A stretch of DNA of 64,000 bases, from assembly GCF_027111275.1 (NCBI RefSeq), contig NZ_CP114286.1:4202501-4266500 (forward strand), read 5' to 3'. This document shows positions 1 to 64,000 of the stretch, one piece after another (positions within the stretch are counted from its first letter, which is position 1; each line of letters starts with the position of its first letter). Under the pieces are notes generated by a model that saw only the letters and a program-made list of their open reading frames with translations, did no database searches and was not told where the DNA came from. Position numbers and translations under genes: made by a program. The stretch comes from Flavobacterium luteolum (lineage in GTDB: Bacteria > Bacteroidota > Bacteroidia > Flavobacteriales > Flavobacteriaceae).

Positions 1-601
1 TAATTGCTAAATCCGTTATTTCGACTTCTCCGTTGCTTATGAAACCTAATTTCCCTTTTTGATTTAAATTGCTTTTTTCAAGGGAACATTCTAATGAAGT
101 CTGGTTGTCTACAGAAAAGTATAATTGGCTGTTTTGAACTCTAATTTTTATAACATACCATTTGTTGTTTTCCAACTTCATTGGTTTTTTGAATAGGGTT
201 GGACCACCACGTTTGCCATACGAATCGTCATTTTTATCATAAACTCCATCGCCAATTACTAGGTTTTGATCAATTTGATATAAGTATGTTCTAATGTATT
301 TTCCTTTATCCAAATTGAGCATAATTTCAAATAAAGATGCGTTGGTCATATTGACTTTAAAATCAATTTCATAATTCTCCGGAAGCTGTTTCTTTGAAAC
401 CAAAACTCCCCAAGGCGAAAGAGAACCGTTTCCTGTAAGGGTATCATTTTTTAAAACCCATTCTTTAGAATCGATTGTCCAATCTGATTTTAATTCTTTT
501 GATGTATTAAAAGTATATTCTTTTTTTACTGTTGAAATGGTGCTAGAACAAGAAATCAACATGAATGGTAACAGTAGAAATACTGCAAATTTTATTTTCA
601 T
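1..601 (-). CDS. Exported lipoprotein, DUF1080-like (partial, C-terminus outside window)
   Basis: The frame starts with ATG at 599-601 and runs off the left edge without a stop, so about 200 N-terminal residues are visible. It begins with a lipoprotein signal peptide with the lipobox LISC at about residues 15-18. The rest looks like a beta-sandwich of the concanavalin/DUF1080 (3-keto-disaccharide hydrolase) type: stretches such as SDWTIDSKEWVLKNDTL, NNKWYVIKIRVQNSQLYFSV and GKLGFISNG are typical of it. It follows the ABC gene with no gap, so co-transcription is likely. ThuA-domain proteins, one of which is encoded 2 kb upstream, often occur with DUF1080 proteins. The substrate is unknown. The fold assignment is inference. 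Confidence 0.6.
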   Translation of the reverse strand, partial: MKIKFAVFLLLPFMLISCSSTISTVKKEYTFNTSKELKSDWTIDSKEWVLKNDTLTGNGSLSPWGVLVSKKQLPENYEIDFKVNMTNASLFEIMLNLDKGKYIRTYLYQIDQNLVIGDGVYDKNDDSYGKRGGPTLFKKPMKLENNKWYVIKIRVQNSQLYFSVDNQTSLECSLEKSNLNQKGKLGFISNGEVEITDLAI

Positions 602-1843
602 TTAATTTGATTCTGAGTGATGTTTTATTTTTCCGATTGAACCTGTTTCAGATGGCAAAAGTTCAAAAACAGAAGTAGGGGCAAGGCCTTGTTCGATTCG
701 GTGCGAAACATAGAGTATGGAAACATTGGTTTCTTGTTTTATTGTGTTGATAAGCTGAATTACCAAATCTGCGTTTTCGTCGTCTAAACCTTCTACAGGT
801 TCGTCTAAAATCAATAATGGCGGATGTTTTAAAACGGCACGAACGATTAATGCAACGCATTGCTGGCCAATAGAAAGATCAATAAAACGTTTTTTGCGCA
901 AATGTGTCATTTCGATTACTTCAAGCCATTGCGTTACGATATTTTTTTGATGTGTGGTTGGTTCTGTATACAATCCGATTTGGTCAAAGAATCCCGATAA
1001 TATCATCTGTTCAACCGTATGGCCTTTCTGAAACAGATCCATCATGGAAGTAGCGTAAATCCCGATTTGTTTTTTAATATCCCAAACACTTTCTCCAGTT
1101 CCTTTTTTTCTTCCAAATAAAAACAAATTTTGTCCAAAACCTTTCGGATTGTCTCCTGTAATCAAAGATAAAATAGTACTTTTTCCAGAACCATTTGGAC
1201 CGACTAACTGCCAGAATTCGCCTTGTTTTATTGTCCAAGAAATATTGTTGAGAATCTTTCTTTCGTCATAACTAACCGAAACATTTTCAAGTCTTATTAA
1301 TTCGTCTTCTGGAAAAGTATGAGTTTCTGTTGCTTTTGGAATTGCAGTTGTATTTAATGTTTTGAAATGATTTTCGGCTTTTTTAAATGGATGCAATTCG
1401 AATGTATTGTCTTTAATTTGAGCTTTGTTTGGTACAAATTCAAGCACATCTACGGTACGATTTAGAAGCTGAATAATGGCAATATCATGGGTTAGATCTT
1501 TTAACGAATTGGCTAAAACAACTCGTGAAGCCTGATCCAAATGGTCAAAAGGATTATCGAAAATAATGTAATCCGGTTTCTGATTGATACAGTATTTTAA
1601 AAACTCTTTTTTTCGTTCGCCAGAAGAAAAAGTTCGAAGTTGTCTGTGCGAATCTGGAGAAGCTTCAACGCTGTCATATTGAAACTCTTTTTCAATGAAT
1701 TTCTCGATGGCAATATCAGAAAACAGTATTCCTTTTTGATTGTTAAAAATGGCTAGTTCTTCTGTTGCTTCGCCGTTTAATATATTTTCTATTAATTTCT
1801 TTTTATTTACCTGATTTGATAAAAGTATATCCCAGTGTTGCAT
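602..1843 (-). CDS. Tandem ABC ATPase, ModF-like, with degenerate first ATPase half
   Basis: A soluble protein of 413 residues with two ABC ATPase halves and no membrane segments, as in ModF/PhrA-type ATPases. The second half is complete: Walker A GPNGSGKST (about 215-223), signature LSIGQQ (about 323-328) and Walker B LLILDEP (about 343-349). The first half has a signature-like FSSGERK (about 72-78) and Walker B-like DYIIFDNP (about 91-98), but where Walker A should be there is SNQVNKKKLIEN, with no glycines. I chose ATG at 1841-1843. A GTG 36 bases upstream lies inside a palindromic repeat and is unlikely to be used. No permease gene is adjacent, so its role is not clear. Confidence 0.82.
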   Translation of the reverse strand: MQHWDILLSNQVNKKKLIENILNGEATEELAIFNNQKGILFSDIAIEKFIEKEFQYDSVEASPDSHRQLRTFSSGERKKEFLKYCINQKPDYIIFDNPFDHLDQASRVVLANSLKDLTHDIAIIQLLNRTVDVLEFVPNKAQIKDNTFELHPFKKAENHFKTLNTTAIPKATETHTFPEDELIRLENVSVSYDERKILNNISWTIKQGEFWQLVGPNGSGKSTILSLITGDNPKGFGQNLFLFGRKKGTGESVWDIKKQIGIYATSMMDLFQKGHTVEQMILSGFFDQIGLYTEPTTHQKNIVTQWLEVIEMTHLRKKRFIDLSIGQQCVALIVRAVLKHPPLLILDEPVEGLDDENADLVIQLINTIKQETNVSILYVSHRIEQGLAPTSVFELLPSETGSIGKIKHHSESN

Positions 1844-1874
1844 TGTAATTTTTATTTGTATTATTTTTTTTTTA

Positions 1875-1931
1875 GCCACAGATTATAAGGATTAGAGAAG
1901 ATTAATCATTCGAATCTTTTTAATCTGTGGC
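1875..1931. repeat. Dispersed palindrome, GCCACAGATTAA family, copy 1
   Basis: Left arm GCCACAGATTATAAGGATT and right arm AATCTTTTTAATCTGTGGC form a long imperfect hairpin. Related copies are at 4096-4201 and 51161-51236. It lies between the sulfurtransferase stop and the ABC start, so it is in the transcript of both. Confidence 0.85.
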
Positions 1932-1944
1932 AAAAAAATATATT

Positions 1945-2790
1945 TTATTCTGTTTTTTGTGTTGCCATTTCGCGGTCGTTTCTTGACCATTCACTCCAAG
2001 AACCAGTATATAATTTAGGAATTGGAAGTCCAGCGTAATCCATCGCCAATAAAGTATGGCAGGCCGTAACGCCAGAACCGCAATGTACGATTGTATTTTC
2101 TGGTTTTTTATCTTTTAAAATGGCTTTGTACTTTTCAGCCAATTCATCTGCCGGTTTAAAGAATCCGTTTTCATCAAGATTTTCTGTTAGTGGAATATTA
2201 ATAGCTCCAGGAATATGTCCTGCAACTAAATCCAGTGGTTCTACCAAGCCATCAAATCTATTTTTATCACGAACATCGATTACAATATTTTGATCGTTTT
2301 TACGGGCTTTTTCGACTTGTTCAATATCGGCTAAAAGCAATTTCCATTCTTGAGAAGGATAAATTGTTTTTTCAAAAGTCTCAATTCCAGAAATGGTAGG
2401 AAAACCTGCTTGAATTGCTGCTTGATAACCGCCATTTAAAACCTGAATTTTTTCATGTCCAATGGCGCGCATCATCCACCAGAAACGAGCAGCGAAATTA
2501 GAACCGTTTTTATCATCATAAACAGCAACATGATCGGACGGTGAAATTCCTAATGAAGAAAGTACTTTAGAAAAATCTTCTGGAGATGGCAAAGGATGTC
2601 TTCCTCCATTTGCTGGATTTTCTGGAATCGCAGCCAGATCACGATTTAAATCTACAAAACGAGCGCCTTTCAAATGTTCTTTTTGATAATTTTCAAAAGT
2701 ATTTGAGCCAGCTCGAGCATCAACTAAAATGATTTTAGAATTAGCAATTAATTCTTGAGCCGTAATGATAGGGGAAAGAGTAGTTGACAT
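1945..2790 (-). CDS. sseA: 3-mercaptopyruvate / thiosulfate sulfurtransferase
   Basis: A two-domain rhodanese of 281 residues, the usual length for the family. It moves a sulfane sulfur from mercaptopyruvate or thiosulfate to an acceptor through a cysteine persulfide. The active-site loop is CGSGVTA at about 237-243; this loop is the form typical of mercaptopyruvate sulfurtransferases, whereas thiosulfate-specific enzymes carry CRKGVT. The inactive N-terminal domain covers about 1-130, with VDARAGSN and HLKGARFVDL. There is no signal peptide, so it should be cytosolic. The start is 3 bases from the stop of the ThuA-like gene upstream, which suggests one transcript. Confidence 0.9.
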   Translation of the reverse strand: MSTTLSPIITAQELIANSKIILVDARAGSNTFENYQKEHLKGARFVDLNRDLAAIPENPANGGRHPLPSPEDFSKVLSSLGISPSDHVAVYDDKNGSNFAARFWWMMRAIGHEKIQVLNGGYQAAIQAGFPTISGIETFEKTIYPSQEWKLLLADIEQVEKARKNDQNIVIDVRDKNRFDGLVEPLDLVAGHIPGAINIPLTENLDENGFFKPADELAEKYKAILKDKKPENTIVHCGSGVTACHTLLAMDYAGLPIPKLYTGSWSEWSRNDREMATQKTE

Positions 2791-2793
2791 TTT

Positions 2794-3651
2794 TTATTTT
2801 TTCTTTGAATTGCCAAGCCAAAGCAAGGCATTAAGGATTAATTGACTTTGTGTTTTGTTTTCAAAAGTATAGGATAAAGTCTTGTTTGTTCCTCCTTCAT
2901 AATCAATATCATTATGCCCCATATTTACATACAGCATTTTGTATTTTTTATTGGTCCAAACAACAGGATAATAACCGCTGTGCCAGATTTCATGTGCTTT
3001 TGGACCAGTTCCTAAAGGGAAACTTGATTCGTCTATTGCTAATAAAATTTCAATATCAGGATTTTTAGTCAAATCATTCGACCATCTATACCATTCGTTT
3101 GGAGCCGAAGAGAAGGTTTTAGGCAGATTTTTAGTCACAGGATGCTGATTTTCTACTCTTAAAACTGCAGAAGTAGGTTTCCAAGTATTGCTTCCATATT
3201 CTCCAGAACCTAAAAAAGTATTATGATACCAGTTCCAATCTTGATTATAGCTCGAATTATTTAAAGCAAATGCCGAAAAGTGAAATCCGATGAAACCGCC
3301 GCCATTTTCCATATATTTTTGAAAAGCTTCACGCCGTTCCTTTTTCTCAGGTCTTGTGTCTAAAAACAAAACAATTTGATATTTAGACAAGAACTTCGCA
3401 TTTAGATTATCCCAATTGCTAGTTGAATCATATTGAAAATGATTCTCTTCTGCTAGCTTTGGAAAGTATTTATTGGCTTCATGTACAAAACTGATATGTG
3501 CCTGATCGTTTTTTGCGGTATAAAAAGCAATGACTTTAAATTTAGTATTTTCTTTTTTGTTTTGCGAAAAGCCAAAAAATGAAACAAGGAAAAGAATTAA
3601 TAAAAGGCTTTTTTTTAAATAGGTTTGGTGGTTTTGGTTAAAAATAGTCAT
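2794..3651 (-). CDS. Exported ThuA-like domain protein
   Basis: A protein of 285 residues with a signal peptide (hydrophobic LLLILFLVSFFGFSQ at about 16-30) and a ThuA-type glutamine-amidotransferase-like fold. The visible family features are VIAFYTAKNDQAHISFVHEA near the start and NGGGFIGFHFSAF in the middle, followed by the long HPVTKNLP and NEWYRW region. ThuA domains were named from trehalose utilisation but the biochemical role is unsettled; many occur with exported sugar oxidoreductases or DUF1080 proteins. It lies 3 bases upstream of the sulfurtransferase and 14 bases after the DUF1398 gene, all on one strand. Confidence 0.8.
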   Translation of the reverse strand: MTIFNQNHQTYLKKSLLLILFLVSFFGFSQNKKENTKFKVIAFYTAKNDQAHISFVHEANKYFPKLAEENHFQYDSTSNWDNLNAKFLSKYQIVLFLDTRPEKKERREAFQKYMENGGGFIGFHFSAFALNNSSYNQDWNWYHNTFLGSGEYGSNTWKPTSAVLRVENQHPVTKNLPKTFSSAPNEWYRWSNDLTKNPDIEILLAIDESSFPLGTGPKAHEIWHSGYYPVVWTNKKYKMLYVNMGHNDIDYEGGTNKTLSYTFENKTQSQLILNALLWLGNSKKK

Positions 3652-3665
3652 AAATGGTTAAGGAA

Positions 3666-4055
3666 TTATACTGGAATTTTTTCGATTAAAATTTCATTCT
3701 CAGATTTGTCAAAATATGTGCAAGTCATTTCCACTATATCAACTCTCCATTTTGCAATTCCTGCTTGTGCACAGTGCTTACAGAAAGTCATATAATCGGT
3801 TTCGCCGTGCTGATGTTTTACCAAGTTTTCTATAAAAAGTTCTTTGTTAGGAAAATCGGCTACTTTTATTTCAGGATATTTTTCTTCTGCAGCTGCTGTG
3901 TAATTGTTTAATCCGTAATAAACAACGCTTCCGTCATGTACAAAAGTGTCATATCCTTTCACACCCAGAATTATTAAATCTTGAATATAATTTGGGAAAT
4001 CTGCGCCCGTTTTTACTTTTGAATGGGCTTCTTTTATTTGTTCTATTGTAAACAT
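3666..4055 (-). CDS. DUF1398 family protein
   Basis: A soluble protein of 129 residues that matches DUF1398 (YbcV-like) over its whole length: an N-terminal EQIKEAHSKVKTGADFPNYI, then GVKGYDTFVHDGS, and a C-terminal QAGIAKWRVDIVEMTCTYFD ending in a short basic/hydrophobic tail. Members are about 130 residues and occur in many genomes and some phages. Their function is not known. It is the first gene of the run leading through ThuA and sulfurtransferase, and a palindromic repeat lies directly upstream. Confidence 0.8.
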   Translation of the reverse strand: MFTIEQIKEAHSKVKTGADFPNYIQDLIILGVKGYDTFVHDGSVVYYGLNNYTAAAEEKYPEIKVADFPNKELFIENLVKHQHGETDYMTFCKHCAQAGIAKWRVDIVEMTCTYFDKSENEILIEKIPV

Positions 4056-4095
4056 ATTTTTAATTTTAGATTGTTGATTTTAGATTTTAGATTTT

Positions 4096-4201
4096 GCCAC
4101 GAATTAAACTTTTTGCCACAGATTAAGGGATTAAAATGATTTAATCTGTGCTAATCTTTTTAATCTGTGGCAAAAAAAATAATTAGCGCAAAATTCGTGG
4201 C
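4096..4201. repeat. Nested palindrome, GCCACAGATTAA family, copy 2
   Basis: An outer perfect 10-bp inverted repeat GCCACGAATT (4096-4105) and AATTCGTGGC (4192-4201) encloses an inner one, GCCACAGATTAA (from 4115) and TTAATCTGTGGC (to 4171). The inner unit is the same family as at 1875-1931 and 51161-51236. The whole could fold as a long double hairpin in the space between two minus-strand genes. Confidence 0.85.
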
Positions 4202-4208
4202 TAATAAA

Positions 4209-5210
4209 CTATTTCAAAAATACGATTAATGCTTTTATAAATGAATCAAAAGATTCGATATGTGGCAAATGTCCCGTATTTGGAATTTCTACCAATTTTG
4301 AGTTCGGAATTTCTTTTTGAGTTCTTTTACCCAGCTCGGCATAATTTCCCATTGTTTTTCTCACTTCTTCAGAAACCAATGGTTTGCCTAAAGCCGTTTT
4401 ATCTCTTGTTCCGATAATCAATAATGTTGGGCATTTAATGTTTTTAAATTCATACAACACAGGCTGTGTAAAAATCATATCGTACAAAAGAGCCGAATTC
4501 CAAGCCACAAGATCATAATCTGGTGCTGTGGTCCAGCCTGCGCCAAGTTCAGCCCATTTTTGATAATCGGCATTCCATTTTCCGTCATAATAATTTGCCA
4601 TTTGGTATTGCTTAATGCCTTCGTAATTCTGTTTCAATTCCGATTCGTACCACCAATCAACAGGTTTGTACGGAACAACCAATTTCCAGTCTTCTAGACC
4701 AATCGGATTTTCTAGAACCAGTTTTTCTGTAGTTTCGGGATACATCAAAGCAAAGCGCGTTGCCAGCATTCCGCCCATAGAATGTCCTAATACAGTCGTC
4801 TTGCTAATTCCTAAATGATCTAAAAGTTTTTTGGTGTTTTCTGCCAGCTGCTGAAAAGTGTATTGAAAATGATCTGGTTTTGTCGATTTTCCAAAACCAA
4901 TTTGGTCTGGAACAATTACGCGATAACCTTCTTTTGTTAGTGCTTTAATTGTAGTTTCCCAATAAGCGCCATTGAAGTTTTTTCCGTGCAGTAAAACGAT
5001 ATTTTTCTGGTTATAGTTTTCGGGAATAATATCCATATAACTCATTTTTAGATACTGTCGCTGACTGCTCAGCTCAATAAAATGAACAGGAAATGGATAT
5101 TCGTAATTACTTAAATTAATATCTAATGCTTTTATATTTCCTTGTTGGGCAAAACTTAAGAAGGGAATAAGTACAAATAATAGTCTTAGGATTTTCATTT
5201 TAGAAGGCAT
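4209..5210 (-). CDS. Exported alpha/beta hydrolase
   Basis: A protein of 333 residues with a signal peptide ending in FLSFAQQ at about residue 22. The alpha/beta-hydrolase features are plain: oxyanion strand VLLHGKNFNGAYW, nucleophile elbow GHSMGG (about 142-147), acid region LLIIGTRDKTA, and final His in IPNTGHLPHIE. Its nearest relatives are haloalkane-dehalogenase-like or proline-iminopeptidase-like hydrolases, and the natural substrate cannot be read from the sequence. Two in-frame ATG codons are possible, at residue 1 and residue 5 (5198); either leaves the signal peptide whole. It is transcribed alone as far as I can see. Confidence 0.85.
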   Translation of the reverse strand: MPSKMKILRLLFVLIPFLSFAQQGNIKALDINLSNYEYPFPVHFIELSSQRQYLKMSYMDIIPENYNQKNIVLLHGKNFNGAYWETTIKALTKEGYRVIVPDQIGFGKSTKPDHFQYTFQQLAENTKKLLDHLGISKTTVLGHSMGGMLATRFALMYPETTEKLVLENPIGLEDWKLVVPYKPVDWWYESELKQNYEGIKQYQMANYYDGKWNADYQKWAELGAGWTTAPDYDLVAWNSALLYDMIFTQPVLYEFKNIKCPTLLIIGTRDKTALGKPLVSEEVRKTMGNYAELGKRTQKEIPNSKLVEIPNTGHLPHIESFDSFIKALIVFLK

Positions 5211-5479
5211 TGTTTTTATGATTTATAAAGTTAAACCGAACCACTTTTAAAACAAAGCTTAAAATCTTAAAGTTATCAGAAAAAAAGAGTTTGAAATGAT
5301 TTTCTTGTTTTTAATGCCAATAATCGATGTTTTGTTGAAATTTTATCGATTAAATGATGCTGATTATGAAAATAATGTATTTTAACGGATAATGGAGCAC
5401 TTCAAAGGACTTCTTTTATTAATAGGAAAATAGGACGTAATTTAGTGTAAGAATGTTGTAAGCCTTAAATGATAGTATT

Positions 5480-6172
5480 ATGAAAAAAACTATACTTTTA
5501 CTCCTGCTCACAGTCCCCACATTTGCCCAAGAACTCAATACTTTTGATTTCGCCGTTATAAACTCAACCTTAATTTCTGCCAATATAGATCTTGACAAAG
5601 GTCGGAGCGTTGTCTCTGCAAATCAAGATCAATATTCAGCTTATTTTCAGTACGCTCTTACAATGTGTGAAGACGACATCATTTTTGGCGCTGGAATTGA
5701 CAAGTCCGAAATCGATCGTACCTATGTGGGTTATATCGGAAAGATTTGCGATAAATTTAGAGCTACAATTGGCATAGGATATGTCGATTCTAGAAGTGGT
5801 TACGAGGGAACTTTTACAGGTTTTAGCATCTCATGGCATTTTTCTGAAAATACCTATATTGGTGGAAACTTAGAAAATTTACATTCGTCAATAATTGATT
5901 ATGATACCGACGAAAGTTTTGATTATTATAAGAAACTTGTTCCCAAAGTTTTTGGAAGTTATGAAATTATTCCAAATGTGATTGCTTTTGGACAGCTGAG
6001 TTCGAGAGTAAATGATATCGCTTTAAAATATCAGGTTCGCCGATTTTCAGCGGGAGGGTTTTATTCCGGACATTCATTTGGTGGGATTTTCGGAACCGTG
6101 AATGTCGGACGATTTGCCTTTTCCTGCAGTACCACTTTTGAAAGAGTAAATTTTGGGTTAAAGTTTGAATAA
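5480..6172 (+). CDS. Exported protein of unknown function, probable outer-membrane beta-barrel
   Basis: I do not recognise the family. The protein has 230 residues and a clear signal peptide (MKKTILLLLLTVPTFAQ). The mature part is made of short alternating strands rich in Gly, Tyr and Phe (for example GTFTGFSISWHFSENTYIGG and GGIFGTVNVGRFAFS), as in small outer-membrane barrels, and the last residue pattern (VNFGLKFE) nearly ends in an aromatic residue. It stands alone between two minus-strand genes, with about 270 bases upstream. The barrel assignment is inference from composition and alternation only. Confidence 0.6.
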   Translation: MKKTILLLLLTVPTFAQELNTFDFAVINSTLISANIDLDKGRSVVSANQDQYSAYFQYALTMCEDDIIFGAGIDKSEIDRTYVGYIGKICDKFRATIGIGYVDSRSGYEGTFTGFSISWHFSENTYIGGNLENLHSSIIDYDTDESFDYYKKLVPKVFGSYEIIPNVIAFGQLSSRVNDIALKYQVRRFSAGGFYSGHSFGGIFGTVNVGRFAFSCSTTFERVNFGLKFE

Positions 6173-6200
6173 TGAAATTAAAAATAAAGTTTGATTAAGA

Positions 6201-6244
6201 AAAAAATCCCAAAGACAATATCAGCAATTGTTTTTGGGATTTTT
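6201..6244. terminator. Bidirectional rho-independent terminator
   Basis: The arms AAAAATCCCAAA and TTTGGGATTTTT form a stem with A and T runs on both sides. It sits between converging genes ending at 6172 and 6266 and can serve both. Confidence 0.8.
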
Positions 6245-6265
6245 ATAAGATTAAGATTTTCTGGT

Positions 6266-6703
6266 TTATAGCCCAACAAAATCTTCGCTTTTCGGGAAAA
6301 TGCTCAAAGCTTGAATTGCAATTTCTGGAGTAGGAGAAGCTAATTTTCTAAGTTTGGTATCCATCCATGCGCCATCAACCGTAATCGTTGCGCAAAGTGT
6401 ATCATCTTCTCTTCTAAATTCGTGAATGATAGACCAGCGTGAAGCATCAGCTTTCATTTTTGAGGTTTTAGTATGAATGAATATTTTGTCTGAAAGTTTT
6501 AATTCTTTTCTGAAAACACATTCTTCTCTAAACAAAACAGGTCCAAAACCTTGTGTCTGCATTACTTTTAAAGTTAAACCTAGTTCTTCTAAGATTTCGA
6601 TACGATGCTGTGCACCAAAATCGTAATAAGCACTATGACGAACGTGAAAATTAGGGTCAAGATCTGACCAGCGGAAAGATATTTCTTTTACAAATGAAGC
6701 CAT
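6266..6703 (-). CDS. Acyl-CoA thioesterase (4-hydroxybenzoyl-CoA thioesterase-like hot-dog fold)
   Basis: A protein of 145 residues of the single hot-dog-fold thioesterase group. The N-terminal FRWSDLDPNFHVRHSAYYDF corresponds to the family's RYxETDxxGHVNNxxYxxY, with the key Asp in SDLD; the family's Asn pair is replaced by HVRHS. It should hydrolyse acyl-CoA thioesters in the cytosol; the acyl group is unknown. No signal peptide or membrane segment is present. It appears to be a single-gene unit. Confidence 0.8.
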   Translation of the reverse strand: MASFVKEISFRWSDLDPNFHVRHSAYYDFGAQHRIEILEELGLTLKVMQTQGFGPVLFREECVFRKELKLSDKIFIHTKTSKMKADASRWSIIHEFRREDDTLCATITVDGAWMDTKLRKLASPTPEIAIQALSIFPKSEDFVGL

Positions 6704-6819
6704 TTTATAATTGTAATTTTAATGAGAAATCGAAATTACGAATAAAAAATAAAAGAAAATTATAAAATTACTATGCGTGCATATTTTTTTATTTCCGTGG
6801 ATGTAAAAAACATTTTTAA

Positions 6820-7293
6820 TTATACTCTTTCTACTAAACAATTATAGCAGCCAGGTCTTGCATTGTGAATATGGATGTAATCTATTTTTTCGTTTTCAAA
6901 AGTTTTAATAATGCTTTCCTTGAGAGTATTTCCTTCAACTACAGACGCTTCTTTCATTATGCCATTTTTATCATAACTACGCAGCGAAAGTAATCTATGA
7001 TTAAACATAAGCGGAATCTGGTTTGTTTCGAATGTACGTGTAGTGGCTTTCTTTCGTATAAAAATTGGTCCGCTTGCTTGATAAGGTGAGGCTGTTTGAT
7101 GATGTTTGTATGGCAATAGAATGACTTCTTCGTCTATTTGAGCATCTTCTAAGCTAATTCTGCAAGGAAAACCTGGGGATTTATCGACTGTCATTCTGAT
7201 TGCGCCGATTTTTTCTAGTTCTAGATCTGTTAATTTGAAGTAGCCTGAAAATTCTGTATGATTTAAAGACTTGATTTTAAAATTTGCTTCCAT
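6820..7293 (-). CDS. DUF1203 family protein
   Basis: A soluble protein of 157 residues that matches DUF1203 through its length: PGFPCRISLEDAQIDEEVIL and the HHQTASPYQASGPIFIR stretch, then HNARPGCYNCLVERV at the end. The function of the family is unknown; the conserved Cys residues (RISLED region Cys and the C-terminal GCYNC pair) could bind metal or form disulfides, which is a guess. I start it at ATG 7291-7293 (MEANFKIK). The frame is open for five more codons to a TTG, which is less likely. Confidence 0.8.
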   Translation of the reverse strand: MEANFKIKSLNHTEFSGYFKLTDLELEKIGAIRMTVDKSPGFPCRISLEDAQIDEEVILLPYKHHQTASPYQASGPIFIRKKATTRTFETNQIPLMFNHRLLSLRSYDKNGIMKEASVVEGNTLKESIIKTFENEKIDYIHIHNARPGCYNCLVERV

Positions 7294-7367
7294 AATTTTT
7301 TTAAGCAAAAATCATATTTGATAGGAAGAAAAAAAATCCAAATCTTGCTATGTTTTTAAGTGATGTA

Positions 7368-7829
7368 TTATAATGTCATTTTATCCAATTCAACTTCCAG
7401 CTTATCAAAATTCTCTTCGTTTTTGTCAACTACATATTGTTTAAGCTTCTGGCATTCTGCTTCGGTTTCAAAAAGCATTTTGAAAACTACTTTAGTCTGG
7501 TTTTCAGCAACAGTTTCAAAAGTTGTTAGAATTTGAAAAAGCGGTTTCGAATGACGTTTCCATGCAATAAGATTAGGTTTGTCAATTTTTATGAATTCGC
7601 ATTCGTTTTCAAAATTTCCTCTTTCTGGGCCATGCATGGTAAATTTCCATGTTCCGCCTTCGCGAAAATCAAATTCATGAAATGTATTGGTAAAACCTTC
7701 TGGGCCCCACCAATTTTTTAAGTGTTCTGGATGACTCCAGGCTTTAAAAATAAGTTCTTGAGGGAAATTCAAAATACGTATGGTAACAATTTCTGAATCT
7801 GGGGTTGTCGAAAGAATCTCTGAAGTCAT
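7368..7829 (-). CDS. SRPBCC / AHSA1-family protein
   Basis: A soluble protein of 153 residues of the START-like SRPBCC superfamily, AHSA1 branch. The usual landmarks are present: PQELIFKAWSHPEHLKNWWG near the start, FDFREGGTWKFTMHG in the middle, and KVVFKMLFETEAE toward the end. Such proteins bind hydrophobic ligands in a deep pocket; the ligand cannot be told here. I start it at ATG 7827-7829 (MTSEILS); an upstream TTG would add eight Lys/Leu-rich residues that look like noncoding leader. Confidence 0.82.
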   Translation of the reverse strand: MTSEILSTTPDSEIVTIRILNFPQELIFKAWSHPEHLKNWWGPEGFTNTFHEFDFREGGTWKFTMHGPERGNFENECEFIKIDKPNLIAWKRHSKPLFQILTTFETVAENQTKVVFKMLFETEAECQKLKQYVVDKNEENFDKLEVELDKMTL

Positions 7830-7883
7830 TTTTTTTAGCTTTAAATTAAACAAAAATTCACGGTTATAAAATTACGTCTATTT

Positions 7884-8351
7884 TTAAATACTTTCAAGAT
7901 TGTCCCATTCGTATTCAATTTTATTTATTTTCATGAAATATGGAATTAATAGTAGAATTTCTAGTCTAAAAGAAAAATGATCTTTTCCTGCACTAAAAGG
8001 GAGTATAAAAAGAGAAGCAATGCATATTGCAATTCCAACAATGGCATCTATTTTGGCAATCATAATGGCATTGGGCTTTTCAAACCAAAGCGAATATGCT
8101 GCAAATCCTTTTAAAACCATGATAGAAATTATAAAAATTCCAGTTCCAGAATAAGCGGTATCGGTTGAGAATCCGTAGAGAGATAAATTTACATTAGGAA
8201 CAAAAAGATTTGTAATAAGAGAACCTATTGCACATATAGCCATAAACATAAAAATCCAGCAGAAAACTTTTATCCACCAAGGCAGAAGTTTACGTCTTAT
8301 TATTTCTGGTTTTTCAAATTCATCAAAATTGCTTTTTAATTCTTGTTCCAT
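7884..8351 (-). CDS. Four-helix integral membrane protein of unknown function
   Basis: I do not recognise the family. The 155-residue protein has a short charged N-terminus (EFEKPEIIRRKLLPWW), then about four membrane segments: WWIKVFCWIFMFMAICAIG, a second near GTGIFIISIMVLKGFAAYS, a third near AIMIAKIDAIVGIAICIAS and a fourth near the C-terminal EILLLIPYFM. There is no signal peptide and no charged catalytic motif. The gene lies 44 bases downstream of the antiporter start region on the same strand, so it may share its transcript. No function can be given. Confidence 0.7.
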   Translation of the reverse strand: MEQELKSNFDEFEKPEIIRRKLLPWWIKVFCWIFMFMAICAIGSLITNLFVPNVNLSLYGFSTDTAYSGTGIFIISIMVLKGFAAYSLWFEKPNAIMIAKIDAIVGIAICIASLFILPFSAGKDHFSFRLEILLLIPYFMKINKIEYEWDNLESI

Positions 8352-8395
8352 GGTTTGTTTTTGGTTTAGATTGGTTGGTTAGATATATTTTGAGT

Positions 8396-9673
8396 TTAAT
8401 TTTTAAGCTTTCTTTTTTCTTCTATCTCGTTTATTTTTTTGACAATCCATGGGAGTGTTAATCCTTGGCCAATTAAAGTAAGAAGTACAACTGCAATAGA
8501 AATGAAAATAATAGCATTTCTAAGCGGAAATGGCGTTCCGTCTTCTAAAAATTTTGGCAATCCAATTGCAATGGCCAGCGAAACAATACCGCGCATTCCA
8601 GACCAGCTTATAATTAAGCTGTTTCCGAAGTCGAGAAGAGCATTTTCGCTTACTTTTCGCTTTTTCTTGTCATTATTTCTAAAAGCTTTCTGAAGGTTTA
8701 TTTTTTGAAGAAATATTCTGACCATTCTCGTTAGCAATGCTACAATTGTTATTATCACTGCATATCCAATATAAGGCAAAATCATGTCATTTTCTATATC
8801 TTCTAAAACGTATCTGAAATTTAGTCCGATTAAGATAAAAATTAATCCGTTGAGTAAAAAGATAATAACGTCCCAAAGACTTTTAGAGCTGTTTTTTAAG
8901 TGCTCTGGAAAAACTTTGCTGCTTAAACGCGCCATTGCCAAACCTAAGAAAACAACTGCTATAACTCCAGAAACGTGTAAATGCTCGGCAACAAGGTAGG
9001 TGACAAAAGGCATTAAAAGCATAAAACTCACAACGACATTAGTATTGTTTCTAACCGTCCTTAGTATAATTCCTAATACTTTCCCCATTACCGCACCAAC
9101 CAAAAAACCTCCTCCCAATAAAAAAACAAATTGAAAAGCGGCTTTCCAGATTACAAAAGTAGCACCCATAACGGCAGCAACTGCAAAATGATAGGCAACC
9201 AAAGCAGAGGCATCGTTTATTAAGCTTTCGCCTTCAAGTATAGTTAAAGTTTTTTGAGGTATTCCAAGTCCTTTTGTAATGTTTATGGCAGCGACAGCAT
9301 CGGTAGCTGATAGTACAGCTCCAAGCACAAATGATAAAGGCCATGTCATGCCGGGAATCATATAATGAGAAACGACTGCAATCCAAAAAGTAGTGAAAAA
9401 AACTAATGGTATTGCTAGTGAACTAATTGTACCTATATTAGTTTTGAAGTGTTTAGGCGAAATGTTAAAAGAAGCATCATACAAGAGCGGAGGAAGAAAA
9501 ATAAGGAAAATGATTTCAGGATTGATTTCGATTTCATTGATCGTTGGAATAAATCCGATGGCAACGCCAACAATTACAAGCAGAATCGGATAGGGAAGTT
9601 TGGCTTTATCGGCAAAAGCAGAAATACCGATAACAATGGCTAATATGAAAATGATTATGGTGTAGTTTTCCAT
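8396..9673 (-). CDS. CPA1-family Na+/H+ antiporter
   Basis: A 425-residue inner-membrane protein with about 12 membrane segments, matching the NhaP/NHE (CPA1) family and its usual length. Diagnostic stretches are FLPPLLYDASF (about 59-69), ATDAVAAINITKGLG (about 123-137) and the ion-binding EGESLINDASALVAY (about 147-161), which carries the conserved Asn-Asp pair. The late ISWSGMRGIVSLAIAIGLP is also typical. It exchanges Na+ for H+ in pH and salt homeostasis. The C-terminus ends soon after the last helix, with only a short basic tail and no regulatory domain. Confidence 0.9.
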   Translation of the reverse strand: MENYTIIIFILAIVIGISAFADKAKLPYPILLVIVGVAIGFIPTINEIEINPEIIFLIFLPPLLYDASFNISPKHFKTNIGTISSLAIPLVFFTTFWIAVVSHYMIPGMTWPLSFVLGAVLSATDAVAAINITKGLGIPQKTLTILEGESLINDASALVAYHFAVAAVMGATFVIWKAAFQFVFLLGGGFLVGAVMGKVLGIILRTVRNNTNVVVSFMLLMPFVTYLVAEHLHVSGVIAVVFLGLAMARLSSKVFPEHLKNSSKSLWDVIIFLLNGLIFILIGLNFRYVLEDIENDMILPYIGYAVIITIVALLTRMVRIFLQKINLQKAFRNNDKKKRKVSENALLDFGNSLIISWSGMRGIVSLAIAIGLPKFLEDGTPFPLRNAIIFISIAVVLLTLIGQGLTLPWIVKKINEIEEKRKLKN

Positions 9674-9698
9674 TATGCTGATGTGCTAAATTTAGTTT

Positions 9699-10085
9699 TT
9701 AGATTTTTATCACTACAGTTCCGCTGATAATGTCATGAATTGCTCTTTTCTTTGAACTCGAAAAAATAGATATAAAAGAAAGCCATCCTAATAATAATTT
9801 GAATGAATATCGAATTATTGCCTGTAAAATATTTATTGATTTTGTTTCGTCTGATTTTTTTCTAATTCTAATGCTTTTAATATTGTTTCCAATTGTTCCT
9901 CCAAAAGTTGTTGCAATAGGTTCATACATAAATAAAGCTATCAATAAAACAGCTCTTAGCCAATCAGGAACATCTTTAAAATTAGATAAAACATCCGAAA
10001 AAATGATCATGCAAGCGATTATTAATACTGAATCAATTAAAATAGATTGTATTCTTTCTAATAAAAAAGGGTATTTTTCTTTCAT
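9699..10085 (-). CDS. RDD family membrane protein
   Basis: A 128-residue protein with three membrane segments and the layout of RDD proteins: an N-terminal ERIQSILIDSVLIIACMII that contains the R..D pattern in the first helix, the second helix near AVLLIALFMYEP, the loop GTIGNNIKSIRIRKK, and the third helix before KKRAIHDIISGTVVI. The family is ill defined; some members affect ion transport or stress tolerance. It lies 25 bases upstream of the antiporter on the same strand, which fits co-expression and, by inference, a shared role in ion homeostasis. Confidence 0.82.
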   Translation of the reverse strand: MKEKYPFLLERIQSILIDSVLIIACMIIFSDVLSNFKDVPDWLRAVLLIALFMYEPIATTFGGTIGNNIKSIRIRKKSDETKSINILQAIIRYSFKLLLGWLSFISIFSSSKKRAIHDIISGTVVIKI

Positions 10086-10218
10086 TGATTTTTTTAACGA
10101 ATATAATTAATTCTCTTTTATGCAGGAACGATAAAAATTTTTGATCAACCCGAATGGAAAATATATTTTATCTTATTTAATGTTCTAATAATGACACCTA
10201 AAAAGGAGTCTGCCATAT

Positions 10219-10320
10219 CTGTCAGGTATGTAAAATGTCATGTTGTCAGATGATTTTTTTGGCACTGACGCAAAACTGACAATTTTATTTGGTTTTTTAT
10301 ATTGGCACAAAGATTGACTT
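10219..10320 (+). promoter_or_regulatory. dnaK regulatory region: sigma54-like -24/-12 promoter and TGTCAG/CTGACA repeats
   Basis: TTGGCACA at 10302-10309 followed by TTGA at 10314-10317 matches the sigma54 pattern (GG, ten bases, then G) except that the -12 GC is GA. It lies 52 bases before the dnaK ATG, which fits a start site near 10328. Upstream are CTGTCAG (10219-10225), ATGTCAT (10235-10241), TTGTCAG (10243-10249), CTGACG (10265-10270) and CTGACA (10276-10281), which could bind an activator. No CIRCE element is seen. Confidence 0.55.
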
Positions 10321-10368
10321 ATGCCACCTGAGTTATTAAAATAAAATCAAAAATTAAATATATAAAAA

Positions 10369-12252
10369 ATGGGTAAAATAATCGGAATTGACTTAGGTAC
10401 GACGAACTCTTGTGTTTCTGTAATGGAAGGTAACGAAGCAGTTGTTATCCCTAACGCAGAAGGAAAAAGAACTACACCATCTATCATCGCTTTTGTTGAA
10501 GGTGGAGAAATTAAAGTAGGTGATCCTGCAAAAAGACAAGCAGTAACTAACCCTACAAAAACGATTGCTTCTATTAAACGTTTTATGGGACACACTTTTG
10601 CTGAAACTACAGAAGAAGCAAAAAGAGTTCCTTACAGTGTTGTAAAAGGTGACAACAATACTCCACGTGTGGATATTGATGGACGTTTATACACTCCACA
10701 AGAATTGTCTGCAATGACACTTCAAAAAATGAAAAAAACTGCTGAAGACTATTTAGGTCAAACAGTTACTGAAGCAGTTATTACTGTTCCTGCTTACTTT
10801 AACGATGCGCAACGTCAAGCTACTAAAGAAGCTGGTGAAATCGCTGGTCTTAAAGTTATGCGTATCATCAACGAGCCAACTGCTGCTGCACTTGCTTACG
10901 GATTAGATAAAAAAGGAACTGATCAAAAAATTGCTGTTTACGATTTAGGTGGAGGTACTTTTGATATCTCTGTTCTTGAATTAGGAGACGGTGTATTTGA
11001 AGTATTATCTACAAATGGTGATACTCACTTAGGTGGTGATGATTTTGACCAAGTTATTATTGACTGGTTAGCTGACGAATTCAAAACTGAAGAAGGAATT
11101 GATTTACGTTTAGATCCAATGTCATTACAGCGTTTGAAAGAAGCTGCTGAGAAAGCTAAGATTGAATTATCATCTTCTGCTGAAACAGAAATCAACTTAC
11201 CATACGTAACTGCTACTGCTTCTGGACCAAAACACTTAGTGAAAAAATTAACTAGAGCTAAATTTGAGCAATTATCTGATTCTTTAGTAAAACGTTCTAT
11301 GGAGCCAGTTGCTAAAGCATTAAAAGATGCAGGTTTATCTACATCTGATATCGACGAAGTAATCCTTGTTGGAGGTTCTACTCGTATGCCAAGAATCGCT
11401 GACGAAGTTGAAAAATTCTTCGGTAAAAAAGCATCTAAAGGTGTTAACCCTGATGAGGTTGTTGCTATTGGAGCTGCTATTCAAGGTGGAGTTTTATCTG
11501 GAGATGTAAAAGATGTATTGTTACTTGACGTAACGCCTCTTTCTTTAGGTATCGAAACTATGGGTGGTGTATTGACTAAATTAATCGAGTCTAACACAAC
11601 TATCCCAACTAAAAAATCTCAAGTATTCTCTACTGCTGCAGATTCTCAACCATCTGTTGAAATCCACGTATTACAAGGAGAAAGAGCAATGGCTGCTGAT
11701 AACAAAACTATCGGTCGTTTCCACTTAGACGGTATTCCACCAGCACCAAGAGGAGTTCCTCAAATCGAAGTAACTTTCGATATCGATGCTAATGGTATCA
11801 TCAAAGTTTCTGCAACTGACAAAGGAACAGGAAAATCTCACGATATCCGTATCGAAGCTTCTTCTGGATTAACAGCTGAAGAAATCGAAAAAATGAAAAA
11901 AGATGCTGAAGCTAACGCTGATGCTGACAGAATTGCAAAAGAAAGAGCTGAGAAATTGAACGAAGCTGATAGTACTATCTTCCAAACTGAATCTCAATTG
12001 AAAGAGTTAGGAGATAAATTGACAGACGATCAAAAAACAGCTATCGAATATGCTTTAACTGAATTGAGAATGGCTCACCAATCTCAAGATCTTGATGCAA
12101 TCCAAAAAGGATTAGACAATGTAAATGCAGCTTGGAAAACAGCTACAGAAGCAATGTACGCTCAAGGAGGTGAAGGACAACAAGCTGCTCCACAACAAGA
12201 GCAGTCTTCTGGAGATAACGTTGAAGACGTTGAATTCGAAGAAGTAAAATAA
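10369..12252 (+). CDS. dnaK: Chaperone DnaK (Hsp70)
   Basis: The Hsp70 chaperone, 627 residues, full length. The ATPase domain opens with [16 protein letters not shown] and contains [33 protein letters not shown] and [14 protein letters not shown]; the interdomain linker [16 protein letters not shown] follows, then the substrate-binding domain and a C-terminal tail ending in [11 protein letters not shown]. It refolds and prevents aggregation of proteins with DnaJ and GrpE, which are not encoded next to it. The long 5' region with a sigma54-like promoter points to stress control. A strong terminator follows, so it is probably monocistronic. Confidence 0.98.
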
Positions 12253-12294
12253 TTTACTCCATAAAGACGTATTGCGTCTTTACAATTGAATATA

Positions 12295-12326
12295 AAAACC
12301 GAGTCAGAAATGGCTCGGTTTTTTTG
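12295..12326 (+). terminator. Rho-independent terminator of dnaK
   Basis: ACCGAGTC and GGCTCGGT pair around a short loop, followed by seven or more T. It lies 43 bases after the dnaK stop. Confidence 0.88.
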
Positions 12327-12342
12327 TTTAAAGTTAATGGTT

Positions 12343-12375
12343 AAACCCGACAGGTTTTAAAAACCTGTCGGGTTT
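12343..12375. repeat. REP-like palindrome (AAACCCGACAGGTTTT), copy 1, 3' side of RAYT
   Basis: A near-perfect palindrome with arms AAACCCGACAGGTTTT and AAACCTGTCGGGTTT. The same unit occurs at 13003-13034 and 51567-51599. It lies 8 bases from the stop of the transposase-like gene. Confidence 0.9.
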
Positions 12376-12383
12376 GCTATGCA

Positions 12384-12986
12384 TTATAAATTCAGAAATT
12401 CTTCCAATGAAGAGAAATTTTCTTTTTTATTGTGAGAAGATTTTAAATTTTCAAGATTTTCAAATAATGAAATCACTTTTTCACGTTTTAGTTTAGTTTG
12501 TTTTTCGGAGATACAAGTTAAATAAGAGCTCCATGGATATTCTATTGGATGTTCACAAAAACCATGGTTTACTGGATTGTAATGAATGTATTTTATAACA
12601 GAACGCAAATAGGATTGATTGTTAATTAATTTTCTTTTAAAAGGCCTTTCAAATAGAGAACCATGTCTATTGTAGCCTTTATTGATTGCTTTTGTATAAG
12701 CGTTAAACAAATTTCCGAAAGACTGATATGCAGGAATTACTTTTTTTATTTCAAATTCCTTTTGACTCTCTAAGATTTCTTCAAAAGTTTTAATTCTTAC
12801 TAATAAATGAAAATGATTTTTTAATAAACACCAAGCTAGTGTTTCTGCAATTGGATCAATATGTTTAGTATAAAGCATTAGAAAATATTCATGATTTCTA
12901 TTTTCTTTGAATAGGTTTTCTCCGTTAATGCCACGATTATAAATATGATAATATTTTCCGGGTTCTAGATTTTCAGTTTTTTGCAT
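12384..12986 (-). CDS. REP-associated tyrosine transposase (RAYT, Y1 family)
   Basis: A 200-residue member of the Y1 / IS200-like group. The N-terminal KYYHIYNRGINGENLF is typical, the HUH metal-binding motif is NHFHLLVR (His58 and His60), and the probable nucleophile is Tyr97 in AYTKAIN, followed by GYNRHGSLFERPFKRK and YIHYNPVNHGF. It should cut and join single-stranded DNA at palindromic ends. It is flanked by two copies of one palindrome, as expected for RAYTs, which mobilise or spread REP sequences. I start it at ATG 12984-12986; an upstream TTG abuts the palindrome. It appears intact. Confidence 0.9.
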   Translation of the reverse strand: MQKTENLEPGKYYHIYNRGINGENLFKENRNHEYFLMLYTKHIDPIAETLAWCLLKNHFHLLVRIKTFEEILESQKEFEIKKVIPAYQSFGNLFNAYTKAINKGYNRHGSLFERPFKRKLINNQSYLRSVIKYIHYNPVNHGFCEHPIEYPWSSYLTCISEKQTKLKREKVISLFENLENLKSSHNKKENFSSLEEFLNL

Positions 12987-13002
12987 GTTTAATATCGTCA
13001 AG

Positions 13003-13034
13003 AAACCCGACAGGTTTTTAAAACCTGTCGGGTC
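13003..13034. repeat. REP-like palindrome, copy 2, 5' side of RAYT
   Basis: Arms AAACCCGACAGGTTTT and AAAACCTGTCGGGT, the same as at 12343-12375 and 51567-51599. Only the last bases differ (GGGTCT instead of GGGTTT). It is 16 bases upstream of the RAYT start codon. Confidence 0.9.
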
Positions 13035-13169
13035 TAGTTTAATATAAAAGTAGTAAAAAGATTACTTTTTCAGGTTTTTTATTTTTGTTAAATGTTTCTT
13101 ATCAAACTGATAATTGTCATTTCCTGTTCGGAATCTTTTTCGTAATATTACTATTGTAAATTTTCATGA

Positions 13170-14243
13170 ATGAGAAAGATCAAATACAAGAAAGGACGCA
13201 AGCTGCAACACATTACTTTAGAGTATACAGGCTCACATAAAGAGCATGAGACCGAAATGCAGCTTTTTGTATACGATGATGCCGATGTTATTGAATACGA
13301 TAAGTTTACCGTCTTGGCTCTAAATTCTTGTTTTGATTATACTAAAAACAATTGGTTAAATATTCATGGCTTAAATGACATTGATCTTATTAAAACGATT
13401 GGTGCTCATTTTAAACTTGATGATTTTCTTTTAGCCGATATATTAAATACGACTAAAAGGACTAAGTTAGAAGAACAGCAAAACGTTTTATTCTTCAACA
13501 TAAAATCACTTTTACCTTCTGAGTATTCAGACAATCTTAGTGTTGAACAAATCAGTTTTATTTTGAAAGATGGACTTCTAATCTCTTTTCAGGAAAAACG
13601 AAGCGATTTTTTTACGCATATCAGAGAGCGTCTTCGCACACACGCAGGAATTGTTAGAACTAAAAAAGTAGATTATCTCCTTTATTTATTGCTTGATGCT
13701 ATAATGGAAAACTTCTACATTACTATTGAAGATGAAGAAGATAAAATTGAAGAATTAATTAATCAGGCTAAAAAAGGAGCACATCCTGTTATTCTTGAAA
13801 AAATTGAAAACCATCGGGATAATTTTAATTTTTTAAAACGTTCCATTGTGCCGCTTAGAGATTCCTTATATTATCTAAAAACAATTAAAGATGATGATGA
13901 ATCAAACGGTTTAATCCAGAAAGAAACATTTAATTTCTTTATCAGGCTTCATCAAAAAAGTCTGGAACTTTTAGAACAAATAGAATCGGATATGAGCGCA
14001 TTAGAAAGTGCCTCAAACTTTTATTTCTCGGAACAAAGCCGAAAAATGAATGAAATCATGAAAACGCTGACTATCATTTCGGCGATATTTATTCCGCTTA
14101 CTTTTATTGTTGGAGTATACGGAATGAACTTTGAAAACATGCCAGAACTTAAAACCCAGAACGGCTATTTTGTGGTCATGGGTATTATGTTTCTGCTGGT
14201 AATAGCCCTAATTATCTATTTCAAAAAAAGACGCTGGTTTTAA
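13170..14243 (+). CDS. corA: CorA-family Mg2+ transporter
   Basis: A 357-residue CorA-type channel. The large N-terminal cytoplasmic domain has the usual long acidic helices (for example EDEEDKIEELINQAKKG), and the two C-terminal membrane helices are joined by a loop whose first part carries the selectivity motif GMN (318-320, in VYGMNFENMPEL). The last residues are basic (KKRRWF), as in the family. It would bring Mg2+, or Co2+ and Ni2+, into the cell as a pentamer. It stands alone, about 60 bases before pta on the same strand. Confidence 0.92.
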   Translation: MRKIKYKKGRKLQHITLEYTGSHKEHETEMQLFVYDDADVIEYDKFTVLALNSCFDYTKNNWLNIHGLNDIDLIKTIGAHFKLDDFLLADILNTTKRTKLEEQQNVLFFNIKSLLPSEYSDNLSVEQISFILKDGLLISFQEKRSDFFTHIRERLRTHAGIVRTKKVDYLLYLLLDAIMENFYITIEDEEDKIEELINQAKKGAHPVILEKIENHRDNFNFLKRSIVPLRDSLYYLKTIKDDDESNGLIQKETFNFFIRLHQKSLELLEQIESDMSALESASNFYFSEQSRKMNEIMKTLTIISAIFIPLTFIVGVYGMNFENMPELKTQNGYFVVMGIMFLLVIALIIYFKKRRWF

Positions 14244-14277
14244 TGTTTGTTACAGTCGTGAGGAATTAGGATTTATG

Positions 14278-14285
14278 TAATTTTG
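14278..14285 (+). promoter_or_regulatory. Putative -7 element of the pta promoter
   Basis: TAATTTTG is an exact match to the Bacteroidetes -7 consensus TAnnTTTG, 25 bases before the pta ATG. A clear -33 TTG at the right spacing is not visible. Confidence 0.45.
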
Positions 14286-14310
14286 TTATTTAGAATAAAT
14301 ATAAATAATT

Positions 14311-16404
14311 ATGAGTAAAGCAATATATATTGCCACTAGCGACCATAATAGTGGAAAATCAATTATTACGCTCGGTTTGATGAGCATCTTAATTGGTAAA
14401 ACGGCCAAAGTAGGGTATTTTAGACCTATAATCGAAGATTTTGTGGATGGTGAAGTAGATAATCATATCGAGACTGTTTTGTCGTATTTTAACCTTGATA
14501 TTGCGTTTGAAGATGCTTATGCTATTACCAAAAGCAGATTAATTAAGAAAAAGAACAAAGGGAAAATAGGAGAGGTTCTAGATTTAATTATTGAGAAGTA
14601 TAAAAAACTAGAAGAACGTTTTGATTTTGTTTTGGTTGAAGGAACAAGCTTTACGGGAGAAGGAACTTCTATCGAATTAGATTTGAATGTTTTGATTGCC
14701 AAAAATCTCGGAATTCCAACCATAATTGTAGGTTCAGGAGTTGGTAAGACTTTAGAAGAACTTTTAGATAGTCTGTATTTGGTTTACGATTCTTTCAAAG
14801 TAAAAGAGGTTGAAGTTTTATCTGTTTTTGCTAATAAAGTACAACCTGAAAATATTGAATTGGTGACAAAAAGCTTGCAGAAAAGTTTGCCATCCAATGT
14901 TTTGATAAATACAATTCCGCTTATTTCAAGTTTGAATAATCCGACCATGCAGGAAATTGTAAACGAATTGAATGCCAAAGTTTTGTTTGGAGAAAATTAT
15001 CTGAATAACGAAATCGGACATTACAGTGTTGGAGCAATGCAACTTCATAATTATTTGGTGCATTTGCATAACAATGCTTTGGTAATTACACCTGGAGACC
15101 GTTCTGATATTATTTTAGGAGCTTTACAAGCTAATGAATCAGCAAATTATCCGACGATTTCAGGAATTATCCTGACAGGAAATATTGTTCCAGAGGAAAG
15201 TATTTTAAAGCTTATTGAAGGGCTTTCGGCTATTGTTCCGATTATTGCTGTAGATGGAGGAACTTACCATATTACAAATAAAATAGGTTCTATAAAATCG
15301 GAGATTTACGCCAACAATACACACAAGATTGAAACCTCAATTAATACTTTTGAAAAATACGTCGAAATTGAAGCTTTATCGCAAAGAGTGATTACTTTTC
15401 AGCCGGAAGGTATGACGCCAAAAATGTTTCAGTATAACATGGTTAAAAGAGCCAAAAAGCATAGAAAACATATTGTGTTGCCAGAAGGAAATGATGACAG
15501 AATTATTACAGCAGCGTCAAGATTGTTGGATATGGATGTAGTGGATATTTCAATCATTGGAGATAAAAAACAAATCGAAAGTAAAGTCGCAGAACTTGGA
15601 CTTACATTTGATTTTTCTAAAGTAAATATTATCAATCCGATCGAGTCTGAAATGTATGAGGATTATGCTAATACGTACTATGAGCTTAGAAAAGCTAAAA
15701 ACGTAAGTATTACAATGGCAAGAGATTTAATGGAAGATGTTTCGTATTTCGGAACCATGATGGTCTATAAAGGCCATGCAGACGGAATGGTTTCTGGAGC
15801 CGCTCATACCACACAGCATACAATTTTACCAGCACTACAATTCATTAAAACCAAACCTAATTCATCTGTTGTTTCTTCAGTGTTTTTTATGTGTTTAGAA
15901 GATCGAGTTTCTGTTTTTGGAGATTGCGCTATTAATCCAAACCCAACAGCAGAACAATTGGCAGAAATTGCGATTTCGTCAGCAGAATCAAGTCTGGCAT
16001 TCGGAATTGAACCAAAAATAGCCATGCTTTCTTATTCTTCTGGATCGTCAGGAAAAGGAGATGAGGTAGACAAAGTAAGAACAGCAACGGCAATTGTAAA
16101 AGAAAAAAGACCTGACTTAAAAATTGAAGGCCCAATTCAGTATGATGCTGCGGTTGATTTAAGCGTTGGAAAAAGCAAAATGCCAGATTCAGAAGTAGCA
16201 GGACAGGCCAGCGTATTAATTTTTCCAGATTTAAATACAGGAAATAATACTTACAAAGCCGTTCAGAGAGAGACAGGAGCTTTGGCAATTGGTCCAATGC
16301 TTCAAGGTTTAAATAAGCCAGTAAATGATCTAAGCCGAGGATGTACTGTTGATGATATAATCAACACAGTGGTTATTACAGCCATTCAGGCTCAAGGAAT
16401 GTAA
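14311..16404 (+). CDS. pta: Phosphate acetyltransferase, long form
   Basis: A 697-residue phosphotransacetylase with three parts: an N-terminal P-loop dethiobiotin-synthetase-like domain (about 1-210, beginning AIYIATSDHNSGKSIITL), a DRTGG domain (about 215-330, with GILTGNIVPEE) and the catalytic PTA_PTB domain (about 375-695, with HIVLPEGNDDRIITAASRL and SYSSGSSGKGDEVDKVR). It converts acetyl-CoA and phosphate to acetyl phosphate. It lies 162 bases upstream of ackA; together they form the acetate/ATP pathway. The length is typical of the long, regulated type. Confidence 0.95.
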   Translation: MSKAIYIATSDHNSGKSIITLGLMSILIGKTAKVGYFRPIIEDFVDGEVDNHIETVLSYFNLDIAFEDAYAITKSRLIKKKNKGKIGEVLDLIIEKYKKLEERFDFVLVEGTSFTGEGTSIELDLNVLIAKNLGIPTIIVGSGVGKTLEELLDSLYLVYDSFKVKEVEVLSVFANKVQPENIELVTKSLQKSLPSNVLINTIPLISSLNNPTMQEIVNELNAKVLFGENYLNNEIGHYSVGAMQLHNYLVHLHNNALVITPGDRSDIILGALQANESANYPTISGIILTGNIVPEESILKLIEGLSAIVPIIAVDGGTYHITNKIGSIKSEIYANNTHKIETSINTFEKYVEIEALSQRVITFQPEGMTPKMFQYNMVKRAKKHRKHIVLPEGNDDRIITAASRLLDMDVVDISIIGDKKQIESKVAELGLTFDFSKVNIINPIESEMYEDYANTYYELRKAKNVSITMARDLMEDVSYFGTMMVYKGHADGMVSGAAHTTQHTILPALQFIKTKPNSSVVSSVFFMCLEDRVSVFGDCAINPNPTAEQLAEIAISSAESSLAFGIEPKIAMLSYSSGSSGKGDEVDKVRTATAIVKEKRPDLKIEGPIQYDAAVDLSVGKSKMPDSEVAGQASVLIFPDLNTGNNTYKAVQRETGALAIGPMLQGLNKPVNDLSRGCTVDDIINTVVITAIQAQGM

Positions 16405-16528
16405 ATAATTGTGAATTGTTAATGGTGATTATGAATTACTTTGCCTTAAAAATTTGCTTTTATTTCAATTTTAAATCGAGATATAAAAAATATAAAACAA
16501 AAAGTTTTGAGTCTTTTAAGAAAACTCA

Positions 16529-16562
16529 GCACCTTAGAAACTTAGCATCTTAGTACCTTAAA
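16529..16562 (+). repeat. Low-complexity CTTAG-rich element before ackA
   Basis: A run of related heptamers, CCTTAGAAACTTAGCATC and TTAGTACCTTA, directly before the ackA start codon. A related piece (CCTTAGAAACTCAAG) lies at about 53263-53280. Its role is unknown. Confidence 0.55.
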
Positions 16563-16566
16563 AAAA

Positions 16567-17751
16567 ATGAAAATATTAATTATAAATTCAGGGAGTTCTT
16601 CAATTAAATACCAATTAATGGTAATGCCAGAAAACGAAGTAATATGTTCTGGAATGATTGACAGAATTGGTTTAGAAACTTCAAATATTACTTTTAAAAC
16701 AGCTGTTGCTTCACGAGAAGAAACACTTCCAATTCCCAATCACAAAATAGGTTTGCAGAAAGTGGCTAATATGCTTTTAGACCCTGAAAAAGGAGTAATT
16801 AAATCTACTTCAGAGATTGCTGCTGTTGGTCATCGTGTGGTGCATGGTGGAAGCGATTTTAGCGCAACAGTAAAAATTGATGAAAAAGTTAAAGAAAAAA
16901 TCAAACAGCTTTTTGAATTGGCGCCTTTGCACAATCCAGCCAATTTAGAAGGAATTAATGTGGCAGAAGAAATTTTCAGTTCGGCAGAACAAATTGCTGT
17001 TTTTGATACTGCATTTCATCAAACTATGCAAGAAGTAGCATATAAATATGCAATTCCGAATTACCTTTTGAAAGAAAATAAAGTTCGTGTTTATGGTTTT
17101 CATGGAACGAGTCATAAATATGTTTCTGAAAAGGCAATTAAATACTTAAAAGATAATTCTAAAATAATTACAATACACTTAGGAAATGGCTGTAGTATGG
17201 CCGCAGTTAAAGATGGAAAGTGTATTGATACTTCAATGGGATTTTCTCCTTCAAATGGCTTAATTATGGGAACCCGCGCTGGAGATATTGACCAGTCTGT
17301 TGTTTTTTATATGATTAAAAATTTAGGTTATACTCCAGATGAGGTAAATGCTGTTTTATTGAAACAAAGCGGTATGCTTGGCCTTACTGGTTATAGTGAT
17401 TTGCGTGACATTGAAGCTGAAGCCGAAAAAGGAAATAAAGAATGTCTCTTAGCATTACAGATGAATGCTTATAGAATTAGAAAAACAATAGGAGCTTATG
17501 TCGCAGCCCTAAACGGATTAGATGGAATTGTTTTTACTGCAGGAATTGGAGAAAACTCATCGTATATGCGTAATTTGATTTGTACAGACATGGATTATTT
17601 CGGAATTGAAATTAATACAGAAAAGAATCAAATTCGTTCTAAAGAATTGCGAGAAATCAATTCAGAGAAGTCTAAAGTAAAAGTTTTGGTAGTTCCGACT
17701 GATGAAGAATATGAAATTGCAAATCAGGTATTTCAATTGCTTGAAAATTAG
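16567..17751 (+). CDS. ackA: Acetate kinase
   Basis: A 394-residue acetate kinase of the ASKHA fold, full length. The signatures are LIINSGSSSIKYQLM at residues 4-18, VYGFHGTSHKYVSEKA in the middle, and IHLGNGCSMAAVKDG with DTSMGFSPSNGLIMGTR, then VFTAGIGENS near the end. It makes acetate and ATP from acetyl phosphate, or the reverse. Its partner pta is directly upstream. A terminator follows at 17773-17802. The 162-base gap to pta holds a CTTAG-type repeat, so partial uncoupling of the two is possible. Confidence 0.97.
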   Translation: MKILIINSGSSSIKYQLMVMPENEVICSGMIDRIGLETSNITFKTAVASREETLPIPNHKIGLQKVANMLLDPEKGVIKSTSEIAAVGHRVVHGGSDFSATVKIDEKVKEKIKQLFELAPLHNPANLEGINVAEEIFSSAEQIAVFDTAFHQTMQEVAYKYAIPNYLLKENKVRVYGFHGTSHKYVSEKAIKYLKDNSKIITIHLGNGCSMAAVKDGKCIDTSMGFSPSNGLIMGTRAGDIDQSVVFYMIKNLGYTPDEVNAVLLKQSGMLGLTGYSDLRDIEAEAEKGNKECLLALQMNAYRIRKTIGAYVAALNGLDGIVFTAGIGENSSYMRNLICTDMDYFGIEINTEKNQIRSKELREINSEKSKVKVLVVPTDEEYEIANQVFQLLEN

Positions 17752-17772
17752 AATATTTACACCACTGTAGTT

Positions 17773-17802
17773 AAAGGCTTCTTTCTTAAGGAGCCTTTTT
17801 TA
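17773..17802 (+). terminator. Rho-independent terminator of pta-ackA
   Basis: AAAGGCTTC and GAGCCTTT pair, followed by a T run, 22 bases after the ackA stop. Confidence 0.8.
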
Positions 17803-17828
17803 TGCTTTCAGTTTAAGTTTTTTGTCAG

Positions 17829-17836
17829 TATCTTTG
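17829..17836 (+). promoter_or_regulatory. Putative -7 element for the PUL regulator
   Basis: TATCTTTG matches TAnnTTTG exactly and is 19 bases before the TTG chosen as start of the regulator. If used, transcription starts near 17842, which rules out the TTG at 17822 as the start codon. Confidence 0.5.
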
Positions 17837-17854
17837 AATTTAAAAAATAATATC

Positions 17855-20599
17855 TTGAAATCGATACTTTTTAAATCCGTTTTCTTCTTTTTCATCGCTT
17901 TACAGCTTCAGGCACAAGAATTACTTCCCTTTGTAGAAAATTATAGCAAATCTGATTATCAGGGAGATAATCAAATCTGGAATGTTGTACAAGGTAATGA
18001 TAATGCCATGTATTTTGCTAATAATCACTATTTGCTTCGTTACGACGGAGTAAAATGGGAAAAATATACACTTCCGAACAAAACAATTATCCGATCAATT
18101 CTGATTGAAGGAGACAAAATATACTCAGGTTCTTATAAAGAATTTGGTTATTGGTATAGAAAAGACGGTACTATGCATTATGTTTCGATTACCAAAAATC
18201 TCAGATTATTTGATGAAAAAGATAATGAGGAAATTTGGAAAATTTTCAGGTTTAACGGTTCGCTTTATTTTCAATCGTTTAATGACGTTTTTATTTATAA
18301 CGGAAAAACTATTAAGAAAATTAAATTCCCTTTTCTTATTTCGTATTGTTTTGGTGTAGATAAAAATTTATACGTTGCTTCTGTTAAAGATGGAATTTAC
18401 AGAATGAACGGTAAATATATTGCCAATCCAAAAGGATGGGATATTTTAAAAAATACAGTTGTCCATGCTATCGAAAAGGTTCAAAACACAACTTATATTT
18501 TTACGCAGAAAAAAGGTGTTTTTATTGTAGAAAAAAATGGACTAAGAAGCTGGGAACATCCAATAAACGAAACTTTAAAAGCAGCAACTATCAATGTCGC
18601 TAAATTTGTTAAAAATGATAAGCTGATTATTGGGACTGGAAATCGCGGAATTTTCATTTTAGATTTAAAAAACAACAGCTATAAAAATATCGAGCGCGAT
18701 AATGTTTTAATGAACAATTCGGTTCTCAGTATAGGATTGGATAAAGAAAATGATTTGTGGGTTGGTTTAGATAATGGTATTGCACATGTTGAGGTTAATT
18801 CTCCTATTTCTTTCTTTTACGATAATTCAGGGCTTTTAGGATCTGTATATGCTGTGGCTACAATTAATAAAGGATATTTAATTGCATCCAATCACGGTAT
18901 TTTTGAATACAGTGCAGGAAAATTTAATATGATGCCGAATACGCAAGGCCAGGGTTGGAATATCTCTCTAATTGACGGAAAATATATTATAGGTCATAAT
19001 GACGGCACTTTTTCATACGAAAATGGTACTTTGACGAAAATAAATGGTGTCAGCGGTGGCTGGAACATGTCTAAAAGCAGTATTAATAATACTTATTTTC
19101 AATCTACATATAGTGGCATTCTGGTTTATGATGATCCTTCAAATATGTCTCATTATAAGATTATCAAGGATCTGGCAAAACCCATAAAGTATGTTGCTCA
19201 AAACAAAAAGAATGAAATTTGGGCAGCCGATAATTATCGCGGTTTATATCGTGTTTTGCTAGATGATAATTATAATACATTAAAAGTTGAAAATGTCACA
19301 CAGCAAAGCAAAATACAAAATGATTTTGGAATAAAGATTTTTGAATTTAGAAAAGAAATCCTTTTTCTAATTAATAACTCTTGGTATACGTACAATTCTA
19401 TATCTAATAGATTGGAGGAAAATGAACTGTTCAATACAAATTTTAGAAATGTAACAGATGTAGTTTCGATAGATGAAGATCATTTCATGGTTTTGCAAAA
19501 CGGAATCTTGTATCATATTTATGCACAAGGAAACAAATTTGTCTGGAATATTATTCAGGAGAAATATTATAAAGGAAAATTGATTAATGAGAATCTAAGA
19601 ATTTTCAAAAAAGACAATTATTATTTGTTTAATCTGGATGACGGATTTATATCTCTTAAACTTGAGTATGAAAATAAACAAAATTCGGGAGTAAAAGTTG
19701 AAGCATTTAGTAATGGTGTTTTAGTTCCGAATGATGAAAAAATTAAATTCAATACTGAATTGCAGATTAATGTAATTTCTGGAATTTACGGAGCAAGTAA
19801 ACCTAATTTATTTTACAAGCTAGATAAGGAAAAAGATTTTGTTCCAATTTCTGACGGATTAATCGTTTTGAATAATTTGGGAAGTGGTTATCATACGGTA
19901 GAAATTTTCAAACATGATGGTGCTACTTATGACAAAGTTTCTTTCTATAAATTTAAAGTTGCCGAACCATGGTATTTTTCTTTCTGGATGATTCTGCTAT
20001 ATTTTCTTGTTGTTGGAGCAGTTTTATTTTTCTACTATAAATGGAATAAGCTTCGTTATATGCAAAAACTGAAATTGCAGGCAGAGGAATTAAAACATCA
20101 GAGAGAAATTCTTGAAATGGAATTGAAGAAAGAAAACGAACTTAATATCCAAGAATACGAAAAACACATTTTAGAATTAGAATTGCAGGCAAAATCTTCG
20201 GAAGTAGCAGGTAAGTCACTATCTATTGCCAAACAAACTGAGATGATAGATAAAATTCAAGGTATTTTGGAAAGTGAAAAAGACTTTAGTAAACTTAAAA
20301 ATGAAATTAGAAAAGCAATAAAGATTAATGAAGTAAATAAACACGAATGGGAAACATTTGAGACCAATTTGAACCAAATTCATAATGAGTTTATTATTAA
20401 TCTATCAAAAAAATATCCGCATCTAACTCCAAAGGATATTAAACTATGTGTTTACCTTAAAATGAACCTTTCTTCTAAAGAAATTGCTCCTATGATGAAT
20501 ATCTCTTTTAGAGGTGTAGAATTACACAGATATCGTCTTAGAAAGAAGCTAAACCTTACTCAAGACGAAAACCTATCAAAGTTTTTATTAACTCTGTAA
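17855..20599 (+). CDS. Membrane-spanning sensor/regulator: beta-propeller, Y_Y_Y domain, LuxR-type HTH
   Basis: A 914-residue one-piece sensor and regulator. In order: a signal peptide (KSILFKSVFFFFIALQLQAQ), a long propeller-like periplasmic part with repeats such as LWVGLDNGIAHVEV and IWAADNYRGLYRV, a Y_Y_Y-like domain, one membrane helix at about 708-730 (FWMILLYFLVVGAVLFFYY), a coiled coil at about 735-800, and a C-terminal HTH (LSSKEIAPMMNISFRGVELH). It has no histidine kinase, unlike hybrid two-component PUL regulators. The position before susC suggests that it senses the glycan and drives the locus. No ATG is available near the signal peptide; I use TTG at 17855. Confidence 0.8.
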   Translation: MKSILFKSVFFFFIALQLQAQELLPFVENYSKSDYQGDNQIWNVVQGNDNAMYFANNHYLLRYDGVKWEKYTLPNKTIIRSILIEGDKIYSGSYKEFGYWYRKDGTMHYVSITKNLRLFDEKDNEEIWKIFRFNGSLYFQSFNDVFIYNGKTIKKIKFPFLISYCFGVDKNLYVASVKDGIYRMNGKYIANPKGWDILKNTVVHAIEKVQNTTYIFTQKKGVFIVEKNGLRSWEHPINETLKAATINVAKFVKNDKLIIGTGNRGIFILDLKNNSYKNIERDNVLMNNSVLSIGLDKENDLWVGLDNGIAHVEVNSPISFFYDNSGLLGSVYAVATINKGYLIASNHGIFEYSAGKFNMMPNTQGQGWNISLIDGKYIIGHNDGTFSYENGTLTKINGVSGGWNMSKSSINNTYFQSTYSGILVYDDPSNMSHYKIIKDLAKPIKYVAQNKKNEIWAADNYRGLYRVLLDDNYNTLKVENVTQQSKIQNDFGIKIFEFRKEILFLINNSWYTYNSISNRLEENELFNTNFRNVTDVVSIDEDHFMVLQNGILYHIYAQGNKFVWNIIQEKYYKGKLINENLRIFKKDNYYLFNLDDGFISLKLEYENKQNSGVKVEAFSNGVLVPNDEKIKFNTELQINVISGIYGASKPNLFYKLDKEKDFVPISDGLIVLNNLGSGYHTVEIFKHDGATYDKVSFYKFKVAEPWYFSFWMILLYFLVVGAVLFFYYKWNKLRYMQKLKLQAEELKHQREILEMELKKENELNIQEYEKHILELELQAKSSEVAGKSLSIAKQTEMIDKIQGILESEKDFSKLKNEIRKAIKINEVNKHEWETFETNLNQIHNEFIINLSKKYPHLTPKDIKLCVYLKMNLSSKEIAPMMNISFRGVELHRYRLRKKLNLTQDENLSKFLLTL

Positions 20600-20660
20600 G
20601 ATTACATTTTATTTTTTACAGAATTTATATTTTTCCATATCATTTTTTATATAATTACGA

Positions 20661-20794
20661 TACATCATTACTACATCATAATGTTATGTTAAACCAATTT
20701 TGTTAACATTTATGGTGTTGATAATCATATTAATAAGATAAAATTTTAACACATTGATGTAGCTATGTTGTAGTGGTAATTGATGTACTACAAC
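20661..20794 (+). promoter_or_regulatory. Putative susC operator: four TACATCA half-sites plus an 8-bp inverted repeat
   Basis: TACATCA occurs on the plus strand at 20661-20667 and 20672-20678 and on the minus strand (TGATGTA) at 20755-20761 and 20781-20787. The last copy lies between the arms of an exact inverted repeat, GTTGTAGT (20767-20774) and ACTACAAC (20787-20794). A near-match to a -7 element (TTAATTTG) follows at about 20808. This is the only regulatory-looking cluster before susC. Confidence 0.5.
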
Positions 20795-20843
20795 GTTGTA
20801 ATTGCTTAATTTGGCTCTACTAACTTAAACGATTACGTACTGT

Positions 20844-23800
20844 ATGAAAAATTTTATTTTTAGCTTTTTAGCGCTCTTGCTGCTGCCTACCTATATGATG
20901 GGGCAAGCTCAAGCAATTAAAGGAAAAGTAGTAGACAGTAATGGAATGGGAATTCCAGGAGCAATTATCGCTTCAGCTGATGCTAGAGCAACTGCAGATG
21001 CAGATTTCGACGGAAACTTTACAATTAATGCAAAACCTGGAGACATTTTAAAAATCTCTATGTTAGGTTTTGATTCGGTTTCTGTACCGGCAACTGCCGC
21101 ACCAATGACAATAACCTTAAAAGAAGCAGGTGATACTGCTTTAAAAGAAGTAGTTGTAATTGGATACGGTACAAGAAAGAAAATTGATAATACTTCGGCG
21201 GTTAGCTCGATTAAGTCCGAAGAGATTACCAAAATGAAAGTAATGAATGCCTCTCAGGCTATTCAAGGTAAAGCTGCAGGGGTTCAGGTGTCTACTTCAG
21301 ATGCGCCAGGAAGTACGCCTTCAGTTGTGATCAGGGGAGCTGGTACTGCATTAGGAGGAAGAAATCCTCTTTATGTTGTAGACGGTATGCCTACTGACAA
21401 TATTAATAACATTAATACTAATGATATTACATCTTATGAAGTTTTAAAAGATGCTTCTTCATTAGCGATTTATGGTACAAGAGGTGCAAATGGTGTAATT
21501 ATGATTACAACCAAAGCAGGAAAAGGTAAGCTTACTGTTGATGTAGAAAGTTTTGCAGGAATTAGAACTCCACTAAAAACTGTAAAAATGGCAAATGCTG
21601 AGGAGTATGTTCGTTACAGTAATGCTGCTTATAGCAATGATTTTCCTCAAGGAAGATTTTCTGCAAATCAGCCATATAACACAAATTGGCTAGATGCGAT
21701 CACAAGAACAGGATCTTATACTCAAAATAACATTGCAATTTCAGGATCTTCAGACAATGTAAAATACTTTTTTAGTGCTGGAAATTATGAAGAAAAAGGA
21801 ATTTTGAACGGATCTGATTATGGACGTACAACTTTTAGAAATAACAACGAATTTAAACTTTCTGAGAAAGTTAAAATTAGCCAAAATTTCAGTGTAAGTA
21901 GCATTAAAAATACGCCAATGCCTTTGAGCGCTTTTACTAATGCTTACAGACAATCTCCTTTAGTTCCTGTTCGTTATGCTGATGGAAAATATGGAGTTCC
22001 ATTTATTTCTAATGGAGTTGTGGCAGAAACAGGATCATCATTTAATAATGTTGCAAATCCAGTGGCTCAATTAGATTATACAAATGAGCAGCAGCAATCG
22101 GTAACTTTACAAGGGGGATTAAAATTAGATTGGGATATTTTTAAATCTTTGAAATTCACATCACAATTTAATGGGGAATATTATACTTACAAACAATATA
22201 ATTATGTAGACAATTTAGCACTTTGGCTTTCTGCAGACCCTACTCGTATAGCTTCTGGTTATCCTTCAGATTTGAATAAAAACACTTTAACAAGAGGTAG
22301 AGACGAATATTTTAACTGGAACTTGTCTAACTATTTAACGTATAACAAAGTTTTTGCTGAAATTCATGATGTTGAAGTTACTGCAGGTATTGAAGCAAAT
22401 GTACAAGGAACTAGAGAAAAGTTAACGATTGATAGAAAGAATGTAAATGCAAATTCAAATTATTGGTCTTTAAAAGATGTTAACGTTGCAGGTAATGTTA
22501 CAGGTTATAAAGATGAAGCACTTAATCAAAGAAGATTAGCATCTTATTTCGCTCGTTTTCAATATAAATTGATGGACAGATATTTGGTTACAGGTACTGT
22601 AAGACGTGACGGTTCATCTCAGTTTGCTGAAGACAAACGTTGGGGAACTTTTCCATCAGTTGGTTTAGGGTGGATCATTTCTAAAGAAAGCTTCTTAAGC
22701 AATGTAGAACCAATTAATTTATTAAAAATTAGAGGTTCTTGGGGTAGATTAGGAAATCAAAATGTGCCTCTTAATACACAATTATTAACTTCTGGACTAG
22801 ATTATTCTGGTTTAGGTTCTGGTACTACAATTAATTCTCAGGTAGATCCTAATTTATCTTGGGAGATTGTTGAAGAACTTTCAGGAGGTTTTGATTTTGA
22901 ATTGCTTAATAGCAGATTAAAAGGGTCATTTGATTTGTATGATAAAAACACAAACAATACAATTTTGAATGTTAAGCCTTATTCAACTTCTGGAATTACG
23001 CTAGCTACGCCAGCGCATGTTGGAGAAGTGTCAAATAAAGGATACGAGATCTCTTTACGTTGGGATGATAAAATAAACGATAATTTAAGTTATTGGATTG
23101 GAGGGAATTTTTCTCATAATAAAAATGAACTTACAAGCCTTAAAAATGTTCAGTTAAATCCAATTATTGGAGGAAGTTTAGGAAACGGTCAAAATACCAA
23201 AATTCTAGATAACACTTCTGTAGGTCAGCCATTGGGTAGTTTCTTTATGTATGAATATGCAGGAGTTGACCCAACAAATGGCCAAATGTTATACTACAAA
23301 GCAGATGGTTCTAAAGTTGCTCAATCAGGTTTAGATGAACTTAAAGATAAAAAATACGTTGGTTCTCTTTTACCGACTTCTAACTATGGTGTTACTTTAG
23401 GAGTAAATTACAAAAACATTGATTTTTCTGTTGACGGTTACGGAACTGGCGGAGCAAAAGTATACAATGGAAAAAAAGCACAAAGATTTGGAGGAGAAAA
23501 TGTAGAAGCTTCTATGGCTAATGGCTTTTGGACGCCTACAAACACTACATCTTCAATTCCAGCACCTTCTAATTTAGTTCCTTATGCTTCAACATATTAT
23601 TTAGAATCTGCGGACTTTTTTAGAATCAATAATATTACGTTAGGATACAAACTTCCACTTAAAGAAGATCAGTTTTTAAGCTATTGCCGTCTTTATGTAA
23701 ACGCAATGAATCCATTTATCACACAAAAATTCTCTGGGTTCTCACCAGATGTTGTGTCTGATGGTAAGTTAGTTGAAGGCACTCAAGGGGTTGAATTAGA

Positions 23801-23852
23801 TGCTTATCCATCATTGAGATCATTTGTTGTTGGTGTTAATTTAAAATTTTAA
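20844..23852 (+). CDS. susC-like: SusC/RagA-type TonB-dependent outer-membrane transporter
   Basis: A 1002-residue outer-membrane glycan importer. It has a signal peptide (MKNFIFSFLALLLLPTYMMG), a CarboxypepD_reg-like domain at about 24-105 (IKGKVVDSNGMGIPGAII), the SusC linker and TonB-box region (LKEVVVIGYGTRKK), a plug domain (about 115-230, with VVIRGAGTALGGRNPLYVVDG) and a 22-strand barrel to the C-terminal Phe in VGVNLKF. It takes up oligosaccharides together with the SusD lipoprotein encoded 4 bases downstream, driven by TonB. The specificity cannot be read from the sequence; the neighbours suggest a beta-glucan. Confidence 0.95.
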   Translation: MKNFIFSFLALLLLPTYMMGQAQAIKGKVVDSNGMGIPGAIIASADARATADADFDGNFTINAKPGDILKISMLGFDSVSVPATAAPMTITLKEAGDTALKEVVVIGYGTRKKIDNTSAVSSIKSEEITKMKVMNASQAIQGKAAGVQVSTSDAPGSTPSVVIRGAGTALGGRNPLYVVDGMPTDNINNINTNDITSYEVLKDASSLAIYGTRGANGVIMITTKAGKGKLTVDVESFAGIRTPLKTVKMANAEEYVRYSNAAYSNDFPQGRFSANQPYNTNWLDAITRTGSYTQNNIAISGSSDNVKYFFSAGNYEEKGILNGSDYGRTTFRNNNEFKLSEKVKISQNFSVSSIKNTPMPLSAFTNAYRQSPLVPVRYADGKYGVPFISNGVVAETGSSFNNVANPVAQLDYTNEQQQSVTLQGGLKLDWDIFKSLKFTSQFNGEYYTYKQYNYVDNLALWLSADPTRIASGYPSDLNKNTLTRGRDEYFNWNLSNYLTYNKVFAEIHDVEVTAGIEANVQGTREKLTIDRKNVNANSNYWSLKDVNVAGNVTGYKDEALNQRRLASYFARFQYKLMDRYLVTGTVRRDGSSQFAEDKRWGTFPSVGLGWIISKESFLSNVEPINLLKIRGSWGRLGNQNVPLNTQLLTSGLDYSGLGSGTTINSQVDPNLSWEIVEELSGGFDFELLNSRLKGSFDLYDKNTNNTILNVKPYSTSGITLATPAHVGEVSNKGYEISLRWDDKINDNLSYWIGGNFSHNKNELTSLKNVQLNPIIGGSLGNGQNTKILDNTSVGQPLGSFFMYEYAGVDPTNGQMLYYKADGSKVAQSGLDELKDKKYVGSLLPTSNYGVTLGVNYKNIDFSVDGYGTGGAKVYNGKKAQRFGGENVEASMANGFWTPTNTTSSIPAPSNLVPYASTYYLESADFFRINNITLGYKLPLKEDQFLSYCRLYVNAMNPFITQKFSGFSPDVVSDGKLVEGTQGVELDAYPSLRSFVVGVNLKF

Positions 23853-23856
23853 AATT

Positions 23857-25320
23857 ATGAAAAGAATATATATATCAATGTTTGTGCTTTCTGGATTATT
23901 ATTATCTGGTTGTTCAAATGATTTTTTAGATGTAGAGCCAAGTGAGGCTATTCCTGCTGATCCAGCTTTGGTCAATAGTGATGAAGGAGCTAAAAGTTTT
24001 GTAACAGCAATCTACAATCAGTTTTTAGGTTGGGAAATGTCTTCTTTTGGATGGAATGCGGTTTCAAGTATAATCTCAGATGATGCTGATAAAGGATCAG
24101 ATCCTGGAGATACAGGGGGAGATAAAGATATTGTAGACGCATTGACATATAATGCTTCAACTCCATCATTTGAATCTACTTGGAATGCAAATTATGCTGG
24201 AATTAATAGATGTAATCAAGCATTAGCAATGTTTCCTAAATTAGATCAGGCATCACCAGATTTGAAAGCAAGATTAGTTGGGGAAACAAAATTCATGAGA
24301 GCTTTTATGTATTTTACTTTAGTTAAAGGATACGGAGGAGTTCCTATTGTAGATCATTTAGCTACAGTTCCAATTTCTGAGGAAGATAGAAAAATGCAAT
24401 TGACACGTAAATCAGTAGCAGAAGTTTATGCTTTTATAGAACAAGATTTAAATGATGCTATTGAAGCTTTGCCTTTAAAATCTGCCTACACTGGAGCAGA
24501 TGTTGTTAGGGCTTCTAAAGGAGCGGCGTATGCTTTATTAGCAAAAGTAAACCTATATCAAAAAAATTGGCAAAAAGTAATTGACAATTGTGATAAAGTA
24601 ACAGGTTACTCTTTAGTTACCGATTATGCATTACAATTTAAAAAAGAAGGAGAATTTGGTCCAGAATCTATTTTTGAAATTAATGGAGTAGGTTCTACTT
24701 CTAGCCCTGGATTTGGAATTGGAAATTATACTGTTTCTCAAGCGCCTCGTGGTGCTGGAGGTTGGGGTTGGGGATTCAATACACCAACTAAAGGTTTAGC
24801 AGATGCTTATGAAGCTGGAGACGTTAGAAAAGATGCTACAATTATTTTTAGAGGTTCAGTTTTATATGACGGAAGAATAGTGGCATCAACTGTAGCTAAT
24901 CCAAGATACAATTATAAGGCATATTCATCATCTTTCTATAATCAAGAATTTACAGACACTAATCTTAGATATTTAAGATATGCTGAAGTAATTTTAATGA
25001 AAGCTGAGGCATTAAATGAATTAGGAGAAACATCAGCAGCTATTCCTTTGGTAAATCAGATTCGTAAAAGAGCTGGTTTAGGAGATACTCCTTATACTTC
25101 ACAGGCAGATATTAGAAAAGCAATTTATAAAGAAAGAAGATTAGAATTTGCTTTTGAGCACGACAGATGGTTTGATATTGTTAGAACTGGGCAAGCAGAA
25201 GCGGCTATGGCTGCAGATGGAAAAACTTTTATTGTTGGAAAACATGAGTTATGGCCTATACCAACTTCATTCTTGAGAGAAGCAAATGGGCTTTCTGAAC
25301 AAAACCCTGGTGGTTATTAA
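23857..25320 (+). CDS. susD-like: SusD/RagB-type surface glycan-binding lipoprotein
   Basis: A 487-residue lipoprotein with the lipobox LLSGC near residue 19 and the typical SusD start (CSNDFLDVEPSEAIPAD). The N-terminal TPR-like helices (for example NRCNQALAMFPK and LVGETKFMRAFMYFTLVKGYGGVPIV) and the C-terminal SusD domain ending in WPIPTSFLREANGLSEQNPGGY are complete. It caps the SusC barrel at the cell surface and binds the incoming glycan. It follows susC by 4 bases. A long hairpin lies between it and the glucanase gene. Confidence 0.95.
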   Translation: MKRIYISMFVLSGLLLSGCSNDFLDVEPSEAIPADPALVNSDEGAKSFVTAIYNQFLGWEMSSFGWNAVSSIISDDADKGSDPGDTGGDKDIVDALTYNASTPSFESTWNANYAGINRCNQALAMFPKLDQASPDLKARLVGETKFMRAFMYFTLVKGYGGVPIVDHLATVPISEEDRKMQLTRKSVAEVYAFIEQDLNDAIEALPLKSAYTGADVVRASKGAAYALLAKVNLYQKNWQKVIDNCDKVTGYSLVTDYALQFKKEGEFGPESIFEINGVGSTSSPGFGIGNYTVSQAPRGAGGWGWGFNTPTKGLADAYEAGDVRKDATIIFRGSVLYDGRIVASTVANPRYNYKAYSSSFYNQEFTDTNLRYLRYAEVILMKAEALNELGETSAAIPLVNQIRKRAGLGDTPYTSQADIRKAIYKERRLEFAFEHDRWFDIVRTGQAEAAMAADGKTFIVGKHELWPIPTSFLREANGLSEQNPGGY

Positions 25321-25333
25321 TCAAAATCTTAAA

Positions 25334-25368
25334 AATCACTTCCTTCAGATTTCCTGAGGGAAGTGATT
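25334..25368 (+). other. Intercistronic hairpin between susD and the GH144-type gene
   Basis: AATCACTTCCTTCAG and CTGAGGGAAGTGATT pair over 15 positions with one G-T pair, around the loop ATTTC. No T run follows (ATTATTTACC), so it is more likely an mRNA-stabilising or processing structure that raises susCD over downstream genes than a full terminator. Confidence 0.75.
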
Positions 25369-25396
25369 ATTTACCAAAAAATCTTAAATTTTTATA

Positions 25397-26776
25397 ATGG
25401 TTAGAATTTCAGTTTTATTTTTAGCTTTTGCTTTTTTTAGTTGTGGATCAAAGGAAGATAAGTCAAAAGAAAATGTACAGGAAAATACTTCTGGCGTTAC
25501 TGCATTAACAGATGAGCAGCTTTTAGATGCTGTTCAAAAACAAACATTTAAATATTTCTGGGATTATGCAGAACCAAATTCTGGATTAGCTAGAGAGCGT
25601 TATCATCCTGACGGAGTTTATCCTGAAAATGACTCAAATATCGTAACTACAGGTGGTTCAGGTTTCGGATTAATGGCTCTTGTTTCAGGAATGTCTCAAG
25701 GATATATTACTAAAGAACAAGGTGTAGAACGTCTTAACAAAATTGCAGATTTTTTAGGCAAAGCTGATCGTTTTCACGGAGCATGGCCACATTGGATGGA
25801 CGGAAATACAGGAAAAGTAAAGCCTTTTGGAACCAAGGATAATGGTGGAGATTTAGTTGAAACCTCATTTTTGGTTGCAGGAATGATTACGGTTCGTGAA
25901 TATCTTAAAGATGGTTCTGAAAAAGAAAAAGCAGTAGCTCAAAAATTCGATGCACTATGGAAAGGTGTTGATTGGCAATGGTACACCAACAATAAAAATG
26001 TGTTGTACTGGCACTGGTCACCAAACTACGCTTGGCAGATGAATTTTCCTTTGCGAGGATATAACGAATGCCTTATTACGTACGTAATGGCAGCGTCTTC
26101 GCAAACACATACAATCGATGCGAAAGCATATCACGAAGGTTGGGCGAGAAGCGGCGGTATAGTTTCTTCAAAAACAAAATATAATATTCCACTTATTTTA
26201 AAGCACAATGGTGCAGAAGAATTTGGTGGTCCATTATTTTGGGCTCATTATTCTTATGTAGGTTTAGATCCAAACCATTTAACAGATAAATATGCTAATT
26301 ATTGGGATTTAAATGTAAATCAGACTAAAATCAATTATGAGTATTGTGTTCAAAATCCAAATAAAAATGCAGGTTATGGTCCAGAATATTGGGGTCTAAC
26401 AGCTTCTTATTCAAGAAATCCTGACGGTTCTATTGGATACAATGCACACATGCCAAGCAACGATCAAGGTGTGATTTCTCCAACAGCAGCAATCAGCTCA
26501 ATTGTTTACACGCCAAAAGAATCTATGGCCGTAATTAGAAATTTATACGAAAATCATAAAGAAGAAACTTGGGGAGATGCAGGTTTTTATGATGCTTTGA
26601 GTTTAGGAAATAAGTGGGTTGCAAAACGTTATTTAGCAATAGATCAAGGTCCTGAAGTTGTAATGATCGAAAATTATAGAACAGGATTGATATGGAAATT
26701 GTTTATGAACGCGCCAGAAGTAAAACAAGGTTTAACAAAACTTGGATTTAAATCTGGAAAATACAGACTTCAATAA
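25397..26776 (+). CDS. Glucoamylase-domain lipoprotein, GH144-type (endo-beta-1,2-glucanase candidate)
   Basis: A 459-residue lipoprotein with the lipobox FFSC at about 13-16 and a single (alpha/alpha)6-type glycoamylase domain (PF10091-like). Conserved-looking stretches are TFKYFWDYAEPNSGLARER, TTGGSGFGLMALVSG, WPHWMDGNTGKVKPFG, GGDLVETSFLVAGM and FWAHYSYVGLDP. Members of this domain family include the GH144 endo-beta-1,2-glucanases of Bacteroidetes, and their usual partner is a GH3 enzyme, which is present two genes downstream. The activity on beta-1,2-glucan is inference from family and context. It lies 76 bases after susD and 5 bases before an esterase. Confidence 0.75.
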   Translation: MVRISVLFLAFAFFSCGSKEDKSKENVQENTSGVTALTDEQLLDAVQKQTFKYFWDYAEPNSGLARERYHPDGVYPENDSNIVTTGGSGFGLMALVSGMSQGYITKEQGVERLNKIADFLGKADRFHGAWPHWMDGNTGKVKPFGTKDNGGDLVETSFLVAGMITVREYLKDGSEKEKAVAQKFDALWKGVDWQWYTNNKNVLYWHWSPNYAWQMNFPLRGYNECLITYVMAASSQTHTIDAKAYHEGWARSGGIVSSKTKYNIPLILKHNGAEEFGGPLFWAHYSYVGLDPNHLTDKYANYWDLNVNQTKINYEYCVQNPNKNAGYGPEYWGLTASYSRNPDGSIGYNAHMPSNDQGVISPTAAISSIVYTPKESMAVIRNLYENHKEETWGDAGFYDALSLGNKWVAKRYLAIDQGPEVVMIENYRTGLIWKLFMNAPEVKQGLTKLGFKSGKYRLQ

Positions 26777-26781
26777 TTGAC

Positions 26782-27495
26782 ATGAAATACAAATTAGCTT
26801 TTTTATCTTTTTTGCTTTCACTTTTAGGCTTTAGCCAGAGTGAGGTAACTGGAAAAATTAATACCGTCATAATGGCAAAGTATGAACTTGGCTATGTTTT
26901 GCATAAACCGGCAAATACAAAAGAGAAAAAGCCTTTGATAGTTTTTATTTCTGGAGATGGAGAAAAAGGAACTGATCTTGAGAAAGTAAAAATTAATGGA
27001 CCTTTAAAATATTTAAAGACTCATCAATTAGATGCTTACGTTCTTGCTCCACAATGTAAAGAAGATGAAAACTGGGATATAGAATCAATTTACCAGCTCA
27101 TTCTAAAAATTCAGAAAGAGAATAAAATTGATTCAGAAAGAATATATGTTACTGGTTTGAGCTCAGGAGGTTGGGCTTCTTGGAATTTGGCTTTTGCACA
27201 TCCAGATCTATTTGCCGCAAATGTACCTGTCGCTGGCTTTGTAGATTTGATTCAGTTAGAAAAAGCATGTGAAATTGCCAATATTCCAACCAGGATTTTT
27301 CATGGATTACTCGATGATGTGGTAAATGTGAATTATGCAATCACGATTTACAAAGAATTAAAAAAATGTAATGCTAAAGATGTGAAGCTGACCATTTTTG
27401 ATGATGCAGGTCATGACAGCTGGACAAAAGTATATGATAATCAAGAAATCTATGACTGGATGTTGCAGCAAAGAAAAACGAATACAAACAAATAA
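26782..27495 (+). CDS. Exported alpha/beta hydrolase (esterase-like)
   Basis: A 237-residue alpha/beta hydrolase with signal peptide MKYKLAFLSFLLSLLGFSQ. The nucleophile elbow is GLSSGG in YVTGLSSGGWASWNLAF, the acid probably is in LLDDVVNVN, and the His is in FDDAGHDSW. It resembles the short poly(3-hydroxybutyrate)-depolymerase/feruloyl-esterase-like group that often sits in PULs and removes ester groups from glycans. It lies 5 bases after the GH144-type gene and 10 bases before the GH3 gene, so it is certainly co-transcribed. A role in deacylating a substituted glucan is inference. Confidence 0.8.
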   Translation: MKYKLAFLSFLLSLLGFSQSEVTGKINTVIMAKYELGYVLHKPANTKEKKPLIVFISGDGEKGTDLEKVKINGPLKYLKTHQLDAYVLAPQCKEDENWDIESIYQLILKIQKENKIDSERIYVTGLSSGGWASWNLAFAHPDLFAANVPVAGFVDLIQLEKACEIANIPTRIFHGLLDDVVNVNYAITIYKELKKCNAKDVKLTIFDDAGHDSWTKVYDNQEIYDWMLQQRKTNTNK

Positions 27496-27505
27496 ATAGA
27501 ATAGA

Positions 27506-29806
27506 ATGAAAAACAAATTAGTCTTACTTTTTTTAGGATGCGCTGTTTTGGGTTATGCTCAAAAAAAGCCAGCTAAAAATACAGTGAAAATTAAACCAAA
27601 GTCTGAATTTGTGGCGGAATTAATGTCAAAAATGACTTTAGACGAGAAATTGGGTCAGTTAAACTTGCCAACATCTGGTGATATTACCACTGGGCAGGCA
27701 AACAGCTCAAATGTGGCAAAAAATATTGCTGAAGGAAAAGTGGGCGGTTTGTTCAACATTAAATCAGTTCAAAAAATTAAAGAAGTACAGAAAATTGCGG
27801 TTGAAAAAAGCCGTTTAAAAATTCCGTTGCTTTTTGGTATGGATGTTATTCACGGTTACGAAACAACATTCCCAATTCCGTTAGGATTATCTTGTACTTG
27901 GGATATGGGTTTAATTGAAAGAAGTGCTCAAATCGCTGCAAAAGAAGCAAGTGCAGACGGTATCAACTGGACATTCTCTCCAATGGTAGACATTTCTCGT
28001 GATCCAAGATGGGGAAGAGTTTCTGAAGGTTCAGGAGAAGATCCATATTTAGGAAGCCAAATTGCAAAAGCAATGGTTAATGGTTACCAACAGCACGATC
28101 TTACTAAAAATAACTCAATCTTAGCTTGTGTTAAACACTTTGCATTATATGGTGCTCCAGAAGGAGGACGTGATTACAACACAGTTGATATGAGCCACAT
28201 CAGAATGTTTAATGATTATTTTCCTCCTTACAAAGCTGCAGTTGATGCAGGTGTAGGTTCGGTTATGGCTTCTTTCAACGAAGTTGACGGAATTCCAGCA
28301 ACTGGAAACAAATGGTTAATGACAGATGTTTTAAGAAAACAATGGGGTTTCAAAGGTTTTGTAGTAACAGATTTTACGGGAATTCCTGAAATGATTCCTC
28401 ACGGAATGGGCGATTTACAGCAAGTTTCAGCTTTAGCATTAAACGCTGGAGTTGAAATGGATATGGTTGGAGAAGGTTTCTTAGGAACTTTGAAAAAATC
28501 TTTAGATGAAGGAAAAGTAAAAATCGAAACAATCGATAACGCTGTAAAACTTATTTTAGAAGCAAAATATGATTTAGGATTATTCCAAGATCCATATAAA
28601 TATTGTGACGAGAAGAGAGCAAAAACTGAAATCTTTACAACAGATAGCAGAAAAGAAGCACGTGATATTGCAGCTCAATCTTTAGTTTTATTAAAAAACC
28701 AAAATCAGTTGTTGCCTCTTAAAAAATCTGGAACAATTGGTTTAATCGGACCATTGGCAGATGCTAAAGAAAACATGCCAGGAACTTGGAGTGTGGCTAC
28801 AAAAATGGAAAATGCTGTTTCATTATTGAGAGGTATCAAAGAAGTAGCTGGAACAGGAACTAAAGTTTTATACGCAAAAGGAAGCAATTTAGATTACGAT
28901 GAAACTTTTGAAACTAATGCGACAATGTTCGGTAAAACGTTACACCGTGATGCTCGTACAAAAGAAGAATTATTAGCAGAAGCTTTAAAAGTAGCTGAGC
29001 AGTCAGATGTAATTGTGGCAGCTTTAGGAGAATCTGCAGAGATGAGCGGTGAATCTAGCAGCCGTACAAACTTAGAAATTCCACAAGCGCAAAAAGATTT
29101 ATTAAACGCTTTATTAAAAACTGGAAAACCAGTTGTTTTAGTTTTATTTGACGGACGTCCGTTAGTAATTACAGACGAAGAAAAAACAGTTCCTGCAATT
29201 TTGAATGTTTGGTTCGCAGGTACAGAAGCTGGTTGCGCTATTGCTGATGTTTTATTTGGAGATGTTAATCCTTCAGGAAAATTAACTTCAACTTTCCCAA
29301 GAAGCGTTGGACAATTGCCAATTTACTACGCGCACAAAAATACAGGAAGACCACTTTCTAACACAGAAGGGAAATTCGAGAAATTTAGATCAAATTATAT
29401 TGACGAAAGAAACGAGCCATTATTCCCATTCGGATTTGGTTTAAGCTATACCAATTTTGATTATTCAAACTTGAAAATTTCTTCCGATAAGATGGATTCA
29501 AACGGAAAATTGAAAGTAACTGTTGATGTAACAAACACTGGAAATTTTGACGGAAAAGAAACAGTTCAATTGTACATTAGAGATTTAGTTGGTTCAGTAA
29601 CAAGACCAGTTAGAGAATTGAAGGGTTTCCAAAAAATAGCACTTAAAAAAGGTGAAAAACAGACAGTGAGTTTTGATATTACTGTTGAAGATTTAAAGTT
29701 TTATAACTCTGATTTACAATTCGTAGCAGAGCCAGGGCAGTTTGATATTTTCGTTGGAGGAAATTCAAACGCCGATAAGAAAGTTAGTTTTGAGTTAACT
29801 AAATAG
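27506..29806 (+). CDS. bglX: GH3 beta-glucosidase
   Basis: A 766-residue exported GH3 enzyme with all three usual domains: the TIM barrel (about 36-380, with GMDVIHGYETTFPIPLG and KHFALYGAPEGGRDYN), the alpha/beta sandwich (about 400-620) and the C-terminal FnIII domain. The nucleophile is Asp289 in GFVVTDFTG, where most relatives have SDW or SDY. The probable acid lies in SAEMSGESSSR at about 515. It releases glucose from the non-reducing end of beta-glucans. Next to a GH144 enzyme it may prefer beta-1,2 (sophoro-) oligosaccharides. A terminator follows. Confidence 0.92.
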   Translation: MKNKLVLLFLGCAVLGYAQKKPAKNTVKIKPKSEFVAELMSKMTLDEKLGQLNLPTSGDITTGQANSSNVAKNIAEGKVGGLFNIKSVQKIKEVQKIAVEKSRLKIPLLFGMDVIHGYETTFPIPLGLSCTWDMGLIERSAQIAAKEASADGINWTFSPMVDISRDPRWGRVSEGSGEDPYLGSQIAKAMVNGYQQHDLTKNNSILACVKHFALYGAPEGGRDYNTVDMSHIRMFNDYFPPYKAAVDAGVGSVMASFNEVDGIPATGNKWLMTDVLRKQWGFKGFVVTDFTGIPEMIPHGMGDLQQVSALALNAGVEMDMVGEGFLGTLKKSLDEGKVKIETIDNAVKLILEAKYDLGLFQDPYKYCDEKRAKTEIFTTDSRKEARDIAAQSLVLLKNQNQLLPLKKSGTIGLIGPLADAKENMPGTWSVATKMENAVSLLRGIKEVAGTGTKVLYAKGSNLDYDETFETNATMFGKTLHRDARTKEELLAEALKVAEQSDVIVAALGESAEMSGESSSRTNLEIPQAQKDLLNALLKTGKPVVLVLFDGRPLVITDEEKTVPAILNVWFAGTEAGCAIADVLFGDVNPSGKLTSTFPRSVGQLPIYYAHKNTGRPLSNTEGKFEKFRSNYIDERNEPLFPFGFGLSYTNFDYSNLKISSDKMDSNGKLKVTVDVTNTGNFDGKETVQLYIRDLVGSVTRPVRELKGFQKIALKKGEKQTVSFDITVEDLKFYNSDLQFVAEPGQFDIFVGGNSNADKKVSFELTK

Positions 29807-29825
29807 TTGGTTTATTTGATTAGTG

Positions 29826-29854
29826 AAAAGCCCTTCGTTTGGAGGGCTTTTTTT
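29826..29854 (+). terminator. Rho-independent terminator after the GH3 gene
   Basis: AAAAGCCCTTC and GGAGGGCTTT pair with a T run after them, 20 bases after the GH3 stop. It closes the susCD-GH144-esterase-GH3 unit. Confidence 0.82.
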
Positions 29855-29898
29855 CTAAAAGGAATAACCTTTTTTGTGATTTTTTAACTACGATTATT

Positions 29899-30672
29899 AT
29901 GAATAAATTAAAAATATTTAGTTCAGCATGCCTTATTGCTTTTTCATTTTGTAATGCACAAAAGAATGCCATTGTAGCGCATCGAGGTGCATGGAAAAAA
30001 AACAATCTACCTGAAAATTCTATTGCATCTTTAAGACATGCAATCGATTTAAAATTGCCAGGTTCAGAATTTGATGTTTGGAGAACGGCAGACGATTCAC
30101 TTGTAATCAATCACGATGCACATTATAACAAACTGCTTATTGAAGAAACGAATTATGCAGATTTGATAAAATTTAAACTTTCAAACGGAGAAAAGCTTCC
30201 AACACTTCATGAGTACATTTCAGAAGGAATGAGAAATAACAAGCACACACTTTTGGTTTGCGAAATCAAGCCTTCAGAAATCAGTAAAGAAAGAGGACAA
30301 AAAACGGGTGTAGCAGCAGTCGAAACCATTAAAAAATTAAAAGCCGATAAAAATACCTGCTACATCAGTTTTGATTATGATATTCTAAAGAAAATTAGAG
30401 AAATAGATTCTAAGACGTCTTTACAATATTTAGAAGGAAATAAATCTCCAAAAGAAGTCAAAGCAGATAAAATCAATGGTGTAGATTATCATTATTCAGT
30501 CTTTCAAAAGCATCCAGAATGGATTCAGGAAGCTAAAGACAATAAGATTATTCTAAATGCTTGGACTGTCAATGACGCAAAAGATATGGATTGGATTATA
30601 GCTCATAAATTCAATTACATCACCACAAATGAACCTGAACTTTTAAAGGAAAGAAAAGAGGTTAAAAACTAA
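29899..30672 (+). CDS. Exported glycerophosphodiester phosphodiesterase
   Basis: A 257-residue GDPD with signal peptide (NKLKIFSSACLIAFSFCNAQ). The catalytic signature is complete: VAHRGAWKKNNLPENSIAS, SEFDVWRTADDSLVINHDA (the E-x-D metal site and the second His), and the later VCEIKPSE and INGVDYHYS. The enzyme hydrolyses glycerophosphodiesters to sn-glycerol-3-phosphate and an alcohol. I start it at ATG 29899 because the frame upstream runs into the terminator. It lies between two glycoside-hydrolase genes, which is unusual and supports action on a phosphoglycerol-substituted glycan. Confidence 0.9.
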   Translation: MNKLKIFSSACLIAFSFCNAQKNAIVAHRGAWKKNNLPENSIASLRHAIDLKLPGSEFDVWRTADDSLVINHDAHYNKLLIEETNYADLIKFKLSNGEKLPTLHEYISEGMRNNKHTLLVCEIKPSEISKERGQKTGVAAVETIKKLKADKNTCYISFDYDILKKIREIDSKTSLQYLEGNKSPKEVKADKINGVDYHYSVFQKHPEWIQEAKDNKIILNAWTVNDAKDMDWIIAHKFNYITTNEPELLKERKEVKN

Positions 30673-30703
30673 TCTTCTAAAACTTTACTAAAGAAATCTA
30701 ACC

Positions 30704-32620
30704 ATGAAAAAGATATATAAACAACTTACGCCGATTTTGTTTTCGATGCTTTTCGGAAGTACTCTTTTGGCACAAAATTCTGGTAAAACCGAATGGTTTG
30801 AACCTAGCAGACCCGCAACAACATATTGTAATCCGATAAATATTGGGTACAATTTTACTACTCATAATCACAACGGAATTCCAGAATCACGCCGTTCGAG
30901 CGCCGATCCTGTAATTATTACCTATAAAGGCGAATATTATTTATTTGCTACCAATCAAGCAGGTTTCTTTTGGAGTAAAGACATGTCCGACTGGAATTTT
31001 GTTTACGGAAGTTTTCAAAGACAGCCGGGCGACGATGACCAGTGTGCTCCTGCGGCTTGGGTTGTTAACGACACATTATTTTATGTTGGTTCAACTTGGA
31101 AAAGAGATCATCCGATTTGGAAAACAGCTGATCCAAAATCAGGTAGATGGACACGCCATGTAGATAAAGCAATGCTTCCAACTTGGGATCCTGCAATTTT
31201 TCAGGACGATGATAAAAAAGTATACATGTACTACGGTTCAAGCGGAAAATTACCACTTGTTGGAGTAGAAGTTGATTATAATACTTGGCTTCCAAAAGGA
31301 AATCAGGCTGATTATGCAACTTTGTATAAAGCGACAGAAGTAGAGGATATTCAGAAACCATACGGACAAATTAAAGAAGTTGCCATTTTAGATCCTTCGG
31401 CTCACGGATGGGAACGTTTTGGGCCAAATAATGATATGGAACCTGCACCTTGGGGAAATTTTATTGAAGGTGCTTGGATGACGAAACATAATGGAAAATA
31501 TTATATGCAATACGGAGCTCCTGCAACCGAGTTTAAAGGTTATGCAAATGGAGTTCATGTTGGAGATAATCCGTTAGGGCCATTTACGTATCAAAAACAC
31601 AATCCGATGTCATATAAACCAGGCGGATTTGTAATTGGAGCTGGACACGGAAATACTTTTGCCGATAATTATGGAAATTACTGGAATACTGGAACATGCA
31701 AAATTTCTATTAAAGATCGTTTCGAACGTCGTATAGATATGTTTCCAGCAGGATTTGATAAAGATGATGTAATGTATTCTATTACCGCTTATGGAGATTT
31801 CCCAATTGTATTGCCAACAAGCGAGCGTGATCAGACAAAAGGAGCTTCATCTGGATGGATGTTACTTTCGTATAAAAAGCCTGTTACTGTTTCTTCTTCT
31901 GAGGAATGTATGGAAGTGGAAACGCATAGAATGGATAACGGAGGAAAAAAAGTATATGAGAAGTTTTGTTACGGACCAGAAAATTTGACAGATGAAAATA
32001 TTCAAACCTATTGGTCTGCAAAAACAAGTAATCCAGGCGAATGGCTTCAAATGGATTTAGGACGTCAAATGGAAATAAATGCTTTGCAGATTAATTACGC
32101 AGACCATAAAGCGACGCAGTTTAATAAAGCAATGGATATTTATTATCAATATAAAATATTCATGTCAGATGATGCTCAAAATTGGACTTTGGTGGTAGAT
32201 AAATCTAAAAATGATAAAGATGCACCACATGATTATGTAGAGCTTTCAAAATCGATTAAAGCGCGTTACATTAAAATGGAGAACATTCACAATGCATCAG
32301 GCTTGTTTGCTATTTCTGATTTCAGAGTTTTTGGAAATGGATTGGCTGCAAAACCAAAACCTGTAGCTTCTTTTAAGGTAGACAGAAATAAAGCAGATTC
32401 TAGAAATGCTATGATTTCATGGAAAAAACAGACAGATGCAATTGGTTACAATATTTATTACGGAATTGCTCCTAATAAATTGTATAACAGTATTATGGTT
32501 TACGGTGACAATACATACGATTTTAGAGGTTTGGATAAAGGCACAAAATATTATTTCACAATAGAGCCTTTTAATGAAAACGGAATTGGAACAAAAAATA
32601 AGATTATTGAAGTAAAATAA
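30704..32620 (+). CDS. GH43-like glycoside hydrolase with discoidin and FnIII domains
   Basis: A 638-residue exported protein with signal peptide (to LAQ at about residue 24). The five-bladed propeller covers about 40-370 and carries the GH43 catalytic triad candidates: base Asp in SSADPVI, modulator Asp in TWDPAIF, and acid Glu in FIEGAWM. It is followed by a discoidin/F5-8C (CBM32-like) domain at about 400-540, with MDLGRQMEINALQINYADH, and a C-terminal FnIII domain. The substrate is not clear; GH43 usually cleaves arabinose or xylose linkages. It lies 31 bases after the GDPD gene, so the two are probably one transcript. Confidence 0.82.
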   Translation: MKKIYKQLTPILFSMLFGSTLLAQNSGKTEWFEPSRPATTYCNPINIGYNFTTHNHNGIPESRRSSADPVIITYKGEYYLFATNQAGFFWSKDMSDWNFVYGSFQRQPGDDDQCAPAAWVVNDTLFYVGSTWKRDHPIWKTADPKSGRWTRHVDKAMLPTWDPAIFQDDDKKVYMYYGSSGKLPLVGVEVDYNTWLPKGNQADYATLYKATEVEDIQKPYGQIKEVAILDPSAHGWERFGPNNDMEPAPWGNFIEGAWMTKHNGKYYMQYGAPATEFKGYANGVHVGDNPLGPFTYQKHNPMSYKPGGFVIGAGHGNTFADNYGNYWNTGTCKISIKDRFERRIDMFPAGFDKDDVMYSITAYGDFPIVLPTSERDQTKGASSGWMLLSYKKPVTVSSSEECMEVETHRMDNGGKKVYEKFCYGPENLTDENIQTYWSAKTSNPGEWLQMDLGRQMEINALQINYADHKATQFNKAMDIYYQYKIFMSDDAQNWTLVVDKSKNDKDAPHDYVELSKSIKARYIKMENIHNASGLFAISDFRVFGNGLAAKPKPVASFKVDRNKADSRNAMISWKKQTDAIGYNIYYGIAPNKLYNSIMVYGDNTYDFRGLDKGTKYYFTIEPFNENGIGTKNKIIEVK

Positions 32621-32642
32621 TCTTTATTTAAAGAATACGTAA

Positions 32643-32687
32643 AAGCTCCGATTGCAAATTGAAGAATTTGTAATTGGAGTTTTTTTT
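32643..32687. terminator. Terminator after the GH43-like gene
   Basis: AAGCTCCGATTGCAAATT pairs with AATTTGTAATTGGAGTT around GAAG, followed by a T run. It separates the locus from the peptidase gene. Confidence 0.82.
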
Positions 32688-32723
32688 GTGAAAAGGTTGA
32701 GGAAAAAACTTCAGAAATGTCAA

Positions 32724-32731
32724 TAATTTTG
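32724..32731 (+). promoter_or_regulatory. Putative -7 element before the M28 peptidase
   Basis: TAATTTTG matches TAnnTTTG; a second near-match, TTCCTTTG, follows at 32732-32739. The peptidase ATG is at 32785. An exact palindrome, ATGCCATTGGCAT, lies between at 32745-32757. Confidence 0.4.
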
Positions 32732-32784
32732 TTCCTTTGCGAATATGCCATTGGCATGCTAAACTCCAAATTACTACAAAAACT

Positions 32785-34176
32785 ATGAAAAAAACGATTC
32801 TTTTAACTGCTTTAGTTTTAAACGGATTGACATCTTTTGCACAGACAAATGATGAAAAAAACATTAAATTATTTTACAAAAAAGCTTTAACCGAAGCAAA
32901 ATGCTACACGTGGCTAGAATACTTGTCAAATGATATTGGCGCTCGTTTGTCTGGATCTAAAGGAGCAGAACAAGCTGTTGAGTACACTAAAAGCCAATTA
33001 GAAAGTTTAGGACTTGATAAAGTATATTTGCAAGAAGTTATGGTGCCACATTGGGTTCGTGGCGAAAAAGAAACAGCTTATATTCTGGATGGAAAAGTAA
33101 AAACCACTGTACCAATTTGTGCATTAGGAGGTTCAGTAGCAACTCCAAAAACGGGTCTTACAGCAGAAATAATCGAAGTTCAAGGAATAAAAGAATTGAA
33201 CGAACTTGGAGCTGATAAAGTAAAAGGTAAAATTGTTTTCTACAATAGACCGATGAACCCTGAAAACATTGAAACCTTTACTTCTTACGGAGCTTGCGTT
33301 GATCAAAGATATGCAGGAGCAAAAGAAGCTGCAAAATTAGGAGCAGTAGGAACAATTGTTCGTTCTATGAATTTAAGATTAGACGATTTTCCTCATACAG
33401 GAGCTCAAAGTTATGGTGACTTGCCAAAGGCGCAATATATTCCAACTGCGGCAATCAGTACAAATGGAGCTGAATTGTTAAGTAAATCTTTAAAAGCAAA
33501 TCCTGCTTTAAAATTTTATTTCAAACAATCTTGTGAAACTTTACCAGATGCGTTGTCATATAATGTAATTGGTGAATTGACAGGAACGGTGACTCCAGAA
33601 AACATTATGGTTGTTGGAGGGCATTTAGATTCTTGGGATTTAGCAGATGGTTCTCACGATGATGGAGCAGGAGTAGTGCAAAGTATGGAAGTAATCCGTA
33701 TTTTGAAAAACTTAAATTATAAACCTAAAAATACCATTCGTGTTGTATTGTTTATGAACGAAGAAAACGGCGGAAAAGGTGGTGCTAAATACGAAGAAGT
33801 TTCAAAACAAAACAAAGAGAATCATATTTTTGCTTTAGAAAGTGATTCAGGAGGATTCTCTCCAAGAGGATTTTCAATTGAAGCTGATGATGTTAATTTG
33901 AAAAAGATTCAAGGTTACAAAGATCTTTTTGAGCCTTATTTGGTGCACAGTTTTACAATTGGTCATGCAGGTTCTGATATTAATCATTTGACTTCGCAAG
34001 CTATTGTTAAAGCAGGTTTGAAACCAGATTCTCAGCGTTATTTTGATTATCACCACGCTGCAAATGATAAATTTGATGCAATCAATAAAAGAGAATTAGA
34101 GCTTGGAGCTGCAACAATGACTACATTAATGTATTTATTAGACCAAAACGGAATCGAGACTAAAAAAGCAAATTAA
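32785..34176 (+). CDS. Exported M28 family metallopeptidase
   Basis: A 463-residue zinc aminopeptidase/carboxypeptidase of family M28 with signal peptide (KKTILLTALVLNGLTSFAQ). A PA-like insert is at about 130-230. The two-zinc site is visible in order: His and Asp in GGHLDSWDLADGSHDDGAG, Glu-Glu in MNEENGGKGG, Asp in ESDSGGFSP, and the final His in YFDYHHAANDKFD. It should trim exported peptides. ATG at 32785 is the natural start; sixteen upstream codons lie in the leader. It overlaps no gene and is followed by a small exported protein 8 bases downstream. Confidence 0.92.
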   Translation: MKKTILLTALVLNGLTSFAQTNDEKNIKLFYKKALTEAKCYTWLEYLSNDIGARLSGSKGAEQAVEYTKSQLESLGLDKVYLQEVMVPHWVRGEKETAYILDGKVKTTVPICALGGSVATPKTGLTAEIIEVQGIKELNELGADKVKGKIVFYNRPMNPENIETFTSYGACVDQRYAGAKEAAKLGAVGTIVRSMNLRLDDFPHTGAQSYGDLPKAQYIPTAAISTNGAELLSKSLKANPALKFYFKQSCETLPDALSYNVIGELTGTVTPENIMVVGGHLDSWDLADGSHDDGAGVVQSMEVIRILKNLNYKPKNTIRVVLFMNEENGGKGGAKYEEVSKQNKENHIFALESDSGGFSPRGFSIEADDVNLKKIQGYKDLFEPYLVHSFTIGHAGSDINHLTSQAIVKAGLKPDSQRYFDYHHAANDKFDAINKRELELGAATMTTLMYLLDQNGIETKKAN

Positions 34177-34184
34177 GATTTATT

Positions 34185-34709
34185 TTGAAGCTGTTTTTAA
34201 ATTTTATCGCGATCTTATTTGTAACATTCGTATTTGGACAGCATAAATCTGAAGACACCTCTGGGAAATTATATATAAGCGAAAAAAAATATTCGTTATT
34301 ATTTCCTTATAACTGGCATCTTCAACAATCAGATTCTTTGCAAAAGAAGTTTATGCTTTTAAGCGAAAAAAGTTCGGCAAATGATAATTTTATTGAAAAT
34401 GTAAGTTTACGGATTTCTGATCTTGGATATACAGGAGTTAAAGCAAAAACAGTAAAAAAGATAATTGATAAAAGATTCGGAGTAAGCAGCGAAATTATTT
34501 CTAATCGAAAGGTTGTAAAAAACGGTTTACACGGTCAAGAAATTGTTTACAAGCAATTAATGAGTAATGGTGTTTTCGGTACTATTTTGCAATACTATTT
34601 TATTAAAGATCGAGATTTATACATACTTACCTTTTGCAGTAAAAGTGAAGAGTACTTGTCTTATATGCCCGTTTTTCAATACATGTATGAGAATTTTGAT
34701 ATAAGATAA
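34185..34709 (+). CDS. Small exported PsbP/DcrB-like protein
   Basis: A 174-residue protein with signal peptide (KLFLNFIAILFVTFVFGQ). The mature part resembles the PsbP/DcrB-like fold of small periplasmic proteins: a strand YSLLFPYNWHLQQ at the start and a C-terminal QYYFIKDRDLYILTFCS. These folds have no catalytic site and their role is mostly unknown. The start is TTG at 34185; there is no ATG before residue 57, and the TTG is the only one that keeps the signal peptide. It is 8 bases after the M28 stop, so the two are co-transcribed. Confidence 0.7.
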   Translation: MKLFLNFIAILFVTFVFGQHKSEDTSGKLYISEKKYSLLFPYNWHLQQSDSLQKKFMLLSEKSSANDNFIENVSLRISDLGYTGVKAKTVKKIIDKRFGVSSEIISNRKVVKNGLHGQEIVYKQLMSNGVFGTILQYYFIKDRDLYILTFCSKSEEYLSYMPVFQYMYENFDIR

Positions 34710-34727
34710 AACAGTATATTGTTATAA

Positions 34728-34766
34728 AAAAAAACAGCAATCAGGTATTGATTGCTGTTTTTTTTT
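34728..34766. terminator. Bidirectional terminator between converging genes
   Basis: AAAACAGCAATCA and TGATTGCTGTTTT pair around GGTAT with A and T runs on the two sides. Confidence 0.85.
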
Positions 34767-34788
34767 ATATAATTATTATCGATTGGGA

Positions 34789-35091
34789 TTAAAGTTTCAT
34801 TACAATCAAATAAAATATAAAGGTGAGAGGGATATTAGAAAGTAAGATCAGAATTTTGGTTCCTATATCTCTTCGCTGTTCTGGAAGATGAATAAACCGG
34901 TCTGTTAAATGTACAAACATAATTGCATTTACAATTATTGCGCCCAACGCAAATGGCCAAGCGATAACCAAAACGATCGGATTTCCGTTTGAAATGATAT
35001 AAAGGATAAACAGAATTGTGCTGATTATAAATGTGCCAACAGCCAATTCAATAGATTGTTTTTCTTCAAAAGGGTTGTGAATTGTTTTCAT
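34789..35091 (-). CDS. Small membrane protein of unknown function (three segments)
   Basis: I do not recognise the family. The 100-residue protein has a polar N-terminus (MKTIHNPFEEKQS) and three membrane segments: LAVGTFIISTILFILYI, IVLVIAWPFALGAIIVNAIMF, and ILILLSNIPLTFIFYLIVM. The two-positive loop EQRRDIGTK is cytosolic if the N-terminus is. The gene lies 6 bases after the stop-side of the Coq4-like gene on the same strand, so the two are probably co-transcribed. No function can be given. Confidence 0.68.
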   Translation of the reverse strand: MKTIHNPFEEKQSIELAVGTFIISTILFILYIISNGNPIVLVIAWPFALGAIIVNAIMFVHLTDRFIHLPEQRRDIGTKILILLSNIPLTFIFYLIVMKL

Positions 35092-35097
35092 ATGTTT

Positions 35098-35583
35098 TTA
35101 AATTTTAAAAGTTTGCTGAATAGTTTGAACAGGCATAAAAAGCATTTTTGAAAAATCGAGATAATGAAATGAATTTGCTTTTCTTCCTCTTTTAAATTGA
35201 TGAATAAAATAGTTGATGCGCTTCGGATAAAAAATAGTTCCAGTTGCTATTACCATAAACAGATACATGCTTTTCTTTCCATTCCCAAGCAAATAATACT
35301 GCATGCCAATTTCTTCATAAACCGAAACGCCAGTATTAGTCAAAACATGGATAATATCGTGATCTTCGAGTTTTTCCTGAATATCAAAATGGTTTTTGTA
35401 AAGAAAACTTCCTAAGCCAAATCCTAGACTTTCTTCGGGATAATCCATTAGAGTGTTTTTATCAATATTCCAAGGTTCATTCTTTTTAAAATATTTTTGA
35501 TACGGTTTTTTAGAACATTCATACAGTTTTTCAATCAAATAATCTCTCATAAGGTGTTGGTTTAAAAGTTCTTTGAATTTCAA
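35098..35583 (-). CDS. Coq4-like protein
   Basis: A 161-residue protein. The segment DHDIIHVLTNTGVSVYEE fits the Coq4 metal motif HDxxHx11E exactly, with His75, Asp76, His79 and Glu91. Coq4 acts in ubiquinone synthesis, where it has been tied to removal and replacement of the ring carboxyl group. Flavobacteria normally make menaquinone, so a true ubiquinone role is unlikely. The neighbours are a small membrane protein and a YiiX-like peptidase and give no hint. The family link is from the motif and length; the reaction is unknown. Confidence 0.7.
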   Translation of the reverse strand: MKFKELLNQHLMRDYLIEKLYECSKKPYQKYFKKNEPWNIDKNTLMDYPEESLGFGLGSFLYKNHFDIQEKLEDHDIIHVLTNTGVSVYEEIGMQYYLLGNGKKSMYLFMVIATGTIFYPKRINYFIHQFKRGRKANSFHYLDFSKMLFMPVQTIQQTFKI

Positions 35584-35598
35584 AGTTAATTAACAAAT

Positions 35599-35633
35599 AA
35601 AAAAGCTAGAATGAATAAGGGACTAGCTTTTTT
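35599..35633. terminator. Terminator, arms AAAAAGCTAG / CTAGCTTTTT
   Basis: A 10-bp stem with a T run on the plus strand and an A run on the minus side, in the space between two minus-strand genes. It would stop transcription coming from the YiiX-like gene. Confidence 0.75.
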
Positions 35634-35639
35634 GAAATA

Positions 35640-36314
35640 TTAGTAAGTGTCTACTACTGTTTTTAATATATTAGATTCGGCAATATCAGAAGGAGCAACG
35701 ACTTTTTCTTCTAATGGAATATCATTGCCATAACGCTCTTTTAGTATTTTCTGAACTCTCGGATCTTGCAAATTAAAATCTTTCAACTCTCTAAGTTTAG
35801 ACAATTCGATTCCTGCAGCGTTTTTATAAATCTTCCAAATCAATTCAGAGCAATATATTCTGTTGTCAGTCCATTCAAAATAGGCATCGTATTCTTTACC
35901 GTCAAATTGCTGACTGTAATCTTTCATTTTTTGCAAAACTTGCGGACTTAAAGCATTTTCGTCTTTTAACCTTTTTACGACATATTTGCTGTCTTTTCCG
36001 TGTTTAATCCAATCTTCAAGTGGAGTAAGTTTTACTGGCTGAACGGCTTCAAAAACAAACCAATTTCCGTTAATATCGTAAATAATGCCGCAATGTGAGA
36101 ATTTCGAATTAGTTGCAATTCGAACGGCTTCACATTGTTTAGATTCTGAGGTTTGAAAAATTAGATCACCATCCTTAAACTTGCTTGCCACCATTTTTTC
36201 TTCTTTGGCTCCAGTAAACGGATTGTTCGGAAAAACTTTTATAGCCACAAACAAGGCACAGCCAAAGCTGATGATAAAAGTAATGATCGGGAATAGATAT
36301 TTTTTGAATTTCAT
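35640..36314 (-). CDS. YiiX/YebB-like permuted papain-fold hydrolase
   Basis: A 224-residue protein with an N-terminal membrane segment (YLFPIITFIISFGCALFVA) and a circularly permuted NlpC/P60-like domain. The His comes first, in KFSHCGIIY (His74), with FEAVQPVKLTPLEDWI after it, and the Cys comes late, in RIYCSELIWKIYK (Cys155). These are the expected catalytic residues of YiiX-type enzymes, which are thought to act on amide or ester bonds in lipids or peptidoglycan. The substrate is not known. It is anchored to a membrane by the N-terminal segment or exported. Confidence 0.85.
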   Translation of the reverse strand: MKFKKYLFPIITFIISFGCALFVAIKVFPNNPFTGAKEEKMVASKFKDGDLIFQTSESKQCEAVRIATNSKFSHCGIIYDINGNWFVFEAVQPVKLTPLEDWIKHGKDSKYVVKRLKDENALSPQVLQKMKDYSQQFDGKEYDAYFEWTDNRIYCSELIWKIYKNAAGIELSKLRELKDFNLQDPRVQKILKERYGNDIPLEEKVVAPSDIAESNILKTVVDTY

Positions 36315-36356
36315 AAAGTAAGTTTTAAAGTACTTTGAGATGCAAAGTAAATGATA

Positions 36357-36392
36357 AAAAAAATAGCTGCCAAATAAAATGACAGCTATTTT
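36357..36392. terminator. Terminator after the exported-protein gene (minus strand)
   Basis: AAAATAGCTG and CAGCTATTTT pair around a 13-base loop. It lies just past the stop of the gene at 36415-37320 and before the YiiX-like gene. Confidence 0.7.
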
Positions 36393-36414
36393 CTAAAATA
36401 TATTTTGAGAAATA

Positions 36415-37320
36415 TTAGATTCTGAAAATACCTCCAACAGCAATAATTCGTTGAAAATAAGTAAAGTGTTGAGACGCTTTATCTTCAGGGCTTGTTGTTG
36501 TTTTAATATCCGGCATGTTGATATAACCTCCTTTTAACTCTCCTTGAACATAAAAATGTTTGAAAAAAGTAATGTTAAGACCTGCTTTTGCAGAAACCCC
36601 ATAACCAGAAACATGAAAATCATCGTGACGTTCTTTACCTAAAATCGTAGTATTAGTTTTTGGATATAAAACCCCAGCGCCAATACCTTCAGTTAAGTTA
36701 ATCTGAACTTTATCGATATTTGGCAAACCAAACCATTTAGAAATATCATCAAATCTGGCAACTTCCGTATTGATGTAGTTTAAACCATCTGTATGTTCGT
36801 ACATTAAAAAAGCAGGACCGTTTACATTTACTTCACCATTTCCATAACCTCCTTCTTTAGCTCCTCCTTGAGACATATCGACAGGAGTATTGTTATAGTT
36901 ACCATTGTAGATTGATGCAGGATCATCTGATGGCAAATTGATGTTTCCGTTAACGTTTGCAATTTGATTCTGAGCCATTACATATTTCATGTGATCAACA
37001 CCGATTGTAACACTATAATGATCACTAAAAAAGTAACCAAGTCTCAAATTTGTTTGAGGAATAGTCATATTTACAGGATTAACATAGTCAACATGCCATC
37101 CTTTTGGTTTGTCATGAGCTGACATATTTTCAACAGTAAAGTTGTAATCCTTACCTCTAAAGTTAACATCAGATTTTGAGTAACTTTCTCTATTACCACC
37201 CCACATAACAAAGAATTTTCCTTTATTGTGTGCAGCATATTTTTGTACTGGTATTTCCTCCTGAGCAAATGTGTTTAGAGAAACACAAGCCAGTAAGAAA
37301 AATAAAATTTTTGTTTTCAA
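36415..37320 (-). CDS. Exported protein of unknown function, probable outer-membrane barrel
   Basis: A 301-residue protein with signal peptide (KTKILFFLLACVSLNTFAQ). The mature part has Gly/Tyr-rich strands and ends in IAVGGIFRI with an aromatic/hydrophobic end, like an outer-membrane barrel (for example NLRLGYFFSDHYSVTIGVDH and YGVSAKAGLNITFFKHFYVQGELK). I do not know its family. The start is TTG at 37318-37320; a stop codon lies just upstream in frame and the TTG gives a whole signal peptide. It follows kdsA by 22 bases, so co-transcription is likely. Confidence 0.7.
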   Translation of the reverse strand: MKTKILFFLLACVSLNTFAQEEIPVQKYAAHNKGKFFVMWGGNRESYSKSDVNFRGKDYNFTVENMSAHDKPKGWHVDYVNPVNMTIPQTNLRLGYFFSDHYSVTIGVDHMKYVMAQNQIANVNGNINLPSDDPASIYNGNYNNTPVDMSQGGAKEGGYGNGEVNVNGPAFLMYEHTDGLNYINTEVARFDDISKWFGLPNIDKVQINLTEGIGAGVLYPKTNTTILGKERHDDFHVSGYGVSAKAGLNITFFKHFYVQGELKGGYINMPDIKTTTSPEDKASQHFTYFQRIIAVGGIFRI

Positions 37321-37342
37321 AGAACTTAAGTATTATAAAAAA

Positions 37343-38161
37343 TTAAAATGAGTTAACTGTTTTTCTAATAGCTACTAATTTGTTCATCAAACCTTCAAAA
37401 TAGTCTAAATGAAGCATATTAGCACCATCACTTTTTGCGTTAGCAGGATCAAAATGCGTTTCGATAAAAATACCATCAACACCAACTGCGATACCCGCTT
37501 TTGCTACTGTTTCGATCATGTCAGGTCTTCCGCCTGTAACTCCAGCAGTTTGATTTGGTTGTTGAAGTGAATGCGTTACGTCTAGAACTGTAGAAGCATA
37601 TTGTTGCATAGTAGGAATTCCTCTAAAATCTACAATCATGTCTTGGTAGCCAAACATAGTACCGCGATCTGTAACCATAACATTCTCGTTATTACAGTCT
37701 AAAACTTTTTGAACAGCATGTTTCATGCTTTCTGGGCTCATAAATTGTCCTTTTTTCAAGTTTACGGTTTTTCCTGTGTTGGCAGCAGCTACAACAAGAT
37801 CAGTTTGACGAACTAAGAAAGCAGGAATTTGCAATACATCTACATATTGTGCAGCCATATCAGCATCTTCATTGGTGTGAATATCTGTTACAGTCGGAAC
37901 GTGAAAAGTTTCAGAAACTTTTCTTAAGATTTTTAATGCTTTTTCGTCACCAATTCCAGAAAAACTATCGATTCTAGAACGGTTTGCTTTTTTGAAAGAT
38001 CCTTTAAATACATAAGGAATCTGAAGATTGTCGGTAATACCAACTAATTTTTCAGCAATTCTAAGAGCCATTTCTTCTCCTTCAATAGCGCAAGGTCCTG
38101 CTAATAAAAAGAAATTTCCGCTGTCAGTATGCTTAATTTGTGGAATATGTTGTAAGTTCAT
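37343..38161 (-). CDS. kdsA: 3-deoxy-8-phosphooctulonate synthase (KDO8P synthase)
   Basis: A 272-residue KdsA that joins phosphoenolpyruvate and arabinose-5-phosphate to KDO-8-phosphate, the first committed step for the lipopolysaccharide inner core. The landmarks are LLAGPCAIEGEEMALR near the start, YVFKGSFKKANRSRIDSF, TDIHTNEDADMAAQYVDVLQIPAFL, and GRPDMIETVAKAGIAVGVDGIFIETH. I start it at ATG 38159-38161; a TTG 18 bases upstream lies in the promoter region. It is not beside other kds genes here. Confidence 0.95.
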   Translation of the reverse strand: MNLQHIPQIKHTDSGNFFLLAGPCAIEGEEMALRIAEKLVGITDNLQIPYVFKGSFKKANRSRIDSFSGIGDEKALKILRKVSETFHVPTVTDIHTNEDADMAAQYVDVLQIPAFLVRQTDLVVAAANTGKTVNLKKGQFMSPESMKHAVQKVLDCNNENVMVTDRGTMFGYQDMIVDFRGIPTMQQYASTVLDVTHSLQQPNQTAGVTGGRPDMIETVAKAGIAVGVDGIFIETHFDPANAKSDGANMLHLDYFEGLMNKLVAIRKTVNSF

Positions 38162-38181
38162 AAAATTATTTTTTTGCAATG

Positions 38182-38189
38182 CAAAGGTA
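38182..38189 (-). promoter_or_regulatory. Putative -7 element of the kdsA promoter
   Basis: On the minus strand this reads TACCTTTG, an exact TAnnTTTG match, 20 bases before the chosen ATG. The -33 TTG is not clear. Confidence 0.45.
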
Positions 38190-38397
38190 GTTATGATTTA
38201 TGAATAGCAGATGAAGATTTAAGATTATTTTAAGAAGTCGAATAACTGACAAGGAGCTCAGTAGAATTAACGATTTTCTAAAATTTCTTCAAAATGATTA
38301 AATGCTTTTTCCAAGGCAATATTAAAGCATGAAAAGAAACTAAGACATGATATTTATCATGTTCCAAAGTTTTGCAGTTTAATGTTGTTTTTTAGTT

Positions 38398-38739
38398 TTA
38401 GCTAATATGTCTTTTTGATTTATTTTCTCTCCATCTTTTAATTAAAAATTGAGTGACAATAATCAAAATGAGAACAAAAAGAAAAAAGAAACAAGCTACA
38501 GCAATTCCGACAAGAGGCATTCCGCATCTTACAGGATTTGGATATTGTTCGTATTGTTTAGAAAAATTATAATCTGCAATATTAAAAGCCACAAAGGCAA
38601 GTACAATTTGAAGGATAAAATTTATCCAAGAAATAATAGTGAATTTTAGAGAAGACGGTTTATAGATTGAAAAACTTCCCAGTATTAATTGTGATAAGAC
38701 AGGTAAAATAATGAGAAGCAAGGGTAGTAAATTAAGCAT
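38398..38739 (-). CDS. Small membrane protein of unknown function
   Basis: A 113-residue protein with three membrane segments: LLPLLLIILPVLSQLILGSF at the start, IISWINFILQIVLAFVAFNIA in the middle, and MPLVGIAVACFFFLFVLILIIVT toward the end, followed by a basic tail (RWRENKSKRH). I do not recognise the family and see no conserved catalytic residues. It is transcribed just after a small lipoprotein gene on the same strand (19 bases away). No function can be given. Confidence 0.62.
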   Translation of the reverse strand: MLNLLPLLLIILPVLSQLILGSFSIYKPSSLKFTIISWINFILQIVLAFVAFNIADYNFSKQYEQYPNPVRCGMPLVGIAVACFFFLFVLILIIVTQFLIKRWRENKSKRHIS

Positions 38740-38758
38740 AATTTTAATCTGACACCGT

Positions 38759-39205
38759 TTATTTCAGCCTCAAACCTAGAGGAACCATTAAAATCCCTTT
38801 TTCATAAATATTCAAATACAGTTTTATCGGTTTTTTCTGTCCTTCCCATTTTAACTCGTAAACATTCAAAAATCCAGCGCCCATATTACTTCTTTTAGTT
38901 GGGAAAGGGCAGCACGTTTCTAATCTGGAATACGTTATTTTTTCGCCATTTGGGCCAGCCAAAGCGTTTAAGAAACGAGTTTCGTTTAGAGCTTCGTTAT
39001 TTGTGTTTTGAAAAAAGATATTAATTGGATAATCAGGATCATAACCGTACTTTTTATCTTTAGCAAATTGCGTTATAGCAAAAGTATTGTCCTTTTTTAG
39101 AATCAAATCAGGTGCGTTATCGTCGACATTCTTTAAAGTCGATTTTGTGCTTACGCAAGAAGAAACACTGATTAATAAAACAATTAAAAAAGCTATTTTT
39201 TTCAT
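38759..39205 (-). CDS. Small lipoprotein of unknown function
   Basis: A 148-residue protein with a lipoprotein signal, lipobox SSC in VLLISVSSCVST at residue 17. The mature part has no recognisable domain; it is a short beta-rich protein ending in KLYLNIYEKGILMVPLGLRLK. Similar short lipoproteins in flavobacteria are sometimes labelled 2-dehydro-3-deoxyphosphooctonate aldolase in databases, a name with no support in this sequence. It is followed by a small membrane protein on the same strand. Confidence 0.6.
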   Translation of the reverse strand: MKKIAFLIVLLISVSSCVSTKSTLKNVDDNAPDLILKKDNTFAITQFAKDKKYGYDPDYPINIFFQNTNNEALNETRFLNALAGPNGEKITYSRLETCCPFPTKRSNMGAGFLNVYELKWEGQKKPIKLYLNIYEKGILMVPLGLRLK

Positions 39206-39224
39206 GGTCGAGATTGTTGGATAA

Positions 39225-39911
39225 TTAAACTGCTTGTTCTGTTGTTTTTGGATTTAGTCTTAAAGTACCAACTACAATCAGATATTGTGCCAGAAGATAA
39301 GTCAGCATAATAAAAAAGGAACTTTTAGGAATGGGAGCATAAAATTTATTCACCGCCAAAATGCTATCAGAAATAATAAAGAAAATGGCGCCTAAAAATA
39401 CAAGCTTATTTCCTGGTTTTTCCCATACCAGAAATCCGTTGAAAGCAAATAAAAGCATAATTGAAATCACAGAAGCATAAATGGAAACAGGAATTTCAAG
39501 TTCTCCTAAATAAGGCATTAAAACAGAAACCATTCCAATTAAGTAGCATGCAATAAAGACACTTCCAAATATAAAAAGCGGTTTGTTTTGTTTTTTTCTG
39601 ATTCTTTTCTGTTTATTAAAAAGAACGCAATAGACAATATGTGCCGTTAAGAAAAATACAAGCCCTAAAATAAAATAAATTTCACCAAGATCAGTAAAAA
39701 GCAAAATGACATCTCCAAGCCAAGAAAGCGCAAGTGCGGCCAATAAAATATTTTGAGTTGGAAATTTCCTGTAAAAGTAAGCCCCAAACCCAATAATTGG
39801 TATTAGGATGGGTTTAAGAAAAAGGTCGAAACGTTCGTAGCCAAAGAGCAGAATAATGAGATAAATTATACTAAATGCTACATAAATTTTAAAAAAAAAT
39901 GAGTTTCTCAT
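39225..39911 (-). CDS. Lysoplasmalogenase (YhhN / TMEM86 family)
   Basis: A 228-residue protein with about eight membrane segments matching the YhhN family, which includes the mammalian lysoplasmalogenase TMEM86B and the related TMEM86A. Landmarks are RFDLFLKPILIPIIGF and LAALALSWLGDVILLF, the latter with the conserved SWLGDVIL-type segment, then FIISDSILAVNKFY near the end with a conserved Asp. Known members hydrolyse the vinyl-ether bond of lysoplasmalogens. It lies 8 bases after a fatty acid hydroxylase-like gene on the same strand, and the pairing suggests ether-lipid breakdown. Confidence 0.85.
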   Translation of the reverse strand: MRNSFFFKIYVAFSIIYLIILLFGYERFDLFLKPILIPIIGFGAYFYRKFPTQNILLAALALSWLGDVILLFTDLGEIYFILGLVFFLTAHIVYCVLFNKQKRIRKKQNKPLFIFGSVFIACYLIGMVSVLMPYLGELEIPVSIYASVISIMLLFAFNGFLVWEKPGNKLVFLGAIFFIISDSILAVNKFYAPIPKSSFFIMLTYLLAQYLIVVGTLRLNPKTTEQAV

Positions 39912-39919
39912 AATAGGGG

Positions 39920-41191
39920 TTATGAATTGGTATATTGGTTTTGGTTGGTTTTAAAGTCAAAATTAACAAAATAAAGTGTTGTCAAGAAAGATAAAATTAG
40001 GTAAGTAAAAATAATATAATTACTAATTGAAATTGTACGATTTAAACCAAACCAATCTCCATAATAACCAATGATGCAAATTACAATTCCCAATCGGATA
40101 GCTTCCCATAAAATAGCAAACCGGTTTTTATCCATTAACTCTGTGTAGCTATATATGGTTACAAAAATAAAAAAGCCATAGATGAAGATGTTTGGAAGAC
40201 CAATTTTAGCAATATTTTCAAACAGATAACTTACAAATAGTAATGTTACCAGCATTTGAATAACAGACCAGTAAATTAGTTTTTGAGAATTCTGCGTGCC
40301 ATATTTTTCAAAATTAAAAACATTCTCGATTTTGTTTACGGGATATTTTTCTTCAAAGTTTTCTGGACGCCAGCCTGTTGGTTTAAACCAAATTGTCAAT
40401 TTGTCTTTCCATTTTGGAGCGCGCCAGGCATCTTTTATTAATAAACTCAGATGCTGAAAATTTATCTTTATAGGATTCCAGGTATTGGCTGGTCTTGTGA
40501 TTCCGAAAACAGGAGGTACATCGTCTAATTCTTCTTGAAAAGTACCAAAAAGCTTGTCCCAAAAAATAAAAATCTGCGAATGATTTTTATCTAGATATTC
40601 TGGATTAATGGCATGATGCACTCGATGATGTGAAGGAGTTACCAAAATATACTCAACAAATCCCATTTTCTTAATATGTTTGGTGTGATACCAAAATTGT
40701 AAAAATAAATGAATAGGTAGCGTAATCGCAATTACAGAAGCAGGAACGCCCAACAAAGCTGCGGGAATCAATAAAAAAGTAAATAAATTGACCAAACTAG
40801 CAATGGGCTGACGCAATGCGCAAGCAAGATTAAACTCTTCACTACTATGATGAATGGCATGTTTATTCCATAGAAAATTAATTTGATGTGCCAAACGATG
40901 GCTCCAATAGCCATAAAAGTCGATAACAAAAAAGGCAATGCAATAGGAGAGAACATTAGCTTCCAAATGCTGTAATGCAATTTTAGAAACTAGCCATTCG
41001 TAAGAAAGAAAAGTCACGCTCAGTCCTAAAACATCTTTAACCGAATTAGTAATGCCAGAACTGATGCTGGAAACGCTGTCTATTAATGGTGCAGTGTCGT
41101 TCTTTTTGTAAATGCCGTAAATTTTTTCAATGATAATCAAGGCTAAAAAAACCGGCATTGCAATAATCAATATCTTTCCGTATTCTTCCAT
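39920..41191 (-). CDS. Fatty acid hydroxylase-family di-iron membrane protein, alkylglycerol-monooxygenase-like
   Basis: A 423-residue integral membrane protein of the sterol desaturase/fatty acid hydroxylase family. The eight-His cluster is visible: SHRLAH (98-102), KHAIHHSSEEF (111-115) and PSHHRVHHAINPEY (188-193). The length, with a long hydrophobic C-terminal part after the catalytic domain (about 300-410), is like animal alkylglycerol monooxygenase (AGMO), rather than the short 200-300-residue desaturases. The YhhN lysoplasmalogenase follows 8 bases downstream. AGMO cleaves O-alkyl ether lipids and needs tetrahydrobiopterin; a similar role here is inference. Confidence 0.78.
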   Translation of the reverse strand: MEEYGKILIIAMPVFLALIIIEKIYGIYKKNDTAPLIDSVSSISSGITNSVKDVLGLSVTFLSYEWLVSKIALQHLEANVLSYCIAFFVIDFYGYWSHRLAHQINFLWNKHAIHHSSEEFNLACALRQPIASLVNLFTFLLIPAALLGVPASVIAITLPIHLFLQFWYHTKHIKKMGFVEYILVTPSHHRVHHAINPEYLDKNHSQIFIFWDKLFGTFQEELDDVPPVFGITRPANTWNPIKINFQHLSLLIKDAWRAPKWKDKLTIWFKPTGWRPENFEEKYPVNKIENVFNFEKYGTQNSQKLIYWSVIQMLVTLLFVSYLFENIAKIGLPNIFIYGFFIFVTIYSYTELMDKNRFAILWEAIRLGIVICIIGYYGDWFGLNRTISISNYIIFTYLILSFLTTLYFVNFDFKTNQNQYTNS

Positions 41192-41213
41192 AAAAAATGC
41201 ATTCTATTTCGTT

Positions 41214-41221
41214 CAAATATA
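41214..41221 (-). promoter_or_regulatory. Putative -7 element of the hydroxylase/lysoplasmalogenase unit
   Basis: On the minus strand the sequence is TATATTTG, an exact TAnnTTTG match, 22 bases before the hydroxylase ATG. Confidence 0.42.
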
Positions 41222-41300
41222 TAATAAAATCAAATGCATTTTGAATTATTTGTAATTAAACAGTTATGATTGTGTTATTTATTCAAAATAGAATTGCAAA

Positions 41301-42812
41301 TTATTGAGACTCAAAAGGATATTTTACAGAATGAAATTTTACCGTTTTTAGATTCTTTATATTAAATCGTACCGATTCTTTTATGATTTGAAATGAGTCG
41401 TATTTTATATCCAAGAGTATTTGATTATCAGAACTGACAACTCCGTACTTATTGTTTTTCTTTACAACAAATTCTCCCGTTCCGTAAATCTCTGTAATCG
41501 CATCATATTCTGCCGGAATTGCTATTGTGTTGTTATTGCTGTAAACTCCAAATTTGTTCTTGTATTTAAAAACTTGATAGTTGCTCTTTGCAAATCCTCT
41601 AAAAATAGAATTATCCTTTACGAATTCATCTACAAAAATTTCAGTCTCAGTGTAATTATTGTTTTCAACTGTAAGAAGATATTTTTTAGAATTTTTTACA
41701 GCGAAAATTTTGTTTTGAGAAGCACTATAAAAATCATACTCTTCAGGAATTATAACTTCTCCTTTACTAGAAAGCAGACCTTCTTTGTTTTCAGGGTTAG
41801 TTGTGATATAGTATTTAGAAAAAGGATTAATATACTGATACGAAATCGGAATGATTTCTTTTTCCAGATATGGATTTACAATGCCTTGTAAATTATTTTT
41901 ATAAGCAAAATAATGATCTTTGAATGAAATACTATCTTTAGAATAAACAGCATAAATGTTATCGTAAACTAAAGGTTTCAGAACAGAATCTTTTTGATCG
42001 ACCAGACCATTTTTTGCATTACTTTTTACAATATAAATCGAATTAGAAGGATAAATTTCATCGTATTTGCAGTCAATATTGTATTTTCTATTTGAATTTA
42101 TAATGCCTTTCTTTTTGGTCAACGTGTTTAAAATAAGGAAAGCATCTTGAGTAAGTATTCTTTCAAACTTATGATTTTTAATAGTATTTAAAACGATGTT
42201 TCCAAGAGTATCAATTATTAAAGTGTTTTTGTTTTGAAGCGTTACAATCGATCTTTTATGCTGGAAATATTCAATATCAGAAGCCTGAAAATTGGTGAAT
42301 TGTTTTCCTTCGGCATTAAATAAATCAACATTGTTATTATTCTGGACAAATAAAATAGCATTGCTGCCCATTATATTCTCATATTTAATTGGCAGAATGA
42401 TTTTATTTTTTAGGTCAATAACTCCGCTTTTGTTGTTTTTTGAAACTCTTACCAGATTATTTCCGAAGTAGAAAACATCTTCATAATCAAAGGGAATCAT
42501 GATATTGCCTTGCAAATCAATAAATCCTCTTTTGAATTTTTTATTGACTATTTTGCCAGCTTCAAATATATTTTTAAGATCTTTTCTATTATGGATGAAT
42601 TGATATGTGGGGTTTATAACTACATTTCCGAGAGAATCAATTAATCCCATTTTTTCGTTAAAAGTTCTAAATACAGCATAATTATTTTCAAAACCATACA
42701 CATATTCGTAAGTCTTATTTTCCGTCAATTGCTTGCGAAGATCCTCAAATTTTGCTTGCCCTTTTGAGATAAAAGATAATAGTAGAATTATTAAAAGAAA
42801 GATATTTCTCAT
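41301..42812 (-). CDS. Exported WG-repeat protein
   Basis: A 503-residue protein with signal peptide (RNIFLLIILLLSFISKGQA) made of WG-like repeats (KWG-type): units such as KMGLIDSLGNVVINPTYQFI, RGFIDLQGNIMIPFDYEDVF, SGVIDLKNKIILPIKYENI and KYGVVSSDNQILLDIKYDSF recur through most of the length at about 50-residue spacing. These repeats form small beta-rich units of unknown function, common in Bacteroidetes. No catalytic residues can be named. It appears to be transcribed alone. Confidence 0.85.
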   Translation of the reverse strand: MRNIFLLIILLLSFISKGQAKFEDLRKQLTENKTYEYVYGFENNYAVFRTFNEKMGLIDSLGNVVINPTYQFIHNRKDLKNIFEAGKIVNKKFKRGFIDLQGNIMIPFDYEDVFYFGNNLVRVSKNNKSGVIDLKNKIILPIKYENIMGSNAILFVQNNNNVDLFNAEGKQFTNFQASDIEYFQHKRSIVTLQNKNTLIIDTLGNIVLNTIKNHKFERILTQDAFLILNTLTKKKGIINSNRKYNIDCKYDEIYPSNSIYIVKSNAKNGLVDQKDSVLKPLVYDNIYAVYSKDSISFKDHYFAYKNNLQGIVNPYLEKEIIPISYQYINPFSKYYITTNPENKEGLLSSKGEVIIPEEYDFYSASQNKIFAVKNSKKYLLTVENNNYTETEIFVDEFVKDNSIFRGFAKSNYQVFKYKNKFGVYSNNNTIAIPAEYDAITEIYGTGEFVVKKNNKYGVVSSDNQILLDIKYDSFQIIKESVRFNIKNLKTVKFHSVKYPFESQ

Positions 42813-42834
42813 AATTTTAAATTAATAAAAATAA

Positions 42835-42881
42835 AAACGCATTCTGTTCAATTCTAGTAGAGAATAAAGCAGAATGCGTTT
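42835..42881. terminator. Long hairpin between the clpS and WG-repeat genes
   Basis: AAACGCATTCTG (42835-42846) and CAGAATGCGTTT (42870-42881) are an exact 12-bp inverted repeat, with a smaller inner hairpin (ATTCT / AGAAT). It lies directly after the stop of clpS on the minus strand and probably ends that transcript. Confidence 0.75.
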
Positions 42882-42896
42882 AAAAATTATGTGCAA

Positions 42897-43172
42897 TTAA
42901 ACAATTTCGGCGCTAAGACCAGCCTCGAGAAGTTGTGTGCATTGCGGTTTCAATTTTTCTATCGGGCCTGTTTTCACAGTGCATTTTCCGTTGTAATGTA
43001 CAATCAAAGAGCATTGCTCAGCTTGTTCTGCTGTGTGGCTGCAAACACGCATAAGAGTATCAATTACGTGATCAAAAGTGTTTACATCATCATTATACAC
43101 AATGATCTCGTTATTAAAAGCAATGGCTTCTTTTTCGCGAACTCTTTCTCTTACTTTTTCTTTAGTACTCAT
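42897..43172 (-). CDS. clpS: ATP-dependent Clp protease adaptor ClpS
   Basis: A 91-residue ClpS, the adaptor that hands N-degron proteins to the Clp ATPase. The family core is YNDDVNTFDHVIDTLMRVC, with the Asn-Asp pair that forms the N-degron pocket; HTAEQAEQCSLIVHYNGKCTVKTG follows. The N-terminal extension (STKEKVRERVREKEAIAF) is charged and longer than in E. coli. It is 36 bases downstream of prmA on the same strand, so the two may be co-transcribed. Confidence 0.92.
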   Translation of the reverse strand: MSTKEKVRERVREKEAIAFNNEIIVYNDDVNTFDHVIDTLMRVCSHTAEQAEQCSLIVHYNGKCTVKTGPIEKLKPQCTQLLEAGLSAEIV

Positions 43173-43208
43173 ATCTTATAGTTTTTGTACTGAATTGATT
43201 ATCAGTAT

Positions 43209-44042
43209 CTAATTTACGTATTTTAAAGATACCCAATTGTTTCTTTGAAGCTTTTTAACATAAGTTAAACCCTTTTCGACGCATGATGCATCGATAAATG
43301 GAATATCTTCTTCGTAAAAACCGCTAAAAAGAATAATTCCTTTTGGATTTAAAGCATCTACGTATGCTTGCATATCATTCAGCAAAATATTTCTGTTGAT
43401 ATTGGCAATAATCAAATCATATTTTTTGCCTGCTAATAATGCCGCATCGCCTTCATAAACGCTGATGTGTTTGCAATTATTGCGTTCCGAATTTTCGATA
43501 GAGTTCAAATAACACCAATTATCAATATCAATCGCATCAATAGGTTCAGCGCCTTTCATTTCAGCTAAAATAGCTAAAATGGCAGTTCCACATCCCATAT
43601 CAAGTGTTTTTAAACCTTTCACATCCATTTCAAGTAAATGCTGAATCATCATGTGAGTAGTTTCATGATGTCCAGTTCCAAAACTCATTTTTGGCTCAAT
43701 TACGATATCAAATTCAGCGTCTGTTTTTTCGTGAAAAGGAGCACGAACGTGACATTTTCCGTCTACATCAATTGGTTCAAAATTCTTTTCCCATTCTTCA
43801 TTCCAGTTTACCTGATCGATCTCTTCAATCGTATATTCAATTTTAAACTCTTCAGATTGCAAAATATAGATATCATCTAGAATATTTTCATCCCATAAAT
43901 CTTTCTTCACAAAAGCCGAAATTCCGTTTTCAGTTTCTGTAAAACTTTCAAATGCTTTTTCGCCTAGTTCAGCCACTAAAATTTCAGAACCCAATTCTTT
44001 TGGCTCAATTGTAAAATGATATCCTAAATATATATTCGACAT
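43209..44042 (-). CDS. prmA: Ribosomal protein L11 methyltransferase
   Basis: A 277-residue PrmA. The N-terminal recognition domain covers about 1-100, and the SAM-binding domain has LDMGCGTAILAILAE, with IDIDNWCYLNSIENSERN and IIANINRNILLNDM after it; SFGTGHHETTHMMIQHL precedes it and is characteristic of PrmA. It trimethylates ribosomal protein L11. I start it at ATG 44040-44042; an in-frame TTG six codons upstream is less likely because it leaves almost no space after the -7 element. Confidence 0.93.
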   Translation of the reverse strand: MSNIYLGYHFTIEPKELGSEILVAELGEKAFESFTETENGISAFVKKDLWDENILDDIYILQSEEFKIEYTIEEIDQVNWNEEWEKNFEPIDVDGKCHVRAPFHEKTDAEFDIVIEPKMSFGTGHHETTHMMIQHLLEMDVKGLKTLDMGCGTAILAILAEMKGAEPIDAIDIDNWCYLNSIENSERNNCKHISVYEGDAALLAGKKYDLIIANINRNILLNDMQAYVDALNPKGIILFSGFYEEDIPFIDASCVEKGLTYVKKLQRNNWVSLKYVN

Positions 44043-44057
44043 AAATAAAAATTTTTG

Positions 44058-44065
44058 CAAAGGTA
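44058..44065 (-). promoter_or_regulatory. Putative -7 element of the prmA promoter
   Basis: TACCTTTG on the minus strand, an exact TAnnTTTG match, 15 bases before the chosen ATG. Confidence 0.45.
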
Positions 44066-44113
44066 ATCCTTAAATTATAAATTTTCAATTTTAAAATTCC
44101 AAATTCCAAAACG

Positions 44114-44144
44114 AAAAAACCATTCGCATCGCGAATGGTTTTTT
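44114..44144. terminator. Terminator of tpiA
   Basis: AAAAAACCATTCGC and GCGAATGGTTTTTT form an exact stem around ATC. It lies 27 bases past the tpiA stop, on the minus strand. Confidence 0.88.
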
Positions 44145-44171
44145 GTAAAATTTAAGATCTAAAATCTAAAA

Positions 44172-44924
44172 TTAGATAGCAGTAACAATAGCTAGGAAAT
44201 CGTCAGCTTTTAAAGCAGCACCACCAATTAAACCACCATCTACGTCTGGTTTAGAGAAGATTTCTTTAGCGTTCTCTGGTTTTACAGAACCACCATATAA
44301 AATAGAAACTTCGTCAGCGATTTCAGCTCCAAAAGCTTTACGGATAACTTCTCTGATAAATTCGTGCATTTCTTGTGCTTGTTCTGGCGAAGCAGTTTCT
44401 CCTGTTCCAATAGCCCAAACTGGTTCGTAAGCTAAAACAATTTTAGACCAAGATTCTTTTGCGATATGGAAAACACCATCACGTAATTGATTCTCAACAA
44501 TGTTGAAGTGATTTCCAGACTGACGATCTTTTAATTCTTCTCCGAAGCAGAAGATTACTGTCATATCATGTTTTAACGCTGTATCAACTTTATCTGCGAT
44601 TAAAGCATCAGTTTCGTGGAAAATAGCTCTGCGCTCAGAGTGACCTAGGATTACTGTATTAACGCCAATGCTTGTTAACATATCTGCAGAAATTTCTCCT
44701 GTAAAAGCACCGCCTTCTGCTTGGTGAACGTTTTGAGCAGAAACTCCAATAGTTGTATTTTTCAACTTAGCTGCAGCAGCTTGTAAGTTTACAAAAGTTG
44801 GAGCTACAATTACTTGTGCATTTGTTTTTGCTGGAATTTTAGCAATTAATTCGTTTAATAACTCTTCAGTTTGCGCAGCATTTTTATGCATTTTCCAGTT
44901 TCCTGCAACAATCGATTTTCTCAT
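44172..44924 (-). CDS. tpiA: Triosephosphate isomerase
   Basis: A 250-residue TIM barrel of glycolysis and gluconeogenesis; it interconverts dihydroxyacetone phosphate and glyceraldehyde-3-phosphate. The catalytic features are GNWKMHKN (Lys), GHSERR (His) and VLAYEPVWAIGTG (Glu in the flexible loop region), with ILYGGSVKPEN near the end. In Bacteroidetes this gene often lies close to the BT_3928-type and DUF1599 genes, as here. It ends at a strong terminator and is probably transcribed with the TlpA-type gene upstream. Confidence 0.97.
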   Translation of the reverse strand: MRKSIVAGNWKMHKNAAQTEELLNELIAKIPAKTNAQVIVAPTFVNLQAAAAKLKNTTIGVSAQNVHQAEGGAFTGEISADMLTSIGVNTVILGHSERRAIFHETDALIADKVDTALKHDMTVIFCFGEELKDRQSGNHFNIVENQLRDGVFHIAKESWSKIVLAYEPVWAIGTGETASPEQAQEMHEFIREVIRKAFGAEIADEVSILYGGSVKPENAKEIFSKPDVDGGLIGGAALKADDFLAIVTAI

Positions 44925-45008
44925 TTTGGTAGTTTTATATTATTTTTTTGTTTTTTGTTTTGAAAGAAGTCAAAATTTAAATTGAATTTTGATATTCTTA
45001 TTGAAAGA

Positions 45009-45506
45009 TTATTTCAATGATTGTAAAGTAGAATTAATTTTTTCGAAATCAGTTTCGATTGCTCTGTATAAAACAATTTTTCCAGTTTTGTCAACAACAA
45101 TATATCTTGGAATCCAGTCCAAATCAATAGCTTTTCCGAAAAGACCTTTCATGCCATCGTTCATCATAAAATGGTCGCCTTTATTTAACTCATGTTTTTC
45201 GATTCCAGCTTTCCATTTATCAGCTGTTTTATCAGCTGAAATAAATAGGTAAGAAACATCAGGATTATTGGCTTGTAATTCTTTTAATTTTGGCATTGCT
45301 TTTACACAGTCACCACACCAAGAAGCCCAAACTTCGATAACCAAAGTTTTTCCTTTATATTTTTTTAAAATGTTTTTGAAAGTAACCTGACTTCCGTCAG
45401 TGGCTAGTAATTTCTCAGACAGAGCTTCTTTAGAAAAAGCAGTTTTCTGAGCTTGAGTGCATGAAAAAGAAATAAATGCAATTACGGCTAGAACTAATTG
45501 TTTCAT
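45009..45506 (-). CDS. Exported TlpA-like thioredoxin
   Basis: A 165-residue protein with a lipoprotein-like signal peptide (VIAFISFSC at about residue 16), then a thioredoxin fold. The redox pair is CGDC in WASWCGDCVKAMPKL (Cys64 and Cys67), and the cis-Pro is in LDWIPRYIVVDK. Such TlpA-like proteins reduce or isomerise disulfides in the periplasm, for example in cytochrome maturation. The target is unknown. It lies 84 bases upstream of tpiA on the same strand. Confidence 0.88.
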   Translation of the reverse strand: MKQLVLAVIAFISFSCTQAQKTAFSKEALSEKLLATDGSQVTFKNILKKYKGKTLVIEVWASWCGDCVKAMPKLKELQANNPDVSYLFISADKTADKWKAGIEKHELNKGDHFMMNDGMKGLFGKAIDLDWIPRYIVVDKTGKIVLYRAIETDFEKINSTLQSLK

Positions 45507-45829
45507 ATTTGATTAAAATTATTTTTTATTAGGGTACTGAATTCACAAAGTTAAACAAACAAATCGAATGCCAATTGTAGATTAACAAAATTTGAAGAGT
45601 CGTTTATTTTATAACAAAACGACGTTTTTTGGTTGAAAAAAGTGTTTTGAAATCGTAATAGTAGAGAGTAAAAATGGTGTTTTTTTCTAACGAAGATATT
45701 TTGCAAATAAAAAAATGATAAAAATTTTATTTTTAGAAAAAGATTTTAATCAAAAAAACGTCTGATTGCAATAAAGAAGCCTTCAATAAAATCAAAATTA
45801 TTGAAGGCTTCTTTTATTTTTTTGAATGC
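45507..45829. other. Intergenic region, 323 bases, no gene seen
   Basis: No open frame longer than a few dozen codons and no RNA gene is apparent. It contains a hairpin at 45599-45630 (GTCGTTT / AAACGAC followed by GTTTTTT) and a strong terminator at 45773-45816. The remainder is AT-rich, probably holding the promoter of the TlpA-type gene. Confidence 0.6.
45773..45816. terminator. Strong terminator
   Basis: AAAGAAGCCTTCAATAA and TTATTGAAGGCTTCTTT form a 17-bp stem around AATCAAAA. It lies just after the alpha/beta hydrolase gene (minus strand). Confidence 0.9.
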
Positions 45830-46489
45830 TTAATTTAATTCATAATTGCCATTTGCCCATTTTTTGCTCGGAGCAATCCAATTGTCTGCGGCTTTGTACA
45901 AAAAGCCATGTTTTAGGCCAGTGTTCAATTCAATTTCCTTGAAATGATCTATTTTGCATTTAGAAGTTTCTTTTCTTTTAATAGCAGAAACTCCGTAAAT
46001 ATCTGATTTCTCATAAATAGTCAAAATATTTCCGCACCAATTAATATCTGTGATTTGTTGTATATCGGTGTCCATAAAACAACCTATAAAAACAAAATTC
46101 AGATCTGGATTAGACAGATAAGTAGAAACATATTGGGCAATATAACCACCTTGTGAAGTTCCAATTACCGTAATATGATTGGAAGGAACGCCTTTCTTTA
46201 TAAGGTTTTTGATTTGCTTTGCCATCGTCTGGGCATATTCAGCAGAGTTTGTGTTTTTCTTTCTTTTTTCACTAAAAACAATAAAATTATCCTTTCTGAA
46301 TGATTCTAATATTTCGTTATACTCGGCTTTTCCATATTCAGGATGAGCGACATTTAGATCGTTTTCTTGTACAAATTTGTTGTAAAAAAAGAAGATATAG
46401 CGTTGATTTTCATTTTTTGTTTGACCGAAACCCGCAATGCAAAATAAAATGGAGAACGAGAAAGTAAGTGTTTGAAAGAGTTTTTTCAT
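45830..46489 (-). CDS. Exported alpha/beta hydrolase-like protein
   Basis: A 219-residue protein with signal peptide (KKLFQTLTFSFSILFCIAGFGQ). The nucleophile motif is IGTSQGGYIAQYVST, with Ser in GTSQGG, and a late His in LKHGFLYKAA; the acid is not certain (possibly Asp in YEKSDIYG). The fold and motif suggest an esterase or lipase-like enzyme, but the catalytic set should be checked. Its substrate is unknown. It follows a small lipoprotein gene by 41 bases on the same strand. Confidence 0.75.
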   Translation of the reverse strand: MKKLFQTLTFSFSILFCIAGFGQTKNENQRYIFFFYNKFVQENDLNVAHPEYGKAEYNEILESFRKDNFIVFSEKRKKNTNSAEYAQTMAKQIKNLIKKGVPSNHITVIGTSQGGYIAQYVSTYLSNPDLNFVFIGCFMDTDIQQITDINWCGNILTIYEKSDIYGVSAIKRKETSKCKIDHFKEIELNTGLKHGFLYKAADNWIAPSKKWANGNYELN

Positions 46490-46530
46490 GAATAGATTAT
46501 GTAGAATGTAAAAATGGATTTAAATCGATT

Positions 46531-46986
46531 TTAGTTTTTTGTATCCATTAAAATTTTATAAATCCCAGTTGTTTTTTCTTCTTCATATGCAGCATTTTTA
46601 ACTTCAAATGCCTTTTTTATGATACTACTGCATTGGCTTCCTTTTACACTTTCTGTAACAACAAGTAATTCAAAAACAGGTTTGTCTCCAATATTTACAG
46701 CATAATTAAATGTTCCTGCTTCAAATGCTAATACTAACAAAGCACGATCTGAATTGTTGCTTTTCAGATAAGTGGTTTGAATTATCTTATTTTGATTTAA
46801 ATCTGTTACTGTCACAGGTGTTTGCGGGGTAAAGGTGCCATTGTTAAACAAATTAGCTCCGGAATCTTTATCTACAAATTCGAAAGTAAGTCCAAAAGGT
46901 CCTGTTGAGCAGTTTGTTTCAGCAGAATCACAGCCTGTAGCAAAAAATAAAACTAGAATAGCGGAAATCTTTAGCAATTTTTTCAT
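46531..46986 (-). CDS. Small lipoprotein of unknown function
   Basis: A 151-residue protein with lipobox ATGC in ILVLFFATGCDSAE. The mature part has beta-strand character (for example TFEFVDKDSGANLFNNGTF and RALLVLAFEAGTFNYAVN) and no domain that I recognise. I start it at ATG 46984-46986, because the nine upstream residues (from a TTG) contain no hydrophobic sequence and would precede the signal peptide. It lies upstream of the alpha/beta hydrolase, with which it is likely co-transcribed. Confidence 0.62.
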   Translation of the reverse strand: MKKLLKISAILVLFFATGCDSAETNCSTGPFGLTFEFVDKDSGANLFNNGTFTPQTPVTVTDLNQNKIIQTTYLKSNNSDRALLVLAFEAGTFNYAVNIGDKPVFELLVVTESVKGSQCSSIIKKAFEVKNAAYEEEKTTGIYKILMDTKN

Positions 46987-47064
46987 GGTTAAAATAGTTT
47001 TTGGTTTGCTCAAATGTAGGATTATTATTCGTAATCTAAAAGTTAACTTTTAACAAGAATCCTA

Positions 47065-47113
47065 AAAATCAAAAGCGCCAGCAAACGTATTGTTTGCTGG
47101 CGCTTTTGATTTT
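47065..47113. terminator. Very strong hairpin terminator
   Basis: An exact 22-bp inverted repeat (47065-47086 and 47092-47113) with the core AAAAGCGCCAGCAAAC and a 5-base loop. It is just past the stop of the BT_3928-like gene. Confidence 0.9.
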
Positions 47114-47123
47114 GTTTGAAGTA

Positions 47124-48224
47124 TTACAATTTCAAATCATCAACATCATTGTAATGTACTTTTTGAGCGATAGTTCCGTCATGAACCACAACAATGCTTG
47201 GATTGGCTCTTTCAACCGTTTTTAAAGCTGTTCCATCGCAGAAATAGAAATCAATATCTAAAGCGTAATCTTTTTTAGCTTTAGCAATTTCGTCAGCTCC
47301 AGAAGCGGTCATCCCAATTACTTTGTAGCCTTTTGCTTTTGCATCTGCAGTAACTTTAGCTAATTTTTTCATTCCTTCAGGATTTGACAAATTCAAATCG
47401 TAAGTTACATAGATTAGTAATTTTGGTTCCTTTAATAATTCTTCTTTATAGTCAGAATCATCTTTTGTCATCGTAAAATCGTGAATAGGAGGAACGTAAC
47501 CTTCAGAAATTATTTTGTCTTTTCTATCAACAAATACAGCACCTTCAGGAATATTCATTAAATCCTTTTCTGTAAATTCTTTGTCTACGCCATTTACTTT
47601 ATAAATGAAAATCATTTCTACAACCGATTTTGGAGCACCTTCTGGAATTTCCATTCCTTTCTCGATGTTTGTTCCTACTTTATATGGGCGGAAATCTTTG
47701 ATAGGATTGTGATTGATCACCCAAACAGCCATAAATACACATAAAATGATACTGATTAAAGTGATAATATTGGTAACCAATTTAGAGAATAAAGGTTTTA
47801 CTAATTTTTTATTGATAAATAAGATCAGGATAAAGAATAATAAAACAACGTCTTTTGTGAATGATTGCCAAGGCGTTAAGTGTAAAGCGTCTCCAAAACA
47901 TCCGCAATCTTTAACTACATCAAAATAAGCAGAATAGAAGGTAAGGAAAGTAAAGAAAACGATTAGCAATAATAAAGCCCAGATTGTTAGTTTTGATTTA
48001 TATCCAACCAAAAGCATAACACCCAAAACTACTTCTAAAATTACTAGAAAAATAGCTAGTCCTAAAGCCAATGGTTCTAAGAAAGGCATGTTGAAAACAG
48101 GTTCACTAAAATATTCTGCTAATTTATAAGAGAATCCAACGGGATCATTCAGTTTTATTAATCCAGAAATGATAAATAATACACCGACAAATAATCGGGA
48201 GAATTGGGTAATGATGTTTTTCAT
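47124..48224 (-). CDS. BT_3928-family DoxX/MauE-like membrane protein
   Basis: A 366-residue protein with about four N-terminal membrane segments of the DoxX/MauE type (FVGVLFIISGLIKLNDPVGF, then LALGLAIFLVILEVVLGVML), a Cys pair in VKDCGCFGDAL, a fifth helix, and a soluble C-terminal part that looks thioredoxin-like but lacks CxxC (from about 250). This is the arrangement of the BT_3928 family found throughout Bacteroidetes beside tpiA, DUF1599 and folP. The Cys-rich loop suggests quinone-linked thiol chemistry. The function is unproven. Confidence 0.85.
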   Translation of the reverse strand: MKNIITQFSRLFVGVLFIISGLIKLNDPVGFSYKLAEYFSEPVFNMPFLEPLALGLAIFLVILEVVLGVMLLVGYKSKLTIWALLLLIVFFTFLTFYSAYFDVVKDCGCFGDALHLTPWQSFTKDVVLLFFILILFINKKLVKPLFSKLVTNIITLISIILCVFMAVWVINHNPIKDFRPYKVGTNIEKGMEIPEGAPKSVVEMIFIYKVNGVDKEFTEKDLMNIPEGAVFVDRKDKIISEGYVPPIHDFTMTKDDSDYKEELLKEPKLLIYVTYDLNLSNPEGMKKLAKVTADAKAKGYKVIGMTASGADEIAKAKKDYALDIDFYFCDGTALKTVERANPSIVVVHDGTIAQKVHYNDVDDLKL

Positions 48225-48311
48225 GGCGTAAATATTAAGATATTAAATCTCAAAAAATAAATTCCAAATTCCAATCATGTTTGGATTTTGGAATTTAAAA
48301 ATTTTGAAATT

Positions 48312-48854
48312 TTATTTATTTATAGGGTTTAAGATTAAAGCAAAAACAGAATAATTAATCATATCCTGATAGTTTGCATCGATACCTTCAGAAACGATTG
48401 TTTTTCCTTTATTGTCTTCAATTTGTTTAACGCGAAGTAGTTTTTGAAGAATCAAATCTGTTAAAGAACTAACACGCATATCACGCCAAGCTTCACCATA
48501 ATCGTGGTTTTTGGCTTCCATTAATTCTTTTGTCAATTTTACTTTAGCATCGTACAATTCAGTTGCTTTTTCGACGTCTAGATCCGGCTGATCCACAACG
48601 CCCAACTCTAACTGAATTAAAGCCATGATAGAATAATTGATGATTCCGATAAATTCTCCTTTTTCATCTTCATCTACTTTACGGACTTCATTTTCCTGTA
48701 AACTTCTGATTCGTTGTGCTTTTATAAAAATTTGATCCGTCAGCGATGGCAATCTTAAAATTCTCCACGCACTGCCGTAATCTTTCATTTTATTGATAAA
48801 CAAAGTGCGACAAACCGCTATAACATTATCAAATTCTTGGGAAGTATTCTTCAT
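48312..48854 (-). CDS. DUF1599 domain protein
   Basis: A 180-residue protein made of two copies of a related helical unit: FINKMKDYGSAWRILRLPSLTDQI at about 14-40 and MEAKNHDYGEAWRDMRVSSLTDLI at about 115-140. This duplication is the hallmark of DUF1599. It is a conserved neighbour of the BT_3928 family gene. No catalytic activity is known. It is divergent from folP, which begins 148 bases away on the other strand. Confidence 0.88.
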   Translation of the reverse strand: MKNTSQEFDNVIAVCRTLFINKMKDYGSAWRILRLPSLTDQIFIKAQRIRSLQENEVRKVDEDEKGEFIGIINYSIMALIQLELGVVDQPDLDVEKATELYDAKVKLTKELMEAKNHDYGEAWRDMRVSSLTDLILQKLLRVKQIEDNKGKTIVSEGIDANYQDMINYSVFALILNPINK

Positions 48855-49001
48855 TTATATGCTGTATATTTGCTAAAATTTCTTCAAAAATAAGGATAAT
48901 TTTTTAAGAGTTTCAAGTTTAAGGTTCGCTTTGTTTCAAGTTTTTTCTAAACAAAGTGTTAATGCAGAACTTGGAACCTGAAACCTGAAACAAAATAAAC
49001 A

Positions 49002-49835
49002 ATGACAATTAACTGCAAAGGTGAACTTATAGATTTATCGATTCCTAAAGTAATGGGAATTCTAAATGTTACTCCAAATTCTTTCTTTGACGGAGGAAAA
49101 TATAAAAACGAAGACGAAATTATTTCGCAAGTAGATAAAATGCTTTCTGAAGGTGCAACATTCATTGATATTGGAGCATATTCTAGCAAACCAAGTGCTG
49201 AATTTGTAACGGAAAAAGAAGAAATTGACCGAATTGTTCCGGCAATCGAATTGATTTTAAAGCATTTTCCGGAAGCTTTATTATCAATTGACACTTTTAG
49301 AGCCGAGGTTGCAAAAGCAAGTATAGAAAGTGGCGCTGCAATTATTAATGATATTGCTGCGGGAGAACTAGATGATAAAATGTTTGGTGTTATTGCAAAA
49401 TATAATGTTCCGTATATTATGATGCACATGCGAGGAAATCCGCAGACGATGCAAAGTTTAACGCAGTACGATGATATTATAAAAGAAATGCTTTTCTATT
49501 TTTCTGAAAAAGTGAAAAAAGCAAGAGCGTTAGGCATCAACGACTTGATTTTAGATCCAGGTTTTGGTTTTGCTAAAACAACCGATCAGAATTATGAAGT
49601 AATGCAAAAAATGGAACTTTTTAATTTGTTAGAATTGCCTGTTTTGGTAGGAATTTCAAGAAAATCGATGATTTATAAAACGCTTGATATTACACCACAA
49701 GAAGCTTTAAACGGAACAACATTCTTAAATACAATTGCATTGACAAAAGGTGCTAAAATTCTTCGTGTTCATGATGTGAAGGAAGCGATGGAATGTGTTA
49801 CTTTGTTTAATAAAATGAGTTTAAATACTATTTAA
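49002..49835 (+). CDS. folP: Dihydropteroate synthase
   Basis: A 277-residue DHPS that joins p-aminobenzoate to 6-hydroxymethyl-dihydropterin diphosphate in folate synthesis and is the sulfonamide target. The landmarks are MGILNVTPNSFFDGGKY, DIGAYSSKPSAEFV, LSIDTFRAEVAKASIESGA, DLILDPGFGFAKT and GISRKSMIYKTL. It starts at ATG 49002 and ends cleanly. It is divergent from DUF1599. The usual downstream diadenylate cyclase of other Bacteroidetes is absent; a small lipoprotein follows after a palindromic repeat. Confidence 0.96.
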   Translation: MTINCKGELIDLSIPKVMGILNVTPNSFFDGGKYKNEDEIISQVDKMLSEGATFIDIGAYSSKPSAEFVTEKEEIDRIVPAIELILKHFPEALLSIDTFRAEVAKASIESGAAIINDIAAGELDDKMFGVIAKYNVPYIMMHMRGNPQTMQSLTQYDDIIKEMLFYFSEKVKKARALGINDLILDPGFGFAKTTDQNYEVMQKMELFNLLELPVLVGISRKSMIYKTLDITPQEALNGTTFLNTIALTKGAKILRVHDVKEAMECVTLFNKMSLNTI

Positions 49836-49844
49836 ATGATTGTT

Positions 49845-49947
49845 TTGTCATTCCGAGGAACGAGGAATCACACTCGAAACTCGACAAAGATTGGCGAATT
49901 TCTGTGAGGAAATACTAGTGTGATTTCTCCTTCGTCGAAATGACAAA
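49845..49947. repeat. Dispersed inverted repeat, TCATTTCGACGAAGGAGAAAT family, copy 1
   Basis: Left arm TTGTCATTCCGAGGAACGAG and right arm CTCCTTCGTCGAAATGACAA, partly degenerate, about 100 bases apart. The interior contains GAAACTCGACAAAGATTG, which recurs in the copy at 55003-55106. It lies between folP and the next gene. Confidence 0.8.
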
Positions 49948-49958
49948 CTTTGTGTAAA

Positions 49959-50606
49959 ATGAATTTTAAAAATATGAAATACTTTACCCTAATTATAGCT
50001 TTCCTACTTTTCTCCTGCGGAAAAAAAGAAGACGTTTTATTGCCAAAATCAAATGTTTCAATTGTAAAAGACGTACAAGATCATTCGCCGATTTATATCT
50101 TTTTTAAAATTGAAGGAAAAGACACGATTGCCGATTTAAATCGAAAAAGCGCCATAATTTCAACCAATTGGATTTTAAATATAGACAAACGTCTTCCATT
50201 GAAATTAGTGATTCCGCAAGTAATGAAAATGCAGGAGAAAAAGCGTAACGAGAAAATGCATCAGAACGAAGAATCTGAAAACTATTATTCTTATGCAGAT
50301 TCTATTGGGAAAAATCTAGCCTTTTTGCCTTTTACGAAAGTGTTTTATAAAATGGAGAAACCTACTGCAGGAAGTTTTGTGGTTTACTTTAGTAAAGGAA
50401 AGAAACGAGTTTTTATGGGAAATCAGGAAATAAAAATATCAGAAATATTAAAGCACTTTTATAGTATAAAGTTTGAAAAAGTGCCAGATCTGGTGTTTTT
50501 ATTTGATAAGAATATGAGTTATGAAGAATACATTCAGTATAAAATTCTACTGCAAAAAGATGTGACTTACAATCTTGATACACTTCCAGTAGAATTCATT
50601 TTCTAA
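49959..50606 (+). CDS. Lipoprotein of unknown function
   Basis: A 215-residue protein with lipobox FSC (NMKYFTLIIAFLLFSCGKK). The mature part has no domain that I recognise; it has a KIEGKDTIADLNRK stretch and a long helical ENYYSYADSIGKNLAF. The start may be ATG 49959 or ATG 49974; both leave the lipobox whole, and I prefer 49959 by position. An upstream TTG lies against the palindrome and is unlikely. It is convergent with rlmH. Confidence 0.62.
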   Translation: MNFKNMKYFTLIIAFLLFSCGKKEDVLLPKSNVSIVKDVQDHSPIYIFFKIEGKDTIADLNRKSAIISTNWILNIDKRLPLKLVIPQVMKMQEKKRNEKMHQNEESENYYSYADSIGKNLAFLPFTKVFYKMEKPTAGSFVVYFSKGKKRVFMGNQEIKISEILKHFYSIKFEKVPDLVFLFDKNMSYEEYIQYKILLQKDVTYNLDTLPVEFIF

Positions 50607-50634
50607 CCTGAAACCTGAAACTTGAAACATAACC

Positions 50635-51108
50635 TTATTGATGATGATAAGGTTCGTTGCGTAAAATTGTAAATCCGCGGTACAATTGTTCGATAAAAAA
50701 TAAGCGAACCATTTGATGCGAAAATGTCATTAGCGAAAGCGAAACTTTTCCCTGCGCTTTTTTATAAACGGTTTCAGAAAATCCGTAAGGACCACCAATT
50801 ACGAAAACTAAAGTTTTAACTCCAGAATTCATTTTCTTCTGTAATTCTTCAGAAAAACCAACGCTTGAGAATGTTTTTCCGTTTTCATCCAATAAAATCA
50901 ACTTATCGGTTGCTGAAAGTTTAGAAAGAATCAATTCGCCTTCTTTTTCTTTCTGCTGACTTTCAGATAAGTTTTTTACGTTTTTGATATCGGGAATAAT
51001 TTCCAAATCAAATTTGATGTAAAATGACAAGCGTTTGGTGTAATCGTCTATCAAAGTCTGAAGCGATTTATTATCTGTTTTGCCTATTGCTATAAGTTTG
51101 ATGTTCAT
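50635..51108 (-). CDS. rlmH: 23S rRNA pseudouridine-1915 N3-methyltransferase
   Basis: A 157-residue SPOUT methyltransferase of full length. It methylates pseudouridine 1915 in helix 69 of 23S rRNA using SAM. The knot region is visible: VFVIGGPYGFSETVYKKA, with the SAM loop GGPYG, then SLMTFSHQMVRLFFIEQLYRGFTI and the C-terminal RNEPYHHQ, which is diagnostic of RlmH. It has no neighbour of related function. Confidence 0.97.
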   Translation of the reverse strand: MNIKLIAIGKTDNKSLQTLIDDYTKRLSFYIKFDLEIIPDIKNVKNLSESQQKEKEGELILSKLSATDKLILLDENGKTFSSVGFSEELQKKMNSGVKTLVFVIGGPYGFSETVYKKAQGKVSLSLMTFSHQMVRLFFIEQLYRGFTILRNEPYHHQ

Positions 51109-51160
51109 TGGTTAAGTTTTTTGCAGCGAATTGCACTAATTCGCACGAATTTATTTTTTT

Positions 51161-51236
51161 GCCACAGATTAAAAGGATTTTCACAGATTATTTAAAGGGA
51201 AATAAAAAATCCTTTTTAATCATTTTAATCTGTGGC
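51161..51236. repeat. Dispersed palindrome, GCCACAGATTAA family, copy 3
   Basis: Left arm GCCACAGATTAAAAGGATTT and right arm AATCATTTTAATCTGTGGC, the same core as at 1875-1931 and 4115-4171. It fills the space between rlmH and the monooxygenase-like gene. Confidence 0.85.
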
Positions 51237-51249
51237 AAAATGAAAAACT

Positions 51250-51552
51250 TTATTTTTTATTCTCAAAAACGGTTTCAAAATGTTCTACAATTGGAAACGG
51301 TTCGTAATAATGATGTAAAATCTTTTTCCATTCTAAATAAGCTTCAGAAGTTCTAAAACCTACTGTATGATCTTCTAATGTATTCCAATTGACCAATAAA
51401 AGATATTTGTTTTCGACTTCCAAACATTTCTCTAATCGATGCCCTAAATAACCATCAATTGAAGAAATGTATTGACTTGCTTTTGTAAAATCAGCTTCAA
51501 ATTGATTGGCTAAGTTTGGTTTTACGTATAGAAATGCGGCTTCTAATATCAT
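51250..51552 (-). CDS. Antibiotic-biosynthesis monooxygenase (ABM) domain protein
   Basis: A 100-residue protein of the ferredoxin-like dimeric ABM fold. The pattern is AAFLYVKPNLANQFEADFTKA at the start, then CLEVENKYLLLVNWNTLEDHTVGF with the conserved W and H, and HYYEPFPIVEHFE at the end. ABM members are quinol monooxygenases or heme-degrading enzymes, but many have unknown substrates. It lies 50 bases from the adenosine deaminase gene on the same strand, with a palindromic repeat between them. Confidence 0.82.
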   Translation of the reverse strand: MILEAAFLYVKPNLANQFEADFTKASQYISSIDGYLGHRLEKCLEVENKYLLLVNWNTLEDHTVGFRTSEAYLEWKKILHHYYEPFPIVEHFETVFENKK

Positions 51553-51566
51553 AGTTTACTGTTATC

Positions 51567-51599
51567 AAACCCGACAGGTTTTTAAAACCTGTCGGGTTT
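51567..51599. repeat. REP-like palindrome (AAACCCGACAGG), copy 3, unlinked to RAYT
   Basis: Arms AAACCCGACAGGTTTT and AAAACCTGTCGGGTTT, nearly the same as the two copies that flank the RAYT gene 38.5 kb away. It lies just past the stop of the adenosine deaminase gene, between it and the ABM gene. No transposase is next to it. Confidence 0.9.
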
Positions 51600-51602
51600 C
51601 GT

Positions 51603-53015
51603 TTAGTTGTTAAACTTCGCTTCAAAAGTTTTAAAACGATTATCTAAATCTTTGATTAATTGTTTTTTAACTGATGCATCTTGAATAAAACTGTAATTGA
51701 TGCTGTTGTAAACGTATTTTTTAATTGTTTCATAATTTACGTCAGGATATCTTTTTGCCAGTAAAACATATTGCTCTGTCATATTACTTCTCAAAATTCC
51801 TGCATCGTCTGTGCTAATCACAATTGGGACATTAAATTCTTTGTAAAGCGTAAACGGATGTCTGTTTTCTTTCACTTTTAAAATGAATTCGTTACTCGTT
51901 AAATTGATTTCAACAGGGATGTTATTTTTAGACATGTACTTCAATAAATCATATGAGTTGGCTTCGTAAGCAATATCAACTCCGTGACCAATTCTATTTG
52001 CGCCTGCAACATAAATAGCATCGTTGATGTGCCAAGTCAATTCTTCTGGTTGAACTAAACCTAAAGTCAATTCGCCTGCATGAAGCGTATATTTTACATC
52101 AGGAAATTTGGAGTGACAGTATTTAAACATCACCATGTGTAACCAGTAATCTTTCATAGAAGTTTGTCCGTGTTCTGGAGAAACGATATTTACACCAGCG
52201 GTCAATTTACTTTCGCTTGACGAAATAAAAGCAATTACCAGATTTTTGAATAAATCTACTGGATCCATAAAACGAAGTACAAAGTTTTGATAACGCATTG
52301 TAAAACGTTCGTCGTCCATTTTTAAATCTTTATGCAATTTGGCTATGAAATTATTGTTGAAATCTTCAGCATACTTTTTAGCATCTTTTTTCTGAAGTAA
52401 TTTATACAATTCATCCAAAAGTTTCAGAACTGCTTTTTCATCTTTCTGTTCTGAAGCTTGGCGAAGTTTGGTATTGAAATCGGTTAAATCTGAAACATTC
52501 ATATCACAAGGAATTGTTGATAATTGTGTTTCAATGTAAGTTACATTTTCTGCAATGGCGCGTTTTTTTAATTCTAACATTCCTTCTGCAAAATGGCCTT
52601 GAATGGTAGGCTCAAATTTCATAAAAGAATCAAAAAACTGATCGTCAGAAGGAACCGATCCGTTATAATCTTTAACCGACCAAGTTTGCATAATCTGCTG
52701 TTCGTAATACTCTAATTTTCCTTTATTTTTAATAGAGGAGAAATTTTCCCAATTTCCGTTTGTAGGTTTGGTTTTAGAAACTGCCATCGTTTCAAGATTC
52801 AAATAAAAGTCTTCTGCAATTGCTCTTTCCAAAAGAGGCTCTGCATAAACTGATCCTGAAAAATGATGGTGTAAATCGCCTCCTTTAGGCATTTGTTGAA
52901 AGAAAGCTGTTAAGAGAGCTTCATTATTTCTGATTTTTTCTAAATAACTCTCAGCCGATTGAGAAAAGCCGATTTGTGCTATAAAAAAACAGAAAAGCGT
53001 AATTATTCTTGTCAT
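51603..53015 (-). CDS. Exported adenosine deaminase-family protein (ADGF-like)
   Basis: A 470-residue metal-dependent deaminase with signal peptide (RIITLFCFFIAQIGFSQS). The zinc and catalytic features are in order: GGDLHHHFSGSVYAEPLL (HxH), TLHAGELTLG (His and Glu), RIGHGVDIAYE (His) and VISTDDAGIL (Asp-Asp). The length and the extra N-terminal region are close to the secreted ADGF/CECR1 type rather than the 330-residue cytosolic adenosine deaminase. It would deaminate adenosine outside the cytosol. A -7 element TATATTTG lies upstream at 53037-53044. Confidence 0.9.
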   Translation of the reverse strand: MTRIITLFCFFIAQIGFSQSAESYLEKIRNNEALLTAFFQQMPKGGDLHHHFSGSVYAEPLLERAIAEDFYLNLETMAVSKTKPTNGNWENFSSIKNKGKLEYYEQQIMQTWSVKDYNGSVPSDDQFFDSFMKFEPTIQGHFAEGMLELKKRAIAENVTYIETQLSTIPCDMNVSDLTDFNTKLRQASEQKDEKAVLKLLDELYKLLQKKDAKKYAEDFNNNFIAKLHKDLKMDDERFTMRYQNFVLRFMDPVDLFKNLVIAFISSSESKLTAGVNIVSPEHGQTSMKDYWLHMVMFKYCHSKFPDVKYTLHAGELTLGLVQPEELTWHINDAIYVAGANRIGHGVDIAYEANSYDLLKYMSKNNIPVEINLTSNEFILKVKENRHPFTLYKEFNVPIVISTDDAGILRSNMTEQYVLLAKRYPDVNYETIKKYVYNSINYSFIQDASVKKQLIKDLDNRFKTFEAKFNN

Positions 53016-53036
53016 ACTCTATGATTAAATTACGCG

Positions 53037-53044
53037 CAAATATA
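53037..53044 (-). promoter_or_regulatory. Putative -7 element of the adenosine deaminase gene
   Basis: TATATTTG on the minus strand, an exact TAnnTTTG match, 21 bases before the ATG. No -33 TTG is clear. Confidence 0.45.
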
Positions 53045-53096
53045 CGAGTTTTCGGAGAAATTTGAAAATTTGTTTTTTGTTGTGGTGAGTTTTACC

Positions 53097-53190
53097 GCAA
53101 AGAGCGCAAGGTTTTATGATATACGAAACCTAATATAAACGCAAAGTTCGCAAAGCTTTATGTAAAAAACTTTGCGAACCTTGCGTAATT
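53097..53190. repeat. Imperfect inverted repeat of the GCAAAGTTCGCAAAG type
   Basis: CGCAAAGTTCGCAAAG (about 53142-53157) and CTTTGCGAACCTTGCG (about 53170-53185) can pair over most of their length, and CGCAAAGAGCGCAAGG lies further left. It adjoins the CCCGATAG palindromes. I see only one copy in this window. Confidence 0.6.
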
Positions 53191-53196
53191 CTTTGC

Positions 53197-53214
53197 TCCC
53201 GATAGCTATCGGGA
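53197..53214. repeat. Exact palindrome TCCCGATAGCTATCGGGA, copy 1
   Basis: A perfect 18-base palindrome, 22 bases from the second copy; a third is at 57362-57379. Confidence 0.88.
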
Positions 53215-53235
53215 TTGCGGTTAAAAAAAACTTAG

Positions 53236-53253
53236 TCCCGATAGCTATCGGGA
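53236..53253. repeat. Exact palindrome TCCCGATAGCTATCGGGA, copy 2
   Basis: Identical to the copies at 53197-53214 and 57362-57379. Two copies within 60 bases could form a larger alternate fold. Confidence 0.88.
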
Positions 53254-53276
53254 TAGCATCTCAGAACCTTAGAAAC

Positions 53277-53561
53277 TCAAGAAAAAAGCACATCACGAAT
53301 TTCTTCAACCTTATCAAAAACGCTTTTTGCGAAAGGACAAAGTGGGATAATTTTTAGATTGTTATTTCTCGCATATTCTACGGCAGCCATAACCAGTTTT
53401 TTGCCCACGCCTTTTCCGTTAAAGTCAGGACTTACTTCGGTATGGTCAATGATGAATTTTGAATCTCCTGCCCAAGTGTACGTCATTTTTCCAGCTTCTT
53501 TTCCGTCTTCGATGGCTTCAAAATAGCCTTTTCTTATATCGTTTATTTGTTGAATTTCCAT
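53277..53561 (-). CDS. GNAT-like N-acetyltransferase (short, YidJ-like)
   Basis: A 94-residue protein of the short acetyltransferase-like group. The CoA pyrophosphate-binding loop is NGKGVGKKLV in SPDFNGKGVGKKLVMAAVEY, and the end contains IIPLCPFAKSVFDK, which is characteristic. The substrate of this group is not known. It lies 6 bases after the OsmC gene on the same strand, in a run with OsmC and pirin. Confidence 0.85.
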   Translation of the reverse strand: MEIQQINDIRKGYFEAIEDGKEAGKMTYTWAGDSKFIIDHTEVSPDFNGKGVGKKLVMAAVEYARNNNLKIIPLCPFAKSVFDKVEEIRDVLFS

Positions 53562-53567
53562 ATTGTT

Positions 53568-53963
53568 TTATACTAAAGAAGTTTCTATTTTAATTGTGTT
53601 TATAAGTGTTTTATGGACGGGACAGCTGTTAGCAATTTTCAAAATTCGCTGTTTTTGAGTATCGTCTACATTTCCTGTAATTAAGATTTTGGTTGAAAAT
53701 AAAGAAACAGTATGTTCTTCATTCTTTTCAAAATCGACCCAGATTGTAAGTTCTGAAACATCCCAAGCTTTGCGATCAATGTACATTCGCAGTGTAATTA
53801 AAGTGCAGGATGCAAGAGAGGAAGCCAGAAGTTCAAACGGACTAAAACCTAAATTTTTTCCGCCCACATCTTGCGGTTCGTCAGCAATTAGAATATTCCC
53901 TGTTTTAGAAGTTATTTCTGTGCGATATTTTCGTGTGTCTATTGTTGCTTTTACTGTATCCAT
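53568..53963 (-). CDS. OsmC-family peroxiredoxin-like protein
   Basis: A 131-residue OsmC/Ohr-type protein, which reduces organic hydroperoxides through two Cys. The first is in SSLASCTLITLRMY and the second in NSCPVHKTLIN; the strand GGKNLGFSPFELLASSLASC is typical. The gene is 3 bases after the pirin-like gene and 6 before the acetyltransferase, so all three form one unit that may be a redox-stress operon. The latter is inference. Confidence 0.9.
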   Translation of the reverse strand: MDTVKATIDTRKYRTEITSKTGNILIADEPQDVGGKNLGFSPFELLASSLASCTLITLRMYIDRKAWDVSELTIWVDFEKNEEHTVSLFSTKILITGNVDDTQKQRILKIANSCPVHKTLINTIKIETSLV

Positions 53964-53966
53964 AAG

Positions 53967-54848
53967 TTATTTAATTCTTGGTTCTGGTAATGGAACAAAT
54001 TCTGTTTCTCCTGGAACTTTTGGGAAAGTTTGGTTTGTCCAGTCAGTTTTTGCTTTTTCGATGAGGTTTTTGTCTGATGAAACAAAGTTCCAAAAGATAA
54101 AATGTTCTTCAGGAAAAGGCTGTCCACCAAAAATGTAAACAGTTGAATTTGCAGCAATTTCAAATTCACAAAGAGAAGCTTCGGTTGTAATTAAAATTTG
54201 TCTTGGATCGTAAGTATGTTCGCCATTTTTAATGCTTCCATCTAAAATATACAATCCGCTTTCTCCGAACAAATGGTGTCCGATATTAATTTTCTTAGCT
54301 TCTTTGCTTTTAATTTCAATAAAGTATAACGGACTGTATACAGGAACAGGTGATTTTCTGTCAAATGCTTCGCCGGCAATTAATTTGTATGAAACGCCAT
54401 CTTCTTCCCAAGCTGGAATGTCATCTGCTTCAACATGTGTGAAATTAGGCTCCATTTGCTCCAATTCTTTTGGGAGCGCCACCCAAATCTGCAATCCGTG
54501 AAGCATTTTATCTGAATGTCTTAAATATTCTGGAGTTCTTTCGGAATGAACGATTCCTTTTCCAGCCGTCATCCAGTTTACTGCTCCCGGTTTTATTTCC
54601 AATTCTGTTCCTAAACTGTCGCGATGCATAATGCTTCCTTCAAACAAAAATGTCAAAGTAGAAAGTCCGATATGCGGATGCGGAGGAACATCCATATTTT
54701 CATGATCACTTAAATGTGCGGGTCCCATATGGTCGATAAATACAAATGGTCCAACTGCTCTTTTTTCGCGGAAAGGCAATAAACGGCCTACCATAAAATT
54801 GCCAATATTGGCAGCGCGTTCTTCGATAATTAAACTAATATTTGACAT
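53967..54848 (-). CDS. Pirin-family protein
   Basis: A 293-residue bicupin. The N-terminal cupin carries the metal site: DVPPHPHIGLSTLTFLFEG (His-x-His), and GKGIVHSERTPEY (His and Glu), and the C-terminal pirin domain starts at about 180. Bacterial pirins, such as YhhW, have quercetinase activity in some cases; the true substrate is uncertain. It is the first gene of a run with OsmC and the acetyltransferase (3 and 6 bases apart). Confidence 0.93.
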   Translation of the reverse strand: MSNISLIIEERAANIGNFMVGRLLPFREKRAVGPFVFIDHMGPAHLSDHENMDVPPHPHIGLSTLTFLFEGSIMHRDSLGTELEIKPGAVNWMTAGKGIVHSERTPEYLRHSDKMLHGLQIWVALPKELEQMEPNFTHVEADDIPAWEEDGVSYKLIAGEAFDRKSPVPVYSPLYFIEIKSKEAKKINIGHHLFGESGLYILDGSIKNGEHTYDPRQILITTEASLCEFEIAANSTVYIFGGQPFPEEHFIFWNFVSSDKNLIEKAKTDWTNQTFPKVPGETEFVPLPEPRIK

Positions 54849-55002
54849 GTGGTATTTTTTATTTGATTTGAAAACAAAATTACAGTGGTGATAGAAATCT
54901 GTAACTTAATTTAGATTAAGAAAAGTTGTTTTTTGTATTATCTATAAAAGTAAGGAAAATGTGGAATAATTCAAATCATTGATTTTGATGTTTCTAAGTT
55001 TT

Positions 55003-55106
55003 TTTGTCATTTCGACGAAGGAGAAATCTTAGCAAGAAACTCGACAAAGATTGAATTCTCGTTGCGGAGCTACTTGTGGAGATTTCTCCTTCGTCGAAAT
55101 GACAAA
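55003..55106. repeat. Dispersed inverted repeat, TCATTTCGACGAAGGAGAAAT family, copy 2
   Basis: A perfect 26-bp inverted repeat (55003-55028 and 55081-55106), core TCATTTCGACGAAGGAGAAA, about 52 bases apart. The interior shares GAAACTCGACAAAGATTG with 49845-49947. It lies between pirin and the DNA-alkylation-repair-like gene. Confidence 0.92.
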
Positions 55107-55146
55107 CTAGACGACAACCCCTTGATTATTTACGAAATTTGTACTT

Positions 55147-56247
55147 TTAATCAATCAGCTCAAACTCCAAAACTTCACTCTCAGTTCCATTAATAATAAT
55201 CGACAATTGATGTTTTCCAGTATGAAAAACTCGCGTTGTAATGAGTTTAAAAGACTGGTTTCTCTCAATCTTAGTTAATTGATTCGGATGATAAACTTTC
55301 TCACTGATTTTGAATACTTTTTTAGCCAAATGTCCTTTTGCTTTTTTATAATGGACAGCATATTCTAAACGAACTGTTTTTGGAGCTTCGTTTTTATTAT
55401 TCAAGTGAAAATGAAACTGAAGATAATCTCCAATTTTTACAGTTGGTGTTTTGATTTCGAAAGACGAAAGTTCAATATTGGTGCTTTCTAAACCATAGTG
55501 GCTTAAAATTTCAGGATGTCCTTGTTTTAGTAAAGTTCGGCTTCCATGTTTAATAATTCCGTCAGTTTCTTTGCTGTGGCCTTTCCATCTTGAAGCTATT
55601 TCTAATACAATTTGCGGATTATCTTTAGCAATATCATTTAAATTATTGGCTACGCTTCTTCGAACATATTCTGAAGGATCGTTTTTTAAATTCTCTAAAA
55701 TAGGAAGAATAGGAGAAGGGTCTTTCTTCAAAAACGGAATTGCCATTGCCCACGGTAATCTCGGTCGTGAACCTTCACTTGCCAATCTGCGAACGTGTTG
55801 ATTTTCATGTAAAGACCATTTTGTCATTTCGTCAATCATTCTTTCTTTATATTTTAAAATGAAAGGACGAACGGCAAATTCGCAACTTATAAATTGTGTG
55901 ATAGAAACAAAAGCTTTTACAGATGTTTCAAAATCGTCTAAACCGTAATTTTCAATATAATCGGCAAAAAAAATGAAAGCCAAATTGCCATCAGTGAAAC
56001 TACTTTTCTTTAAATTTTCGATGATTTTATCAATTAAAGCAACGGCTTCAGGAAAATTTTGAGGTATAAACTGATGCAAAACCACTGTTGTGTGCTTCAT
56101 TCTTTCTTTCCATTCTTTTTGAGCAAAATTGCCTTCGTAAATCGCTTCAATGAATTTCTCTTTTTTGAATGATGGATGCGCTTCGGCGACAGCCTGACCA
56201 AATTTTTCGTAAAAAGAAACCGAGTAAATATCTTTAATTAATCCCAT
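55147..56247 (-). CDS. DNA alkylation repair protein-like (AlkD-type HEAT repeats)
   Basis: A 366-residue protein with HEAT-like helical repeats of the AlkC/AlkD type in the first 240 residues: LAFIFFADYIENYGLDDFETSV, MTKWSLHENQHVRRLASEGSR and LENLKNDPSEYVRRSVANNL. AlkD uses such repeats to flip out alkylated bases. The last 100 residues form a beta-rich domain (from about 265). I start it at ATG 56245-56247; a TTG eight codons earlier overlaps the -7 element and cannot be a start. Confidence 0.85.
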   Translation of the reverse strand: MGLIKDIYSVSFYEKFGQAVAEAHPSFKKEKFIEAIYEGNFAQKEWKERMKHTTVVLHQFIPQNFPEAVALIDKIIENLKKSSFTDGNLAFIFFADYIENYGLDDFETSVKAFVSITQFISCEFAVRPFILKYKERMIDEMTKWSLHENQHVRRLASEGSRPRLPWAMAIPFLKKDPSPILPILENLKNDPSEYVRRSVANNLNDIAKDNPQIVLEIASRWKGHSKETDGIIKHGSRTLLKQGHPEILSHYGLESTNIELSSFEIKTPTVKIGDYLQFHFHLNNKNEAPKTVRLEYAVHYKKAKGHLAKKVFKISEKVYHPNQLTKIERNQSFKLITTRVFHTGKHQLSIIINGTESEVLEFELID

Positions 56248-56268
56248 AAATTTTGCTTGATTGAACTC

Positions 56269-56276
56269 CAAAGATA
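56269..56276 (-). promoter_or_regulatory. Putative -7 element of the AlkD-like gene
   Basis: TATCTTTG on the minus strand, an exact TAnnTTTG match, 21 bases before the chosen ATG. Confidence 0.45.
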
Positions 56277-56452
56277 TTTAATTGATCTCTTATTAAGAGA
56301 TTAAGTATTGTTAAGAATTGTCACTTTATTTTTGTGAATATCTTAATGTTTAAAAAAGAGGTATTTGATGTTTTATCTAATTTTTCATGTTGTTAGAACT
56401 TTCAAATCCATAAAATATATCCTAATTTAGCATTATTATTAAAAACAGAAAA

Positions 56453-57310
56453 ATGATAAGCGAAGCTCAATTTCAAGCAGAATTACAACTTTTAATCAGT
56501 AATGCCATTAGAGAAGATGTAGGACCAGGCGATTACAGTTCGCTGGCATGTATTCCAGATACTGCCCACGGTAAGGCAAAACTATTAGTAAAAGATCAGG
56601 GGATCATTGCTGGAGTTGAACTTGCTAAAATGATATTTGAACATGTTGACCCAAAATTAAAAGTAAAAACATTTATTGAAGATGGGACACGTGTAGAATA
56701 TGGTGAAATCGTTTTTGAAGTTTCAGGAAGCTCTCAATCTATTTTAAAAGCTGAAAGAGTGGTTTTGAATACCATGCAGAGAATGTCGGCGATTGCTACA
56801 AAAACAAGTCATTTAATGCAGCTTCTAGAAGGAACAAATGCAAAAATACTAGATACTCGTAAAACGACTCCAAATTTTAGAGCCGCAGAGAAATGGGCCG
56901 TAAAAATTGGTGGTGGCGAAAATCATCGTTATGCTTTGTATGATATGATTATGCTGAAAGACAATCATATTGATTTTGCTGGTGGAATTACGCGCGCTAT
57001 TTCTAAAACAAAGGAATATTTAAAGGAAAATAATTTAGATCTGAAAATTATTGTTGAAGCCCGCAATTTAGATGAAATCAGAGAAATTTTATTGAGCGAC
57101 GGAGTTCATAGAATCCTGATAGACAACTTTAATTATGAAGATACAAAAACGGCAGTAAATTTGATTGGTTCAAAATGTCAGACAGAGTCTTCTGGAAATA
57201 TTAGCGAAAAAACAGTTCGTGAATATGCTCTATGTGGTGTAAATTATATTTCCTCAGGCGCTTTAACGCATTCTGTTTATAATATGGATTTGAGTTTGAA
57301 AGCTTTTTAA
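56453..57310 (+). CDS. nadC: Nicotinate-nucleotide pyrophosphorylase (carboxylating)
   Basis: A 285-residue quinolinate phosphoribosyltransferase of NAD synthesis. The N-terminal part has REDVGPGDYSSLACIPD. The catalytic core is LDTRKTTPNFRAAEKWAVKI then GGGENHRYALYDMIMLKDNHI, with the Arg, Lys and His residues of the PRPP and quinolinate pocket, followed by IIVEARNLDEI. It turns quinolinate and PRPP into nicotinate mononucleotide and CO2. Promoter elements are not evident. It precedes the BrkB-like gene on the same strand by 91 bases, with a palindrome between them. Confidence 0.96.
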   Translation: MISEAQFQAELQLLISNAIREDVGPGDYSSLACIPDTAHGKAKLLVKDQGIIAGVELAKMIFEHVDPKLKVKTFIEDGTRVEYGEIVFEVSGSSQSILKAERVVLNTMQRMSAIATKTSHLMQLLEGTNAKILDTRKTTPNFRAAEKWAVKIGGGENHRYALYDMIMLKDNHIDFAGGITRAISKTKEYLKENNLDLKIIVEARNLDEIREILLSDGVHRILIDNFNYEDTKTAVNLIGSKCQTESSGNISEKTVREYALCGVNYISSGALTHSVYNMDLSLKAF

Positions 57311-57361
57311 TGGAGTTATGAATTTTGAGTGATAAGTTATGGTTTTTGTAAATCTAAAATC

Positions 57362-57379
57362 TCCCGATAGCTATCGGGA
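57362..57379. repeat. Exact palindrome TCCCGATAGCTATCGGGA, copy 3
   Basis: Identical to the pair at 53197 and 53236. It lies in a piece TCTAAAATC-palindrome-TAAAATCTAAAATC, and similar TCTAAAATC tracts occur near 4080 and 44155. Confidence 0.88.
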
Positions 57380-57401
57380 CTAAAATCTAAAATCAAAAAA
57401 T

Positions 57402-58325
57402 ATGTCGCAAGAGATAGAAGATCGGATTGAGAAACTGCCTGTGGTGCGGTCATTAGCCCGACTTTTGAAGAAAATTAAACTGCCTTGGCTAGAAGGGTTT
57501 TCATTGTATGATTTGTTGGAAATGTATACCATAGGAATTGTTGATGGTGCTTTTTCATATCATGCAAGTGCGGTTTCATTTAGCTTTTTCATGGCTTTGT
57601 TTCCTTTTGCGCTATTTATTTTAAACTTGATTCCTTTTATTCCGATAGATAATTTTCAGGAAGATTTTTTGCAGTTCGTACAGCAGAGTGTTCCTCCAAA
57701 TACCTTTGATGCAATCAGCAAAATTATCAGCGATATTTTAAATAATAGTCACTCGGGTTTGCTTTCGTCTGGATTTTTTCTTTCGATTTTTTTAATGGCA
57801 AATGGAATTAATGGCATTCTAAGCGGTTTTGAATCTTCTAAACATGTCTTTGATAAAAGAGGTTTTTTTAAGCAATATTTAGTTGCGTTGGCGATATCTA
57901 TTGTGATGACTATTATTTTGTTTGTAACAGTCGCAACAATTGTAGTCTTTGAGGTTTTTATTCAAAAAACAATTATTCAGGATGTGCTGAGTGATCGAAT
58001 TCCGCTTATTATTTTAGGGCGTTATTTGTTTGTTGTTTTAATGATCTTGATAACATCTTCAATATTATTGCGTTATGGTACAAAACAGTATAATAAAGTG
58101 CCTTTTATAAGTATTGGTTCTGTTTTTACCACAATCTTAATTGTTATATCTTCGTTCTTTTTTGGGATTTGGGTTATAAAATTTTCAAAATACAACGAAC
58201 TTTATGGTTCAATTGGAACATTATTAATTCTAATGTTTTATATTTGGATAAACTGTATGATTCTGCTTTTAGGTTTCGAATTGAATGCTTCTATCAGAAA
58301 ATTAAAACAAAAAAAAGAAAAATAA
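57402..58325 (+). CDS. YihY/virulence factor BrkB-family membrane protein
   Basis: A 307-residue protein with six membrane segments and the family's usual features: a cytosolic N-terminal stretch (EDRIEKLPVVRSLARLLKKI), then AVSFSFFMALFPFALFILNL, a loop with SVPPNTFDAISKIISDIL, and FMLIMFY-like segments (LLILMFYIWINCMILLLGFE) near the end. YihY is mis-called ribonuclease BN in older annotations. The family may flip or transport lipids, but that is not proven. It lies 1 base before the DUF2147 gene, so the two are co-transcribed. Confidence 0.88.
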   Translation: MSQEIEDRIEKLPVVRSLARLLKKIKLPWLEGFSLYDLLEMYTIGIVDGAFSYHASAVSFSFFMALFPFALFILNLIPFIPIDNFQEDFLQFVQQSVPPNTFDAISKIISDILNNSHSGLLSSGFFLSIFLMANGINGILSGFESSKHVFDKRGFFKQYLVALAISIVMTIILFVTVATIVVFEVFIQKTIIQDVLSDRIPLIILGRYLFVVLMILITSSILLRYGTKQYNKVPFISIGSVFTTILIVISSFFFGIWVIKFSKYNELYGSIGTLLILMFYIWINCMILLLGFELNASIRKLKQKKEK

Positions 58326-58326
58326 T

Positions 58327-58755
58327 ATGAAAAACTTGATGCTAACTATCGGAGTGTTCTTCTTTGCCCTAACCATGCAAAGTCAAAGTGTAATTGGAAA
58401 ATGGAAAACAATTGACGATGAAACGGGCGAAGCAAAATCTATAGTAGAAATTTACGAAAAATCTGGAAAAATTTATGGAAAGATTGTAGATATACTTCGC
58501 GAAGGCCACAAAAAAGATGTTTGTGTAAAATGCGATGGTGCTGAAAAAAATAAACCGATTTTAGGAATGGTTATTATAAACGGACTTAAAAAAGATGGTT
58601 CTGAATATAACGGAGGAACAATTTTAGATCCTACAAGCGGTAAAAAATACAAATGTTATGTTACTTTAGAATCTGCAGATAAATTGAAACTTCGCGGTTA
58701 TGTTGGGATTTCTTTAATGGGAAGAACACAATACTGGACACGAGTAAAAAATTAA
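58327..58755 (+). CDS. DUF2147-family exported protein
   Basis: A 142-residue protein with signal peptide (KNLMLTIGVFFFALTMQSQS) and a lipocalin-like DUF2147 domain: VIGKWKTIDDETGEAKSIVE at the start, then SGKIYGKIVDILREGHKK, and KLRGYVGISLMGRTQYWTR at the end. A Cys pair, CVKC, is in the middle. The family function is unknown. It sits between BrkB and a metallo-beta-lactamase, with 11 bases to the latter. Confidence 0.9.
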   Translation: MKNLMLTIGVFFFALTMQSQSVIGKWKTIDDETGEAKSIVEIYEKSGKIYGKIVDILREGHKKDVCVKCDGAEKNKPILGMVIINGLKKDGSEYNGGTILDPTSGKKYKCYVTLESADKLKLRGYVGISLMGRTQYWTRVKN

Positions 58756-58766
58756 TTAATATTTAA

Positions 58767-59525
58767 ATGCGAAAATTAGCTTCGATAGTTTTATTCTTAG
58801 CAGTAGTTTCAAACAGCTTTGGACAATCTAAGAATTCGCCATTACAAATAAGTCATCTAACAGGTGACTTTTATGTTTATAAAACATTTCATTATTACAA
58901 TGGAATATTAATTTCTGCCAATGCTATGTATCTAGTTACAGATAAAGGTGTTGTGCTTTTTGATGCGCCTTGGGATAAAACACAGTTTCAGCCTTTATTG
59001 GATAGTATAAAAACAAAACACAATATAGAAGTTGTAATGCTTTTTGGCACACATTCTCATGAAGATCGTGCAGGCGGATTTGATTTTTACAGAAAAAAAG
59101 GAATCAAAACCTATTCAATTAAATTGACAGATGATATTCTGAAAGAAAAGAATGAGCCAAGAGCTGAATTTATAATTCCAAATGATACTGTATTTACAGT
59201 TGGGCAATATAAATTTGAAGTATATTATCCAGGTAAAGGACATGCGCCGGATAATATTGTAGCGTGGTTTGCTAAAGATAAAATTCTTTATGGCGGATGT
59301 TTTATAAAAAGTCAAGAAGCAAAAGATTTGGGATATTTAGGAGATGCAGATGTTAAAGAATGGGAGAGATCAATAAAAAAGGTTCAGTCGAAATTTAAAA
59401 ATCCAAAATACGTTATTCCTGGACACGATGGTGGAACAACGAATAAATCTATAAATCATACTTTGGAGCTGGTGAAGGAATATAATCTTTCAAAAAATGC
59501 TTCTCTTAAAACCGGTCAGAAATAA
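58767..59525 (+). CDS. bla: Subclass B1 metallo-beta-lactamase
   Basis: A 252-residue exported zinc hydrolase with signal peptide (RKLASIVLFLAVVSNSFGQ). All ligands of a B1 enzyme are visible: His96, His98 and Asp100 in GTHSHEDRAGG; His159 in GKGHAPDN; Cys178 in YGGCFIKS; and His220 in IPGHDGG. The Cys places it in B1, like the chromosomal JOHN-1 and IND-type enzymes of flavobacteria. It should cleave penicillins, cephalosporins and carbapenems in the periplasm. Actual activity and expression are not shown. It is 11 bases after DUF2147. Confidence 0.93.
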   Translation: MRKLASIVLFLAVVSNSFGQSKNSPLQISHLTGDFYVYKTFHYYNGILISANAMYLVTDKGVVLFDAPWDKTQFQPLLDSIKTKHNIEVVMLFGTHSHEDRAGGFDFYRKKGIKTYSIKLTDDILKEKNEPRAEFIIPNDTVFTVGQYKFEVYYPGKGHAPDNIVAWFAKDKILYGGCFIKSQEAKDLGYLGDADVKEWERSIKKVQSKFKNPKYVIPGHDGGTTNKSINHTLELVKEYNLSKNASLKTGQK

Positions 59526-59548
59526 TTACTGACTTATAAAAAATTTTC

Positions 59549-61999
59549 ATGTATTTCATCGAAGTTATTTTACCACTTTCCTTAGCAAAGACTTTTACTT
59601 ATAGTATTTCTGAGGCCGAATATCATTTCATTAAAAAAGGAATGCGTGTTGCGGTGCCTTTTGGTAAAAATAAAATATATACGGGGCTTGTTTTGGATGT
59701 TCATGAAAATGCTCCGACATTATATGAAGCAAAAGAAATCCATCAGATTTTAGATGAAAAACCGATCGCAACCGAAATTCAGATTAAACACTGGCTTTGG
59801 ATTGCAGATTATTATATGTGTGGCATTGGTGATGTGTATCGCGGAGCATTTCCAAGCGGATTATTGCTGGAAAGTGAAACAATTATTTCGCATAAACCCG
59901 ATGTTGTGGTCAACGACAGCGAACTTTCTGACGATGAGTTTTTGATTTATGAGGCATTACATCATCAGAGTTCTTTAAAAGTTCAGGAAATTGCTTCTAT
60001 TTTAAATAAAAAAAATATACTTCCAATTCTGCAAAAACTGATTGCGAAAGATATTATATTTTTAGAGGAAGAAATAAAAGAAACGTACAAGCCAAAGTTG
60101 GTTCGTTATGTTAAACTGCATTCAAAATACGAATCGGATAGTGGTTTGGAAAAATTGCTGGCAGCATTAAAAAATGCCAACAAACAAAGGGAAATTGTTT
60201 TGGCTTATTTTCAGATTAGTGCTTCTGAAAAAAAGCCTATTACAGTAAAAAAACTCATAGAAGTTTCAAATGCAGGTTCGGCAGCTGTAAAGTCTTTAGT
60301 TGAAAAGGAAATATTTGAAGAGTATTATTTACAGCAGGATCGTATTATATTTAATGGTGAAAAATCAGAAAAAGAATTACAGCTGAGTGAAGCTCAAGAA
60401 AATGCTTTTTCTGGAATAAAGAATAGTTTTTCAGAAAAAGAAGTGTGTCTGCTTCACGGCGTAACTTCGAGCGGAAAAACAGAAATTTATATAAAGCAGA
60501 TTGAAGAGTATTTGGAAACTGGAAAGCAGGTTTTGTATCTGTTGCCAGAAATAGCGCTTACGACACAGCTGGTTTCTAGATTGCGCCTTCATTTTGGCGA
60601 TAGAGTCGCTGTTTTTCATTCAAAATACAGTAATAATGAAAGAGTTGAGGTTTGGAGGCAAACGCTTGAAAATTCGCCGAAAGCTCAAATTGTAATAGGA
60701 GCAAGATCGGCTTTGTTTTTGCCTTTTAATGACCTAGGATTATTAATTGTTGACGAAGAACATGAGCAGACTTTTAAGCAGACTGATCCAGCGCCAAGAT
60801 ATCATGCAAGAGATGCCGCAATAGTTTTGGCTAATTTTCATAAAGCTAAAGTATTATTAGGTTCAGCAACACCTAGCATTGAAACCTATTTTAATACGCA
60901 AAATAATAAATACGGATTGGTAACTCTTTCTGAGCGTTACAAAAATGTGCGTTTGCCTGAAGTGGTTTTAGTTGATATAAAGGACAAGCATTTCAGAAAA
61001 AGAATGACAGGGCATTTTAGTGATCTTTTAATTGAAGAAATTGCCGAGTCATTGTCATTGGGCGAGCAGGTTATTTTATTTCAAAATAGGAGAGGATATT
61101 CGCCTATAATTGAATGTTTAACCTGTGGGCATGTTCCGCATTGCCAACAGTGCGATGTGAGTCTAACATATCATAAGCATAAAAATCAGCTTCGTTGTCA
61201 TTATTGCGGATATTCGATTGCAAAACCTACTAATTGTCATAGCTGTTCAAGTATAGATTTAACTACAAAAGGTTTTGGTACAGAACAGATAGAGCAGGAG
61301 TTATCTTCACTTTTTCCTAAAGCGAAAACAGCCAGAATGGATCAAGATACTACTCGAGGTAAATTTGGTTTTGAAAAGATAATAGATGCGTTTAAAAATC
61401 GTGAAATTGATATTTTGGTTGGTACACAAATGCTAGCCAAAGGACTTGATTTTGATAATGTGGGCTTGGTTGGAATCATGAATGCTGACAATATGCTTCA
61501 TCATCCCGATTTTAGGGCTTTTGAGCGTAGTTTTCAAATGATGACGCAAGTCGCTGGAAGAGCAGGAAGATCTGAAAAACAAGGAAAAGTTGTAATTCAG
61601 ACTTACAATCCGAATCATAATACAATTCAGCAAGTTACAAACCATAATTATATAGGTATGTATAAAGAGCAGTTGTATGATAGGTTGATCTATAAATATC
61701 CACCTTATTTTAGAATTATAAAGCTTACGTTAAAGCACAAAGATTTTGATAAACTAAAAGAAGGAGCGATGTGGCTGTATCAGGTTTTGAATCAAAATCT
61801 AGGAATACCAGTTTTAGGTCCAGAAGAACCTGCAATAAGCAGAATACGAAATGAATATATTAGAACCATATTAATTAAGATTCCGCAAAATCTTCATTTA
61901 GGGAATACAAAAAAAACTATCCAGAAAATGCTGAATAGTTTTGAAGCTGTGGCTCAATATAGAGCTATAAAAGTTGTGATTAATGTAGATTTCTACTAA
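59549..61999 (+). CDS. priA: Primosomal replication helicase PriA
   Basis: An 816-residue superfamily 2 helicase that restarts stalled replication forks. The N-terminal DNA-binding domain opens with FIEVILPLSLAKTFTYSISE. The helicase motifs are LLHGVTSSGKTEIYIKQIE (Walker A), LIVDEEHEQTF (DEEH box), GSATPSIETY and the motif VI region QVAGRAGRSEKQG. The zinc-binding Cys set is in ECLTCGHVPHCQQCDVSLTY and RCHYCGYSIAKPTNCHSCSS. It is full length. It is convergent with the LytTR gene, whose stop is 11 bases away. Confidence 0.98.
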   Translation: MYFIEVILPLSLAKTFTYSISEAEYHFIKKGMRVAVPFGKNKIYTGLVLDVHENAPTLYEAKEIHQILDEKPIATEIQIKHWLWIADYYMCGIGDVYRGAFPSGLLLESETIISHKPDVVVNDSELSDDEFLIYEALHHQSSLKVQEIASILNKKNILPILQKLIAKDIIFLEEEIKETYKPKLVRYVKLHSKYESDSGLEKLLAALKNANKQREIVLAYFQISASEKKPITVKKLIEVSNAGSAAVKSLVEKEIFEEYYLQQDRIIFNGEKSEKELQLSEAQENAFSGIKNSFSEKEVCLLHGVTSSGKTEIYIKQIEEYLETGKQVLYLLPEIALTTQLVSRLRLHFGDRVAVFHSKYSNNERVEVWRQTLENSPKAQIVIGARSALFLPFNDLGLLIVDEEHEQTFKQTDPAPRYHARDAAIVLANFHKAKVLLGSATPSIETYFNTQNNKYGLVTLSERYKNVRLPEVVLVDIKDKHFRKRMTGHFSDLLIEEIAESLSLGEQVILFQNRRGYSPIIECLTCGHVPHCQQCDVSLTYHKHKNQLRCHYCGYSIAKPTNCHSCSSIDLTTKGFGTEQIEQELSSLFPKAKTARMDQDTTRGKFGFEKIIDAFKNREIDILVGTQMLAKGLDFDNVGLVGIMNADNMLHHPDFRAFERSFQMMTQVAGRAGRSEKQGKVVIQTYNPNHNTIQQVTNHNYIGMYKEQLYDRLIYKYPPYFRIIKLTLKHKDFDKLKEGAMWLYQVLNQNLGIPVLGPEEPAISRIRNEYIRTILIKIPQNLHLGNTKKTIQKMLNSFEAVAQYRAIKVVINVDFY

Positions 62000-62010
62000 G
62001 ACGAGTTAAA

Positions 62011-62709
62011 TTAAGAAGAAGTTGAAAGTGCTTTTACAAGATCTTCTTTTTTATTACGGCTTAAAGGTATTTTGGTGATGCCTATTTCGGCAAATTTACT
62101 ATTGAAACGTTCAACTTTATCTATATTGATAATATATGATTTGTGGACACGGATAAACTTGTCTTTTGATAAATCATTTTCAAAAGATTTCATAGTAGAA
62201 AGAACCAGATTACTATCGTCCTCAGTTACTACTCTTACATAATCTCCAAAAGCTTCAATCCATTTTATTTTTGAAGTAAAGATTTTAAGTTTTTTTAGAT
62301 TACTTTTGATGAATATATGTTCTCCTTCTTCTTCTTTGATATCTTTTTTAAGCAAATGCATATCAATTGCTCTTTTTACAGAGGCGTTAAAACGATCCAC
62401 TGCAATAGGTTTTTGAAGATAGTCGGTAGCATCATAGTCGAAAGCTTTTAAAGCATATTCGGCTTTAGAAGTGATAAATATAATCTGCGGTTTTGATTTT
62501 AATCCGTCTAGGAAATCAAAGCCGTTAATAACTGGCATTTCTATATCAAGAAATATTAAATCGATATTATTTAATGAGATACAACTTTTTGCTTCAATTG
62601 CATTAGAAAAATCCCCGATTAAATGCAAGCCTGGGTGATTATTTACCAATTTGGCAATAATTGTCCTTTGTATAGAACTATCATCTACAACAACACAGTT
62701 TAGTTTCAT
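62011..62709 (-). CDS. LytTR-family response regulator
   Basis: A 232-residue response regulator. The receiver domain (about 1-120) has the phosphoacceptor Asp55 in LIFLDIEMPVINGF, the acidic pair VVVDDS, and the Lys in ATDYLQKPI. The LytTR DNA-binding domain follows (about 140-230), with IKWIEAFGDYVRVVTED and KFIRVHKSYIINIDKVERF. No histidine kinase gene is adjacent, so it is an orphan here. It would bind imperfect direct repeats; its own promoter cannot be placed surely. Confidence 0.92.
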   Translation of the reverse strand: MKLNCVVVDDSSIQRTIIAKLVNNHPGLHLIGDFSNAIEAKSCISLNNIDLIFLDIEMPVINGFDFLDGLKSKPQIIFITSKAEYALKAFDYDATDYLQKPIAVDRFNASVKRAIDMHLLKKDIKEEEGEHIFIKSNLKKLKIFTSKIKWIEAFGDYVRVVTEDDSNLVLSTMKSFENDLSKDKFIRVHKSYIINIDKVERFNSKFAEIGITKIPLSRNKKEDLVKALSTSS

Positions 62710-62825
62710 AACATTTAAATTTAGAATAAATTCAGGATAGCAGTAGTAAATGTATTATTTTTTTGTAAAAAAAACTAAAGTTGAGGCATCTTTTTTGCAT
62801 TATGACGAATAAAAGAAAAAAACTG

Positions 62826-62855
62826 TTGCATATATAAATTAAATGCTTACTTTTG
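62826..62855 (+). promoter_or_regulatory. Promoter of rpsF-rpsR-rplI
   Basis: A TTG at 62826-62828 and TACTTTTG at 62848-62855 are separated by 19 bases, exactly the Bacteroidetes -33/-7 arrangement. Transcription would start about 20 bases before the rpsF ATG. Confidence 0.72.
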
Positions 62856-62886
62856 CACCCAATTTTAACAAATAAATTTTTTATTT

Positions 62887-63228
62887 ATGAATCATTATGA
62901 AACTGTTTTCATTTTAAATCCCGTTTTATCTGAGGTTCAGGTGAAGGAAACAGTAACGAAATTTGAAGAATTTCTTACTAGTAGAGGAGCTGAAATGGTA
63001 TCGAAAGAGGATTGGGGTCTTAAAAAAATGGCTTACGAAATCCAAAACAAAAAAAGTGGTTTTTATCACTTATTCGAATTCAAAGTAGCTGGAGAAGTTC
63101 TTTTAGCTTTTGAAACTGAATTCAGACGTGATGAAAGAGTTATGCGTTTCTTAACTGTAAGTTTAGATAAACATGCTATTTCATGGGCTGAGAGAAGAAG
63201 AGCAAAATTAAAATCTACTAAAGCGTAA
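62887..63228 (+). CDS. rpsF: 30S ribosomal protein S6
   Basis: A 113-residue S6 of the ferredoxin-like fold. The start [20 protein letters not shown] and the core [20 protein letters not shown] are typical, as is [20 protein letters not shown]6 forms a dimer with S18 on the 30S platform; rpsR is the next gene, 5 bases on. It is the first gene of the rpsF-rpsR-rplI operon. Confidence 0.98.
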
Positions 63229-63233
63229 TTATT

Positions 63234-63530
63234 ATGTCTACAATCGAGCAATCTGCAAAAGGAAAAAAAGACGGAGATATCAGATATTTAACGCCTTTAA
63301 ACATTGAAACTAACAAAACTAAAAAGTATTGCCGTTTCAAAAAATCAGGAATCAAATACATCGATTATAAAGATGCTGATTTCTTATTGAAATTCGTTAA
63401 CGAGCAAGGAAAAATTCTTCCTCGTCGTTTAACTGGAACTTCATTAAAATACCAAAGAAAAGTTTCTGTAGCTGTAAAAAGAGCTCGTCACTTAGCTTTA
63501 ATGCCATACGTGGCCGATTTATTAAAATAG
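63234..63530 (+). CDS. rpsR: 30S ribosomal protein S18
   Basis: A 98-residue S18. The conserved core is [21 protein letters not shown], then [21 protein letters not shown] and [14 protein letters not shown]. The N-terminal extension before the core is a little longer than in E. coli, as in other Bacteroidetes. It pairs with S6 in the 30S platform. It is 5 bases after rpsF. Confidence 0.98.
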
Positions 63531-63595
63531 TATAAAAATCTAGTCGCTGGTTTCTGTTCAAGCAGAACCTAACTTCTAAAAATAAGGACAACAAC

Positions 63596-64000
63596 ATGGA
63601 AATTATTTTAAAACAAGACGTACAAAACTTAGGATTTAAAGATGATGTAGTATCTGTAAAGCCTGGTTACGGTCGTAACTTTTTAATTCCTCAAGGTTTT
63701 GCTACTTTAGCAACTCCTTCTGCTAAAAAAGTTTTAGCTGAAAACCTAAAACAAAGAGCACACAAAGAAGCTAAAGTTGTTGCTGATGCTAAATCATTGG
63801 CTGAAGCAATTAAAGCTCTTGAAATTAAAATTTCTGCAAAAGCTGGTGGAGAGAAACTTTTTGGTTCTATCACAAACATCGACATTGCTGAAGCTTTAGA
63901 AAAATCTGGAAACGCTATCGACAGAAAATTCATCACTAGTGGTATCGTAAAACGTACTGGAAAATACAGTGCAAGTATCCGTTTACACAGAGATGTAATT
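63596..64000 (+). CDS. rplI: 50S ribosomal protein L9 (partial, right edge)
   Basis: The frame starts at ATG 63596 (EIILKQDVQNLGFKDDVVSV) and runs to the window edge after 135 codons; L9 is about 150 residues, so only the end is missing. The N-terminal domain with KPGYGRNFLIPQGFA and the connecting helix rich in Ala and Lys are clear. It is the third gene of the operon, 65 bases after rpsR. Confidence 0.97.
   Translation, partial: MEIILKQDVQNLGFKDDVVSVKPGYGRNFLIPQGFATLATPSAKKVLAENLKQRAHKEAKVVADAKSLAEAIKALEIKISAKAGGEKLFGSITNIDIAEALEKSGNAIDRKFITSGIVKRTGKYSASIRLHRDVI

Follow-up and report, generated by a model that had tools for sequence, protein, structure and literature searches.

The locus lies in a 64,000-nucleotide stretch of Flavobacterium luteolum DNA (the window), in whose coordinates all positions are given. 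The features in and around it are the following, with family assignments resting on the curated cut-offs of Pfam and NCBIfam having been passed.

17822-20599, + strand: regulator, a propeller-type sensor with a C-terminal LuxR-type HTH, probably regulating the polysaccharide utilization locus (PUL) (Pfam GerE)
20844-23852, + strand: SusC/RagA TonB-dependent importer (NCBIfam TIGR04056, 739 bits)
23857-25320, + strand: SusD-like surface glycan-binding lipoprotein (PF07980 and PF14322 above cut-off)
25334-25368, + strand: 15-pair hairpin with no long T tail in the susD-GH144 gap (RNA fold of the gap)
25397-26776, + strand: GH144 endo-beta-1,2-glucanase, probable surface lipoprotein (PF10091, 260 bits; 5gzh match)
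26782-27495, + strand: alpha/beta-hydrolase, probable periplasmic acyl esterase (PF00326, PF02230 and DLH above cut-off)
27506-29806, + strand: GH3 beta-glucosidase, BglX-like (NF011678 above cut-off)
29825-29854, + strand: terminator-like hairpin in the GH3-GDPD gap (RNA fold comparison across loci)
29899-30672, + strand: GDPD, a predicted exported glycerophosphodiesterase of a glucan-PUL subfamily (PF03009 above cut-off)
30704-32620, + strand: GH43 protein with F5/8 type C and FN3 domains (Pfam)
32642-32683, + strand: terminator-like hairpin 3' of the GH43 gene (in 38 of the 52 loci whose GH43-M28 gap could be measured)

The sequence-only reading had described susC, susD, GH144, esterase and GH3 genes as contiguous and followed by GDPD and a GH43-like gene, and all seven are indeed on the + strand. 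Glycan-active enzymes on the same strand as a SusC/SusD pair make the arrangement that of a Bacteroidota PUL. The regulator gene directly upstream of susC and the terminator-like hairpin in the GH3-GDPD gap had gone unmentioned in that reading. The regulator scores over the Pfam cut-off for GerE and just below that for Reg_prop, and a homologue is present in 30 of 60 Flavobacterium GH144 loci, the stretches examined covering the regulator position only partly.

The GH144 protein far exceeds the cut-off of its family (260 bits against 27 for PF10091) and matches the solved endo-beta-1,2-glucanase 5gzh over residues 14-457 (E = 1.1e-181). We take 5gzh to be CpSGL of Chitinophaga pinensis. D148, D152 and E155 sit in a DNGGDLVE stretch identical with CpSGL, and by their spacing would be the equivalents of its acidic residues D135, D139 and E142 (PMC12102758, in part). 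The resemblance of this predicted glucanase to CpSGL is nearly full length and includes the same three acids. A signal with a Cys, read by eye, is the basis for calling it a surface lipoprotein. The GH3 protein matches 3u48 and 5xxl with E = 0. Its score to 5xxl, which is presumably the Bacteroides enzyme BT_3567, a GH3 linked to sophoro-oligosaccharides, is 1095 bits, yet 3u48 and three other entries score above it. That GH144 and GH3 together point to beta-1,2-glucan as the target had been proposed before, and the families and the retained GH144 acids make this well supported. The alpha/beta-hydrolase has a Ser-Asp-His triad (S127, D178 and H211) invariant in six sequences. Of 40 GH144 loci chosen from other genera, 19 have a homologue at 22-42% identity (tblastn E <= 1e-10), so the esterase is no peculiarity of the F. 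luteolum locus.

The PUL type as such is already known and common. GH144-containing PULs are among the abundant PULs of Bacteroidetes, with a sulfatase added in marine strains (PMC6499787, in part), and Maribacter has a cluster of susCD, GH3 and GH144 (PMC8072126, in part). The locus here differs from those of PMC6499787 in the GDPD and GH43 that follow as a second unit. The phosphodiesterase search described in that paper used PF00149 and PF01663 and not PF03009, and dealt with loci lacking known CAZymes. A role for a GDPD on the glucan is the new prediction.

The GDPD protein scores 86 bits on PF03009 against a cut-off of 23.6. H28, R29, E57, D59, H72 and E122 are invariant in 13 sequences, and we take these to be catalytic. 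Part of the assignment comes from work on GlpQ, which belongs to the same Pfam family and has the same core catalytic residues (5t91; PMC7086022, in part). Among solved structures, its closest relative is a glucanase's GDPD domain, that of the GDPD-GH16 fusion of Pedobacter terrae (7ww4, 7wwc; E = 1.1e-74 to 7wwc). There the domain is fused to GH16, whereas in F. luteolum it is a separate gene beside GH144. The P. terrae structure has no accompanying publication according to the available part of PMC12448869, where the code 7WWC is given once to another enzyme and once to the P. terrae glucanase. The match to GlpQ itself is weak (5t91, E = 1.9e-4) and covers residues 24-77 only, which is not a close full-length relationship, and the sn-3 stereospecificity of GlpQ is not transferable to the protein here. 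The phosphoglycerol on periplasmic glucans is derived from phospholipid and should be the sn-1 form (sn-glycerol-1-phosphate). GlpQ enzymes act strictly on sn-glycerol-3-phosphoryl groups (PMC7086022, in part), so the characterised ones would reject the expected enantiomer, which is a point against phosphoglycerol removal by the GDPD. We also considered that this GDPD is just another housekeeping copy and rejected it, since the two other GDPDs of the genome branch far off in the tree.

The contiguous genes are probably organized as two transcription units. All 58 loci whose GH3-GDPD gap could be measured have the terminator-like hairpin there, compared to 96 of 580 shuffles. A single operon from susC to GH43 is therefore unlikely, although one transcription unit is not strictly required of a PUL. 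The GDPD probably shares the second unit with GH43, with read-through across the hairpin being possible. The hairpin on the GH3 side is also kept where GDPD is absent (12 of 14 loci measured), which indicates that GDPD was added on the GH43 side. The hairpin between susD and GH144 is possibly a processing or attenuation site. The -33/-7 promoter motif, in what we take to be its Bacteroidetes consensus form, precedes GDPD in 1 of 59 cases and susC in 2 of 43; for comparison, 34 of 1180 random stretches contain it.

Within Flavobacterium, the association of GDPD with GH144 and GH3 is not chance. Among 51 homologues of at least 75% identity from 299 genomes, 50 lie 2.4-3.3 kb downstream of a GH144 gene on the same strand, and all 58 loci found through GDPD have both GH144 and GH3 as neighbours. 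Starting from GH144, the association is looser: GDPD is missing from 7 of 46 close GH144 loci and from 39 of 60 chosen loci in the genus, and of the 40 loci chosen from other genera all but one lack it. Outside the genus, GDPD adjoins GH144 in 4 of 22 loci (L180, L188, L189 and L190) and also in genome G443 (locus L217). In G443, L180 and L189, it begins 0-20 bp after GH144 or the esterase, counted to the start used, while in L188 and L190 a terminator-like hairpin again separates GDPD from GH144. A draw from the phylum outside the genus placed GDPD beside GH144 in 1 of 32 GDPD genomes, which could arise by chance alone (P 0.16, kinship being ignored as in all our binomial statistics on adjacency). 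In locus L187 the neighbours are SOGP, of the beta-1,2-oligoglucan phosphorylase family, GH3 and GH35. When the GH144 label is mapped on a tree of 84 GDPDs, it requires five changes, at least four of them forced by well-supported branches. Since one of the five is an exception (G297), the tree suggests three to four separate recruitments of GDPD to GH144 loci.

These patterns bear on the leading alternative, which is that an ordinary beta-1,2-glucan PUL from susC to GH3 happens to stand beside an unrelated GDPD-GH43 pair, with the GDPD salvaging phosphate or glycerol from glycerophosphodiesters such as lipid head groups and having no need of a glucan. The universal GH3-GDPD hairpin fits that view, as do the many GH144 loci without GDPD and the occurrence, in 9 of 60 Flavobacterium loci, of a GH43 of at least 80% identity without it. 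The near-invariant placement of close GDPDs beside GH144, the repeated recruitment in other families and the 0-20 bp spacings argue the other way. Also, the two other genomic GDPDs score higher on the Pfam model and could cover housekeeping. On balance we consider an unrelated pair unlikely, though it is the alternative to be taken most seriously.

The GH43 protein had been left without explanation by the phosphoglycerol-glucan idea, and it stays so, although it probably shares a unit with the GDPD. D68, D162 and E255, which we take to be the three GH43 catalytic acids, are invariant in 16 of 16 aligned GH43s, and a homologue accompanies GH144 in 47 of the 60 loci chosen within Flavobacterium and in 9 of the 40 chosen elsewhere. 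Accordingly, one might suppose that the substrate is a heteropolysaccharide rather than a periplasmic glucan: one that contains stretches of beta-1,2-glucan, bears acyl and glycerophosphoryl groups, and loses its side sugars to the GH43. An alpha-galactosidase-type gene (Melibiase_2) after GDPD in L217 leans this way, as does the GH35 beta-1,2-galactosidase in a GH144 PUL of Bacteroides xylanisolvens (PMC11739564, in part). However, GH43 is a very large family, 7992 of 8000 scored candidates passing E <= 1e-20. We know of no specificity for the branch found here, and nothing in the data names a side sugar, so that we hold a heteropolysaccharide to be improbable.

Relatives of the GDPD fused to a GH16 beta-glucanase give a second context. 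Both domains are recognized by Pfam in L095, L100, L101 and L194, and the full-length fusion is found in 10 of 299 Flavobacteriaceae genomes. GlpK is on the same contig in six of the ten, always within 10 kb and on the same strand; three of the others have no GlpK match, and one has it on another contig. The genes glpD, glpK and glpF adjoin the fusion in L100, L194, G396, G400 and G517, and in L194 the fusion begins 8 bp after glpF. An Exo_endo_phos gene is near 10 of 21 GH16-linked loci. Taken together, the repeated recruitment to GH144 loci, the SOGP neighbour, the GH16 fusions and the glp adjacency indicate that the GDPD subfamily plausibly releases glycerol-phosphate from glucans. No glp genes were found within about 10 kb on either side of GH144-type GDPD loci, and F. 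luteolum itself has GlpD but no clear glycerol kinase in its genome (best match 25% identity). The lack of glp genes at GH144-type loci, and the phosphoethanolamine that E. coli glucans also bear (PMC3818809, PMC10514313, both in part), would suit a GDPD that cuts another phosphodiester substituent such as phosphoethanolamine or phosphocholine, but this is very improbable given that the C2 hydroxyl of glycerol assists GlpQ catalysis (PMC7086022, in part) and that the fused relatives are tied to glycerol catabolism.

Considering the gene families, the catalytic residues, the conserved neighbourhood and the two-unit layout read from the sequence, the best explanation is that a Flavobacterium clade added a module for decorated glucan to its beta-1,2-glucan PUL; we give this a probability of about 0.5. 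The substrate, the reaction of the GDPD on glucan, the acyl group and the localisation of the proteins are what we infer from it. The surface GH144 would cut beta-1,2-glucan, SusCD would take up the fragments, the alpha/beta-hydrolase would take off acyl groups (succinyl or acetyl), and GH3 would free glucose from the oligosaccharides. The exported GDPD, in the second unit with GH43, would free the glucan or its fragments of glycerol-phosphate, or a similar group, attached through a phosphodiester, and we propose that this allows complete digestion of the chain. The sequence-only reading had the esterase and the GDPD stripping the substituents together. Removal of glycerophosphoryl groups by the GDPD gains independent support here; joint transcription with the esterase is not supported, as the hairpin groups the GDPD with GH43. 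The natural substrates are likely to be beta-1,2-glucans, periplasmic or cyclic, that carry substituents and are made by Proteobacteria, where such glucans serve in osmotic adaptation, symbiosis and virulence (PMC11842490, in part).

In the open-access literature searched, we found no paper linking glycerophosphodiester phosphodiesterase with polysaccharide utilization loci, which does not prove that there is none. Nor did we find one joining GH144 with GDPD, one joining four of glycerol phosphate, laminarin, PUL, glycerol kinase and GH16, or one on enzymes removing charged groups from periplasmic or cyclic beta-1,2-glucans. Tentatively, and with somewhat less confidence than for the locus itself, we propose that the GDPD subfamily marks a class of Bacteroidota loci for eating glycerophosphorylated beta-glucans. 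These would be of two types, a beta-1,3-type that has the GDPD-GH16 fusion, a gene of a phosphatase family and its own glpDKF pathway for glycerol, and a beta-1,2-type that has GH144, as here, and targets the charged glucans, periplasmic or cyclic, made by Proteobacteria. If so, some Flavobacteria would feed on substituted glucans by means of an enzyme dedicated to removing the modifications, and the loci combining GDPD-GH16 with glp genes would suggest that beta-glucans bearing phosphoglycerol are a broader class of nutrient, for whose analysis they would also point to a tool enzyme.

The source genome is a single contig of 5.36 Mb, and its proteins are closest to those of Flavobacterium. The sequence-only reading had placed seven genes of a putative beta-1,2-glucan polysaccharide utilization locus (PUL) in the window; all seven were found at the positions and in the families it gave. 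They follow a regulator:

17822-20599, regulator, directly upstream of the PUL genes
20844-23852, + strand, SusC
23857-25320, + strand, SusD
25397-26776, + strand, GH144
26782-27495, + strand, alpha/beta-hydrolase (esterase)
27506-29806, + strand, GH3
29899-30672, + strand, GDPD (glycerophosphodiesterase, PF03009)
30704-32620, + strand, GH43

The alpha/beta-hydrolase keeps its Ser-Asp-His triad, the GDPD its metal and catalytic residues, and the GH43 protein its three catalytic acids. By eye, lipoprotein-like signals were read in GH144 and SusD, and signal peptides in the remaining enzymes. GH144 is the sole PF10091 match in the genome, and the solved endo-beta-1,2-glucanase 5gzh aligns to it over nearly its whole length. 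Three acidic residues important in the Chitinophaga pinensis enzyme CpSGL, according to PMC12102758, are kept, with equivalence judged by spacing.

In the proposed mechanism, GH144 would cut the glucan extracellularly, SusCD would import the products, the esterase would deacylate them, GH3 would yield glucose and GDPD would free glycerol-phosphate or a similar group. Past the level of family and residue, we infer these steps. The main chemical doubt falls on the GDPD and is one of stereochemistry: GlpQ is restricted to sn-3 groups (PMC7086022), while a group originating from phosphatidylglycerol should have the sn-1 form. The window GDPD is no close relative of GlpQ, so the stereopreference of GlpQ does not settle its own. 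Succinate, phosphoglycerol and phosphoethanolamine are reported as substituents of these glucans, at positions not identified there (PMC11842490, PMC10514313). As to where the released group would go, a clear glycerol kinase was not found in the source genome, but a GlpD of 59% identity is present.

GH144 occurs in 137 of 299 Flavobacterium genomes and a GDPD homologue (E ≤ 1e-30) in 67. Nearly every Flavobacterium GDPD of at least 75% identity (50/51) has a same-strand GH144 gene 2.4-3.3 kb upstream of it, and a GDPD is near 39 of the 46 GH144 genes of at least 80% identity. The one departure, in genome G297, is flanked by an aminotransferase and an aldo/keto reductase within a 6.6 kb contig and is therefore genuine. 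Of 60 chosen Flavobacterium GH144 loci, 57 contain GH3, 47 GH43, 41 the esterase and 21 GDPD. Among 40 from other genera (tblastn, E ≤ 1e-10), the counts are GH3 27, GH43 9, GDPD 1 and esterase 19, the last at 22-42% identity, so that other hydrolases may be included. GH144 and GH3, often with the esterase, thus make up a recurrent core, to which GDPD is an accessory close to fixation in a single Flavobacterium clade.

At L076, L080, L083 and L088, a GH144 of 58-62% identity stands beside a GH3 of 92-96% and a GDPD of 82-88%; such loci seem mosaic, the SusC-SusD-GH144 part being exchanged between species while GH3-GDPD-GH43 stays. One GDPD copy (G049:C21:42521-43288) carries an in-frame stop and is possibly decaying. 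A 1521-aa protein in genome G120 (L073, 6746-11311) carries, besides its GH144 domain, DUF5077 and an alpha-L-fucosidase domain together with a secretion tail, and long frames of 1425-1486 aa, identified by a GH144 match, occur in G280, G243, G102, G079 and G052.

In the window, a terminator-like 12-pair hairpin followed by a T tail lies between GH3 and GDPD, so the genes probably form two transcription units, the second being GDPD with GH43. Of 59 sequences tried, 58 had a gap that could be measured, and all 58 carry a comparable hairpin, versus 96 of 580 shuffles. On visual inspection, the stem is preserved and the loop variable, with a paired change distinguishing some stems. The GH144-esterase (0/54), esterase-GH3 (0/53) and GDPD-GH43 (0/58) gaps showed none, but most of them are too short for one. 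The hairpin also precedes GH43 in 12 of the 14 loci measured that lack GDPD, so GDPD was added on the GH43 side. Another strong hairpin, lacking a long T tail, stands in the susD-GH144 gap (25334-25368) and is possibly a processing or attenuation site.

A scan of named genomes with the GDPD alignment confirmed 572 places, and the best 80 were examined. All 58 Flavobacterium loci among these have GH144 and GH3. The 22 from elsewhere pair GDPD with GH144 in four (L180, L188, L189, L190), with GH16 in ten, with a 1,2-beta-oligoglucan phosphorylase, GH3 and GH35 in one (L187), and with other or no recognised partners in seven, including a sulfatase (L174), GH2 (L184) and GH3 (L186, L192). A draw across the phylum found GDPD in 43 of 395 genomes, 32 of them outside Flavobacterium. 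In eight of the 32, the frame is 505-534 aa long and matches GH16 next to GDPD; at least one, G443, adjoins GH144 among the GH144 matches listed, and inspection of 20 of the 32 loci found no GH144. The single G443 case is within chance (P = 0.16). GDPD starts 0-20 bp after GH144 or the esterase in G443, L180 and L189, counted to the start used; a terminator-like hairpin separates GH144 and GDPD in L188 and L190.

Mapped on a tree of 84 GDPDs, linkage to GH144 requires five changes, at least four forced by well-supported branches. With G297 accounting for one of these changes, GDPD was likely recruited to GH144 loci three to four times, gains and losses not being separable for certain. The Flavobacterium GH144-linked clade nests near the GH16 fusions, with weak support for its exact place. 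Other GDPD relatives neighbour GH2 with an exo-beta-D-glucosaminidase-type Ig domain (L097, L099, L184), GH20 (L097, L099) and a SASA esterase (L099, L184); with L098, likened to them by layout alone, these may be another decorated-glycan locus.

All four relatives of 516-543 aa tested with Pfam are GDPD-GH16 fusions (L095, L100, L101, L194), and the L100 fusion, which was compared with the Pedobacter terrae structure 7ww4, matches it over its full extent. Ten of 21 GH16-linked loci have an Exo_endo_phos gene nearby. L100 reads, on one strand, regulator-SusC-SusD-fusion-phosphatase-GH3-glpD-glpK-glpF, the last three being glycerol catabolism genes; L194 reads glpK-glpD-glpF-fusion, with 8 bp from glpF to the fusion start, and glpD-glpK-glpF lies immediately upstream of the regulator in G396, G400 and G517. 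These three genes are contiguous with GDPD in five loci (L100, L194, L237+L259, L238+L260, L247+L261), four of them GH16-fused and four with an Exo_endo_phos gene. They look like loci for a glycerophosphorylated beta-1,3-type glucan with their own glycerol pathway.

A full-length fusion is present in at least 10 of 299 Flavobacteriaceae genomes (four candidates scored per genome), and GlpK (E ≤ 1e-120) in 134. Seven of the ten have GlpK, six on the same contig as the fusion and one on another (G726); at that threshold, it was not found in G845, G828 and G585. In all six same-contig genomes, the two are 6.3-9.1 kb apart on the same strand, for which the chance is ~4e-12, a figure that ignores kinship. 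Unfused GDPDs have GlpK near in G517 and G808 and far in G818, G759 and G957. Because the GDPD tree sets L194 apart from L100, G396, G400 and G517, the linkage likely had at least two origins. It is the best evidence that this GDPD subfamily may free glycerol-phosphate.

The literature (PMC6499787, PMC8072126) counts GH144 PULs among the abundant ones and describes a marine variant with a sulfatase. The open PMC papers searched yielded no variant with GDPD, so the GDPD-bearing GH144 PUL is a new variation on a known PUL type, and the role proposed for its GDPD is a sharp prediction.
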